Source: Acidimicrobiia bacterium
GTDB taxonomy: Bacteria > Actinomycetota > Acidimicrobiia > Acidimicrobiales > AC-14
NCBI GenBank assembly: GCA_023265025.1
Contig: JAHFUP010000037.1
Coordinates: 1-44,119, forward strand
Direction: 5' to 3'
Length of the DNA: 44,119 nt
Shown: positions 1 to 44,119 of the stretch, piece after piece
Layout: every line of letters starts with the position of its first letter
Position numbering within the stretch: position 1 is the first letter of the stretch
Program-made: the position numbers and the translations under genes
The notes under the pieces: model-generated
What the model was told of the DNA's origin: nothing
Database searches by the model: none
What the model saw: the letters and a program-made list of their open reading frames with translations, nothing else

Positions 1-180
1 CGGGCCCGTGAGGTCCTGCTCGCCAACCGGGCCACCCTGGACCAGCTGGCCCACGCCCTCATGGAGCAGGAGAGCCTGGAGGGCGACGCCCTCGACGACC
101 TGCTGCTCAACGTCACGAGCGTGCCGGCTGCGGGCCCCGACACCACGCCGGCCGGCGCCGGCGCCAGCACGGGGGCCTAG
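1..180 (+). CDS. ftsH: FtsH membrane AAA+ zinc protease, C-terminal fragment (5' partial)
   Basis: The window opens inside a reading frame (frame 1) that ends with TAG at 178-180. The 59 visible residues are the extreme C terminus of an M41-type protease. They contain the helix LLANRATLDQLAHALMEQES followed by a leucine- and acid-rich LEGDALDDLL stretch, which resembles the end of the FtsH peptidase domain, and then an Ala/Thr/Pro/Gly-rich tail. FtsH degrades misfolded membrane proteins and regulatory proteins at the inner face of the membrane. The ATPase and HEXXH zinc site lie upstream, outside the window. Identification rests on the C-terminal motif only. Confidence 0.75.
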   Translation, partial: RAREVLLANRATLDQLAHALMEQESLEGDALDDLLLNVTSVPAAGPDTTPAGAGASTGA

Positions 181-181
181 C

Positions 182-1537
182 GTGGCCGCCGCCGACCCGA
201 CCCGTTGCGCCTACCACCGCCGGCGGCCCAAGGTGACGACGTGCGGCACGTGCGGCAACCCCATCTGCGCCGAGTGCATCGTCCACACCGGCGTGGGGGT
301 CAAGTGCCGGCGGTGCACGGGGGTCAAGTCGGCGGCGCCGTCCAGGGCGGCGAAGTCCGAGCGGGAGTTGGTGACGGCGTCGGCGGCGCCGGCGCCGGCC
401 GCGGCCGGTGGCCGGGCGCCTGCGGGTGGCGGCCGCAAGCCCTGGGCCGTTCCCCTCGTCGGTGCCGGCGTGGTCGTGCTGCTCGTCGCCGCCTTCGGCC
501 TGCTCTCCCGCGACTCCGGCCCATCGACCACCGAGGCAGTCGAGTCTGCCGGAGCCGGAGAGCCGACGGAGCGGGTCACGGAGTTCATCGGCGCCGGCGG
601 CCAGCGTATCGGCGGCACCCTGACGCTCCCCGCCCTTGACGAGGGGGGGACGGCGCCGGCGGTGCTCATCATCCCCGGCCTCGGCGCCATCGACCGGAAC
701 TCTCTCGTTGCCGCCAACCCGCCCGACGCGCTGCGCGACGCCCTCGTGTCGAGCATCGGGCCCAGTGGCCTGTCCTCGGCCGACCCGCTCTACAAGGACC
801 TGAGCGAATCGCTGGCCAATGCCGGCGTGGCCAGCTTCCGCTACGAGAAGCGCGGCACCAAGCCGATCCCGCTCAAGGACGGACAGAAGCTGTCCTTCGA
901 CGACGAGGTGGCCGACGCCCGGGCCGCCCTCGACCTCCTGGGCAAGCGGGCCGAAGTGGGAACCGCCCCCATCGTCGTCCTCGGCCACGACACCGGCGGC
1001 GTGGTCGCCATGCGCATCGCCGCCGGCAACACGCGGGTGAAGGCGGTCGTGGTGGTGTCGACGCCGGCCCGGCCGTACGGGGAGGTGCTGGCCACCGACA
1101 TGGCCCGGGCCCGGGGCCCCGCCGTCGGCGACGCCTTCCGCGCCGCCATGGCGACCTTGGCGTCCACCGGCACCGCCCCTCCGGCCGACACCCTGCCGGA
1201 CATTCTGCGGCCCGTCTTCTCCCCGGGCCAGGACGCCTACCTGAAGAGCCTGTTCGCCCTCGACGCCACCGCCGAGGTCGGGAAGCTGTCGGTGCCCGTG
1301 CTTCAGGTGCGCGGCGGCGCCGACCCGGCCGTGACCGCGGCCGACACCGACAAGCTGTCCGCCTCCGTGCGCCTGAGCGGCCAGGTGATGGTGGCCAGCT
1401 CCCAGGCCGACCACAACCTGGCCCTCGCCGGCCCGGGACACGAGCACAGCAACACCGCCACCGCCCCGACGGTCCAGCGCGACACCGACACCCGCTCCGC
1501 GCTTACTGCGTGGGTGAAGACGCAATTTGCCGGCTGA
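182..1537 (+). CDS. Membrane-anchored alpha/beta hydrolase with N-terminal B-box-like zinc finger
   Basis: A protein of 451 residues starting at GTG 182, one base after the ftsH stop, so probably co-transcribed with it. The first ~45 residues contain Cys/His pairs (CAYH, CGTC, CAEC, CRRC) in a B-box-like zinc-finger arrangement. An Ala/Gly/Pro linker and one membrane segment (about residues 87-109) follow, so the hydrolase domain (about 135-451) should lie outside the cell. That domain has the alpha/beta fold: an oxyanion-side strand VLIIPGLG, the nucleophile elbow LGHDTGG, a likely acid in GGADPAV and a likely histidine in ADHNL. The nucleophile position is Asp270 rather than the serine usual for esterases. 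Asp at the elbow is typical of haloalkane dehalogenases and epoxide hydrolases. The substrate is unknown. The same frame is open upstream from base 8, but that overlaps ftsH. Confidence 0.75.
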   Translation: MAAADPTRCAYHRRRPKVTTCGTCGNPICAECIVHTGVGVKCRRCTGVKSAAPSRAAKSERELVTASAAPAPAAAGGRAPAGGGRKPWAVPLVGAGVVVLLVAAFGLLSRDSGPSTTEAVESAGAGEPTERVTEFIGAGGQRIGGTLTLPALDEGGTAPAVLIIPGLGAIDRNSLVAANPPDALRDALVSSIGPSGLSSADPLYKDLSESLANAGVASFRYEKRGTKPIPLKDGQKLSFDDEVADARAALDLLGKRAEVGTAPIVVLGHDTGGVVAMRIAAGNTRVKAVVVVSTPARPYGEVLATDMARARGPAVGDAFRAAMATLASTGTAPPADTLPDILRPVFSPGQDAYLKSLFALDATAEVGKLSVPVLQVRGGADPAVTAADTDKLSASVRLSGQVMVASSQADHNLALAGPGHEHSNTATAPTVQRDTDTRSALTAWVKTQFAG

Positions 1538-1588
1538 CCCTCAGATCTCCGCAATGCACCCAGTCAATCCAAACGAAGGGAATCGCTC

Positions 1589-3310
1589 ATGACAAAGAGG
1601 TCGTTCGGTGTCCGAATGGCGACGGTGGTCGGTGCCAGCGTCCTTCTTGTCCAAGGGGTGTCGTTCGGCGCCGGTACGGCGCCGATGGGGCTGACGACCC
1701 CCGTGCAGGCGACCAAGACCAATCTGGATCCCGGGCGCATGTACAGCACCCCGACCTTCGCCGTGGACCCGGGGAACTCGCTGCGCATCGTCGCCGCCGC
1801 GGCGGACCTCCGTTCCCGGCGGTGTGACGTGATGCGGTCCCTCGACGGTGGTACGTCCTGGACGATGCTCGAGGCGTCGCCCGCCCTGGCGTCCTACCCC
1901 TTCTGCTCCCAGAGCCAGGGCGGCGTCATCCAGGCGCCGATGGCCTTCGGCCGCAATGGCACCCTCTACATGGCGACCGGCGGCTGGGACGACCAGGACG
2001 GCGCCCGCGCCTCCGGCGCCATTGTGATGGCCCGGTCCACCAACCTGGGCGACACGTGGGAGAGCACCCTCGTCTACAACGCCCGGGGCAAGACCGGCGA
2101 CGCGGCAGAGAACGTCCGGCCGGCCCAGGGCCTGGTCGTCGACACCAAGCACGGCAGCGACGACATCGTCGTCGTCAGCTTCAACGTGTCCAAGCCCAAC
2201 AGCGCCGCCCCCAACGCAGTGCCGAACCTGCCCATGGTCGCGGTGTCCCGTGACGGCGGCCGCAACTTCGAGCCTCCGACGGACCTGTCGGCCGGCCAGT
2301 TCGACGCCGCCCCCGTACGCCAGCAGGCCCTGACGTCGCGGACCACCGTGACCCTGGCCCCCGGGGTCACCACCACCAGCACCACCGCCCCGCCGGCCGG
2401 CTCCAAGGCGGCGCAGCCCGACCAGGCCGCCAACTTCGGGGGCAGCAACGCCCGCCTGGCCTCCGACGGCCAGGGCACGTTGTACGCCCTCTGGAACTCC
2501 GGCGCCTCCAACATCACGCCGGCGCCGCCCGCGGGCCGGTTCCTCTCCAAGTCCACCGACGGCGGCAAGACGTGGACGACCACCCAGACCATGCCGTTCT
2601 CCTACGACAACGCCGGGGCCCGCTTCGCAGTGAGCAGCAAGGGCGTGCTGCACATGGTGTACCAGCGCAACCCGAAGCCCGACCTCAACGGCTACGGCGA
2701 GGTCTATCACCAGGCCTCGACCGACGGCGGCAAGTCCTGGAGCGAGCCCAAGGTCCTGAGCGACGACAACGAGGCGGAGCTGAAGGTGCAGGTCATCCCG
2801 AACGTCAGCGTGGCCCCGAATGGCCGGGTGGACGCCGTCTGGTGGGACACCCGTGACGACCCGGGCACCCGTTCGAACGACGTCTACTACAGCTACAGCA
2901 CCGACGACGGGCGCACCTGGAGTGCCAACAAGCGCATCACCGACCAGAGCGTCGACCGGAAGGTCGGGGTATGGGGCGCCAACTACGACATCACCTCGCC
3001 GCCCGCGGTGTTCTCCAGCAACGCCTACGCCATCTTCGGCTGGGACGACACCCGGGCCACGCCGGCGAGCTACACCATTCCGATCAACGGCGAGTATGGC
3101 GCCGGCATCCAGGACGTCTACATCGCCGTCGCCCAGTTCGAGGTCCTGGGCCCGGCCAACAACGACACGGCCCGCGTCGTGCTGGCTGCGGTCGTCGGCC
3201 TCTTCGTCGTCGGCCTCATCCTGCTCGGCGTCGCGGTGACCGCCAAGCGTCGCGGCGCGGCGCCGCTGAAGGCGTCCTCCGGCGACACGACGAAGGCGAG
3301 GGTCGGCTGA
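1589..3310 (+). CDS. Exported BNR (Asp-box) beta-propeller protein with C-terminal membrane anchor
   Basis: A 573-residue protein from ATG 1589, preceded by a purine-rich site (cgaaggga). An N-terminal signal sequence (about 1-30, FGVRMATVVGASVLLVQG) is followed by a sialidase-type propeller. Six Asp-box-like motifs are visible: SLDGGTSW (84-91), STNLGDTW (150-157), SRDGGRNF (220-227), STDGGKTW (322-329), STDGGKSW (377-384) and STDDGRTW (437-444). A Thr-rich stretch (about 253-268) interrupts the propeller. A C-terminal membrane segment (about 535-557) ends in KRRG. Asp boxes mark the fold and do not prove sialidase activity; I see no convincing arginine triad. The protein should sit on the outer face of the membrane. 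Two further proteins of the same design lie at 5094-6563 and 8542-10083. Confidence 0.8.
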   Translation: MTKRSFGVRMATVVGASVLLVQGVSFGAGTAPMGLTTPVQATKTNLDPGRMYSTPTFAVDPGNSLRIVAAAADLRSRRCDVMRSLDGGTSWTMLEASPALASYPFCSQSQGGVIQAPMAFGRNGTLYMATGGWDDQDGARASGAIVMARSTNLGDTWESTLVYNARGKTGDAAENVRPAQGLVVDTKHGSDDIVVVSFNVSKPNSAAPNAVPNLPMVAVSRDGGRNFEPPTDLSAGQFDAAPVRQQALTSRTTVTLAPGVTTTSTTAPPAGSKAAQPDQAANFGGSNARLASDGQGTLYALWNSGASNITPAPPAGRFLSKSTDGGKTWTTTQTMPFSYDNAGARFAVSSKGVLHMVYQRNPKPDLNGYGEVYHQASTDGGKSWSEPKVLSDDNEAELKVQVIPNVSVAPNGRVDAVWWDTRDDPGTRSNDVYYSYSTDDGRTWSANKRITDQSVDRKVGVWGANYDITSPPAVFSSNAYAIFGWDDTRATPASYTIPINGEYGAGIQDVYIAVAQFEVLGPANNDTARVVLAAVVGLFVVGLILLGVAVTAKRRGAAPLKASSGDTTKARVG

Positions 3311-3352
3311 ACAGCCATCCTTCTCTGGGGCGGCCTACGCGCACCCCACGGC

Positions 3353-3382
3353 CCGCCCGGCACCCACTAGGGTGCCGGGCGG
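3353..3382 (+). terminator. 13-bp perfect hairpin after the BNR gene, touching the next start codon
   Basis: Bases 3353-3365 (ccgcccggcaccc) pair perfectly with 3370-3382 around the 4-base loop acta. The hairpin lies 43 bases after the BNR stop and its last base is the G of the proposed GTG start (3382) of the solute-binding protein. It may be a terminator without a U-tract, or it may limit access to that start codon. A TAnnnT hexamer (tagggt, 3368-3373) lies 8 bases before the GTG and could drive a leaderless transcript. Confidence 0.5.
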
Positions 3383-4989
3383 TGTCGCGCCTCCGTTCCC
3401 TCATCGCCCTCCTCCTGCTCACCGCCCTCCTCGCCGCCGGCTGCTCCAGCGGCGGTGGCTCGGAGGAGACCGATGACGAGCCCGCCGAAGCCAGGGCCAC
3501 CGCGCAGGATCTCCGCGTCGCCGTAGGTGACGATCCGTTCATGGCGGGCAACCCGCCGGCGTTCGACATCGGCATCCGCACCAACGGGCCGAACCCGGGG
3601 ATCTTCGAGACCCTGACCCGCCTCAGCCCCACCTACGGGGTGGAGGCGGCCCTCGCCGAGCGATGGGAGACGCCCAACCCGAAGACGTGGCGCTTCTTCC
3701 TGCGCAAGAACGTCACCTTCCACAACGGCACCGCGTTCAACGCCGAGGCGGTCGTCGCCGCCCTGGACGGCTTCACCGGCCGCCAGACGCGGCCGCGGGG
3801 CCTGGACAAGGGCACGGCCAAGGCCACGTCCGACGACGTGGTCGAGATCAATCTGACCGCCGACAACGCCCGTTTGGCCGAGCAGCTGGCCAACCCGAAC
3901 ATGGCCATCCTGGCACCCGGCACCCGCCCCGGGTCGGGCGACACGCCGGAGACCACGCCCGTCGGCACGGGGCCGTTCAGCTTCGTGTCCTACGCCAAGG
4001 GCACCGAGCTCAAGATGAAGGCCAACGAGAAGTACTGGGATGGCAAGCCAGAGCTGCGCTCCCTGGCGTTCAAGTTCGGCCCGGAGAAGGACGCCAGCCG
4101 CCTGCTGGCCACCCGCCAGGTGGAGATCGCCGGCATGGTGGCCTACGCCAACCTGGCGTCGGTGTCGGGGCGCACCGACAAGAACGTGCAGTCCCGGCCG
4201 GGCCAGGCCGTCTACATGATCATGAACACCGGCGGGATCGACGAGTGGCAGGTCCTGAAGGACGACAACGTCCGCAAGGCGGTGGCCCAGACCATCGACC
4301 GCAACGAGGTGGTCAAGGCGGCCTGGGACGGCCACGGCGAGGACAGCGACACCCTCATTCCCGAGATCGTCCTCGGCGCCGACGCCGCCGACCGCGTGCG
4401 GCCGCCGCCGCTGAACCGCAACGAGGCCAAGAAGTCCCTCGACGCCGCCGGCTGGATGCCCACGCTGCCCAACGGCATGCGGGCCAAGGCCGGCCGGCCA
4501 TTGGTCCTCCGGCTCCTCCTGTCCCGCGCCACTGACCAGACCAAGGCGGCGGAGAACATCAAGTCGCAGCTGGCCGAGGTCGGTATCGGCATGGAGGTCC
4601 AGGACCCGGGCACCGACCCGCCGGCGACGAAGGTGAACAATGCCACGTTCGACATGTACCTCGACGTCCGGGCCCAGGACGACGCCAACCCGTGCGCGCT
4701 CTGCCGCTTCTTCACCATCCGCCCGGGCGGCCAGCTCAGCTTCTCGGCGTCGGTCGGTGGCGGGCCCAAGGTCGACGACGCCTATGACCGCATCTTCGCC
4801 GCGCCGTCCATCGACACCGCCCGGCGCACGGCGGCCGACATCATGCAGGTCGTCACCGCCGAGCGCATCACCGCGGTCTCCATCGCCTCGCTCCGGACCG
4901 AGTGGCTGATCTCGCCCCGGGTGCGGGGCTTCGAACCCTCGGTGCTCACGGGTGACCAGCGCTGGGAGGGCGTGTTCCTGACGGTGTGA
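3382..4989 (+). CDS. ABC transporter family 5 solute-binding lipoprotein
   Basis: A 535-residue protein from GTG 3382. This start was chosen because it gives a compact lipoprotein signal (MSRLRSLIALLLLTALLAAG with Cys21), whereas the frame open upstream overlaps the BNR gene. The body matches the SBP_bac_5 (oligopeptide/nickel) family. It has an N-terminal stretch FETLTRLSPTYGVEAALAE, a WRFFLRKNVTFHNGT strand typical of the family, and a total length of 500-plus residues. These proteins deliver peptides, nickel or other solutes to an ABC permease. No permease or ATPase of the Opp/Dpp type is adjacent, so it is an orphan receptor here. The gene ends with TGA overlapping an upstream GTG of the next frame. 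The ligand cannot be deduced from sequence. Confidence 0.85.
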   Translation: MSRLRSLIALLLLTALLAAGCSSGGGSEETDDEPAEARATAQDLRVAVGDDPFMAGNPPAFDIGIRTNGPNPGIFETLTRLSPTYGVEAALAERWETPNPKTWRFFLRKNVTFHNGTAFNAEAVVAALDGFTGRQTRPRGLDKGTAKATSDDVVEINLTADNARLAEQLANPNMAILAPGTRPGSGDTPETTPVGTGPFSFVSYAKGTELKMKANEKYWDGKPELRSLAFKFGPEKDASRLLATRQVEIAGMVAYANLASVSGRTDKNVQSRPGQAVYMIMNTGGIDEWQVLKDDNVRKAVAQTIDRNEVVKAAWDGHGEDSDTLIPEIVLGADAADRVRPPPLNRNEAKKSLDAAGWMPTLPNGMRAKAGRPLVLRLLLSRATDQTKAAENIKSQLAEVGIGMEVQDPGTDPPATKVNNATFDMYLDVRAQDDANPCALCRFFTIRPGGQLSFSASVGGGPKVDDAYDRIFAAPSIDTARRTAADIMQVVTAERITAVSIASLRTEWLISPRVRGFEPSVLTGDQRWEGVFLTV

Positions 4990-5096
4990 GCGAGCACGCC
5001 GGCCGGGAGGCCCGGCGAGCGCAGCGACCAGGAGGCGCGGTGGGCGAGCACGCCGGCCGGGAGGGCCGGCGAGCGCAGCGACCAGGAGGCGCGGTG
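4990..5096 (+). repeat. Two tandem copies of a 54-bp GC-rich unit carrying a Shine-Dalgarno site and GTG
   Basis: Copy 1 begins at about 4990 and copy 2 at about 5044. They are identical apart from one clear substitution (c at 5011, g at 5065). Each copy ends in aggaggcgcggtg, a ribosome-binding site followed by GTG (5040 and 5094). Because 54 is a multiple of 3, both GTGs and the GTG at 4986 are in the same frame as the following BNR gene. The unit has alternating ccggccggg/cccggcg blocks that could fold. Confidence 0.85.
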
Positions 5097-6563
5097 ATCC
5101 CGCTGGCGGGGGCCGCGTGCCTGCTCGGCCTGGTGCTGATGGTGCTCGGCTTCCAGCCGGGGCCGGCCCGCCTCCGCCCGGCGACGCCCGACTTCGTCAA
5201 TACCGACCGGCCCGGCATCAACGCCCACAACTCGCCGTCGGTCGCGGTGAACCCGGTCCAGCCCGCCATGATCGCGCTGGCCGACCGGATCGACACCCCG
5301 CGGTTCTCGTGCTCGGTGTCGCTCTCCACCACCGGTGGGGACAGCTGGAGGCCGCTCACCCTCCCGCTCCCCGTGGAGGCCCCGAATTGCCACCAGCCCG
5401 ACGTCGTCTTCGACGCCGCCGGCCGGCTGCTGGTCCTGTACACCGCCACCGGCGGCCGGTTCAACCAGCCGGTCGGCGTGTGGCTCCAGCGCTACGCCGG
5501 CGATGCCACCGACGGTCCGCCGGTCCGGGTGGCGCCGGCCGAGGCGTTCCACGCCCGCATGGCCGTCGACGGCGCCCGGGTGTGGGTGACGTGGGTCCAG
5601 GCCGACGGGGCGGCCGACAAGCCGCTGGGCTTCGGCACCACGCCGGCGCCGGTCCGCCTGGCCCGCTCGGTCGACGGGGGTGCCACGTTCTCGCCCCCCG
5701 TCACCGTGAGCGAGGGCCGGCGCGCCGTCCAGCCTGCACCCGTCGTCGTCGACGGCCGGCTGGTGGTCGGCGCCCTCGACCTGGCCGGCGACTTCGTCGA
5801 CTATGAGGCCCGCCACGGCGGCCAGGGCGGCTCGCCGCCGGAGGACCGCTGGCGGGTGGTGTCGTGGACCTCGACCGACGGCGGGTCCACCTTCGGCCCG
5901 CCGGTCACCGTGGCCGGCGACATCGAGGCGCCGGCCCGCATCATCGTGAACCTGGCGCCGGCGCCGAGCTTCGCCGCCGACCGGAGTCGCCCCGGGCGGG
6001 TGTACGCCACCTGGGACGCGGGCCGGGGCGACGGTCGCGATGTGTTCCTGGCCCGGTCCGACGACGCCGGCGCCACCTGGACGGCCCCGGTCGCCGTGGC
6101 CGCCGGGCCGAGGGGCCAGTTCCTCCCCGCGGTCGGCGTGTCGCCCGGGGGGCGGGTCGACGTGGTCTTCTACGACCGCGGCGCCGACCCCGACGACGTG
6201 CGGGCCCAGGTCACGATGGCGTCCTCGTCCGACGCCGGCCGCACGTTCCGCACCGCCACGCTCTCCGACGCGCCGTTCGACACCCGCATCGGGTTCGGGA
6301 GCCTCCAGGGCATCCCCGTCCTCGGCAGCCGGTTGGCCGTCCTGTCGGGTACCGACCGGGCGCTGGCCTTCTGGTCCGACACCAGCCGGGGCACGATCGA
6401 CGACAACGTCCAGGACCTGGCCGGCGTGCGCGTCGACGTCGAGGACGCCGGCCGCCGCCGGCCGGCGATCATGGTCGCCGGGGCGCTACTTCTTGGCCTT
6501 GGCGGCGGGCTGGCTGCTGTCCTCCGCCTCCGACCAGGTCACCGTCGACCACAGCAGGCCTAG
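5094..6563 (+). CDS. Second exported BNR (Asp-box) propeller protein with C-terminal membrane segment
   Basis: I place the start at GTG 5094, where AGGAGG precedes the codon and a hydrophobic signal (IPLAGAACLLGLVLMVLG) begins at once. This gives 489 residues. The frame is also open from GTG 4986 through the tandem repeat, which would add 36 Arg/Gly-rich residues ahead of the signal and is less plausible. Asp-box-like motifs include STTGGDSW, SVDGGATF, STDGGSTF, SDDAGATW and SSDAGRTF. The C terminus has a membrane segment (AIMVAGALLLGLGGGLAAVL) followed by basic residues. Fold and topology therefore match 1589-3310 and 8542-10083. The last 78 bases overlap the convergent gene at 6486-7037. 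The function is unknown; the propeller may bind ligands or proteins outside the cell. Confidence 0.75.
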   Translation: MIPLAGAACLLGLVLMVLGFQPGPARLRPATPDFVNTDRPGINAHNSPSVAVNPVQPAMIALADRIDTPRFSCSVSLSTTGGDSWRPLTLPLPVEAPNCHQPDVVFDAAGRLLVLYTATGGRFNQPVGVWLQRYAGDATDGPPVRVAPAEAFHARMAVDGARVWVTWVQADGAADKPLGFGTTPAPVRLARSVDGGATFSPPVTVSEGRRAVQPAPVVVDGRLVVGALDLAGDFVDYEARHGGQGGSPPEDRWRVVSWTSTDGGSTFGPPVTVAGDIEAPARIIVNLAPAPSFAADRSRPGRVYATWDAGRGDGRDVFLARSDDAGATWTAPVAVAAGPRGQFLPAVGVSPGGRVDVVFYDRGADPDDVRAQVTMASSSDAGRTFRTATLSDAPFDTRIGFGSLQGIPVLGSRLAVLSGTDRALAFWSDTSRGTIDDNVQDLAGVRVDVEDAGRRRPAIMVAGALLLGLGGGLAAVLRLRPGHRRPQQA

Positions 6564-7037
6564 GCCGAACACGGCCAGGGCCGAGGAGAAGTGGTAGATC
6601 GTGGCTGCCCACGACGCCGCATCGGGCCCACCCCGGAGCGTCTGGGCCACCAACGGGATGTGGGTGGCCATCATCCACAATCCGGCCAGCAGCACGGCCA
6701 TGCCGGCGATGAGGCGCAGGGCGCCCGGGCCCTGCGGCCGCCGGCCGGCCAGGATCCCGACGACCGAGGCCAGCAGGACCAGGATGGCCGGGATGATGTG
6801 GTCGGCGACCTCCTTGGAGGCGTCGACGGAGAGCTTGGGGCCGCTGTACTGGGGTAGCGACGCCCACAGGGCCACGCCCAGGCCGACCAGGGGCAGGAGC
6901 CGGGCCAGGTCGGGCCCGGCCGGCGGGGGGGGTGCGGCCTTCGATCCCTTTGGCGATCCCTTGCTGCCACTCGATCCCTTGCTGGCGCTCGAGCCCTTGG
7001 GCCGCGTCTTCGCCGGCGTGGCGCGGCCCTTCGCCAT
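6486..7037 (-). CDS. Four-helix membrane protein with Lys/Ser-rich N terminus
   Basis: A 183-residue protein of no family I recognise. Residues 1-35 are basic and low in complexity, with repeated KGSS/SKGS units. About four membrane segments follow (LARLLPLVGLGVALWASL, IIPAILVLLASVVGILAG, LRLIAGMAVLLAGLWMMA, and a last one around IYHFSSALAVFGLGLLW), then a short Lys-rich tail. Its ATG lies directly after the stop of the Sec-containing ATPase gene (7038), so it is the last gene of the operon 10083 to 6486. The cytoplasmic basic tail could contact the ATPases or the membrane surface, which is inference only. Its 3' end overlaps the convergent BNR gene by 78 bases. Confidence 0.7.
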   Translation of the reverse strand: MAKGRATPAKTRPKGSSASKGSSGSKGSPKGSKAAPPPPAGPDLARLLPLVGLGVALWASLPQYSGPKLSVDASKEVADHIIPAILVLLASVVGILAGRRPQGPGALRLIAGMAVLLAGLWMMATHIPLVAQTLRGGPDAASWAATIYHFSSALAVFGLGLLWSTVTWSEAEDSSQPAAKAKK

Positions 7038-7778
7038 CTAGGCGAGCGAGGGGATCAGCGTGGAGGCCAGGCCGATGAGGGCGCGCACCGCCGGCGCGTC
7101 GGGGTCGAGGTCGATGGGGGCGACGCCCAGGCGGTCGGCCTCCACGATCTTGGGGTCGTGGGGAACGCCGATGACCTCTATACCCGGGAACGCGGCCTGC
7201 ACGACTTCAAGGTCCTCGTCGTGGCGGATGCGGTTGGCGACGACCACGATGCGGGCGACGGTGCGCTCGGAGGCCAGGCCCGCGGCGCGTACGCCGACCT
7301 CGATCGACTTCGGGGTGGCTTCGACGACGATCACGACAGTGTCGACGTGCTCTTCGCCGAGGCGGGTGAGGGTACCGACGCCGGCCTCGAAGTCGGCGAC
7401 GACGACGTCGTCTTCAGGGAACTCAACGGAGCCGAGCAACTGCTCGGGCGACAAGCCACATCAGAGTCAGCCAGGTTCGGGGTTGTCGATCCGGCTGACC
7501 ACCGCCAATCGCACCCCGTCGGGACCGTCGGATCCGTAGCGGCTGATGAGGGTGTCCCAGTTGTTGGCGTGCTCCTCCTCGCCCTCGTCGAGGGCCTGGC
7601 GCATGGAGACCAGCCGCTCGGTCTCCTCGTCGCCCACGCCGAGGCTGATGCCCAGGTTGGGGTTGGAGTCGCAGTCGAGGGCGACGACCGCCCTGCCGCT
7701 GCGGGCCAGGGTGCGGGCGATGACCGACGACGTCGTCGTCTTGCCCGACCCGCCTTTGCCTACGACAGCCAGCTTCAT
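7038..7778 (-). CDS. Candidate selenoprotein: CooC/MinD-type P-loop ATPase with Sec-Leu-Sec at the C-x-C motif
   Basis: Read as one frame, this gene encodes 246 residues with two in-frame UGA codons (7469-7467 and 7463-7461) at positions 104 and 106. The N-terminal part has a deviant Walker A with signature lysine (GKGGSGKTT) and an Asp-rich LDCDSNPNLG strand. The C-terminal part has VVVADFEAGVGT, VVIVVEATPKSIE and VVVANRI, all typical of the CooC/MinD/ArsA ATPase group. The junction reads ...RIDNPEPG-UGA-L-UGA-CGLSPEQLLG.... In CooC-type ATPases this position carries a G-C-x-C motif at the dimer interface that binds metal. Both UGAs therefore replace the two motif cysteines, and the frame is unchanged before and after. 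A candidate SECIS hairpin follows the second UGA. The ATG overlaps the stop of the upstream paralogue by four bases. The alternative is a pseudogene or two separate ORFs (7467-7778 and 7038-7454), which explains the cysteine coincidence poorly. Confidence 0.75.
7432..7447 (-). promoter_or_regulatory. Candidate bacterial SECIS hairpin in the CooC-like gene
   Basis: On the minus strand CCGAGC (7447-7442) and GCTCGG (7437-7432) form a 6-bp perfect stem with loop AGUU (7441-7438). The loop starts 20 bases after the second UGA and 26 after the first, with G as its second base. Bacterial SECIS elements are short coding-region hairpins within roughly 16-37 bases of the UGA, with a G among the first two loop bases, so geometry and loop fit. 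Caution: the stem also encodes PEQLLG, and codon choice alone could create this palindrome. Confidence 0.5.
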
Positions 7779-8545
7779 CTTGAGACAGTCTCCTCGCTCA
7801 GGCGCTCAACCAGCGATTCTACCGCCAGGACCGCCGGACAGGCAGGGGCAAAGTCGATCGGGGCCAATTGCCGGCGCTCGGCCTCGGCCAGCTCCTCGTC
7901 CCAGGGCACCGTGGCGATGACCTCGAGCCCCACGCCCTTCTCGATCATCTCGACGTCGCCGTCCTGGCGGACCTTGCTGGCCACGACCATGACCCGCTTG
8001 GGATTGTCGGGATCCAGGTTGGCCATGTTGGCCAGGCGCCGGCCGGAGAGAAGCGACTTGGCCGTCGGCTCGACCACGATCAGGATGGTGTTGGCCCAGG
8101 AGCCCCACCCGGTGAAGGCCTGCCGGGTGCCGCCGGGAAGGTCGCCGACGACGTTCCAACGGCCGGCGGGCAGCTTGTTGATGATGAGCCGGAACGCCAT
8201 CTGCGACCGCCAGAGGTTCCGGGGATCGCCCGAGATCTTGCCGAATTGGAGGAACCGCACGCCGTCGGGTGCCTCCACCGACCAGCGCTCGACGGCGTCG
8301 AAGGGGTCGACGTCGGGGTTGAGCCGCCAGCGGGGCCCTTCCTCGCCCTCCTTGCGCTCGATGACTGCGTCGTCGGGGATCGGCGGGCTGTGGTCGATGG
8401 CGAGCCCCAAGGAGTAGGCGAGCCCCGGGAGGGGGTCGGAGTCGATGGCCAGCACCTTGTCGCCCTGGCGGGCGAGGGTGCGGGCGAAGGTGCCGGCGAT
8501 GGCCGACTTCCCGGCGCCGCCCTTGCCCACGAATGCCAGTCTCAT
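7775..8545 (-). CDS. CooC/MinD-type P-loop ATPase, paralogue without the C-x-C motif
   Basis: A 256-residue protein from ATG 8545, which overlaps the stop of the upstream BNR gene (ATGA). It has a deviant Walker A, GKGGAGKSA, and the strand VLAIDSDPLPGLAYSLG. A C-terminal half with ILIVVEPTAKSLLSGRRLA and VMVVASKV closely parallels the neighbouring Sec-containing ATPase. Where that protein has U-L-U-C, this one reads FGKISGDPRNLWRSQM, with no Cys or Sec. The family comprises dimeric ATPases that load metals, position proteins or deliver membrane proteins. The pair probably works together, perhaps as a heterodimer in which one subunit carries the metal or redox site; that is inference. It sits in a tight minus-strand operon with an exported BNR protein upstream and a membrane protein downstream. 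Confidence 0.8.
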   Translation of the reverse strand: MRLAFVGKGGAGKSAIAGTFARTLARQGDKVLAIDSDPLPGLAYSLGLAIDHSPPIPDDAVIERKEGEEGPRWRLNPDVDPFDAVERWSVEAPDGVRFLQFGKISGDPRNLWRSQMAFRLIINKLPAGRWNVVGDLPGGTRQAFTGWGSWANTILIVVEPTAKSLLSGRRLANMANLDPDNPKRVMVVASKVRQDGDVEMIEKGVGLEVIATVPWDEELAEAERRQLAPIDFAPACPAVLAVESLVERLSEETVSR

Positions 8546-10083
8546 GAGGAGACCACCTGCCTGTTCTCTGCGTCGGTTGAAGAGGAGGAGCCGCCGCCGT
8601 TGCGGCGGCTGCGGGCGACGCCCCCGGCGAGGGCGGCCAACAGCACCACGGCGAGCACCCCGAGCACGATGCCCCGGCTGCTCCCGCCCGGCACCTCCAC
8701 GGCGGCGAAGTTGACGTCCTGGCGGCCGGTCACCGGCGTGCCGGCGCTGGTGTCGGTCCAGCTGGCGTACAGCTTGCCGTCGCCGTGACCCAGCCCGAGC
8801 CGGGTGCCGAAGTCGGTGCCGTAGTCGGGGCCGAAGGTCGGCCCGATCTCCTCGAGGAACGATCTGGTCGACAGCCGGACGTTGTCGAACGTCTTGCCGC
8901 CGTCGGTGGACGTGGCCAGGTAGGCGTCGAGCATCTTCTTGTCGCCCGGGTCGTTGCGCCCGTCGAGGAAGAGGATGCTCACCCTGTCGCCGGGGCCGAC
9001 GTCGACCTTGGGAAGGAACTGCGCGGTGCCGTCGGCGCCGTTGTCGTTGACCTTGAGCGCCGGCGTCCATGTCTTGCCACCGTCGGTCGACGAGCGCAGG
9101 AAGACGTCGTCGTCGCCGTCGCGCCCGTCGGCCCAGGTGGCGTACAGCTTTCCGTCGGACGACTCGGCCAGTTGGGGCAGCTCGGGGAGGAACGGAAGGA
9201 ACCGGCGGGTGGCCAGCACCTCGGTCTCGAACTCGGCGCCGGGCGCGAACGTCTTGCCGCCGTCGGTGGAGCGGGTGACCACGAGGGAGAAGGGGAGCTC
9301 GGCCGCCGGGCCGGGCTGGTTCTCGTAGTCGCGCCGGTTGGCCTTGAGGTCCTCGTACATCACGACGAGCTGGCCGTTCGGCTGGACGACCACGGCGGGA
9401 GCGACCACCCGCTCCCGTTGAGGATCGCTGACCGGCACCGCGGGGGCGAAGGTCTTGCCGCCATCTTCGCTGCGGGCCATCAGGATGCGGGGCGGCGGGT
9501 CGGCGAAGCGCAGGAAGCCGACCTCCGACGCCTGCAACCAGGTCACGTAGACCGGCCCCTTGGGGTCGACGGTGACCCGGGCCTGGAAGGTGAGGGGGCC
9601 GGCGACCTTGGTGGGCAGCGAGAGGGTGCGCCCGCCGTCTGAAGACGTGGAAATCCAGAGGTTGTCCGGGCGGTTGCCGTTGCCGACCAGGTTGACGTAG
9701 GTCACGTACAGCGTGCCGTCGGGCGCGAAAGCGGCGTCGGGGGCGAACGGGCACGGCTCGCCCTTCGGGGAGGCGGTGCACACCGTGATCCCCTGGGGCA
9801 GGGGCAGGATCGTCTGCTCCCAGCTCTCGCCGCCGTTGGAGGTGTGGGCGAGGAAGGACGAGTACCCGGGCCGGTCCATCCGGTAGGTGACGACGACGTT
9901 GCGCGGGTTGAGCGGGTTGACGGCCACGGTGGGGGAGTTGCTGACGTCGATCGCGCCGTCGCGGTTGACGAAGACGTTGCCGGCGACCGCGATCGACCCC
10001 GACGAGGTCAGGGCCAGGGCGACGCCGACGAGGGCGACGAGGCCGACGACCGTAGCGAGGGTGGCGAGCACGGTCCGCCTCAC
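8542..10083 (-). CDS. Third exported BNR (Asp-box) propeller protein with C-terminal membrane anchor; first gene of the ATPase operon
   Basis: A 513-residue protein from GTG 10083. The N-terminal signal (MRRTVLATLATVVGLVALVG) is followed by a propeller with Asp-box-like motifs TSNGGESW, SSDGGRTL, SEDGGKTF, STDGGKTF, STDGGKTW and a final STDGGKTF. A membrane segment near the C terminus (GIVLGVLAVVLLAALAGGV) ends in a basic, Ser-rich tail. The SPTVAVNPLNPRNVVV stretch after the signal resembles SPSVAVNPVQPAM in the protein at 5094-6563, so these two are close relatives. It overlaps the ATPase start by four bases (ATGA), meaning that an exported propeller and cytoplasmic ATPases are translationally coupled. 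Enzymatic activity is not evident. Confidence 0.8.
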   Translation of the reverse strand: MRRTVLATLATVVGLVALVGVALALTSSGSIAVAGNVFVNRDGAIDVSNSPTVAVNPLNPRNVVVTYRMDRPGYSSFLAHTSNGGESWEQTILPLPQGITVCTASPKGEPCPFAPDAAFAPDGTLYVTYVNLVGNGNRPDNLWISTSSDGGRTLSLPTKVAGPLTFQARVTVDPKGPVYVTWLQASEVGFLRFADPPPRILMARSEDGGKTFAPAVPVSDPQRERVVAPAVVVQPNGQLVVMYEDLKANRRDYENQPGPAAELPFSLVVTRSTDGGKTFAPGAEFETEVLATRRFLPFLPELPQLAESSDGKLYATWADGRDGDDDVFLRSSTDGGKTWTPALKVNDNGADGTAQFLPKVDVGPGDRVSILFLDGRNDPGDKKMLDAYLATSTDGGKTFDNVRLSTRSFLEEIGPTFGPDYGTDFGTRLGLGHGDGKLYASWTDTSAGTPVTGRQDVNFAAVEVPGGSSRGIVLGVLAVVLLAALAGGVARSRRNGGGSSSSTDAENRQVVSS

Positions 10084-10118
10084 GGCTGGTGACTCTACCT
10101 GTCGCGAGGGCGTCGATA

Positions 10119-10772
10119 GTGTGGCGCCCCTTGGAGATCGCCATCCTCCTGTTCGACGGGATCACCGCCTTGGACGCGGTGGGCCCCTACGAGGTCCTCG
10201 CCATGCTGCCGGAGGCCCACGTCCGCTTCGTGGCCACCGAGCGGGGCGCGAAGCGCACGGCGCGGAACGGGTCGCTGGCGCTGGTGGCCGACCACACGCT
10301 GGCGGAGATCCCGCGTCCCGACGTCGTCCTGGTCCCGGGCGGGCCGGGTGAGGCGGCGGTCCGGCGCAACCCCGACGTCCTGGCCTGGCTGCGCCGGGCC
10401 CACGAGACGTCGCGCTGGACGACCTCGGTGTGCACCGGGTCCCTCACGCTGGCCGCCGCCGGCTTCCTCGACGGCGTCGACGCCACCACCCACTGGTCGT
10501 CGATGGACGAGCTCGCCGCCCTGGGCGCGAACCCCGTTCCCGAGCGGGTCGTCGTGCGAGGCAAGGTGATCACCGCCGCCGGCGTGTCGGCCGGGATCGA
10601 CATGGCCTTGCGGCTGGCCCAGCTCGAGGCCGGGGACGACATCGCCATGGCCATCCAGCTCGTCCTGGAGTACGACCCGCAGCCCCCGTTCGACGCCGGC
10701 TCCCCGGCCAAGGCGCCGGCCCATGTGATGGAGATGATCCAGGACCGCCGCCGCCGGCGGTCCGGCACGTAA
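10119..10772 (+). CDS. DJ-1/PfpI family protein (isonitrile hydratase-like)
   Basis: About 217 residues from GTG 10119; GTG 10089 and TTG 10131 are possible alternatives. The class I glutamine-amidotransferase-like fold is clear. IAILLFDGITALDAVGPYEVL carries the conserved Glu near the active site, PDVVLVPGG forms the central strand, and TTSVCTGSLTLAAAG contains the nucleophilic Cys in the nucleophile elbow. HWSSMDEL follows, with the His that usually pairs with it. Related proteins include isonitrile hydratases and the amidase-like domains of AraC regulators; here the enzyme domain stands alone. The gene is divergent from the BNR/ATPase operon with 35 bases between the starts. The exact substrate is not deducible. 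Confidence 0.85.
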   Translation: MWRPLEIAILLFDGITALDAVGPYEVLAMLPEAHVRFVATERGAKRTARNGSLALVADHTLAEIPRPDVVLVPGGPGEAAVRRNPDVLAWLRRAHETSRWTTSVCTGSLTLAAAGFLDGVDATTHWSSMDELAALGANPVPERVVVRGKVITAAGVSAGIDMALRLAQLEAGDDIAMAIQLVLEYDPQPPFDAGSPAKAPAHVMEMIQDRRRRRSGT

Positions 10773-10822
10773 ATGCCCGCGTTCAAGGTCCGCTCCGCGA
10801 CGGTCGACAACTACCGGGGCGA

Positions 10823-10860
10823 CCTTCTCTCGGGAGCTTTTAGCTGGGGGCGAGAGAAGG
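10823..10860. terminator. Hairpin after the DJ-1 gene
   Basis: Bases 10823-10832 (ccttctctcg) and 10851-10860 (cgagagaagg) form a 10-bp perfect stem. The 18-base loop itself contains agcttttagct. It lies 50 bases after the DJ-1 stop and probably ends that transcript. A 35-codon ORF runs through it (10773-10880) and is not considered real. Confidence 0.5.
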
Positions 10861-10880
10861 GCCGCCCGCTCTTCCCGTGA

Positions 10881-11003
10881 GGAGGGGCCAGAGCCCCCTC
10901 CCCCCGACCCCCCTCCCGTTCGTTGAGCCGCCTCCGGCGGCACTCAGGCTCCTCGGCGGCAGAGCCGCCTGCGGGCCACTTGTGGGGGGCAGAGCCCCCC
11001 CAC
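10881..11003. repeat. Cluster of G/C hairpins with aga/agag loops between convergent genes
   Basis: Three separate palindromes follow one another. These are ggagggg...cccctcc around ccagagc (from 10881), ggcggc-aga-gccgcc (10965-10979) and gtggggggc-aga-gcccccccac (10982-11003, with one extra C). A further gccgcc/ggcggc pair lies at about 10927-10941. They occupy most of the space between the DJ-1 gene and the convergent methyltransferase gene (ends 11023). They may act as bidirectional terminators or belong to a dispersed repeat family. Confidence 0.6.
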
Positions 11004-11022
11004 CGCCCCCACGATGGCTGTT

Positions 11023-11676
11023 CTACGGCATGTCGTCGAGGAAGGTGAACAGCCGGACGCCGGGCTGGTAGGGCGCCGGCGGCACGGCCAGGCGGTTGGC
11101 GCCGACGCCCCACTCGCCGCCGCGGCCGCCGGGACCGGTGGTGAAGCCGAGGTCTTCGAAGCCGGCGGCGACGAACCACGATCGGATGAGCGGTCGGATG
11201 TCGGGCTCGAACCCGCCGCGGGTCCATACGACGATGGCGCCCGGCGCGCACAGCGTCGGCAGCAGGTCGACGGTGCGGTGGATGTCGTCGTCGGTGGCGT
11301 GCCCGAAGACGCCACACACCAGCACCAGGACGGCGGGCACCGCGCCCTCGTACGCGGAGGTGACCGACGCGTCGCCGACGACCACCTCGACCTGGTCGAG
11401 TCCGGCCGCGGCCGCCGCCTCCGATGCGAAGGCGGCGTTCCGGGGGTCGAGCTCGACGAGCCGGGCGTGCACGTCGCCGGCCCGGGGATGACCGGGGAGC
11501 ACGCCGAGCAGGTCATGACCCTGGCCGGCGCAGATGCTCACCACGCGGATGGGCCCGGGCACGGCGCGGTCGAGCACCGCGACGATGTGCCGCCGGACCT
11601 CCGCCAGCCGGCCGGTGAGCCCCGACCCGGGGGTGTCGTACTGCCGGTGCCAGTCGAGCCAGTCCTTCGTCGCCAC
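11023..11676 (-). CDS. Class I SAM-dependent methyltransferase-like protein
   Basis: About 217 residues from GTG 11676; GTG 11694 and 11703 are in frame and possible. The start places VATKDWLDWHRQYD at the N terminus. A Rossmann-type motif I (VVSICAGQGHDLLGVL), a motif II acidic strand end (ARLVELDPRN), VEVVVGDAS as motif III and VLVLVCGVFGH as motif IV support an S-adenosylmethionine-binding fold. The substrate is unknown. The C-terminal LFTFLDDMP closes the fold. It is divergent from the zf-UBP gene (start 11740), leaving a short shared promoter region. Confidence 0.75.
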   Translation of the reverse strand: MATKDWLDWHRQYDTPGSGLTGRLAEVRRHIVAVLDRAVPGPIRVVSICAGQGHDLLGVLPGHPRAGDVHARLVELDPRNAAFASEAAAAAGLDQVEVVVGDASVTSAYEGAVPAVLVLVCGVFGHATDDDIHRTVDLLPTLCAPGAIVVWTRGGFEPDIRPLIRSWFVAAGFEDLGFTTGPGGRGGEWGVGANRLAVPPAPYQPGVRLFTFLDDMP

Positions 11677-11739
11677 TGCGAGAGTCTTCCGCACCGCTTC
11701 CACGTAGGCTCGCCACGCGCCGAGCCGAAGGAGACGACC

Positions 11740-12030
11740 GTGGCTGACGACTGCACCCATCTCGACCAGGTCACCGACGTGACGCCGGCCAGTGACGGGT
11801 GCGAGGACTGCATCCCCATCGGCGACCGCTGGGTGCACCTTCGCGTGTGCATGTCGTGCGGCCACGTCGGCTGCTGCGACAGCTCGAAGAACAAGCACGC
11901 CACCGCCCACTTCCACGCCTCGGCCCACCCGATCATCCAGTCCTACGAGCCGGGCGAGGACTGGTGGTGGTGCTACATCGACGAGACGGGGCTGCTCGTC
12001 GAGGGCGCGCCGTCGTTCTCCCACCCGTGA
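11740..12030 (+). CDS. UBP-type zinc finger protein
   Basis: A 96-residue protein from GTG 11740, with gaaggag a few bases upstream. It consists almost entirely of a zf-UBP domain: DDCTHL, GCEDC, VCMSCGHVGCCD, then HATAHFHASAHPIIQS. This is the usual series of zinc-binding Cys and His. In eukaryotes this domain binds the ubiquitin C terminus. Stand-alone bacterial versions are frequent in actinobacteria, and their role is not established. The C-terminal WWWCYIDE matches the end of such domains. RNase D follows after seven bases, so the two genes are probably co-transcribed. Confidence 0.85.
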   Translation: MADDCTHLDQVTDVTPASDGCEDCIPIGDRWVHLRVCMSCGHVGCCDSSKNKHATAHFHASAHPIIQSYEPGEDWWWCYIDETGLLVEGAPSFSHP

Positions 12031-12037
12031 CGAACTG

Positions 12038-13165
12038 ATGCTGGTCGCCGACGCCGGCCGGTTCGAGGCCTTGGTCGAAGAGCTGACGGCGGCGGACGCA
12101 TACGGCCTCGACGCCGAGTTCCACGGCGAGACCTCGTACTACCCCCGCCTCGCCGTGCTGCAGGTGGCGACACCGACGCGGGCGGCGGTGGTCGACGCCA
12201 CGCTGGTCGACGTCAGCCCGCTGCGGCCGGTCCTCGAAGGGCCGGCGCTGATGGTGGCCCACGCCGGCGAGCAGGACCTCCAGGTGCTGCTCCGCGCCAC
12301 CGGCGCCATCCCGGCCCGGATGCTCGACACCCAGATCGCCGCCGGCTTCCTCGGCTTCGGCTCGCCGTCGCTGGCCAAGCTGGTGAGCGACCTCCTCGGG
12401 ATCCGCCTGGAGAAGGGCGCCCGCATGAGCGACTGGTTCAAGCGGCCGCTCACGCCGGAGCAGATCACCTACGCGGCGGCCGACGTCCTCCACCTGCTCG
12501 ACCTGCGCGCCGTCATCGAGGAGCGACTGGCGGCCGCCGGCCGGCTGGAGTGGGCGTATGAGGAGTGCGAGCGCCACCGCCGGGTCCGCCAGCCCGACGT
12601 CGACATCGTCTGGTGGCGGGTGAAGGGGTTCCGCCAGTTGCGGGGCAAGTCGCGCGGCGTCGCCCAGGAGCTGGCCGCATGGCGGGAGCGGGCGGCGATG
12701 GCCGCCGACAAGCCGGCCCGGCGCGTTCTGGCCGACGAGGCCCTCATGCTGCTGGCCGAGAAGCCGCCACGCTCGGTCCGCGAGATGCCGACCTCACGCC
12801 TGTTCGACGGCCGCCGGCTTTCCCAGGAGACCCTCGACGGGCTGATGGCCGCCGTCGCCCGCGGCCTCGATCTGCCGCCGGGTGGGCTGCGGCTGCCTCC
12901 GGACACCGACATCCCACCGAACATGCAGCCGCTGGCCACCCTGCTGACCGCGTGGGTGGCCCAGCAGTCCCGGGACCTGTCGATCGACGGCTCGCTCATC
13001 GCCACCCGGGCCGACATCGAGGCCCTCCTCCGGCGGGTGCCCGACAGCCGCCTTGAAGTCGGGTGGCGGGCCGAGCTGGTCGGCGGGACCGTCGGGCGCA
13101 TCGTCGCCGGCCGGGCCGCAGTGGCGTACGACGGCAAGGGCAAGCTGGTCCTCGTCGACCGCTGA
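12038..13165 (+). CDS. rnd: Ribonuclease D-type 3'-5' exonuclease with HRDC region
   Basis: A 375-residue protein from ATG 12038; the open frame upstream overlaps the zf-UBP gene in another frame and is not used. The DEDD exonuclease motifs are visible. Exo I is in YGLDAEFHGE, Exo II in VAHAGEQDLQVL, and Exo III in TYAAADVLHLLDL. The C-terminal half contains a region resembling HRDC (ADEALMLLAEKPPRSVREM and the following helices). RNase D trims the 3' ends of tRNA and other stable RNAs in the cytoplasm. Length matches the family. Confidence 0.88.
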   Translation: MLVADAGRFEALVEELTAADAYGLDAEFHGETSYYPRLAVLQVATPTRAAVVDATLVDVSPLRPVLEGPALMVAHAGEQDLQVLLRATGAIPARMLDTQIAAGFLGFGSPSLAKLVSDLLGIRLEKGARMSDWFKRPLTPEQITYAAADVLHLLDLRAVIEERLAAAGRLEWAYEECERHRRVRQPDVDIVWWRVKGFRQLRGKSRGVAQELAAWRERAAMAADKPARRVLADEALMLLAEKPPRSVREMPTSRLFDGRRLSQETLDGLMAAVARGLDLPPGGLRLPPDTDIPPNMQPLATLLTAWVAQQSRDLSIDGSLIATRADIEALLRRVPDSRLEVGWRAELVGGTVGRIVAGRAAVAYDGKGKLVLVDR

Positions 13166-13220
13166 CGCGGGCCGGCGGGTGGTCTGATGGAGTGATGGAA
13201 CGACCTGCGCGGACCGGATC

Positions 13221-13733
13221 GTGACCGCCGGCCGGCGGTCGCGAGTGGCAATTGGGTGGGCGGCCGGCATCGCGCTCGCCATGGCGGCGGCGTGCGGCGA
13301 CAGCGGGTCGTCGGCGCCGGAGGGTCAGCCGGCCCCCAGTACGACCGCGACGACGGTCCCCACGACCACGACCGCACCGACGACGACCGCACCGACGACC
13401 ATCGTCCCGACGACCACCGTCCCGAAGGGGCGGACGGTCGCCCTGGGCGAGACGTTCTCGGTCAAGGTGGGGGAGTCGGCCACCATCGCCGGTGCGGGGC
13501 TGACGGTGACGTTCACGTCCGTCGTGTCAGACAGCCGCTGCCCGCCGGGCGTGCAGTGCATTCAGGCGGGGAACGCCGTCGTCGCGGTGACCGTCACGAG
13601 GCCGGGCACGGGCCCCGTCAAGCTGACCCTCGACACCGGCGGGCCGACGTCGGCTCGGGTCGGGACCCGCGCCATCGAGCTGATCACGCTCTCGCGCGGT
13701 CAGGCGCCGATCGCCCAATTGAAGGTCACCTGA
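13221..13733 (+). CDS. Secreted lipoprotein with Thr/Pro-rich linker, function unknown
   Basis: A 170-residue protein from GTG 13221. The N-terminal signal ends in a lipobox-like LAMAAAC, so the mature protein is probably lipid-anchored. A low-complexity linker of TTTAPTT-type repeats (about residues 40-68) separates it from a small beta-rich domain of about 100 residues. That domain has two Cys (DSRCPPGVQCI) and ends in IAQLKVT. The linker DNA is a run of acgaccgcaccgacg-like repeats. I do not recognise the domain. Confidence 0.7.
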   Translation: MTAGRRSRVAIGWAAGIALAMAAACGDSGSSAPEGQPAPSTTATTVPTTTTAPTTTAPTTIVPTTTVPKGRTVALGETFSVKVGESATIAGAGLTVTFTSVVSDSRCPPGVQCIQAGNAVVAVTVTRPGTGPVKLTLDTGGPTSARVGTRAIELITLSRGQAPIAQLKVT

Positions 13734-13747
13734 GGCGGATCGTCAGT

Positions 13748-14119
13748 CTACGGATCGGCGTCCTCCTCCAGGACCATTTTGGCCAGGCGCTTGGGCGCCA
13801 CCAGCGTGTACGAGGTCCGCACCCACTCCTCGACCTGGGCCCACCGCTCGTCGCCGGCGCCCTCCTCCAACGAGAACGCGATCCAACCGTGGCGGCCCAA
13901 CCCGTAGCCCGTGGGGTTGACGGCCGGGTCGGTGGCCACCACTGCGGCGGCCTCCTCCTTGGACAGCTTCAGCGACAGCTCCGTCGCCGTCTGGTCGCAG
14001 AACACGAAGTTCTTGCCGTGCACGCGGAACGTCGGGTGGTCGCCCCACTCGGCGATGTCGACCCGCTCCGCCTCCGGGAGCCGGGCGACGATCGCCTCCA
14101 GCCGCTCCATGTTCATCAT
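13748..14119 (-). CDS. YjbR/MmcQ-type (DUF419) protein
   Basis: A 123-residue protein starting at ATG 14119 within an ATGATGAACATG cluster. MERLEAIVARLPEAERVDIAEWGDHPTFRV and the later GYGLGRHGWIAFSLEE fit the CyaY-like YjbR/MmcQ fold. Members are small DNA-binding-like proteins whose role is poorly defined. The start overlaps the stop of the truncated DUF427 gene upstream by four bases, so they were probably one transcript. Confidence 0.8.
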   Translation of the reverse strand: MMNMERLEAIVARLPEAERVDIAEWGDHPTFRVHGKNFVFCDQTATELSLKLSKEEAAAVVATDPAVNPTGYGLGRHGWIAFSLEEGAGDERWAQVEEWVRTSYTLVAPKRLAKMVLEEDADP

Positions 14120-14331
14120 GACCAGGGAGTCAAAAGCTCGATCGCCGCCTCCCCCAGCGGCGCCAGCAGGTCGGTGCGGACGTCCTCGGGCGGGAAGCAG
14201 CACGTCGGCAACCGGCCGGGGCCGTACCAGGCAAGCAGGAGGGCCCGCCGGCTGTCGGCCACCCAGGCGTCGCCCGCCTGCACCCGCACCCAGCGCGGGG
14301 TCGGCTCAACCCGTGGCGCCGGCGGCTCCAT
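14116..14331 (-). pseudogene. Truncated DUF427 domain protein
   Basis: Only 71 residues from ATG 14331. The central part (WVRVQAGDAWVADSRRALLL...CFPPEDVRTDLLAP) is the first half of a DUF427 domain. The family's downstream part (a CPFKG-like motif and a second half) is missing, and the sequence instead ends in EAAIELLTPWS. Reading on past the stop does not restore homology in this frame, so a deletion or frameshift is more likely than UGA recoding. It may be a short functional variant, but I favour a remnant. Confidence 0.5.
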
Positions 14332-14414
14332 GGCCTCGACGCTTCTGGTCGTCCGGCAATCCGCTGGCCGGCGATACGGGCCCCGCCTACAAGGTGATGT
14401 GTGGATACGCGTTG

Positions 14415-14420
14415 TAAACT
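14415..14420 (+). promoter_or_regulatory. TAAACT -10 box for a leaderless antitoxin transcript
   Basis: A TAnnnT hexamer lies six bases before the GTG start (14427) of the AbrB-type antitoxin. That is the spacing expected if transcription begins at the start codon. No -35 consensus is evident. The hexamer is flanked by acgcgtt and acgcggt direct repeats, a possible autoregulatory site. Confidence 0.4.
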
Positions 14421-14426
14421 GACGCG

Positions 14427-14669
14427 GTGCGACGAACAGGTGAGCTCCGGGTGTCCCACCGTGGCCAGATGAGCCTGCCGGCCTCAACGAGGCATCGGTG
14501 GCATCTCGGTGAGGGAGGCCAGGTCGGATATGTGGATCTCGGGGACGCGGTCCTTCTCCTTCCGGGTGGTGTGGCTGCGTTGCGTCGCCAACTCTTGGAC
14601 GCCGTGACCGAGGCCGACTGGGCGAAAGCGCGAACCGGGTTCGGCGACGACGACCTCGCCACCGAGTGA
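14427..14669 (+). CDS. AbrB/SpoVT-type DNA-binding antitoxin
   Basis: An 80-residue protein from GTG 14427 with no visible Shine-Dalgarno site. The N-terminal half (ELRVSHRGQMSLPASTRHRW...GYVDLGDAVLLLP) is a swapped-hairpin AbrB/MazE-like domain. The C-terminal helix (ALRRQLLDAVTEADWAKA) would bind the partner. The GTGA overlap with the next gene and the domain pairing indicate a two-gene toxin-antitoxin module, with this protein as both neutraliser and repressor of its own promoter. Confidence 0.75.
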   Translation: MRRTGELRVSHRGQMSLPASTRHRWHLGEGGQVGYVDLGDAVLLLPGGVAALRRQLLDAVTEADWAKARTGFGDDDLATE

Positions 14670-15100
14670 CGCTTGTCGTCGATGAGCAGCTCCTGAGCAT
14701 CGTCCTGCGCGGCGACGAGCTCCCGGCCGAGCTCCGTTCTGACTCGACCATCGCCACGACTGGGTATTGGTACATCCGCCTCTGCCAGGCCGTGCTCGGC
14801 GTTGCGGACAGGCCCGGGACGCTGGCGGGTCCGTTCACTGTCTTGCCACCGGGCCGGCGCGAACAGGCGCTTGCCGCCATGCTGGAGCTGCCTGAGGAGA
14901 TCGGCCTCGTCAGCCTGCGCGAGCTCGGGCCCGTGATCGGTCGACTCCGGGCCCGGCATCAGCTGAACATCCTCGGGGTCGAAGCGCTCGCTGCGGCGGT
15001 GTACCTGGATGCCACCGTCGCGCTGTCGGCCCGCTCGCCCCGGCTCGAGGATGCCTTGCGGGCGGAGGGGATGGCATTCCACATCGTCGCCTCGCCGTGA
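14666..15100 (+). CDS. PIN-like toxin of an AbrB-type toxin-antitoxin pair
   Basis: A 144-residue protein from GTG 14666, overlapping the antitoxin stop (GTGA). LVVDEQLLSIVL resembles the first PIN strand with its Asp. The end, GVEALAAAVYLDATVALSARSPRLEDALRAEG, resembles the last PIN helices and strand, where the usual acid (TxDxRL-type) is replaced by SARSPRL. PIN toxins are RNases that cut tRNA or rRNA. The weak acidic set means it could be a diverged or inactive member, so the call depends partly on context. Confidence 0.6.
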   Translation: MTLVVDEQLLSIVLRGDELPAELRSDSTIATTGYWYIRLCQAVLGVADRPGTLAGPFTVLPPGRREQALAAMLELPEEIGLVSLRELGPVIGRLRARHQLNILGVEALAAAVYLDATVALSARSPRLEDALRAEGMAFHIVASP

Positions 15101-15128
15101 AGCACGAGTCCCCTCGCGAGCACCCTGG

Positions 15129-15764
15129 CTACGGCGCCGGCGCCGGCCCCTGGAGCCCGCGGCTGTGGACGTCGATCAGGTGGGCCATCAGGCGGTCGAG
15201 GTCGGGCCACGGGAAGTCGGGACGGGCGATCAGCAGCGAGGTGATGCCGTGGACGGCGGTCCACAGGCTGGTGGCCACCAGGAAGGGGTCGCCGGCGGCG
15301 ATGGCGCCGGCGTCCATGCAGCGGGCGACCTCGTCCACCAGGTGGCCGAAGGCGGCCAGGCCGGGGAGGCGGTCGAGCTCGCCGGGGGCGACGTCGGTCA
15401 GGGGACGGGTCATGAACAGGATGCGGTACTGCTCGGGGTGGTCGAGGCCGAAGCGGACGTAGGCCCGGCCCCGGGCCCAGAGCACCTCAAGGGGGTCCTC
15501 GATGCCGGCGGTGGCCTCGGTCATGAAGGCGTCGAAGTGCTGGAACCGGACCTCGCACACCGCGGCGAGCAGCTTGTTCTTGTCGGCGAAGTGCAGGTAG
15601 ATCGACGGCGGCGTGACGCCCACCGCGTCGGCGATGGCCCGGATGGACACCGCCCCCTGGTCGCCGGTCTCGATCAGCAGCCGTTCGGCGGCCTCCAGAA
15701 TCTCCGCCCGCAGGAGCTCGCCCTCGCCCCTGCGGGCCCGGGCCCGTCTGGTGGCCGGCGTCAT
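15129..15764 (-). CDS. TetR-family repressor of the adjacent MMPL exporter
   Basis: A 211-residue protein. The N-terminal helix-turn-helix (ILEAAERLLIETGDQGAVSIRAIADAVGVTPPSIYLHFADKNKLLAAV) is a canonical TetR domain. The C-terminal part resembles the TetR_C ligand-binding fold (LFMTRPLTDV, ATSLWTAVHGITSLLI). Its ATG overlaps the stop of the MMPL gene by four bases, so repressor and pump are co-transcribed. The inverted repeat at 18002-18019 is the likely operator, giving negative autoregulation of both genes. Confidence 0.9.
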   Translation of the reverse strand: MTPATRRARARRGEGELLRAEILEAAERLLIETGDQGAVSIRAIADAVGVTPPSIYLHFADKNKLLAAVCEVRFQHFDAFMTEATAGIEDPLEVLWARGRAYVRFGLDHPEQYRILFMTRPLTDVAPGELDRLPGLAAFGHLVDEVARCMDAGAIAAGDPFLVATSLWTAVHGITSLLIARPDFPWPDLDRLMAHLIDVHSRGLQGPAPAP

Positions 15765-17983
15765 GTGCTCACTTTCTCACGGGGCGCAACCGGCCCGGCC
15801 GCCGGCGCCTCCTCGCCGGCGCTCTCGGAGATCCCGAACTTCGCGTGGAGCCGGCGCAGCGGGGCGGGCGCCCACCAGTTGGCGTCGCCGGCCAGGCGCA
15901 TGAACGCCGGCACCAGCGCGGCCCGGATGAGGGTGGCGTCGAGGATGACGGCAAGGGCCAGGCCCAGCCCGAACAGCTTGATGAACGTCACCTGCGAGGT
16001 GGCGAAGGCCAGGAACACGACGGCCAGCAGGGCGGCGGCGGCGGTCACGATGCGACCGGTCCGCTCCAGGCCGATGGCGACAGAAGACACGTTGTCGCCT
16101 GAGACGTCGTACTCCTCCTTGATGCGGGAGAGCAGGAAGACCTCGTAGTCCATCGACAGGCCGAAGGCGATGCAGAACATCAGGATCGGCATGGTGGTGG
16201 CGATGGTGCCGGTGGCGGTGAAGTCGAGGACGCCCGACAGGTGGCCCTCCTGGAAGATCCACACCATGGCCCCGAAGCTGGCGCTCAGGCTGAGCAGGTT
16301 CACGACGATCGCCTTGACCGGCACGAGGATGCCGCCGGTCATGAGGAACAGGGCGACGAAGGTCACCAGGGCGATGAGACTCAGGGCCAGCGGCATGCGC
16401 CCGAACAGCGAGGCCTTGGAATCGACCAGCTCGGCCGAGGCGCCGGCGACCTGCACGGCGAACGGCGACGGGACGTCTCGCACCGCCTTGACCAGGGTCT
16501 CGCCGGCCTCGGAGTAGGGCTCGACCGCGGGCACCACGGAGAACCAGGTGCCGTCCTGGCCGGCGAAGCGGGCGGATGCCTCGTTGGGGGGAGCGACCTG
16601 GGCGCCGTCGATGTAGGAGCCGGTGCGGGCGTCGACCCGGGCCGCGCCGGGTGTGCGGGACAGGTCGACGGCGTAGCGCTCGATGTCGGCAGCCGACGGC
16701 GAGGAACCGGGTGCGACAACCGACAGCGCGCTGGCCTCGTTGGACGTGAAGTTGGTGCGGATGGCGTCCTGCACCTGGCGGCTGGACGCCGACGCCGGCA
16801 GGTTGCGGTCGTCGGGCAGGCCGAAGGCGATGTTGAGGAAGGGGGCACCCAGGAACAGCAGGACGAGGACGACCGCCGATGCCACCGCCACCGGCCGGTG
16901 CATGACCGCCAGCGCCACCCGGTGCCAGAAGCCGGTGCCCTCGGGCTTGACCGGCCGGCGCCAGAGGACCCATGTGTCGACCCGGCGGCCGAGGACGGCG
17001 AGCAGGGCGGGCAGCACCACAACCGCGCCCACCGCGGCGAGGGCGACGACGGCGATGCCGGCGTAGGCGAAGGAGCGCAGGAACGAGAGCGGGAAGACGA
17101 GCATGGCCGCGAGGGACACGGCGACGGTGAGGGAGCTGAAGATCACCGTCCGACCCGCGGTCCGAACGGTCCGGACGATGGCGTCGGCCGGCAGGAGCCC
17201 GGCCCGCAGCTCCTCCCGGTACCGGGACACCACGAACAGGCTGTAGTCGATGGCCAGGCCCATGCCCATGGCCGTGGTGAGGTTGAGGGCGAAGATCGAC
17301 ACCTGGGTGAACGAGGCCAGGACGCGCAGCACCAGGAAGGTGCCGATGACGGCCAGGGCGCCGATGCCGAGGGGAAGCGACGCCGCCACCACGCTGCCGA
17401 ACACCAGCACGAGCAGGATCAGGATGATGGGCAGGCTGATCATCTCCGCCCGCACGAGGTCGTGCTCGATCTGGGTGCTGACCTGGCGGAACACCTCGGC
17501 GAAGCCGCCCACGGCGACGGTGAGGACCGTGCCGTCGGGCCGGGTGTAGCGGGGGGAGATGTCCTTGATGCGCTCGGCGACCTGGTCGTCGTCGCCGGCG
17601 ATGGTGGCGAGGACCAGGGCCTGGGTGCCGTCGTTGCTGCGCAGCGGCGGTGGCGAGCCGAGGGTCCAGTACGAGACGGCCTGGGTGACGCCCGGCTCGG
17701 CCGCCAGCTCCTTGGTGAGGGCGATGCCGGCGGCGGTGGCCGCCCCACTGTCGACCGCCGCCGTCGTCACCAGGAGCACGACGTTGGGGTTGCGGGTCCC
17801 GAAGGACTGCTCCAGCACCTTCTTGGCCTGGCTCGATTCGGCGCCCAGGTCCTCGAAGCCGCCGCCGGACAGGTGCTTGGCCACGCCGCCGCCGAGGGCG
17901 CCGGCGACGAACATGCCGAGCAGGGCGACGACGAGCACCGCCACCCGTCGACGGACCACGAACCGACCGAGCGTTCCGAGCAT
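15761..17983 (-). CDS. MMPL-family RND-type membrane exporter
   Basis: A 740-residue protein from ATG 17983 with GGAGGT close upstream. It has twelve-helix MMPL architecture: a first membrane helix, a large outer loop (about 30-180), a helix bundle, a second outer loop (about 390-520) and a second bundle. Both halves carry the family's proton-relay motif, GLAIDYSLF (about 242-250) and GLSMDYEVF (Asp612). Such pumps export lipids, siderophores or drugs using the proton gradient. It is the first gene of an operon with its TetR regulator. Confidence 0.92.
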   Translation of the reverse strand: MLGTLGRFVVRRRVAVLVVALLGMFVAGALGGGVAKHLSGGGFEDLGAESSQAKKVLEQSFGTRNPNVVLLVTTAAVDSGAATAAGIALTKELAAEPGVTQAVSYWTLGSPPPLRSNDGTQALVLATIAGDDDQVAERIKDISPRYTRPDGTVLTVAVGGFAEVFRQVSTQIEHDLVRAEMISLPIILILLVLVFGSVVAASLPLGIGALAVIGTFLVLRVLASFTQVSIFALNLTTAMGMGLAIDYSLFVVSRYREELRAGLLPADAIVRTVRTAGRTVIFSSLTVAVSLAAMLVFPLSFLRSFAYAGIAVVALAAVGAVVVLPALLAVLGRRVDTWVLWRRPVKPEGTGFWHRVALAVMHRPVAVASAVVLVLLFLGAPFLNIAFGLPDDRNLPASASSRQVQDAIRTNFTSNEASALSVVAPGSSPSAADIERYAVDLSRTPGAARVDARTGSYIDGAQVAPPNEASARFAGQDGTWFSVVPAVEPYSEAGETLVKAVRDVPSPFAVQVAGASAELVDSKASLFGRMPLALSLIALVTFVALFLMTGGILVPVKAIVVNLLSLSASFGAMVWIFQEGHLSGVLDFTATGTIATTMPILMFCIAFGLSMDYEVFLLSRIKEEYDVSGDNVSSVAIGLERTGRIVTAAAALLAVVFLAFATSQVTFIKLFGLGLALAVILDATLIRAALVPAFMRLAGDANWWAPAPLRRLHAKFGISESAGEEAPAAGPVAPREKVST

Positions 17984-18001
17984 GAGCTGACCTCCGTTAA
18001 C

Positions 18002-18019
18002 CTAACAACGATAAGTTAG
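18002..18019. promoter_or_regulatory. TetR operator overlapping the MMPL promoter
   Basis: CTAAC (18002-18006) and GTTAG (18015-18019) form an inverted repeat around an 8-base spacer. On the minus strand a TATCGT hexamer (18013-18008) lies inside the spacer and could be the -10 box, followed by GGAGGT (17995-17990) and the MMPL start at 17983. This arrangement suits repression by the TetR protein encoded in the same operon. Confidence 0.6.
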
Positions 18020-18070
18020 CGGCAGTATGCTCCGACCGGGCGCCGGAAGTCCAGCCCCAGGAACGAAAAA

Positions 18071-18137
18071 GCCGCCGGCTGGGGGCCGGCGGCAGGAGAA
18101 AGGGGGCGGGCAGGGGCCTCAGGCGAGACCCCTGCCC
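18071..18137. repeat. Two strong intergenic hairpins
   Basis: gccgccggc (18071-18079) pairs with gccggcggc (18085-18093) around tgggg, with an A-run (gaaaaa) on its 5' side. gggcagggg (18108-18116) pairs with cccctgccc (18129-18137). They lie between the divergent MMPL and rhodanese genes. The A-run would make the first an intrinsic terminator for minus-strand transcription, but no minus-strand gene ends here. Confidence 0.55.
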
Positions 18138-18252
18138 GGGAGGGGGTTGTTCACACCGCGCTGCGGCGCAGAGTGTGGATACCCACCCGGACGTGACCCA
18201 AACACCATTTCCGGAGAAATTTCCCGGGCCGAGTTCCGGGTACGAACGGGGC

Positions 18253-19113
18253 ATGTTCCAGAACGCGCGCAGGGACCAGGTCCGCCGGCTGGTCGACGAG
18301 GGCACGCAGCTCGTCGAGGTCCTCGAGCGCCGGCAGTTCGACCTGGCCCACCTGCCCGGCGCCATCCACATCCCCGCCTGGGAGCTCACGCCGGCCCGCG
18401 CCGGCGCCGAGCTCGACCGGGACCGCCCGGTGGTCGTGTACTGCTTCGACAACCTCTGAGACCTCAGTCCCCGGGCAGCGTGCCTGCTCGAGCTCTACGG
18501 CTTCACCGAGGTCCATGACTACGTCGACGGCAAGGTCGACTGGATGGCCTACGGCCTGCCGGTCGAGGGCCGGGACGGCCCGTTCCTCGGGGCGCAGCTG
18601 ACCGAGCCGGTCACCTGCGACGTGTCGTTGACCGCCGGGGACGCCCGCCGGCTGCTGGACCGGCCGGGCACCGACTCGGTGGTCGTCGTCGCCGGCGGGG
18701 GAATGGTGGTCGGCGAGGTCGACGCCGGCACGCTGGAGGGTCACGCCGACGCGGCGCGCCTGCTCGACGTGATGGATCCCGTCCCCACCACCGTCCGGCC
18801 GAGCGTGACCGTGGCGGCGCTGGCCGAGGGCGGCGGTGGCCGGCGGCTGGTCACCACGTCCGACGGCCGGCTCCTCGGTGAGGCGACGGTCGAGGGCGAC
18901 GAGCGCGCCGGCCACGACCACGGCGCCGAGACTGACACGGAGGCGTTCGAGGAGGAGCTGGGCCGGGTCATGGCCGCCGTCGAGGAGCGCTTCGGCGACC
19001 GGGAGCCGACCGAGGCCGAGCTGCGGTCGTTCCTGCGCGACCGGCTGGTGTCCGAGGGCCGCACGCCGGACGACGCCGACCGCTTCCTCGACGAGCTCGA
19101 CGCCGGCGACTAG
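18253..19113 (+). CDS. Candidate selenoprotein: rhodanese domain fused to CBS-like domains, one in-frame UGA
   Basis: Read as one frame this is 286 residues with UGA at codon 69 (18457-18459). The start is ATG 18253 (MFQNARRDQVRRL), which fits the usual N terminus of this family; the frame is also open from 18175. The rhodanese domain spans about residues 5-105 (QLVEVLERRQFDLAHLPGAIHIP). The active loop reads VVVYC-FDNL-UGA-DLSPRAA, and the frame continues as ACLLELYGFTEVHDYVDGKVDWMAYGLPVEG, the normal end of the domain. Homologues I recall have Cys before D-x-SPRAA, so Cys64-x4-Sec69 is predicted. Two CBS-like repeats (about 115-215) and an acidic helical tail follow. Rhodaneses move sulfane sulfur; Sec-containing rhodanese-like proteins are known from metagenomic selenoproteome surveys. 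The alternative is a gene broken by one nonsense mutation. Confidence 0.72.
18472..18486 (+). promoter_or_regulatory. Candidate bacterial SECIS hairpin in the rhodanese gene
   Basis: cgggca (18472-18477) pairs with tgcctg (18481-18486), including one G-U pair, around the loop gcg (18478-18480). The loop begins 19 bases after the UGA with G first. Position and loop composition match the other candidate SECIS at 7432-7447, although the two sequences are unrelated. Confidence 0.45.
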
Positions 19114-19133
19114 GGCCCGCCCCCGCCCCCGCC

Positions 19134-19185
19134 TCGAATTGGCTGCACTTGGCCGCGTAGGCACGGCCAACTGCAGCCGGTTCGA
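19134..19185. repeat. Long imperfect hairpin between the rhodanese and DUF72 genes
   Basis: Bases 19134-19155 pair with 19164-19185 over 22 positions, with one C-C mismatch (19148/19171) and two G-U pairs. The loop is cgtaggca. The 5' arm contains aattggctgcact, nearly identical to aactggctgcact in the hairpin at 27847-27888. It begins 20 bases after the rhodanese stop and is probably its terminator. Confidence 0.65.
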
Positions 19186-19203
19186 TCTGGGAAGAACCGC
19201 CAC

Positions 19204-19944
19204 ATGAGCGAGGCGCGGGTCGGGTGCTCAGGGTGGGTCTACCGGCACTGGCGGGGGCCCGTCTACCCGCCGGAACTGCCGGCGAAGAAGTGGTTCGAGC
19301 ACTACGCCCGCATGTTCGACTCGGTGGAGATCAACAACAGCTTCTACCGGCTGCCGACGGAGGCCGCGGCCGAGGGCTGGGCGGCGCAGGCCCCACCCGG
19401 CTCCGTCTACGCCCTCAAACTGGGGCAATTCGGGTCGCACCGGATGAAGCTCAAGAACGCCCAGTCGTGGCTACCGAACCACATGGACCGCCTGCAGCGG
19501 CTGGGCGCCGCCGCCGGCCCCACGCTGGTGCAGCTCCCGCCCCGGTGGAAGCGCAACGCCGAGCGGCTCGACGAGTTCCTCGCGGTGGCGCCCAGGCACG
19601 TCCGCTGGGCGGTGGAGTTGCGGGAGGCGTCGTGGCTCCACGAGGAGACCTACGCGGTCCTCCGCCGCCACGGCGCCGCCCTGTGCATCCACGACCTCTT
19701 GGCCGAGCACCCGTGGGAGCTGACCACGGAGTGGACCTACGTCCGCTTCCACGGGCCTCGGGCGACCGAGACCGCCTACCAGGGCCGGTACGGGCCGGAC
19801 GGCTTGTTCTGGATGGCGGAGCGGCTGACCGGCTGGCTGCACGAGGGCCACGACGTCTACGCCTACTTCAACAACGACGATTCCGGCTATGCGGTGGAAG
19901 ACGCCCGGTGGCTGGCCGACCGGTTGGGCCACCGGCGGGAATAG
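19204..19944 (+). CDS. DUF72 family protein (YecE-like)
   Basis: A 246-residue protein from ATG 19204. It matches DUF72 throughout: VGCSGWVYRHWRGPVYPPEL at the N terminus, DSVEINNSFYRLPTEAAAEGW, PTLVQLPPRWKRN and a C-terminal VYAYFNNDDSGYAVEDARWL. The family forms a TIM-barrel-like fold. Its biochemical role is not established as far as I know. Confidence 0.92.
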   Translation: MSEARVGCSGWVYRHWRGPVYPPELPAKKWFEHYARMFDSVEINNSFYRLPTEAAAEGWAAQAPPGSVYALKLGQFGSHRMKLKNAQSWLPNHMDRLQRLGAAAGPTLVQLPPRWKRNAERLDEFLAVAPRHVRWAVELREASWLHEETYAVLRRHGAALCIHDLLAEHPWELTTEWTYVRFHGPRATETAYQGRYGPDGLFWMAERLTGWLHEGHDVYAYFNNDDSGYAVEDARWLADRLGHRRE

Positions 19945-19994
19945 TTGAATGCTCATCTAAGTTGTACGGAGGGATCACACGAAGGAGACCGACC

Positions 19995-20525
19995 ATGCCC
20001 GTGACCCGCCTGAACCACGCCGTCCTCTACGTGCGCGACGTCGAGCGCACCCGGGAGTTCTACGAGAACGTCCTCGGGTTCAAGACGCTCATCTGGGCGC
20101 CCGGCCAGGCCGCCTTCTTCCAGGCCCCCGGCTCGACCAACGACCACGACCTCGGCACCTTCCAGATCGGCGCCGGCGCCGGCCCCTCGCAAGCCGGGCG
20201 CAGCACCGTCGGCCTCTACCACCTGGCGTGGGAGGTGGACACGCTGGCCGAGTTGGTCCGCATCCGCGAGATCCTCGTCGAGCGCGGCGCCCTCACCGGG
20301 GCGTCCGACCACATCACCACCAAGGCCTTGTACGCCAAGGACCCCGACGGCATCGAGTTCGAGGTCTCCTGGCTGCTTCCCGCCGACCTCATCACCGACG
20401 AGATGAAGGCCGAGACGGCCACCCTGGCCCGGCCCCGCCCCCTCGACCTCGATCGTGAGATCGCCCGTTACGGCGCCGACACCCGAGGTGGGGTCGGCGT
20501 GTCGGTACCTGTCGGGCTCACCTAG
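19995..20525 (+). CDS. VOC (glyoxalase/extradiol dioxygenase) superfamily protein
   Basis: A 176-residue protein from ATG 19995 with gaaggag six bases upstream. Two beta-alpha-beta-beta-beta modules are visible. LNHAVLYVRDVERTREFYENVLGF opens the first, and the second contains LYHLAWEVDTLAEL and KDPDGIEFEVSW. His in LNHAV, His in LYHLA and Glu in EFEVSW are the likely metal ligands. The layout is like catechol-2,3-dioxygenase family members, but the substrate is not deducible. It ends 13 bases before the Rieske gene, so the two may be co-transcribed. Confidence 0.88.
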   Translation: MPVTRLNHAVLYVRDVERTREFYENVLGFKTLIWAPGQAAFFQAPGSTNDHDLGTFQIGAGAGPSQAGRSTVGLYHLAWEVDTLAELVRIREILVERGALTGASDHITTKALYAKDPDGIEFEVSWLLPADLITDEMKAETATLARPRPLDLDREIARYGADTRGGVGVSVPVGLT

Positions 20526-20538
20526 CTAGGCTGCGGCC

Positions 20539-21366
20539 GTGCCCGTGTCGTTCGTCCAGGTGCTGCCGAGTGCGGAGCTGGAGGAGGAGACACCGGGCGA
20601 GCCCCGGCTCAAGATGGTCACCATCGAGGGGACCGACATCCTCCTCGGCCGCCTCAGCGGCGGGGAGGTCATCGCCTTCGCGTCCCACTGCCCCCACCAG
20701 CAGACCCACCTCGAGAGCGCCACCTTCTTCGACGGCAAGGTGCGCTGCTCCCTACACGTCTACCTGTACGACCCGAAGACGGGCGAGAACGTCGTCCCCG
20801 CCCGCGACTGCAACCCGGCCAACCTCTGGAAGCTCAAGCCCGGGTACCTGCCCGTCTACCCGGTGGAGGAGCGCGACGGCTGGATCTGGGTCGGCGACAC
20901 GCCCAAGCCGCCGCCGGCCTCCTACGACCCGGCCAAGGAGCGTCCGCCGGCGCCCGGCGCCCGCCGGCCGGCGCCGGCGGCCGAGCCCCTCGCCGGCGCC
21001 GGCGATCGCCGGCCGCACGTGCTCCGGGGGGAGCTGGCGCCGGCGATCGCCGCCCCCCTCGCCCAGTCCAGCGTCGGTGCCCGGACCGAGCACCCGACGA
21101 AGGCGGTGAAGGTGGCGCGAGGCGTCACCTTCTCCCTGAACCTGCCGACCACGCCCCAGCCCGGCTGCATGTGGCGAACGGAGGTCGACGGTCCCCTGCT
21201 GGCCGTGGTGGAGGAGCGCTTCCAACCTGGTGACCCGCCTACCCATCTCGTGCGCGTCGCCGCCCGGGGTGAAGGCGAGTCGACCCTGCGTTGCTTCTAC
21301 GGCCGGCCCTGGGACGCCCAACCGCTCGAGCTGCGCGTATACAAGGTCCTCATCGAGCAGCCCTGA
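20539..21366 (+). CDS. Rieske [2Fe-2S] protein fused to a chagasin-like (I42) domain
   Basis: A 275-residue protein from GTG 20539. The N-terminal Rieske domain has the two cluster motifs, Cys51-Pro-His53 (SHCPHQ) and Cys70-x2-His73 (RCSLHV), with the usual spacing. A Pro/Ala-rich linker (about 130-165) leads to a C-terminal domain of about 95 residues. It begins VARGVTFSLNLPTTPQPGCMW and ends FYGRPWDAQPLELRVYKVLI. This resembles chagasin-type cysteine-protease inhibitors (family I42), with TPQPGC where the family has NPTTGY, and a RPW motif. The [2Fe-2S] domain probably transfers electrons to a partner. The fusion is unusual, and inhibitor activity is uncertain because the first loop is diverged. 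Confidence 0.8.
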   Translation: MPVSFVQVLPSAELEEETPGEPRLKMVTIEGTDILLGRLSGGEVIAFASHCPHQQTHLESATFFDGKVRCSLHVYLYDPKTGENVVPARDCNPANLWKLKPGYLPVYPVEERDGWIWVGDTPKPPPASYDPAKERPPAPGARRPAPAAEPLAGAGDRRPHVLRGELAPAIAAPLAQSSVGARTEHPTKAVKVARGVTFSLNLPTTPQPGCMWRTEVDGPLLAVVEERFQPGDPPTHLVRVAARGEGESTLRCFYGRPWDAQPLELRVYKVLIEQP

Positions 21367-21368
21367 CC

Positions 21369-21424
21369 CCGCAACTGGTGACGATCGGACAGGCCAGAGC
21401 CTGTCCGATCGTCACCAGTTGCGG
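21369..21424. terminator. 25-bp perfect hairpin between convergent genes
   Basis: Bases 21369-21393 and 21400-21424 are perfectly complementary over 25 bp, with the 6-base loop ccagag. The hairpin starts two bases after the Rieske stop and ends four bases before the end of the convergent FtsX gene. It is almost certainly a bidirectional terminator, with no U-tract. Confidence 0.8.
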
Positions 21425-21428
21425 TGAG

Positions 21429-23957
21429 TCATTCGTGCGAGATGGCGGCCAGCACGTCGAGCCGGGCCGCCCGCCGGGCCGGGAACACGGCGGCGATCAC
21501 GCCGGCGACGCCGGCGAGCACGACGTAGGCGATGAGCTGCCCGCCGGGGATGACGACCTTGCCGATCCCCTCGTCGTCGAGGGCGCCGACGATGGCGTAG
21601 CCGAACAGGACGCCCACGGCCAGGCCGAGGATGGCACCCAGCACGGCGATGATGACCGACTCGCCCCGGATCATCGACCGGACCTGCCGGCGGGACATGC
21701 CGACGGCGCGGAGGAGGCCCAGCTCGCGTGTCCGCTCGAGGATCGACAGGGCCAGGGTGTTCACGATGCCGAACAGGGCGATGATGATCGACAGCGCCAG
21801 GAGGGCGGAGATCAGCCCGAGGATCTGGTTGACCTGGTCCTCCTGTTGCTGCTTGAACTCCGCCTGGTCTCGTAGCTCGACGTTCGGGAAGTCGGCGGTG
21901 ACCCGCTCCACCGCGGTCCGGGCGTCGGCGGGGGAAACGCCGGCCCTGGACTTGGCCAGCACGGCGAAGTCGAGGCGGTCGGTGAAGTTGGCGTCGAAGG
22001 TCGCCGTCGACACCAGGTAGTCGCCCAGGAGCTGGTTCTCGGCGAACGTGCCGGCGATCCGCAGGTCCTTGGTGCCGGTGCGGGCGAACGTCATCGCCAG
22101 GGTGCCGCCTACGGCCAGCTTCTTGTCGTTCAGCTCCTCCTCGCCGACGAGCACCTCACCCCGCGCCAGCCCGCCGGCGTCGCCGGCGGTGACGTCGAGC
22201 TTGAGCACCTGGCCGAGCGTCGCCGGGTCGCCGGCGAACAGGCCGCGGGTGGCGCCCTGGGCGCGCCACTCGCCCGTCTGCAGCGCCGACACCGCGGCCA
22301 GCTCCGGTTGCCGGGCGAGGCGGGGCGCCAGGTCGGTGCTGATGTTCGGCATGAAGTTCGACGTGCTGATGATGAAGTCGGCGGCCAGGTACTTGTCGAC
22401 GACGTCGGCCGCCGAGGACTTGATCGAGGCGGCCAGCACGCTGACGCACGCCACCAGGCCCAGGCCGACGGTGAGGGCGGCGGCCGTCGCCGCCGTCCGC
22501 CGGGGGTTGCGCATGGCGTTCTGGCGGCCGAGCTTGCCGGACATGCCGGCGATGCGCGGGAACGGGGCGCCGATGACCCGGGCCATCGGCACCGCGGCCA
22601 GCGGGCTCAGCAGGGCGACGCCCACGAACACCAGGGCGGCGCCGAGGCCGACCAACGAGATCCCGCCGCCGAAGAGCCCCCGCAGCAGCGCGGCCCCACC
22701 CAGGGCGGTCACGACGGCGCCGGCGATCGACCGCCGGCGGAGCGACCCGCCCTGCTCGACACCGCCGCCCCGCAGGGCGGCCATCGGTGGGATCTTCGAC
22801 GCCCGTCGGGCCGGCGAGATCGACGACAGGACGGTGACGCCGACGCCGACGACGAGGGAGGCGATGATCGTCCGGGGCTGGATGACCAGCCCCGACGCCG
22901 GCAGGTCGATCCCGAACGCCGCCAGCAGTGCCTTCAGGCCGAGGGCGACGAGGATGCCGAGCCCGAGGCCGACGAGCGATGCGAAGAGCCCGACGATGAA
23001 CGCCTCCCCCACCACCGACCACAGGACCTGGCGCCGGCTGGCGCCCAGCGCCCGCAACAGGGCCAGCTCGCGGGTGCGCTGGGCCACCAGGATCGAGAAC
23101 GTGTTGAGGATGATGAAGCCGCCGACGAACAGCGAGATGCCGGCGAACACCAGCAGGGCGGTGCTGAAGAACCCCAGCGCCTGCTGGACCGAGTCGGCGC
23201 CCTCGTCGGCCACCTGCTGGCTGGTGACCACTTCGACCCCTGCCGGCACGACGCCGGCCACCCGGTCCCGCAGGGCCAGGGCCGAGATGCCCTCGGTCGC
23301 CTTGGCGTCGATGCTGTCGAAGCGGCCGACCTTGGCGAACACCCGCTGCGCGGTGTTGACGTCGAAGATGGCCAGTGTGGCGCCGGCCAGGTTGTCGGCC
23401 TCGCCGAAGCCGGTGATGCCGACGACGGTGAACTCTTCCGTCGGGCCCCGGAACAGCACCTTCACCTTGTCGCCGACCGCGAACTTGTGGGCCTTGGCCG
23501 TCACCGCGTCGACCACGACCTCGCCGGCGCGCTGCGGCTCGCGGCCGGAGCGCAGCGTCAGGGGCGAGAGGCCCGGCTGGGTCCAGTTGAACCCAAGGGT
23601 CGGCGCTCCGGTCGTGGTGACTGCCTTGCCGGCCTCGTCGACGAACTGGGCGTAGCCGCCCACCGAGCCGTCCGCGGCCGCCACCCCAGGGACTCGGCGC
23701 ACGACCTCGAGCAACGACGCCGGCACCGTGTCCCGGGCCGTCTCGGTCGACGCGCCCTGGCCGAAGCCCGACGCCGCCCGCACCGTGACGTCGGTGCCGG
23801 CGGAGATCTCGTCGAAGAGGGTGTCGAAGGTCTTGTTGATCGTGTCGGTGAGCACGAAGGTGCCGGCGACGAAGCTCACGCCGAGCACCACGGCCATGGC
23901 GGTCAGGAACAGGCGGAGCTTGTGGGCCAGCAGGCCCTTGAGGACGGCGCGGACCAT
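21429..23957 (-). CDS. FtsX/MacB-type ABC transporter permease
   Basis: An 842-residue permease with two FtsX domains. The first is VGGFIILNTFSILVAQRTREL followed by ALLRALGASRRQV. The second is IVNTLALSILERTRELGLLRAVGMSRRQV near residues 740-770. An N-terminal membrane helix precedes an outer domain (about 45-235), and a second outer domain lies at about 530-690. This layout is that of LolCE/MacB-like exporters of lipoproteins, peptides or other envelope substrates. It shares one base with the adjacent ATPase gene (23957), so the two form one transporter. Confidence 0.9.
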   Translation of the reverse strand: MVRAVLKGLLAHKLRLFLTAMAVVLGVSFVAGTFVLTDTINKTFDTLFDEISAGTDVTVRAASGFGQGASTETARDTVPASLLEVVRRVPGVAAADGSVGGYAQFVDEAGKAVTTTGAPTLGFNWTQPGLSPLTLRSGREPQRAGEVVVDAVTAKAHKFAVGDKVKVLFRGPTEEFTVVGITGFGEADNLAGATLAIFDVNTAQRVFAKVGRFDSIDAKATEGISALALRDRVAGVVPAGVEVVTSQQVADEGADSVQQALGFFSTALLVFAGISLFVGGFIILNTFSILVAQRTRELALLRALGASRRQVLWSVVGEAFIVGLFASLVGLGLGILVALGLKALLAAFGIDLPASGLVIQPRTIIASLVVGVGVTVLSSISPARRASKIPPMAALRGGGVEQGGSLRRRSIAGAVVTALGGAALLRGLFGGGISLVGLGAALVFVGVALLSPLAAVPMARVIGAPFPRIAGMSGKLGRQNAMRNPRRTAATAAALTVGLGLVACVSVLAASIKSSAADVVDKYLAADFIISTSNFMPNISTDLAPRLARQPELAAVSALQTGEWRAQGATRGLFAGDPATLGQVLKLDVTAGDAGGLARGEVLVGEEELNDKKLAVGGTLAMTFARTGTKDLRIAGTFAENQLLGDYLVSTATFDANFTDRLDFAVLAKSRAGVSPADARTAVERVTADFPNVELRDQAEFKQQQEDQVNQILGLISALLALSIIIALFGIVNTLALSILERTRELGLLRAVGMSRRQVRSMIRGESVIIAVLGAILGLAVGVLFGYAIVGALDDEGIGKVVIPGGQLIAYVVLAGVAGVIAAVFPARRAARLDVLAAISHE

Positions 23958-24703
23958 CAGTCGCCGAGACCCTTCATGCGGTCGAGCACCTTCTCGGCTG
24001 TCGGCTCCGTCATCTCGTCGACGATGCGGCCGTCGGCGAGGAACACCACCCGCTCGGCGTAGGACGCGGCGGAGGGGTCGTGCGTCACCATCACGACGGT
24101 CTGGTCGAACTCCCGCACCGATGTTCGCAGGAACCCGAGCACCTCGGCGCTGGCCCGTGAATCGAGGTTGCCGGTGGGCTCGTCGGCGAACACGATGCCC
24201 GGCCGCGACGCCAGCGCCCGAGCCGCCGCCACCCGCTGCTGCTGGCCGCCGGACAGCTCCGACGGCCGGTGCGACAGCCGGGGCCGCAGGCCGACGGTGT
24301 CGATCAGCCGGTCGACCCAGGCCTTGTCGGGCTCCCGGCCGGCGATGTCCATGGGCAGGGTGATGTTCTCCGCCGCGGTCAGCGTGGGCACCAGGTTGTA
24401 GGCCTGGAAGATGAAGCCGATCCGGTCCCGGCGCAGCCGGGTCAGCTCCTTGTCGTTCAGGGTGCTCAGCTCGACGTCGCCCACGTAGACCTGGCCGGAG
24501 GTGATGGTGTCGAGCCCGGCCATGCAGTGCATGAGCGTGGATTTCCCCGACCCGGACGGGCCCATGATGGCGCTGAACTGGCCGGCGGCGAACTCGACGG
24601 AGATGCCGTCGAGGGCGCGGACGGCGGCGTCGCCCTCGCCGTAGACCTTGACCAGGTTCGTCCCTCGGGCCGCAGGTGTCCCATTGCTCATCGACGTGCT
24701 CAT
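23957..24703 (-). CDS. LolD/MacB-type ABC transporter ATPase
   Basis: A 248-residue ATPase from ATG 24703; the open frame upstream overlaps the permease gene at 24717 and is not used. Walker A is GPSGSGKST, the signature LSGGQQQR, and Walker B VFADEPTGNLDS. The H-loop is in VMVTHDPSAA. GEGDAAVRALDGISVEF is typical of the LolD/MacB branch. It powers the FtsX permease encoded immediately downstream. ATG 24691 is a possible alternative start. Confidence 0.92.
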   Translation of the reverse strand: MSTSMSNGTPAARGTNLVKVYGEGDAAVRALDGISVEFAAGQFSAIMGPSGSGKSTLMHCMAGLDTITSGQVYVGDVELSTLNDKELTRLRRDRIGFIFQAYNLVPTLTAAENITLPMDIAGREPDKAWVDRLIDTVGLRPRLSHRPSELSGGQQQRVAAARALASRPGIVFADEPTGNLDSRASAEVLGFLRTSVREFDQTVVMVTHDPSAASYAERVVFLADGRIVDEMTEPTAEKVLDRMKGLGD

Positions 24704-24716
24704 TTCTTGACGGCCG

Positions 24717-25490
24717 TCATTTTTGGTCGGAAGTCCATCGGAAGAACCGGAGGGCCAGGACGGACCCGGCGACCGCCCACGCGAAAAGGCCCCAGAGGTC
24801 GCCACCGTTCATGCCCATGCCGGTCGTGCGGGGGTCGAAGGCGTACTGGAGGCCGTCGGCCAGGCGCTGCATCGGGAACAGCCCGGCGACGGTGGTGATC
24901 CAGTCGGGCGCATTGTCGAGCGGGAAGAAGATGCCGGACACGAACAGCAACGGGAAGATCGAGAAGTTGACGATCGCCGGCGCGGCGTCGGCGTTGGGAC
25001 AGAGGCCGCTCACCGCCAGCCCGAGCGCGCAGAAGCAGACGGCGCCGAGGGCGAGCGTCAGGAACAGGCCGGGCGCCGTCGCGGTGGGGAACTCGACGTC
25101 GTAGGCGACGACCCCGAAGCCGACGGTGAGCACGAACAGCATGAAGGTGATCACCACCGACGAGCCCACCTGCCCGCCCAGGTAGGCCCACGTCGGCACC
25201 GGCGTCCCGCGGACCCGCTTGAGGATCCCGAAGTCCCGGGAGATCGTCATCCGGATGGCCAGGTTCGTGTAGCAGGCCGAGATCAGGCCGAAGGCGAGGA
25301 TGCCTGGTACGAAGAAGGTGACGAAGGAGATGTTGCCCCGCTCCTCGATCCGGGCGCCGGAGTTGAGGGTGGAGAAGATCACCAGGAACAGGAGCGGGAA
25401 CGCGAAGGTGAAGACGGCGCCGGCGGGGTTGCGCCAGAACGCCTTCTGCTCGAACCGGAGCTGGCGGCCGGCGATGGTCAGGTCACTCAC
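24717..25490 (-). CDS. ABC-2 type transporter permease
   Basis: A 257-residue membrane protein. About six helices are visible, including AVFTFAFPLLFLVIFSTL, VITFMLFVLTVGFGVVAY and FSIFPLLFVSGIFFPLDNAP. The last is the typical family motif preceding the final loops. ABC-2 permeases export drugs, polysaccharide precursors or lipids. Its start overlaps the upstream ATPase gene (25483-25490), so the two form a DrrAB-like exporter. The LolD/FtsX pair follows after a 13-base gap. Confidence 0.9.
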   Translation of the reverse strand: MSDLTIAGRQLRFEQKAFWRNPAGAVFTFAFPLLFLVIFSTLNSGARIEERGNISFVTFFVPGILAFGLISACYTNLAIRMTISRDFGILKRVRGTPVPTWAYLGGQVGSSVVITFMLFVLTVGFGVVAYDVEFPTATAPGLFLTLALGAVCFCALGLAVSGLCPNADAAPAIVNFSIFPLLFVSGIFFPLDNAPDWITTVAGLFPMQRLADGLQYAFDPRTTGMGMNGGDLWGLFAWAVAGSVLALRFFRWTSDQK

Positions 25491-26391
25491 CGCTCGTGGC
25501 CGCCTCCGCGGTCAGTGCGATGTAGACGTCCTCGAGCGTGGGGTGGGTGACCGTGAGCCCCTCGAGGATCACGCCCCGTTCGAGCGCCCATCCCGTGAGG
25601 GCGTGGAGCGCCGGCGTCGGCTCCTTGGTGCGGGCCACGACGCCCCGCTCGTCGACGGTGACGTCCACGCCCGCGCCGAGGTCGGGGAGGGCGACGCCGG
25701 CCGGCGGGGTGAAGCGGATCTCCGTCGCCGCGTCCCGGCCGGCGAGCTCGTCGGGCGGGCCCTCGGCCAGGATGCGGCCGGCGGCGATGACCGCCACCCG
25801 GTCGGCCAGGGCCTGGGCCTCGTCCATGTAGTGGGTGGTGAGGAAGATGGTCTTGCCGAGCGAGCGGAGGTTGCGGACGACGTCCCACGCCTCCCGCCGG
25901 GCCGTCGGGTCGAATCCGGTCGTGGGCTCGTCGAGGAAGAGGAGCTCGGGGTCGCCGGCCAGCCCGAGGGCGAGGTCGAGGCGCCGGCGCTGGCCGCCGG
26001 AGAGGTTCTTGACCACTTCGTTTCGCTTGGCTTCGAGCCCGGTGATGGCAAGTAGCTCGTCGACGGGCCGGGGTCGCGGGTAGTAGCCGCAGTACAACTC
26101 GAGCACCTCGCCGACGCGGAGGAAGCGCTCGACCCCCGTCTCCTGGAGCACGGTGCCGATGCGCTCGCGCAGGGCCCGCTCGCCCTTGGCCGGGTCGTGG
26201 CCGAGCACCTCGACCTCGCCGGCCGAGCGCTGCCGGTAGCCCTCCAGGATCTCCACGATCGTCGTCTTGCCGGCGCCGTTCGGCCCCAGGAAGCCGAACA
26301 CCTCGCCCTCGGACACGTCGAAGTCGACGCCGCGCACCGCCTCGATGGCGCCGTAGGACTTCCGGAGGTCCCGGACCCTGATGGCCGGCAT
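25483..26391 (-). CDS. DrrA-like ABC transporter ATPase
   Basis: A 302-residue ATPase. Walker A is GPNGAGKTT, the signature LSGGQRRRLDLA, Walker B LLFLDEPTTGFD and the H-loop TTHYMDEA. The C-terminal ~90 residues form the accessory region common in DrrA/CcmA-type multidrug ATPases. It pairs with the ABC-2 permease that overlaps its 3' end. It is the first gene of a four-gene exporter operon running down to 21429. Confidence 0.92.
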   Translation of the reverse strand: MPAIRVRDLRKSYGAIEAVRGVDFDVSEGEVFGFLGPNGAGKTTIVEILEGYRQRSAGEVEVLGHDPAKGERALRERIGTVLQETGVERFLRVGEVLELYCGYYPRPRPVDELLAITGLEAKRNEVVKNLSGGQRRRLDLALGLAGDPELLFLDEPTTGFDPTARREAWDVVRNLRSLGKTIFLTTHYMDEAQALADRVAVIAAGRILAEGPPDELAGRDAATEIRFTPPAGVALPDLGAGVDVTVDERGVVARTKEPTPALHALTGWALERGVILEGLTVTHPTLEDVYIALTAEAATSGE

Positions 26392-26485
26392 GGAACCGCT
26401 CCTCTGCGACGAGGGTCCCAGCCCCCGATTCGACTCTAGCCACGGGCCTCGCCGTTTCAGCGCCGCCCCACCCTACGATGGAGGC

Positions 26486-27175
26486 ATGTGCGGGCGCATC
26501 GTCGTGACCAGGCCGGTCGACGTGCTCGCCGCGTTCTTCGGCGCCGGCGAGGTCGTCGCCGGGGCGCGCGAGCCGAGCTGGAACGTCGCCCCCGGCGCCG
26601 AGATCCTGGCCGTCGCCGACACCCGCAGCGGGCGGCGCCTGGGCACGATGCGGTGGGGGCTGGTGCCGTCGTGGTCGACCGACCCCTCGGCCGGGCCGCG
26701 GCCGACCAACGCCCGCATCGAGGGCATCCTCGACAAGGCGACCTTCGCCGAGTCCCTCGCCCGCCGGCGCTGCCTCGTGGTGGTCGACGGCTTCTACGAG
26801 TCGCGCCGCCCGCCCGGCGGCCCCAAGCAGCCCTACCTGCTCGACCCGGCCGACGGTTCGGGCGACCCCTACGCGCTGGCCGCCATCTGGGACCGGCACG
26901 ACGGCGAGGTCAGCTGCGCGGTCGTCACCCAGCCGGCCGACGCGGAGCTGGCGTGGCTGCACGACCGCATGCCCGTGCGCATCGCCCGCGACCGCTGGGA
27001 CGCCTGGCTCGACCCGGCGAACGTCGATGTCGGCGAGATCATGCGGCTGTTGGCGGAACCGGCAACAGTGCGGCTGCGGGCCCGACCGGTGGGCACGCGG
27101 GTCAACAGCGCCCGCAACGACGGCCCCGAGCTCGTCGAGATCCTCTCCGGGGAGATCCAGCCCCAGCTGATGTGA
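26486..27175 (+). CDS. SRAP (YedK/HMCES-type) abasic-site DNA-protein crosslinking protein
   Basis: A 229-residue protein from ATG 26486, chosen because the catalytic Cys must be residue 2 (MCGR). SRAP landmarks are PSWNVAPGAEI, MRWGLVPSW, PTNARIEGI, VVVDGFYES and WLHDRMPV with the conserved His. SRAP proteins use Cys2 to form a thiazolidine crosslink with abasic sites in single-stranded DNA, protecting them during replication. The usual GFYEW is GFYES here, and the Glu is kept. The gene is divergent from the ABC exporter operon. Confidence 0.93.
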   Translation: MCGRIVVTRPVDVLAAFFGAGEVVAGAREPSWNVAPGAEILAVADTRSGRRLGTMRWGLVPSWSTDPSAGPRPTNARIEGILDKATFAESLARRRCLVVVDGFYESRRPPGGPKQPYLLDPADGSGDPYALAAIWDRHDGEVSCAVVTQPADAELAWLHDRMPVRIARDRWDAWLDPANVDVGEIMRLLAEPATVRLRARPVGTRVNSARNDGPELVEILSGEIQPQLM

Positions 27176-27268
27176 CCTGAAGCACAGCCGAACCCTTCTC
27201 GAAGGGCCTCGGCGCATCCTCCCGTCGACGGCTTGCGACCGGCAAGCACACGACAGAAGGAGCGCATC

Positions 27269-27832
27269 ATGCCCGTGGCAACCCTCCTCAAGAAGGGCTC
27301 GGCGGGGAGCGAGGTGGCCGAGCTGCAGTCCAAGCTCGCGGCCGCCGGCTTCAACGCCGGCCCGGTCGACGGCCAGTTCGGATCGCTGACCGAGCAGGCC
27401 GTCCTGGCCTTCCAGGCGGCCAAGGGCCTGGCGGTCGACGGCGTCGTCGGGCCGGCGACCAGCGCCGCCCTCGGGCTCGGCGACCCGCCGGCCGCCGGCT
27501 CGCTGCTCGTGCAGCTCGGCCTCATCGCCGAGGACCGGTTCGGCCTCGACGTCGGTGAGTGCGACGCGCCCGGCGCGCCCGCCCGGTGGGCGCCCGTGGG
27601 CTCCGGCCACTCGCCCAACTCGTTCCACCACCGGGGCCGGGCGTTCGACGCCAGCGGGTCGGCGTCGTCCACCGACGCGTTTGCCGCCTTCGTCGCCGCC
27701 AACCACGGCCCCGAGGTCGCCGAGCTGATCCACAGCCCGAACGGGTCCATCAAGGACGGCGTGCGGGTCCCCTCGGACTTCTGGCCCCAGGCGACCTTCG
27801 ACGCCCACCACCACTGCCACGTCGCAGTCTGA
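27269..27832 (+). CDS. Peptidoglycan-binding protein with peptidase-like C-terminal domain
   Basis: A 187-residue protein from ATG 27269 with agaaggagcg upstream. Residues 5-65 form a PG_binding_1 domain (LKKGSAGSEVAELQSKLAAAGF and VDGVVGPATSAAL). The C-terminal ~110 residues contain SGHSPNSFHHRGRAFDASG and end in FDAHHHCHVAV. The spaced His/Asp residues resemble a zinc peptidase of the M15 kind (HxxGxAxD and a final HxH), which would cut peptidoglycan cross-bridges. No signal peptide is visible, which is odd for a cell-wall enzyme; leaderless secretion or a phage-endolysin-like role is possible. Confidence 0.75.
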   Translation: MPVATLLKKGSAGSEVAELQSKLAAAGFNAGPVDGQFGSLTEQAVLAFQAAKGLAVDGVVGPATSAALGLGDPPAAGSLLVQLGLIAEDRFGLDVGECDAPGAPARWAPVGSGHSPNSFHHRGRAFDASGSASSTDAFAAFVAANHGPEVAELIHSPNGSIKDGVRVPSDFWPQATFDAHHHCHVAV

Positions 27833-27846
27833 GGAATGGCTCCGAA

Positions 27847-27888
27847 CTGGCTGCACTGACGTGCCTAGAGACACGTCAGTGCAGCCAG
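27847..27888. terminator. 17-bp perfect hairpin between convergent genes
   Basis: Bases 27847-27863 and 27872-27888 are perfectly complementary over 17 bp, with the loop cctagaga. The hairpin lies between the peptidoglycan-binding gene and the convergent valS gene (ends 27895) and probably terminates both. Its 5' arm shares aactggctgcact with the hairpin at 19134-19185. Confidence 0.8.
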
Positions 27889-27894
27889 AACGGG

Positions 27895-30408
27895 TCAGAC
27901 GGCGAGCTCGACGGTGACGGCGAACGCGTCGGCGTCCTCGGTGACGAGCTCGGCGATGCGGCCGGCGTCACGGACGTCGCCGGCGGCGGCGCGCACGGCC
28001 GCGAGGCGCGGAGCGGTGTCACGCACGACGACGCGGGCTGCCTCGGCCCGCATCGACGCCTGGGCGACCGTCTTGGCTTTGCGGACCTCGCCGAGGACGG
28101 CGGACGCGACCTCGAGGACCAGCGGGTCGGCGCCGGCGGGGTCCCGCAGCTGGCCGGCGTCGGGCCACGCGGCCCGGTGGACCGAGCCCTCCTTCCACCA
28201 CGACCAGACCTCCTCGGTGACGAAGGGCAGGAACGGGGCGAACAGCCGGAGCATGGTGGACAGCGACAACGTGAGGGCCCGGTTGGCCGACGCTGCGGCG
28301 GCCTCGCCCTGGCCGCCGTAGGCCCGGCTCTTGACCAGCTCCAGGTAGTCGTCGCAGAAGCTCCAGAAGAATGACTCGGTGCGCTCCAAAGCCCGGGCGT
28401 AGTCGTACCCGTCGAACGCGACCGTGGCCTCGTCGACGAGCGAGGCGAGACCAGCGAGCATCGCCGCGTCGAGCGGGGCGGTGACGTCGCCCTCTTCACC
28501 GAGCCGGGACAACACGAACTTCGAGGCATTCAGGAGCTTGATGGACAGCCGCCGGCCGACCTTCATCTGACCCTCGTCGAAGGCGGTGTCGACGCCGGGT
28601 CGCCCACTCGCCGCCCAGTAGCGGACGGCATCGGCGCCGTGGGAGTCGAGGAGCCCGATCGGCGTCAGCGCGTTGCCCTTCGACTTCGACATCTTCTTGC
28701 GGTCGGGGTCGAGCACCCACCCGGAGATGGCCGCGTCGGTCCACGGAAGCGTGCCGTGCTCAAGCTCCGAGCGGACGACGGTGGAGAACAGCCAGGTGCG
28801 GATGATCTCGTGGGCCTGCGGCCGCAGGTCCATGGGAAAGACGCGGTGGAAGAGGTCAGGGTCGTCGGCCCAGTGGCCGCCGATCTGGGGGGTGAGCGAC
28901 GACGTGGCCCAGGTGTCCATGACGTCGGGCTCGCCGGTGAACCCACCCGGCTGGTCGCGCTGGGCAGGCGTGAAGCCGTAGGGCACGTCGGTGGACGGGT
29001 CGACCGGCAGGCGGCTCTCGTCGGGGATGAGGGCCTGGTCGTACAGGACCGAGCCGTCGTCGCCCAGTCGGTACCAGAGGGGGAAGGGGACGCCGAAGAA
29101 CCGCTGGCGGCTGATGAGCCAGTCGGTGTTCAGGCCCTGGACCCACGACTCGAACCGGGCCCGCATGTACGGCGGGTGCCAGCGCAGCTCCGCGCCCCGC
29201 TCGAGCAGTCGCTCCTGGTGGTCGAGCGTGCGGATGAACCACTGCCGGCTGCTGAGGATCTCGAGGGGCTTGTTGCCCTTCTCGAAGAACTTGACCGAGT
29301 GGGTGATCGGCCGGGGATCGCCGACCAGGTCGCCGGCCTCGCGGAGCAGCTCGACGATGCGGCTGCGGGCCGGCTCCATCTTCTTGCCGCTGAGCTCGGT
29401 CCACGCCGGCGACACGTCGACACCCGGGGGCGGCTCGGCCTGGACGCGGCCGTCACGCCCGACGATGGTCCGGGTCTCCAGCTTCAGCTCCCGCCACCAG
29501 GTGACGTCGGTGACGTCGCCGAAGGTGCAGATCATGGCCACACCGGTGCCCTTCTCGGGCTCGGCCAGCGGGTGGGCGACGATCGGCACGCCAACGCCGA
29601 ACAGCGGCGTGCGCGCCTGGGTGCCGAACAGCGGCTTGTAGCGCTCGTCGTCGGGGTGGGCGACGAGGGCGACACACGCGGGGATGAGCTCGGGGCGGGT
29701 GGTGTCGATCTCGATCGCCGCGCCGTCCGGGCCGCCGAAGCGGATGCGGTGGTAGGCGCTGCCGACCTCGCGGTCCTCCAGCTCGGCTTGGGCGATGGCG
29801 GTCTGGAAGTCGACGTCCCACAGGGTCGGCGCGACCTTCTGGTAGGCCTCGCCCTTGGCCAGCAGGTGGAGGAAGCCGCGCTGGGAGGCCCGCTGCGCTG
29901 CGGGTTCGATGGTCGTGTACGTCATGCCCCAGTCGACCGACAGGCCGAGGCGCCGCCACAGCTCCTCGAACGTCTTCTCGTCCTCGACGGTCAGCTGGAT
30001 GCACAGCTCGACGAAGTTGGGTCGGGAGATGGCCATCGGCGGCGACGGCGGCTTGTCGGGCGGCCGGAAGTCAGGGTCGTACGGCAACGCAGGGTCACAG
30101 CGGACGCCGAAGTAGTTCTGGACGCGGCGCTCGGTGGGCAGACCGTTGTCGTCCCACCCCATCGGGTAGAAGACCTCGCGGCCCCGCATGCGCTGATACC
30201 GGGCGATGGTGTCGGTGTGGGTGTAGGAGAAGACGTGGCCAACGTGGAGCGAGCCGCTCACCGTCGGCGGCGGCGTGTCGATGGAGTAAATCTCGGCCCG
30301 GGACTTCGAGCGGTCGAAGCGGTAGGTGCCGTCGGCTTCCCAGCGCGCGCCCCACTTCTCCTCGAGGCCGTCGAGAGATGGTTTTTCGGGGACGTCGGGT
30401 GCCGGCAC
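27895..30408 (-). CDS. valS: Valyl-tRNA synthetase
   Basis: An 837-residue class I aminoacyl-tRNA synthetase. The HIGH-type motif is HVGH (residues 55-58), preceded by DTPPPTVSGSL as in ValRS. The KMSKS motif is at 572-576 in RKKMSKSKGN. Editing-domain stretches such as DTTRPELIPACVALVAHPDD are present, and an anticodon-binding domain follows. The C terminus is short compared with the ~950-residue E. coli enzyme, so the coiled-coil tRNA-binding extension may be reduced. It attaches valine to tRNA-Val. It is divergent from cysS with 17 bases between the two start codons. Confidence 0.95.
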   Translation of the reverse strand: MPAPDVPEKPSLDGLEEKWGARWEADGTYRFDRSKSRAEIYSIDTPPPTVSGSLHVGHVFSYTHTDTIARYQRMRGREVFYPMGWDDNGLPTERRVQNYFGVRCDPALPYDPDFRPPDKPPSPPMAISRPNFVELCIQLTVEDEKTFEELWRRLGLSVDWGMTYTTIEPAAQRASQRGFLHLLAKGEAYQKVAPTLWDVDFQTAIAQAELEDREVGSAYHRIRFGGPDGAAIEIDTTRPELIPACVALVAHPDDERYKPLFGTQARTPLFGVGVPIVAHPLAEPEKGTGVAMICTFGDVTDVTWWRELKLETRTIVGRDGRVQAEPPPGVDVSPAWTELSGKKMEPARSRIVELLREAGDLVGDPRPITHSVKFFEKGNKPLEILSSRQWFIRTLDHQERLLERGAELRWHPPYMRARFESWVQGLNTDWLISRQRFFGVPFPLWYRLGDDGSVLYDQALIPDESRLPVDPSTDVPYGFTPAQRDQPGGFTGEPDVMDTWATSSLTPQIGGHWADDPDLFHRVFPMDLRPQAHEIIRTWLFSTVVRSELEHGTLPWTDAAISGWVLDPDRKKMSKSKGNALTPIGLLDSHGADAVRYWAASGRPGVDTAFDEGQMKVGRRLSIKLLNASKFVLSRLGEEGDVTAPLDAAMLAGLASLVDEATVAFDGYDYARALERTESFFWSFCDDYLELVKSRAYGGQGEAAAASANRALTLSLSTMLRLFAPFLPFVTEEVWSWWKEGSVHRAAWPDAGQLRDPAGADPLVLEVASAVLGEVRKAKTVAQASMRAEAARVVVRDTAPRLAAVRAAAGDVRDAGRIAELVTEDADAFAVTVELAV

Positions 30409-30410
30409 AG

Positions 30411-30423
30411 GGTTACGGTAACC
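30411..30423. promoter_or_regulatory. Symmetric bidirectional promoter between valS and cysS
   Basis: The 17-base gap contains the perfect palindrome ggttacggtaacc (30411-30423). It holds one TAnnnT -10 hexamer on each strand: TACGGT (30414-30419) for cysS and TACCGT (30420-30415) for valS. Each lies six bases before its start codon (30426 and 30408), as expected for leaderless transcripts in both directions. The centre of symmetry (30417) is exactly midway between the two starts. Confidence 0.55.
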
Positions 30424-30425
30424 CG

Positions 30426-31784
30426 GTGATCCGTCTTCACGACACTGGATTGGGCCGGCTGGCCGACGTCGAGCCCCGCGACGCCGGGAAGGTCTCCATG
30501 TACGTGTGCGGGCCGACGGTCTACGGGCTGCCCCACATCGGCCACGGGCGGATGGCCCTGGTGTGGGACGTGGTCCGCCGGTATTTCGAATGGACCGGTC
30601 TCGACGTGCGGTTCGTCTCGAACATCACCGACATCGACGACAAGATCATCGCCCGGGCCAACGAGGAGGGCCGGTCGTCGACCGACGTGGCCGTCCAGTA
30701 CGAGGCGGCCTGGTACGACGCCGTGGACGCGCTCGGCGTGAAGCGCCCGACGGTCGACCCCCACGCCACCGCCTACGTGGAGCAGATGATCTCCCTCATC
30801 GCCGGCCTGGTCGCCGCCGGCAAGGCGTATCCGACCTCCGACGGCGTGTACCTCTCCGTCGACACGGTGCCGGGCTACGGCCTGCTGGCCCGCCAGTCGC
30901 TCGACAGCCTGCGCGCAGGTGCCCGGGTCGACGTCGTCGAGGAGAAGCGGTCGCCGCTCGACTTCGCCCTCTGGAAGAACGCCAAGCCGGGGGAGCCGAC
31001 GTGGGACGCGCCGTGGGGGGGTGGCCGTCCGGGCTGGCACACCGAGTGCGTGGTGATGTCCCTCGACCTGCTGGGCGAGGGCTTCGACCTCCATGGCGGT
31101 GGCATCGACCTGGCCTTTCCCCACCACGAGAACGAGCGGGCCCAGGCCGTCGCCGCCGGCCGCGACTTCGCCCGCCGGTGGGCCCACAACGGCCATGTCC
31201 AGATGGGCGGCGAGAAGATGTCCAAGTCGCTCGGCAACATCACGAACCTGACTGACCTGCTCGAAATGGTCGATCCGCGGGCGTACCGGCTCGTCGTGCT
31301 CCAGTCCCACTACCGGGCGCCGGTGGAGGTGACCGGGACGACCCTCGACGCCGCCGGCCGGGCCCTGAGCGGGCTCGACGCCTTCGCCCGCCGGGTCGCC
31401 GACCTGCCCGACGCGCCGGCGGATCCTCAGGCGATCGCCCGCTTCCGCGCCGCCATGGACGACGACCTCGACACGCCCGGCGCGGTGGCCGAGATCTGGA
31501 GCCTCATGAAGGCGGCAAACACCGCTCTCGACGCCGGCGACGCCGCCGGCGCCGCCCCCCTGGCTGCCGCCGTCCGGGAGCTGGCCGGCGCCGTCGGCCT
31601 TGTGTCGGCCGTCGCGGGAGACGACATCCCGGCCGATGTGGCCGCGCTGGTGACCGCCCGCGACGAAGCCCGGGGCAGCCGCGATTTCGCCGGCGCCGAC
31701 GCCCTTCGGGACCGCCTCGTCGGCCTCGGTTGGGCGGTCGAGGACACCGCTCAGGGGACCCGAGTACATCGCAAAGACACCTAG
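30426..31784 (+). CDS. cysS: Cysteinyl-tRNA synthetase (or MshC-like paralogue)
   Basis: A 452-residue protein from GTG 30426. The HIGH motif is at 37-40 (PHIGHGR) and KMSKS at 264-268 ([10 protein letters not shown]). Cys28 ([10 protein letters not shown]), the Cys in WHTECVVMS and the His/Glu in [10 protein letters not shown] are the zinc-site residues that select cysteine. The C-terminal helical domain ([19 protein letters not shown]...LGWAVEDT) is the normal CysRS end, favouring CysRS over mycothiol ligase MshC, which lacks it. Length agrees with CysRS. Confidence 0.93.
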
Positions 31785-31903
31785 AGACATTGCGGTTGCC
31801 GACTGGTAGTTTCCCGCGCGGGGAATTCGCTTTTGCACGGCATCACCGCACGGTTGGGCAGTCCCCGGGGTGTGAGTCCAACGCGAGAAGGGGGATCGCC
31901 GCC

Positions 31904-32107
31904 GTGGCGACCGGAACCGTCAAGTGGTTTAACGCTGACAAGGGGTACGGGTTTATCCAGCAGGAGGACGGGGGAGACGTCTTCGTTCACTTCAGTGCCA
32001 TCCAGAAGCCGGGGTACCGCAGCCTTGAGGAGGGCGAGCCCGTCGAGTTCGATGTCCAGACCGGCCCGAAGGGGCTGCAGGCCGCGAACGTCCGGCCCAA
32101 GGAGTAG
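31904..32107 (+). CDS. cspA: Cold-shock domain protein
   Basis: A 67-residue protein from GTG 31904, with gagaaggggg about ten bases upstream. It is a complete cold-shock domain: [16 protein letters not shown] (RNP1), DVFVHFSAI (RNP2) and [17 protein letters not shown]. These proteins bind single-stranded RNA and DNA and prevent secondary structure. The 119-base leader from the end of cysS may hold thermosensitive structure, as in other csp genes, but I see no clear element. Confidence 0.95.
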
Positions 32108-32135
32108 CTGCCGGCGCAGCTTGACGGTGTGATCG

Positions 32136-32152
32136 GGGCCCTTCGGGGGCCG
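32136..32152 (+). terminator. Short GC hairpin after the cold-shock gene
   Basis: ggccc and gggcc around ttcgg form a 5-bp stem just after the csp stop, in a G-rich stretch without a U-tract. It is a weak candidate terminator. The rest of 32108-32273 shows nothing I can identify. Confidence 0.3.
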
Positions 32153-32273
32153 GGTGGGGGAGAGACGGATGGCGACGACGGGCGTGGCGCTCGCCTTGGC
32201 GCGCCCGCCTGGCGGTGGCGTCGCCCGGCGCTGCGGTGGCGATCGGTACGCTGTCGCCGGTGGATGAGCGGCC

Positions 32274-34628
32274 ATGAGTTCACCCGTGGATGAGGCCGGC
32301 GCGGCAACGCCCCGGCCGCCTGCGGCCATGGCGGGTGTCGACCGCCTGGATGCACTCGAGCACCAAGTCCGCCAGCTGACGAGCCGGCTGGCCAGCTGGG
32401 TCGAGTCCCAACTGGTCCAAGCGCTGGACGACCGCCACGACGACATGAAGGCGCTCCGGTCGGAGCTGCAGGCCGTCGTCAACGAAGAGCTGGACGGCTT
32501 CCGCGCCGAGTCGGCGTCGGTCGTGGCGGTCGCGACCCAGCGGCTCGAGGTCGCCCAGAAGCAGCTCGGCGAGCGCCTCGACGAGGTGGCGGCGCGCGCC
32601 GCCAACGCCGCCGCCCGTGCCGTGGCCGGCATCGGCGAATCGGGAACCGACGCCGAGCGGATCGAGGTCCTGGAGGAGTACGTCGGCCAGCGCATGTCGG
32701 TCGTCGGCGACCAGCTGCACGCCGAGCTCGACGCGGTCCGCGCCGATGTGGAGCGCCTGTCGGACGGGCCGGCGGGCGGCGAGGCCCTGGAGCTCCGGCT
32801 TCGGGCCGCCATGAGCCGGCTGAGCGAGTCCGTCGAGGCCCGGCTGGCGGCGATCGACGTGGGCCCGCGGGCGGAGCTCGACGCCCTACGCGCCGAGGTG
32901 CGGGGGGTGGCGGAGGAGGGCCACGCGCGCGTCGAGGGATTCGAGCAGCGGGTCAAGGCGGCGATGGTGCGCCTAACCGAGTCGGTCGAGGCCAGGCTGG
33001 CCGAGACGCTTGGTGCCAGGGATCCCGCGGTCGAGGCGGTGCGGGCCGAGCTTGCCGGTCGACTCGACGCCGTCGGCCGCGAGGCCGACCAGGCCGCCCA
33101 GGTCGTCAGCGCCCTGCAGCTCTCGGTGGCGGACGCGGCCGAGCGCACCGCGGCGCTCGACCGGCGGGTGCAGGCGGCGGTGGGCCGGCTCGGCGACTCC
33201 TTCGAGGCCCGCCTGGCGGACGTGGCGACGTCACGGGGCGGCGAGCTGCTCACCCTGCGGGCGGAGTGGACGGCGGCCGGCGTCGCCCTGGGCGAGCGGA
33301 TGGACCAGCTCGCGCTCGAGACCGGCGCGGTGGCCGGCGACGTCGCTGCCCTCCGCGCCGCAGCCGACGCGTCCGGCGCTCGCATCGACGAGCTCGAGCA
33401 GCGGGTCAAGGCCGCGGTCGGTCGCCTCGCCGAGTCGGTCGAGGGCCAGCTCGGCGAACTGGCCCGTGCCCAGGCGGCAGAGCTGGAGACCACCGGGGCG
33501 GGACTGCGTACCACGCTGGCCACCCAGGCCGCCGAGCTGCGGGCGGAGCTCGACACCGCGACCGCGGCCATGCGCTCCCGGTTCGGGCAGGTGCACGAGC
33601 GCCTCGACACCGTCGAGCGCCAGCACCGGGAAGCGGGCGAACGGGCCACCGAGCTGGTCGAGGCGCGGCTGGCCGAGGTCGTCGAGCGCCGGCGCTCCGA
33701 GTTCGACGATCTGAAGCGGGAGCTGGACGGCTCGGTGGCCGCTCAGCTCCAGCAGGGGCGGACCGAGATCGGCTCCGCCGTCGCCGACGCCCACCGGCGC
33801 TTCGTCGTGTCGGTCGACCGGCTCGAGGAGCGGATGAACGAGGTGGCGGAGCAGTCGGCCGCGGCGTGGGCGGCGGTGGCCGGCCTGGAGGTCGTCCAGG
33901 AGACGGTGGCGTCGGACGGTCGACGCATCGAGGCCCTGGAGACGCATACCCGGCGCACCGACGCCCGCCTCGGCGAGCTGGTCGACGCCAAGCTCGCCGA
34001 ACTCGCCGTCGTCCAGCGCGCCGATCTCGACGGGCTCCGCGCCGAGACGCGGATCGCGCTGGACGCCCACCTCGCCACCACGCGGGAGGAGGTCACCCTG
34101 GCCGTCGGCCGGGCCGGCCGCGACCTCGACGCCGGCGCCGTCGAACTCGACGCGTTGGCGGCGTCGCTGGCCGGCGGGATGCGCGAGGCCGAGGGGCGCC
34201 TGGTCGAGAAGGTCGAGGCCAAGCTGGCCGAGGTGGAGGTGGTCGCCGCCCGGGCCGGCGAGGCCGGCGCCGCCGTCGCCGCGTTGGGCCGGTCGGTGAC
34301 CAAGGCCCAGGACCAGACGCAGCGGAAGCTGGCCGGCATCGGCGAACAGGTCGACGCGCTCACGAAGGCGGCCTCGACCGAGGGCGGCATCCTGGCTCCC
34401 CTGCGCAGCGACGTCCGCCACCTCCAGGCCCAGGTCGACGCGCTGGAAGAGCTGGTGGCCGAGCTCCGGCCCCGCCGGAAGGCGGCGGCCAAGAAGGCTG
34501 CCGTCGCCAAGAAGGCCGTGCCGGCGGCGCCGCCGAAGAAGGCCGTCCCGGCCAAGAAGGCGCCGGCAGCCAAGAAGGCGCCGGCCAAGAAGGCTGCGCC
34601 GGCCGCCCGCCGGCCCCGCGCTCAGTAG
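32274..34628 (+). CDS. Long coiled-coil protein with histone H1-like Lys/Ala tail
   Basis: A 784-residue protein from ATG 32274. It is almost entirely heptad-type helix rich in Ala, Leu, Glu and Arg. A recurring motif of the form LEQRVKAA(V/M)GRLxESVEARLAE appears at least four times (about residues 175-400), with degenerate copies later. The last ~55 residues are KKAxxAKKA-type repeats ending in RRPRAQ, like the DNA-binding tails of actinobacterial HupB or histone H1. No signal or membrane segment is seen, so it is probably a cytoplasmic filament or scaffold that contacts the nucleoid (inference). The 3' end overlaps the convergent dehydrogenase gene by seven bases. Confidence 0.75.
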   Translation: MSSPVDEAGAATPRPPAAMAGVDRLDALEHQVRQLTSRLASWVESQLVQALDDRHDDMKALRSELQAVVNEELDGFRAESASVVAVATQRLEVAQKQLGERLDEVAARAANAAARAVAGIGESGTDAERIEVLEEYVGQRMSVVGDQLHAELDAVRADVERLSDGPAGGEALELRLRAAMSRLSESVEARLAAIDVGPRAELDALRAEVRGVAEEGHARVEGFEQRVKAAMVRLTESVEARLAETLGARDPAVEAVRAELAGRLDAVGREADQAAQVVSALQLSVADAAERTAALDRRVQAAVGRLGDSFEARLADVATSRGGELLTLRAEWTAAGVALGERMDQLALETGAVAGDVAALRAAADASGARIDELEQRVKAAVGRLAESVEGQLGELARAQAAELETTGAGLRTTLATQAAELRAELDTATAAMRSRFGQVHERLDTVERQHREAGERATELVEARLAEVVERRRSEFDDLKRELDGSVAAQLQQGRTEIGSAVADAHRRFVVSVDRLEERMNEVAEQSAAAWAAVAGLEVVQETVASDGRRIEALETHTRRTDARLGELVDAKLAELAVVQRADLDGLRAETRIALDAHLATTREEVTLAVGRAGRDLDAGAVELDALAASLAGGMREAEGRLVEKVEAKLAEVEVVAARAGEAGAAVAALGRSVTKAQDQTQRKLAGIGEQVDALTKAASTEGGILAPLRSDVRHLQAQVDALEELVAELRPRRKAAAKKAAVAKKAVPAAPPKKAVPAKKAPAAKKAPAKKAAPAARRPRAQ

Positions 34629-35731
34629 ACGATGACCGAGCGGGACCCGTCGCCCGCCTTCATCGCCTCGAGGGCCAGGTTGACGTCCGCAAGGTCGATC
34701 CGCCGGGACACCAGCTCGTCGAGGAGGAGCCGGCCCTCCCGGTAGAGCTCCACCAGCCGGGGCACGTCACGACGGATGTCGGACGACCCGTACCAGCACC
34801 CCATCACCGTCCGGTCCTGCAGGACGAGCCCGAGCATGGCCGGCAGCGTGACCATGACGTCGAGGCGCGGGATGCCGACGAGCACCGCCTGCCCGCCCCG
34901 GCGGGTCATGTCGATGGCCTGGGCGATCGTGGCGCCCTGGCCGAGGGCTTCGAAGGCCACGTCGGCCCCCCGCTGGCCGGTCAGGTCGCGCACTGCGTTG
35001 GCCGGGTCGCCGGCCGTGGCGTCGACGGTGTGGGTGGCGCCGAAGGCCTCGGCCACCGCCAGCTTCCTGGGGTGCACGTCGACGGCCACGATGACCTCGG
35101 CGCCGGCGATACGGGCGCCCTGGACGATGTTGAGGCCGACGCCGCCGCAGCCGATGACGGCGACGGTGTCCCCCGGACGGATGGTCGCCGTGTTCAGCGC
35201 GGCGCCGACGCCGGTGAGCACCGCGCAACCCAGGAGGGCGGCCACGTCGAGCGGCAGATCGCGCGGCACCTTCACCGCCGACGTGGCCGGGATCACCGTC
35301 TCTTCGGCGAACGTGCCGGCGCCGCACATCTGGAACAGGGGGGCGCCGTCGAGTCTGAGCCGGGGCGAGCCGTCAAGCAGCCCGCCGGCGAGGAGCACGG
35401 CGTCGGCGGTCTGGCACAGGTGGGGCTGGCCCCGCCGGCAGAAGAAGCACTCGCCGCACTGCGGCACCCACGACACCACGACGTGGTCGCCCGGCGCCAG
35501 CTCGGTGACCCCTTCGCCGACCTCGTCGACGACGGCCGACGCCTCGTGGCCGAGCACCACGGGCATGGGGACGGGAAGCGTGCCGTCCTGCATCGACAGG
35601 TCGGAGCGGCACACGCCACACGCCGCCACCCGGATGCGGATCTCGCCGGCGTGAGGCGCGTCGACCACCACGTCGTCCCGGATGACCAGCGGTTGGTCGA
35701 GCCCGGTCAGCACCGCGGCCCTAGTGGCCAT
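34622..35731 (-). CDS. Zinc-dependent alcohol dehydrogenase
   Basis: A 369-residue medium-chain dehydrogenase. The catalytic zinc ligands are in AACGVCRSDL and GHEASAVVDEVG. The structural zinc loop is CGECFFCRRGQPHLC with its Cys set, and VAVIGCGGVGLNIVQGA is the NAD-binding Rossmann motif. The overall pattern, including ALLGCAVLTGVGAALNTA, is that of class III/benzyl-alcohol or mycothiol-dependent dehydrogenases. Its ATG overlaps the end of the small membrane protein gene by 11 bases, suggesting one operon. Confidence 0.92.
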   Translation of the reverse strand: MATRAAVLTGLDQPLVIRDDVVVDAPHAGEIRIRVAACGVCRSDLSMQDGTLPVPMPVVLGHEASAVVDEVGEGVTELAPGDHVVVSWVPQCGECFFCRRGQPHLCQTADAVLLAGGLLDGSPRLRLDGAPLFQMCGAGTFAEETVIPATSAVKVPRDLPLDVAALLGCAVLTGVGAALNTATIRPGDTVAVIGCGGVGLNIVQGARIAGAEVIVAVDVHPRKLAVAEAFGATHTVDATAGDPANAVRDLTGQRGADVAFEALGQGATIAQAIDMTRRGGQAVLVGIPRLDVMVTLPAMLGLVLQDRTVMGCWYGSSDIRRDVPRLVELYREGRLLLDELVSRRIDLADVNLALEAMKAGDGSRSVIVY

Positions 35732-36029
35732 CGCTCTCCCCCCGGTCGGCCCGGTCGGCGGCCTTCACGCCGTACCCGATCACGATCGACGGCGCCAGCA
35801 GGGCCGAGCCGGCGGCCAGGCAACCGATCACGACGGTCACCATCGCCGGCCGAAAACTGGTGACCGCGCCGGCGACGAACACCACGATGGCGACGAGCCA
35901 CAGGCCGTAGCCCACCCGCTGACCGAGGTCGACGAGCCGGCTGATCCTCGCCCGCCGGGCCAGCACCGGGTCGTCCGTCGGCTCCGGGCGCTCAGGCACG
36001 CTGCATGCTCGCACGGCCTCGAACCCCAT
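35721..36029 (-). CDS. Small membrane protein with two transmembrane helices
   Basis: About 102 residues from ATG 36029; GTG 35999 would give 92 residues. I exclude the frame further upstream because it runs through a 24-bp hairpin. A charged N-terminal part (PEPTDDPVLARRARISRLVDL) precedes two helices (YGLWLVAIVVFVAGAVTSF and MVTVVIGCLAAGSALLAPSIVIGYG) and a short charged tail. I do not recognise a family. It overlaps the dehydrogenase start and is probably co-transcribed with it. Confidence 0.65.
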   Translation of the reverse strand: MGFEAVRACSVPERPEPTDDPVLARRARISRLVDLGQRVGYGLWLVAIVVFVAGAVTSFRPAMVTVVIGCLAAGSALLAPSIVIGYGVKAADRADRGESDGH

Positions 36030-36036
36030 GCGATGA

Positions 36037-36087
36037 CGAAGTGGGCACATTTTCCCAGTCCAGGACTGGAAAAGTGTGCCCACTTCG
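36037..36087. terminator. 24-bp near-perfect hairpin downstream of the sortase gene
   Basis: Bases 36037-36060 and 36064-36087 pair over 24 positions, with one mismatch and one G-U pair. The loop is cag. It lies just past the sortase stop (36138, minus strand) and before the small membrane protein gene. It is a likely terminator of the sortase transcript, and the arms contain a T4/A4 block. Confidence 0.7.
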
Positions 36088-36137
36088 CCGGTCGCGGGCG
36101 TCTGTACGTGCGCTACGTCCCTTCTCACTGCGTCGGG

Positions 36138-37112
36138 TTAGACGTTGGCGGGGAGGAGGCGGGCGACGTTTTCGAAGAAGAGGAACAGGGCGACGAAGAA
36201 GAACGGGGCGCCCAGGAAGTAGGACGTCCAGCGCCGGCCCGACCACCGCCCGATGGCCCAGGCGCCCAGCCAGATGCTGGAGGCGAGGATGGCCCACGCG
36301 ATCGCCGGGCGGTTGGCCGCCCCGGCACCGGAAAGACCCGGGCGGTCGAGGCCGGCGGCGAGCTCGCTCGACCGGGGGGGCGGCGCGGTGGTCGGCGTCG
36401 TGCCGGCGGGCATCACGGGGACGTTGATAGGCGGGCCCGTGAGTTGGGCGACCACGATGAGGCGCTGCTCGGCGCTGTACTTGGGGTGGCAGGTGGTGAG
36501 CGTCAGGCGGTTGTCGGGCGTGTCGTCGAGCACTTCGATGCTCTCGGGCGTGACGACCTTCTTCTCCATGACCACGTAGCGGAACGTTCCCGCCCGCGTG
36601 GTGATCGAGATCTCGTCGCCATTGGTCAGCTCGTCGAGCTTGTTGAAGGGGTGGCCGTACGTTGTTCGGTGCCCGGCCAGGGCGGCATTCCCCTTCTCGC
36701 CGGGCATCTTGGTGTCGGGGTAATGGCCGACGCCCTTCTTCAGCTCCTCGACGCCCACGCCCTCGACGACCACCTCGTCGAGGCCGATCTTGGGGATGTC
36801 GATGACGGCGGCGGCGTCGCCCTCCACCAGGGGCGGAGGCAGCGTGGACGTGGAGGAGGTCGTCGGCGCGTTGGGGGTGGTGGCGACGGTGGTGACGGGG
36901 TCGGCGGCCGCCGGGCCGGCCAGCTGGCGGGCGAAGTCGGCGCGCAGGTTCTTCTGCTCGCGGTCGTGCGTGAGCCCGGTGCCCCAAAGCTGGTACACGA
37001 CGAAGAGGAGGATGAGCACGCCGACAGAGATGAGCGACTTGCCGATTCCCCGGACGATGCGCCGGATCACAGCGGCCGAGGCTACCGTCTGCCTGCTTGG
37101 ACCGAGGTTCAT
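36138..37112 (-). CDS. Class E-type sortase
   Basis: A 324-residue protein from ATG 37112. An N-terminal membrane helix (SLISVGVLILLFVVYQLWG) precedes a Thr/Ser/Pro linker and a sortase barrel. The catalytic residues are His148 (LAGHRTTYG), Cys208 (TLTTCHPKYS) and Arg217 (EQRLIV). The C-terminal Pro-rich stretch and two further helices (IAWAILASSIWLGAWAIG and FFFVALFLFFENVA) are additional. Sortases attach secreted proteins to the cell wall or link pilins. No substrate with a clear sorting signal was noticed in the window. Confidence 0.9.
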   Translation of the reverse strand: MNLGPSRQTVASAAVIRRIVRGIGKSLISVGVLILLFVVYQLWGTGLTHDREQKNLRADFARQLAGPAAADPVTTVATTPNAPTTSSTSTLPPPLVEGDAAAVIDIPKIGLDEVVVEGVGVEELKKGVGHYPDTKMPGEKGNAALAGHRTTYGHPFNKLDELTNGDEISITTRAGTFRYVVMEKKVVTPESIEVLDDTPDNRLTLTTCHPKYSAEQRLIVVAQLTGPPINVPVMPAGTTPTTAPPPRSSELAAGLDRPGLSGAGAANRPAIAWAILASSIWLGAWAIGRWSGRRWTSYFLGAPFFFVALFLFFENVARLLPANV

Positions 37113-37140
37113 CCCCACCGGTAGTTTGGTGGGGGTCTCC

Positions 37141-37815
37141 ATGCCGCTTGCCGTCCGCCTTCGATCCGCAGTGTCGCTGCTCGGCCGGTTCCCGGCCCTG
37201 GCGGGAGTCGACCTCGACGTGGCCGCCGGCGAGGTCGTGCTGGTGCAGGGGTCCAACGGGGCGGGGAAGACCACGCTGCTGCGGGCCTGCGCCGGCCTCG
37301 CGGCCTTCGGGTCCGGTGAGGCCGAGGTCCTCGGCCATGACCTGCGCAAGGACCGCAGGGCCGTGCGCCGGTGCATCGGCCTGCTGGGCCACGCCACCTT
37401 CCTCTACGACGACCTCACGGTCGCTGACAACCTGACGTTCGCGGCCCGCTCGGCCGGCGTCGACCGGTCGGCGGCGGCCGAGGCCATGGCCCGGCTCGGC
37501 CTCGACGGTCGCCTGCGCGACGTGCCCGCCGGCAAGCTGTCCGCCGGCCAGCGCCGGCGGGTCGCCCTCGCCGCCGTCGTCTCCCGTCGCCCCGACCTGT
37601 GGCTGCTCGACGAGCCCCACGCCGGCCTCGACGCCGCCGGCCGCAACGTCCTCGACGAGATCGTGCTCGACGCGGCCCGTGCCGGCGCCACCGTCTTGCT
37701 GGCGTCACACGAGCTCGACCGCGCCGCCGCTCTCGCCACCCGTACTGTCACCATGGCCGGCGGCCAGGTCACCGGCGGCCTGCTTGTCCCTCGGGAGCCC
37801 ATTCATGTGGCGTGA
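37141..37815 (+). CDS. ccmA: CcmA, heme exporter ATPase of cytochrome c maturation System I
   Basis: A 224-residue ATPase from ATG 37141. Walker A is GSNGAGKTTLLR, the signature KLSAGQRRRVALA (the SAGQ form typical of CcmA), Walker B WLLDEPHAGLD and the H-loop LASHEL. It energises release of holo-CcmE from CcmBC. It is first in the ccm cluster and divergent from the sortase. The 28-base gap holds a ccccacc/ggtgggg inverted repeat, and tagttt (37122-37127) could be a -10 box. Confidence 0.9.
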   Translation: MPLAVRLRSAVSLLGRFPALAGVDLDVAAGEVVLVQGSNGAGKTTLLRACAGLAAFGSGEAEVLGHDLRKDRRAVRRCIGLLGHATFLYDDLTVADNLTFAARSAGVDRSAAAEAMARLGLDGRLRDVPAGKLSAGQRRRVALAAVVSRRPDLWLLDEPHAGLDAAGRNVLDEIVLDAARAGATVLLASHELDRAAALATRTVTMAGGQVTGGLLVPREPIHVA

Positions 37816-38473
37816 CGCCGCCCTCGTCGCCGGCAAGGATCTCCGGGTCGAGGCCCGCTCCCGGGTGGGCGTGAACCAGGTCGTCCCGTTCGCGCTGCTC
37901 GTCCTCGTGGTGTTCGCCTTCGCCCTCGATTCCGACCGCGACACCCTGAGCGCCGTGGGCCCCGGGCTGTTCTGGGTCACCGTCATGTTCTCCGGGTTGC
38001 TGGCCATCCAGCGCTCGTTCGTCATCGAGTCCGACGACGACGCCCGTGACGCCCTGCGCCTCTCCGGGCTCGACGGCGCCGGCATCTTCCTGGGCAAGGC
38101 CGGGGCGGTGGCGGCCCAGTTGGCCGTCCTCGAAGTCGTGCTCGCCCTCGGCGTGGTCGTGCTCTACGACGTCCACCTGCACGGCCCCGTCATGCTCCTG
38201 CTGACCTGCCTGGCGGCCACCGTCGGCGTCGCCGCGGCGGGCACGGTCTACGGGATCATCGCCGCCGGCCTGCGCGTCCGGGACACGCTCCTGCCCCTGC
38301 TGGTCCTACCGGTGCTCGCCCCCGTACTCTTGGCCGCGGCCCGGGCGTGCGAAGCAGCCCTCGCCGGCACCCCGGCCGACGGCTGGCCGTGGGTGCGGCT
38401 CCTGTTCGTCTTCGCCACCATCTACGTCACGTTCGGGGTCGTCGCCTTCGGCCCGCTTCTGGAGGAAGCTTGA
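37805..38473 (+). CDS. ccmB: CcmB, heme exporter permease
   Basis: A 222-residue membrane protein from ATG 37805, overlapping the end of ccmA by 11 bases. It starts MWRDAALVAGKDLRVEARSR and includes the VVPFALLVLVVFAFAL and GLFWVTVMFSGLLAIQRSF helices typical of CcmB. About six membrane segments are present. With CcmA and CcmC it forms the complex that loads heme onto CcmE. Confidence 0.9.
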   Translation: MWRDAALVAGKDLRVEARSRVGVNQVVPFALLVLVVFAFALDSDRDTLSAVGPGLFWVTVMFSGLLAIQRSFVIESDDDARDALRLSGLDGAGIFLGKAGAVAAQLAVLEVVLALGVVVLYDVHLHGPVMLLLTCLAATVGVAAAGTVYGIIAAGLRVRDTLLPLLVLPVLAPVLLAAARACEAALAGTPADGWPWVRLLFVFATIYVTFGVVAFGPLLEEA

Positions 38474-39207
38474 CCACGAAAAGCTCGCCCGCCGTCCGAG
38501 TGCTCGGCTGGCTTTCCGCGGTTACCCTGGCCCTGACCGCGGTCATGGCCCTGGTCGTCACCCCGGGCGACGTCAACATGGGCGACTCCGTCCGCCTTCT
38601 CTACCTTCACGTGCCGACCGCCTGGCTGGCGATGTACGTGTCGTTCGGCGTGACCACGCTCGCCAGCGTGCTCTATCTCTGGAAGCGGACCCGATCCCGG
38701 TTCTGGGACCTCACCGCCGGCGCCTCAGCCGAGATCGGCGTGCTGTTCCTCGGCCTCACCCTGCTGATCGGCTCCATCTGGGGCCGGATCACCTGGGGCG
38801 TGTGGTGGACCTGGGACGCCCGCCTCACCACCACCGCCGTGCTGTTCGTCCTCTACCTCGGCTACCTGGCGGTTCGGAAGGTGCCGGCGTCGCCCGAGGT
38901 GCAGTCCCGCCGGGCCGCCATCGTGGCCATCGCCGCCTTCCTCGACGTGCCGATCGTCCACCAGTCGGTCGAGTGGTGGCGGACGCTGCACCAGGACGCC
39001 ACCTTCCTCGACGACCGCCGGCTGCTCGACCCGCAGATCCACGGGTCCATGGCCTGGACGCTGTTCCTCGGCGTGATCGCCTTCACCCTGCTCTACTGCT
39101 GGCTCTTGGCCCACCGGTTCCGGCTGGCGTGGCTGGAGGACCGCCTCGCCGACCGGGCCATGCAGGTCGCCATCGACGAGCGGCGGGCCGAGGCCGGGAT
39201 CTCATGA
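38470..39207 (+). CDS. ccmC: CcmC, heme-handling membrane protein
   Basis: A 245-residue protein from TTG 38470, chosen because GGAGGAAGC lies directly upstream and the codon overlaps the ccmB stop. The tryptophan-rich WWD motif is in WGRITWGVWWTWDARLTT. His in YLHVPTAW and in VHQSVEWWRTLHQ are the expected heme ligands. Six membrane helices fit CcmC, which attaches heme to CcmE outside the membrane. Confidence 0.92.
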   Translation: MTTKSSPAVRVLGWLSAVTLALTAVMALVVTPGDVNMGDSVRLLYLHVPTAWLAMYVSFGVTTLASVLYLWKRTRSRFWDLTAGASAEIGVLFLGLTLLIGSIWGRITWGVWWTWDARLTTTAVLFVLYLGYLAVRKVPASPEVQSRRAAIVAIAAFLDVPIVHQSVEWWRTLHQDATFLDDRRLLDPQIHGSMAWTLFLGVIAFTLLYCWLLAHRFRLAWLEDRLADRAMQVAIDERRAEAGIS

Positions 39208-39332
39208 ACGACGCGGGCTACATCTTCGCCGGCTACTTCTCCACCTTCGCCATCCTGGCTGGCTACGCCGGCTGGGTCATCCGGCGCAAGCGCACGCTGA
39301 GTCGCCTGCTACGGCCCGAAGACATCACATGA
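39204..39332 (+). CDS. ccmD: CcmD-like small membrane protein
   Basis: A 42-residue protein from ATG 39204, overlapping ccmC (ATGA) and ccmE (ATGA). A single membrane helix (YIFAGYFSTFAILAGYAGWVI) is followed by RRKRTLSRLL. Size, topology and position between ccmC and ccmE identify it as CcmD, which helps release holo-CcmE. Sequence identity in this family is low. Confidence 0.8.
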   Translation: MNDAGYIFAGYFSTFAILAGYAGWVIRRKRTLSRLLRPEDIT

Positions 39333-39735
39333 TCGACACCCGCCGGCGCCTGTGGTTGGCCGGCATCGTGGTCATCGGCGCCCTCGGCTTCCTGGTCTTC
39401 CAGGGCCTGGGGAACGCCACCCTCTACTTCCGGACCGCGGATGAGGCTGTGGCCCAGCGGGCCCAGCTGGGGGAGCGGCGGTTCCGGATCGAGGGCGATG
39501 TCGTCGCCGGCAGCGTCGTCCAGAACGGCAACGACGTCAGGTTCATCCTGACCTCGAAGAGCGTCGACGTGCCGGTGGTCCACAAGGGCGACCCGCCCGA
39601 GCTGTTCCGCCCCGGGATCCCCGTCGTCCTCGAGGGCCGCTTCCAGGGCGACCACTTCGCCAGCGACCGCATCCTGGTCAAGCACTCCGAGACCTACGTC
39701 GCCGAGAACCCGGACCGGGTCGCCACCACGTCAAG

Positions 39736-39739
<4 letters not shown>
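39329..39739 (+). CDS. ccmE: CcmE, periplasmic-side heme chaperone
   Basis: A 136-residue protein from ATG 39329. One N-terminal anchor helix (LWLAGIVVIGALGFLVFQGL) is followed by an OB-fold domain. The heme-binding motif HxxxY is present as His119-Ser-Glu-Thr-Tyr123 (VKHSETYV). It carries heme covalently from CcmC to CcmF. It is translationally coupled to ccmD and ccmF. Confidence 0.93.
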
Positions 39740-41723
<1,984 letters not shown>

Positions 41724-41727
<4 letters not shown>

Positions 41728-42176
41728 GCCGGCGCCTCAACCGTGCTGCTCTCAACTGGGCCGCGCTCGGGCTCGTGCTGGTCGTCGCCCTGGCCATCGG
41801 CGCCCGGGGCGAGCCCGGCCCGCCGACGGAGGATTCACGGGTCCGGCGCATCACCTCCGTCATTCGCTGCCCGACGTGCCGGGGCCTGTCGGCGGAGCAG
41901 TCGGATGCGCCCTCCGCCGAGTCCATCCGCGACGAGGTGCGCCGGCGGGTCGAGGCCGGCGAGACCGACGCCGCCATCAAGGGCTACCTGGTCAGCCGCT
42001 ACGGCGAGGACATCCTGCTCCAGCCCCGGAGCAAGCTGGTGTGGGCCCTGCCCATCGTCGCCGTGGTCGTGGCCGTCGGCGGGCTGGTCGTGGTCATGCG
42101 CCGCCGGCGGGTGCCGTCCTCGGCGAGGACCTCCCGGGCCGACCAGGAGCTCGTCGACCGGGCGATGCGGTCGTGA
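41724..42176 (+). CDS. ccmH: CcmH, apocytochrome thiol reductant
   Basis: A 150-residue protein from GTG 41724, overlapping ccmF (GTGA). The signature IRCPTCRGLS supplies the redox pair Cys49/Cys52. The N-terminal signal helix and the C-terminal helix (LVWALPIVAVVVAVGGLVVV) bracket the outer domain. It reduces apocytochrome CxxCH thiols before heme attachment. No CcmG thioredoxin gene accompanies it here. Confidence 0.92.
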
Positions 42177-42898
42177 GCGTGAGCAGCCGGGACGAGCTGG
42201 AGGAGGAGCGCGACTTCCTGCTCGCCTCGCTCCGCGACCTGGAGCGCGAGCGTGAGAACGGGGAGCTGTCAGAGCGTGACTACCAGGCCCTCCACGCCGA
42301 CTACACCGCCCGGGCCGCCACGGTCCTGCGGGCCCTGGAGCGCGGCCCGGCCAAGCCGGCCACGGGGCGCAAGCCGGAGCGGGACATCCGCACGAAGCGG
42401 CCCCTCGTCGTCACCCTCGGCGTGGTGTTGCTCGTCGCCGCCATGGCCGGCGGCGCCGTCGCCACCTTCGCAGGACAGCGCGGCGCCGGCGCCCCGATGA
42501 CCGGGTCGCTCCCCGACAGCCCGTCCGGGAAGATGCAGCAGGCCCTGGAGCTGGAGGCGCAGGGCAAGGCGGCCGACGCCCTCAAGATCTACGACGAGCT
42601 GCTAAAGACCGACCCCCGGAACGTGCAGGCTCTCGCCTACCGGGCCTGGCTCCTGAAGCGGGCGGGGCTGCCCGACCTGGCCGTGACCGCCCTCGACCAG
42701 GCGATCTCCATCGACCCCCGGTTCCCCGACGCCCACTTCTTCAAGGGCATGGTCCTCTATCAGGACCGGGCCGATCCGGCCGGCGCGGTCACCGAGTTCC
42801 GGCTGTTCCTGTCGAACGACCCGCCCCAGGAGATGATCCCGCTGGTGGAGGACGTGCTGCGGCGGGCCATGGCCGACGCCGGCATGCCGGCGGGCTGA
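42173..42898 (+). CDS. CcmI-like TPR protein of cytochrome c maturation
   Basis: A 241-residue protein from GTG 42173, overlapping ccmH. The N-terminal coil (LEEERDFLLASLRDLERERENGELSERDY) and one membrane helix (LVVTLGVVLLVAAMAGGAVA) are followed by two to three TPR units (ALELEAQGKAADALKIYDEL, VQALAYRAWLLKRAGLPDLA). This is the CcmI/CycH/NrfG layout; such proteins hold the C terminus of apocytochrome c. It is the last gene of the ccm cluster. Confidence 0.8.
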   Translation: MSVSSRDELEEERDFLLASLRDLERERENGELSERDYQALHADYTARAATVLRALERGPAKPATGRKPERDIRTKRPLVVTLGVVLLVAAMAGGAVATFAGQRGAGAPMTGSLPDSPSGKMQQALELEAQGKAADALKIYDELLKTDPRNVQALAYRAWLLKRAGLPDLAVTALDQAISIDPRFPDAHFFKGMVLYQDRADPAGAVTEFRLFLSNDPPQEMIPLVEDVLRRAMADAGMPAG

Positions 42899-42935
42899 CC
42901 GGGTACACGACTCGCTTTCGGGGCAGACTGCATCC

Positions 42936-43193
42936 ATGAACGTGATCGGCTTCATTCTCTCGATGGTCATCTCGGGGGCCATCCTCGGGGCGCTCGGGCG
43001 CCTGGCCATCCCCGGGCCAAATCCGATGAGCATCGGCCTGACCATCCTGGTGGGGATCGGCGGCGCCTTCCTCGGCGGGATCGTGGGCGCCCTGCTCGGG
43101 GCGAGCGGCATCATCGTGGTCATCTTGCAGGTGATCGGCGCCGCCGGCATCGTGTACTTCATGCAGCGCCGGGGTGGCGTCCGCGCCTTCTGA
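42936..43193 (+). CDS. YeaQ/YmgE-type (transglycosylase-associated) small membrane protein
   Basis: An 85-residue protein from ATG 42936 with three Gly-rich membrane helices (VIGFILSMVISGAILGALGRL, GLTILVGIGGAFLGGIVGALLG, GIIVVILQVIGAAGIVYFM). This is the GlsB/YeaQ/YmgE layout. Members are often stress-induced, and their role is unclear. Confidence 0.85.
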   Translation: MNVIGFILSMVISGAILGALGRLAIPGPNPMSIGLTILVGIGGAFLGGIVGALLGASGIIVVILQVIGAAGIVYFMQRRGGVRAF

Positions 43194-43257
43194 GGCCAGA
43201 CGTCGGCGTCAGCGAGCATAGGGTCTGGTCCCTCACCCACCACGCACGGGAGGCACC

Positions 43258-43686
43258 ATGGCCGACAGAACTGCGAGTGCCCTCTGGCAGGGAGACCTGT
43301 TCGAGGGCAGCGGCACCGTTTCGGCGGTGACCAGCGGCCTGTTCACCGAGGCCGGCATCACCTGGGCCGCCCGTACCGAGGAGCCAGGAGGGAAGACCAG
43401 CCCCGAAGAGCTCGTCGCCGCGGCCCACGCCGCCTGCTTCGCCATGTCGGTGTCCAACGAGCTCAGCTCCCGCGGCCACCCGCCGGCCCGCGTCGAGGTC
43501 CAGGCCACCTGCACGTTCAAGCCGGGTAAGGGGATCACGACGATCTCCATCGACGTCGCCGCCGAGGTGCCGGGTGTCGACGACGCCGGCTTCCGCGAGG
43601 GGCTGGATGCGGCCGTGGCGTCCTGCCCGGTGTCGAACGCCATGCGCGGGAACGTCGACATTCAGGTCGACGGCACGCTCGCCTGA
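43258..43686 (+). CDS. OsmC/Ohr-family peroxidase-like protein
   Basis: A 142-residue protein from ATG 43258 with ggaggcacc just upstream. The two catalytic Cys are in AAHAACFAMSVSNEL and VASCPVSNAM, and TSPEELVAAAHAACF is typical of the OsmC subfamily. These enzymes reduce organic hydroperoxides in the cytoplasm. Both active-site positions are ordinary Cys codons, unlike the UGA-containing genes elsewhere in the window. Confidence 0.93.
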   Translation: MADRTASALWQGDLFEGSGTVSAVTSGLFTEAGITWAARTEEPGGKTSPEELVAAAHAACFAMSVSNELSSRGHPPARVEVQATCTFKPGKGITTISIDVAAEVPGVDDAGFREGLDAAVASCPVSNAMRGNVDIQVDGTLA

Positions 43687-43721
43687 CTCCGGTCAGTGTC
43701 GACGTCGAGCGCGAGCGCGGC

Positions 43722-43985
43722 GTGACCATCACCTGGGAGGACGGTCGGGTCGGCCGGTTCGGGCTCGAAGAGCTCCGGGTCAACTGCATGTGTGCCGCGT
43801 GCCGCGGCCGGCGTGACGAGGGGCTGGACGCGTGGCCGGTCGACGGCGCGCCGGCCGTCCTGCGCATCGAGTCGGCCCGCGAGGTCGGCAACTGGGGCCT
43901 GAACTTCACCTGGAACGACGGCCACAGCACCGGTATCTACACGTGGGAAGTCCTCCGGGCATGGGACGAGGAGCGCTCGCCCTAG
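43722..43985 (+). CDS. DUF971 family protein
   Basis: An 87-residue protein from GTG 43722. VTITWEDGRVGRFGLEELRVNCMCAACRG carries the conserved Cys set of DUF971, and WGLNFTWNDGHSTGIYTWEVL is the typical C-terminal half. Members are related to the N-terminal domain of gamma-butyrobetaine dioxygenase, and some have been linked to Fe-S assembly. The in-frame sequence before GTG 43722 also looks coding (VSVDVERERG), so an unusual earlier start is possible. Bases 43986-44119 show nothing I can identify. Confidence 0.85.
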   Translation: MTITWEDGRVGRFGLEELRVNCMCAACRGRRDEGLDAWPVDGAPAVLRIESAREVGNWGLNFTWNDGHSTGIYTWEVLRAWDEERSP

Positions 43986-44119
43986 CCCGGCTAGAGGTCG
44001 GCTAGAGGGACGACACTCGCGCGAACGAGGCAAGTTTCGCCGGTGGCCGCCGACGCCGCCGCAGGCGGCCTCCCCCGGCTGCCGGCAGACAAGAACGGCG
44101 GAGGGCGACCGGCTTCGCC

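Follow-up and report, generated by a model that had tools for sequence, protein, structure and literature searches.

CooC1 of Carboxydothermus hydrogenoformans (PDB 3KJE/3KJI) is a nickel ATPase for CO dehydrogenase. Two of its cysteines, Cys112 and Cys114, bind zinc at the dimer interface, nickel competes for this site, and it has been proposed that the metal is released upon ATP binding (PMC6006190). According to the available part of the same source, the CO-induced [NiFe] hydrogenase of Rhodospirillum rubrum is not among the clients of its CooC protein (PMC6006190), which counts against transferring the role of CooC to a hydrogenase without a test.

In the available part of a 2026 catalogue of 119 prokaryotic selenoprotein families, the vast majority of the proteins contain a single selenocysteine (Sec, U), many are thiol oxidoreductases or carry redox motifs, and part of them are predicted to bind metals (PMC13188914). 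A CobW-related protein and CopZ-type copper chaperones are included, so that there is precedent for Sec in metal-handling proteins. The sole entry named as an ATPase is of the cation-transporting E1-E2 type, and no CooC, MinD, ParA or ArsA-type ATPase appears in the part of the catalogue at hand (PMC13188914). Sec encoded by UAG, together with a tRNA-Sec with the anticodon CUA, is known in Geodermatophilaceae for proteins other than the one discussed here (PMC5330540).

The present analysis concerns a stretch of 44,119 nucleotides from an Acidimicrobiia bacterium, referred to as the window, and in it an ATPase gene with two in-frame UGA codons.

Gene layout and the two UGA codons

The gene and its upstream neighbour are arranged as follows.

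7038 to 7778, minus strand: putative Sec-x-Sec CooC-like ATPase gene, 246 codons followed by a TAG stop, TGA read as U
7467 to 7469, minus strand: UGA codon 104, putative Sec, on CooC1 Cys112 in the alignment
7461 to 7463, minus strand: UGA codon 106, putative Sec, on CooC1 Cys114 in the alignment
7775 to 8545, minus strand: partner ATPase of CbiA/MinD type without C-x-C, 4-nt overlap (ATGA) with the Sec gene

When TGA is translated as U, the only internal stops are the TGA codons 104 and 106, in the context PEPG-U-L-U-C-GLSPEQLLG. The gene starts at 7778 inside the stop codon of the upstream ATPase gene, and its TAG directly abuts the start of the next gene. An earlier reading of the DNA, made from the sequence alone, had described two open reading frames in one frame, separated only by UGA-CTC-UGA-TGT. 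The common frame was confirmed. The spacer is longer than claimed, as a GGC codon also precedes the TTG at 7454, which is the apparent start in mechanical ORF calling. The same reading had placed the P-loop in the N-terminal piece, where GKGGSGKTTT is indeed found, and had pointed to an intact paralogue at 7775-8545, which is borne out by 35% identity over 251 columns. This paralogue has no C-x-C of its own.

The Pfam matches of the protein are CbiA/MinD-type ATPases. No NCBIfam model (June 2026) matched it over cut-off, and NF041053 was not among its matches. The best NCBIfam score for a MinD/ParA partition or cell-division ATPase was 48 bits, against a cut-off of 202, and does not place the protein in that group.

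Alternation of cysteine and stop codons in orthologues

A scan of a species-genome collection yielded 26 relatives with 59-94% identity, all recorded as actinobacterial. A search of 396 genomes of the host phylum, in which clade membership was assigned by bit score and motif and one gene was read per genome, yielded 12 genomes with the same clade, own genome included. The window gene, the 26 relatives and the 11 additional genes form a set of 38 orthologous genes. Their carriers include Blastococcus saxobsidens, a Modestobacter and Pseudonocardia kunmingensis.

UGA or UAG is present at one or both motif positions in 33 of the 38 genes. The motif reads UGA-x-UGA in 12 genes, Cys-x-UGA in 19, Cys-x-UAG in 2 and Cys-x-Cys in 5. 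The stop codon is at position 106 in all 33 stop-bearing genes, and at position 104 in 12 of them. Cysteine is the only other residue at these positions, and the alternation is confined to them. No further internal stops were seen in the 38 genes up to about codon 238 (in L045, up to the contig end at about codon 217), and the half of the gene past the UGAs stays conserved. The relatives with 91-94% identity share UGA-x-UGA without extra stops. In-frame UGA, conserved coding sequence on both sides and cysteine in homologues, the hallmarks of a selenoprotein gene, are thus all found among the 38 genes. The sequence-only reading had considered two nonsense mutations on both motif cysteines improbable. 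Chance is indeed very unlikely, because 33 of 38 orthologues have UGA or UAG exactly there and, as far as they were read, no other stop.

A protein tree from which the motif was left out requires 7 changes at position 104 and 4 at position 106, so that Cys and putative Sec alternate repeatedly. Many inner branches are weak, and the well-supported branches alone force fewer changes for the four motif classes (for example, 2 for UGA-x-UGA). Some orthologues (e.g. L023, L025, L044) themselves terminate in TGA.

Selenocysteine machinery and tRNA-Sec anticodon

The own genome of the window is 98.4% complete. It encodes SelB (273 bits), SelA (406 bits) and SelD (361 bits), all above curated cut-offs, and a tRNA-Sec (66 bits) with the anticodon tca (UCA), so that selA, selB, selC and selD are all present. 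Its SelD is a Sec protein itself and reads HGAGUACK. In the same genome, a SelB-model match at C52:89855-91195 runs across two in-frame UGAs; this is probably an elongation-factor gene with downstream sequence.

Among 26 homologue genomes, 20 have a tRNA-Sec above the Rfam gathering score. ARAGORN confirms 19 of these 20, in 18 of 22 stop-bearing and in 1 of 4 Cys-x-Cys genomes; the exception is the Rfam match of the L042 genome (49.8 bits), which goes unrecognised by ARAGORN. When the own genome is added to the 19, the anticodon is CUA in 2 of 20 tRNA-Sec, and these belong to exactly the two genomes with UAG in the ATPase gene, those of Modestobacter sp. DSM 44400 and Blastococcus saxobsidens (L041, L043). 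ARAGORN labels both CUA tRNAs as Pyl, yet they are the top Rfam tRNA-Sec matches in the two genomes. The other 16 of the 18 tRNA-Sec from stop-bearing homologue genomes have UCA. The home genome of L022 has two tRNA-Sec genes above cut-off on different contigs (L061, L072), which could be a duplicate or reflect a mixed assembly.

SelA was found in 27 of 33 stop-bearing genomes versus 1 of 5 Cys-x-Cys genomes (Fisher p 0.012, with relatedness ignored). It was not found in 6 of the 33. In the smaller set, 4 of the 22 stop-bearing genomes (L028, L031, L034, L042) gave no identified tRNA-Sec. Both are missing in the genomes of L031 and L042. Gaps in the assemblies may account for these absences.

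A conserved candidate SECIS hairpin

A candidate SECIS hairpin follows the two UGAs in the window gene.

7432 to 7447, minus strand: bSECIS-like hairpin, 6-bp stem CCGAGC/GCUCGG, apical loop AGUU

The hairpin begins 13 nt past UGA-106, and its loop lies 19 nt past UGA-106 and 25 nt past UGA-104, within the published distance of 16-37 nt from both UGAs (PMC13188914). The available text of the catalogue further gives a bSECIS rule with a loop of 3-9 nt, G in the first two positions, a stem of 4-16 bp, a distance of 16-37 nt from the UGA and an energy of at most -7.5 (PMC13188914). In our scan, distances were measured from codon 106 and 15-37 nt were allowed. The rule holds for all 33 stop-bearing genes, with -9.5 kcal/mol for the window gene, and for 1 of the 5 with Cys-x-Cys.

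The codons GAG-CAG-TTG-CTC at positions 112-115 (window numbering) are present in 33 of 33 stop-bearing genes, despite a share of TTG among the leucine codons elsewhere in these genes of 6.4%. Among the five Cys-x-Cys genes, the string is complete only in L035. RNAalifold predicts a single hairpin for the 33 stop-bearing sequences, with 7 pairs and the loop AGUU. Five of the seven pairs are invariant, and the genes are related. Alignment pair 24-37 occurs as C-G, U-G and U-A; pair 22-39 is C-G in some sequences, G-C in others, and not formed in 9, including the window gene. The covariation score is 0.152, versus 0.089 for shuffled alignments, and it is also highest for the hairpin when compared with slid versions (next 0.073). 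None of 500 shuffles reaches the covariation score, and the counts of paired cells and of doubly changed cells are likewise above every shuffle. At least as many pairs with double changes occur in 282 of the 500 shuffles, and at least as many pair types in 320, so that these two measures do not stand out.

Taken one by one, the hairpins compare with synonymous-codon shuffles at p 0.01-0.35 (0.13 for the window gene). The single-sequence fold of the window region is not significant by shuffle, and Rfam at gathering thresholds gives no match in the window. It is the conservation across genes that gives weight to the hairpin; single hairpins are not exceptional.

Resemblance to CooC1

Among solved structures, CooC1 ranks first against the family profile, with 8.5e-25, followed by the next structure with 1.2e-11. 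In the alignment, codons 104 and 106 fall on Cys112 and Cys114. The protein shares with CooC proteins the deviant Walker A motif and a C-x-C motif at the position of these cysteines, with Sec apparently replacing Cys.

The AlphaFold2 model, made with Cys for Sec, has a pLDDT of 87.5 and a SIMIBI fold. Among the 50 rows that Foldseek listed, CooC1 has the top query-normalised TM-score (0.73) and is sixth by E-value. When the same list is ranked by VIA-align, CooC1 comes 47th (Z 20.0), behind chains of FlhG, MinD and NifH (Z up to 22.2). In the fold ranking, CooC1 is therefore not favoured over MinD, FlhG and NifH, so that the fold fits CooC without choosing it. On the sequence evidence, the ATPase encoded at 7038-7778 is likely a CooC-like metal chaperone.

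Partner ATPase and genomic neighbourhood

The genes around the two ATPase genes include the following.

8542 to 10083, minus strand: BNR/Asp-box repeat protein, its gene overlapping that of the partner ATPase by 4 nt
6486 to 7037, minus strand: 183-aa protein, directly downstream of the Sec gene, conserved in related loci
3301 to 4989, plus strand: SBP_bac_5 binding protein, best NCBIfam matches nickel NikA models, below cut-offs

In 36 of 38 loci, the adjacent upstream gene encodes a partner ATPase without C-x-C; the two genes overlap by 4 nt in 25 loci. The BNR gene is probably on the same transcript as the partner ATPase gene. The 183-aa protein has no Pfam or NCBIfam match and, by eye, looks membrane-bound. 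SBP_bac_5 genes recur near some related loci. Three BNR/Asp-box proteins surround the ATPase operon (1589-3310, 4986-6563 and 8542-10083), and proteins of this type are found again in related loci.

One or more genes for a hydrogenase (large or small subunit) or its maturation (HypF, HypD, HypC, protease) are present in the flank of 21 of 38 loci, or 25 of 38 with accessory genes; these are raw counts from flanks that differ in length, from about 4 to 20 kb. The flanks were searched by tblastn at 1e-5 with representatives from these loci. Labels were assigned by Pfam/PDB for HypF, HypC, the NifU domain and both hydrogenase subunits, by eye for the protease, and HypD was checked by the coordinates of the genome HypD matches. 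No hydrogenase genes were found in the flanks of the window locus and its nearest relatives, which instead contain BNR-repeat proteins, the small downstream protein and, in several cases, SBP_bac_5. A NifU-domain gene is present in several of the clusters. Some of the hydrogenase clusters also contain runs of three small, probably membrane proteins (L032:10460-11344 and relatives); the L032 protein has no Pfam match.

Hydrogenase large subunits (PF00374) were found in 25 of 27 genomes searched, own genome included. Two large subunits were compared with solved structures, one from the Blastococcus locus and one encoded at another place in the own genome. Both come closest to HofG of PDB 5AA5, with 444 and 495 bits, compared with 181 and 153 bits for the next structures. 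We take HofG of 5AA5 to be from an actinobacterial hydrogenase of the group 1h type. HofG is described as the AH large subunit in the available part of a published study (PMC11540253).

Wider family

In a second clade, found in 11 genomes (L092-L102), Sec would occupy only the first motif position (G-U-[LM]-C). Hydrogenase genes are present in the fetched flanks of 8 of the 11, and folding of the clade 2 genes gives a candidate hairpin close after the UGA. For the scanned proteins of either clade, no NCBIfam model (June 2026) matched over cut-off.

The own genome contains a further MinD/CooC-type ATPase gene on contig C143 (L118:140-889, minus strand), in which a single in-frame UGA occupies the first motif position (G-U-T-G-T-A-H). 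This is a probable second Sec ATPase of the same genome. Cysteine paralogues are also present, on C45 (CLCC, sharing 45% identity with the Sec protein) and on C184 (GCSC). The 396-genome set contains weaker family matches (e.g. G407, G166, G140, G107, G226), several with internal TGA. A plasmid collection gave one distant match (31%), from Acetoanaerobium, in surroundings without annotated features.

Discussion

We propose that the product of the gene is a SIMIBI ATPase, similar to CooC, with selenocysteine in place of both cysteines in the C-x-C motif. SelB and Sec-tRNA(Sec), together with one SECIS hairpin, would decode both UGAs. The protein probably acts together with the motif-less partner ATPase encoded upstream. 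In a homodimer or a heterodimer, a soft metal, most likely Ni(II), would be held between selenolates at the subunit interface. ATP binding would then lead to metal release and to the supply of a nickel enzyme, in many relatives likely a [NiFe] hydrogenase of the actinobacterial type.

The probability that the Sec decoding and the metal-site role both hold, with the client left aside, is about 0.78. The replacement of both motif cysteines by Sec, as suggested by the sequence-only reading, gains support from the Sec machinery, the Cys/Sec alternation, the hairpin and the anticodon-linked UAG. The further suggestion in that reading, that selenolates would alter metal affinity, agrees with the position of the two codons on CooC1 Cys112/Cys114. 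From these comparisons, Sec at both codons 104 and 106 appears nearly certain, and a role of the Sec-x-Sec motif as a metal site has good odds. Delivery of nickel to a hydrogenase client is balanced between yes and no, and a heterodimer with the motif-less partner is a tentative proposal. Equally tentative is the most far-reaching version, in which a whole actinobacterial group of CooC-like ATPases would have Sec in the metal motif in every combination (Sec-x-Sec, Cys-x-Sec and Sec-x-Cys). In the Sec-x-Sec form, one SECIS would program two Sec residues two codons apart, and the resulting di-selenolate nickel site (up to four selenolates per homodimer) would serve to mature high-affinity hydrogenases of soil bacteria.

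The same selenoprotein might handle another metal, with the selenolates holding an Fe-S cluster or another soft metal for hydrogenase or a different client. The NifU-domain gene in several clusters would fit such a role, as would the report on R. rubrum CooC (PMC6006190). Moreover, NifH-type Fe proteins score at least as high as CooC1 by fold. The nitrogenase Fe protein holds a 4Fe-4S cluster. However, NifH cysteines are single and more distant from each other, whereas the C-x-C spacing is that of CooC1, which is also much nearer by sequence than NifH. The recurrence of NikA-like binding proteins near some loci speaks against another metal as well, and we regard it as unlikely, if worth keeping in mind.

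The ATPase could also replace the nickel GTPase HypB in hydrogenase maturation. In the 396-genome sample, 21 HypD-positive genomes have a clade-1 or clade-2 ATPase (in one case only the Cys-x-Cys form), and HypB over cut-off is missing in 18 of these; among the 181 HypD-positive genomes that lack such an ATPase, it is missing in 48. These genomes are not mutually independent. Among the 48 HypB-less genomes, 11 match the family profile at 1e-15, with motifs unread, but 37 do not, so that HypB absence requires no such substitute. As the matches number only 11 and HypB is present in the own genome of the window, replacement is a possibility and not a finding. As a general rule it was rejected, and as a minor alternative it is rather improbable.

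Efficient decoding might be limited to UGA-106, with mostly termination at UGA-104 and the Sec-x-Sec form as a minor product. The constancy of the stop at 106, compared with 12 of 33 genes at 104, and the larger number of state changes at 104 would be compatible with this. Nevertheless, 12 genes, among them several divergent ones, retain UGA-104 and show no other decay, and the loop is at a published distance from this codon too. Compared with double decoding from one SECIS, this alternative has a slim chance.

It is very improbable that UGA is read as Trp, Cys or another standard residue, or that the gene encodes two polypeptides. A second start is formally possible at the TTG after the second UGA. 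However, several orthologues end in TGA, the codon alternates with Cys only, UAG replaces UGA only together with a CUA tRNA-Sec, and only 1 of 5 Cys-x-Cys genes retains the hairpin. An alternative genetic code and two separate proteins were therefore rejected. A pseudogene or sequencing errors in a MinD-type ATPase, suggested only by the appearance of two broken ORFs, can be dismissed, in view of identical stops and no others in 33 orthologous genes from 33 genomes, a conserved hairpin, a codon swap that tracks the tRNA anticodon and a conserved downstream half free of decay.

Sec in a CooC-type metal motif, single or paired, would add a well-defined case of selenium in ATP-driven metal transfer, and a solved Cys homologue is available for comparison. 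The Sec-x-Sec gene is also a natural test of one SECIS directing two close Sec insertions. If the di-selenolate nickel site is real, selenium supply would be tied to nickel insertion and to the scavenging of atmospheric hydrogen. Such genes are broken up by pipelines that take UGA for a stop, so that a family beside soil-actinobacterial hydrogenases may be hidden in databases.

In comparison with known systems, the ATPase probably represents an undescribed selenoprotein family, CooC-like in sequence and with a Sec-x-Sec metal motif. No literature on a selenocysteine CooC/MinD-type ATPase was present among the matches listed, which come from open-access sources and leave most subscription papers outside. 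We take the CobW-related selenoprotein to belong to a P-loop family of metal-handling GTPases, in which it resembles the Sec ATPase. It differs in having UxxC with one Sec and in being, by name, of a different family (NF041053; PMC13188914). The FmdB-like protein (UxxU), the putative mercuric reductase (UxxU) and MbdU are similar to the Sec ATPase in having two Sec residues, and for some of the two-Sec proteins metal binding is proposed or implied. In the available part of the catalogue, however, none of them is a CooC/MinD-type ATPase or has a Sec-x-Sec motif (PMC13188914), in agreement with the sequence-only reading, which knew of no Sec-x-Sec ATPase of the CooC family.

The UAG selenoproteins of Geodermatophilaceae (formate dehydrogenase, FDH, the UGSC protein, and AhpC in Blastococcus saxobsidens) share with the present case the UAG codon, the CUA tRNA-Sec and the bacterial family, but those named in the available text are different proteins, without the Sec ATPase among them (PMC5330540). 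HypB, the nickel GTPase of [NiFe] hydrogenase maturation, is similar as an NTPase in nickel delivery (PMC6006190); it belongs to a different family and uses a different nucleotide, and both proteins are encoded in the window's genome. The closest counterpart is CooC1, which the Sec ATPase resembles in length, in the deviant Walker A motif GKGGxGKTT and in the place of the C-x-C motif. It differs from CooC1 in the proposed Sec at one or both motif positions, in the motif-less ATPase encoded next to it, and in the hydrogenase genes around many of its relatives.
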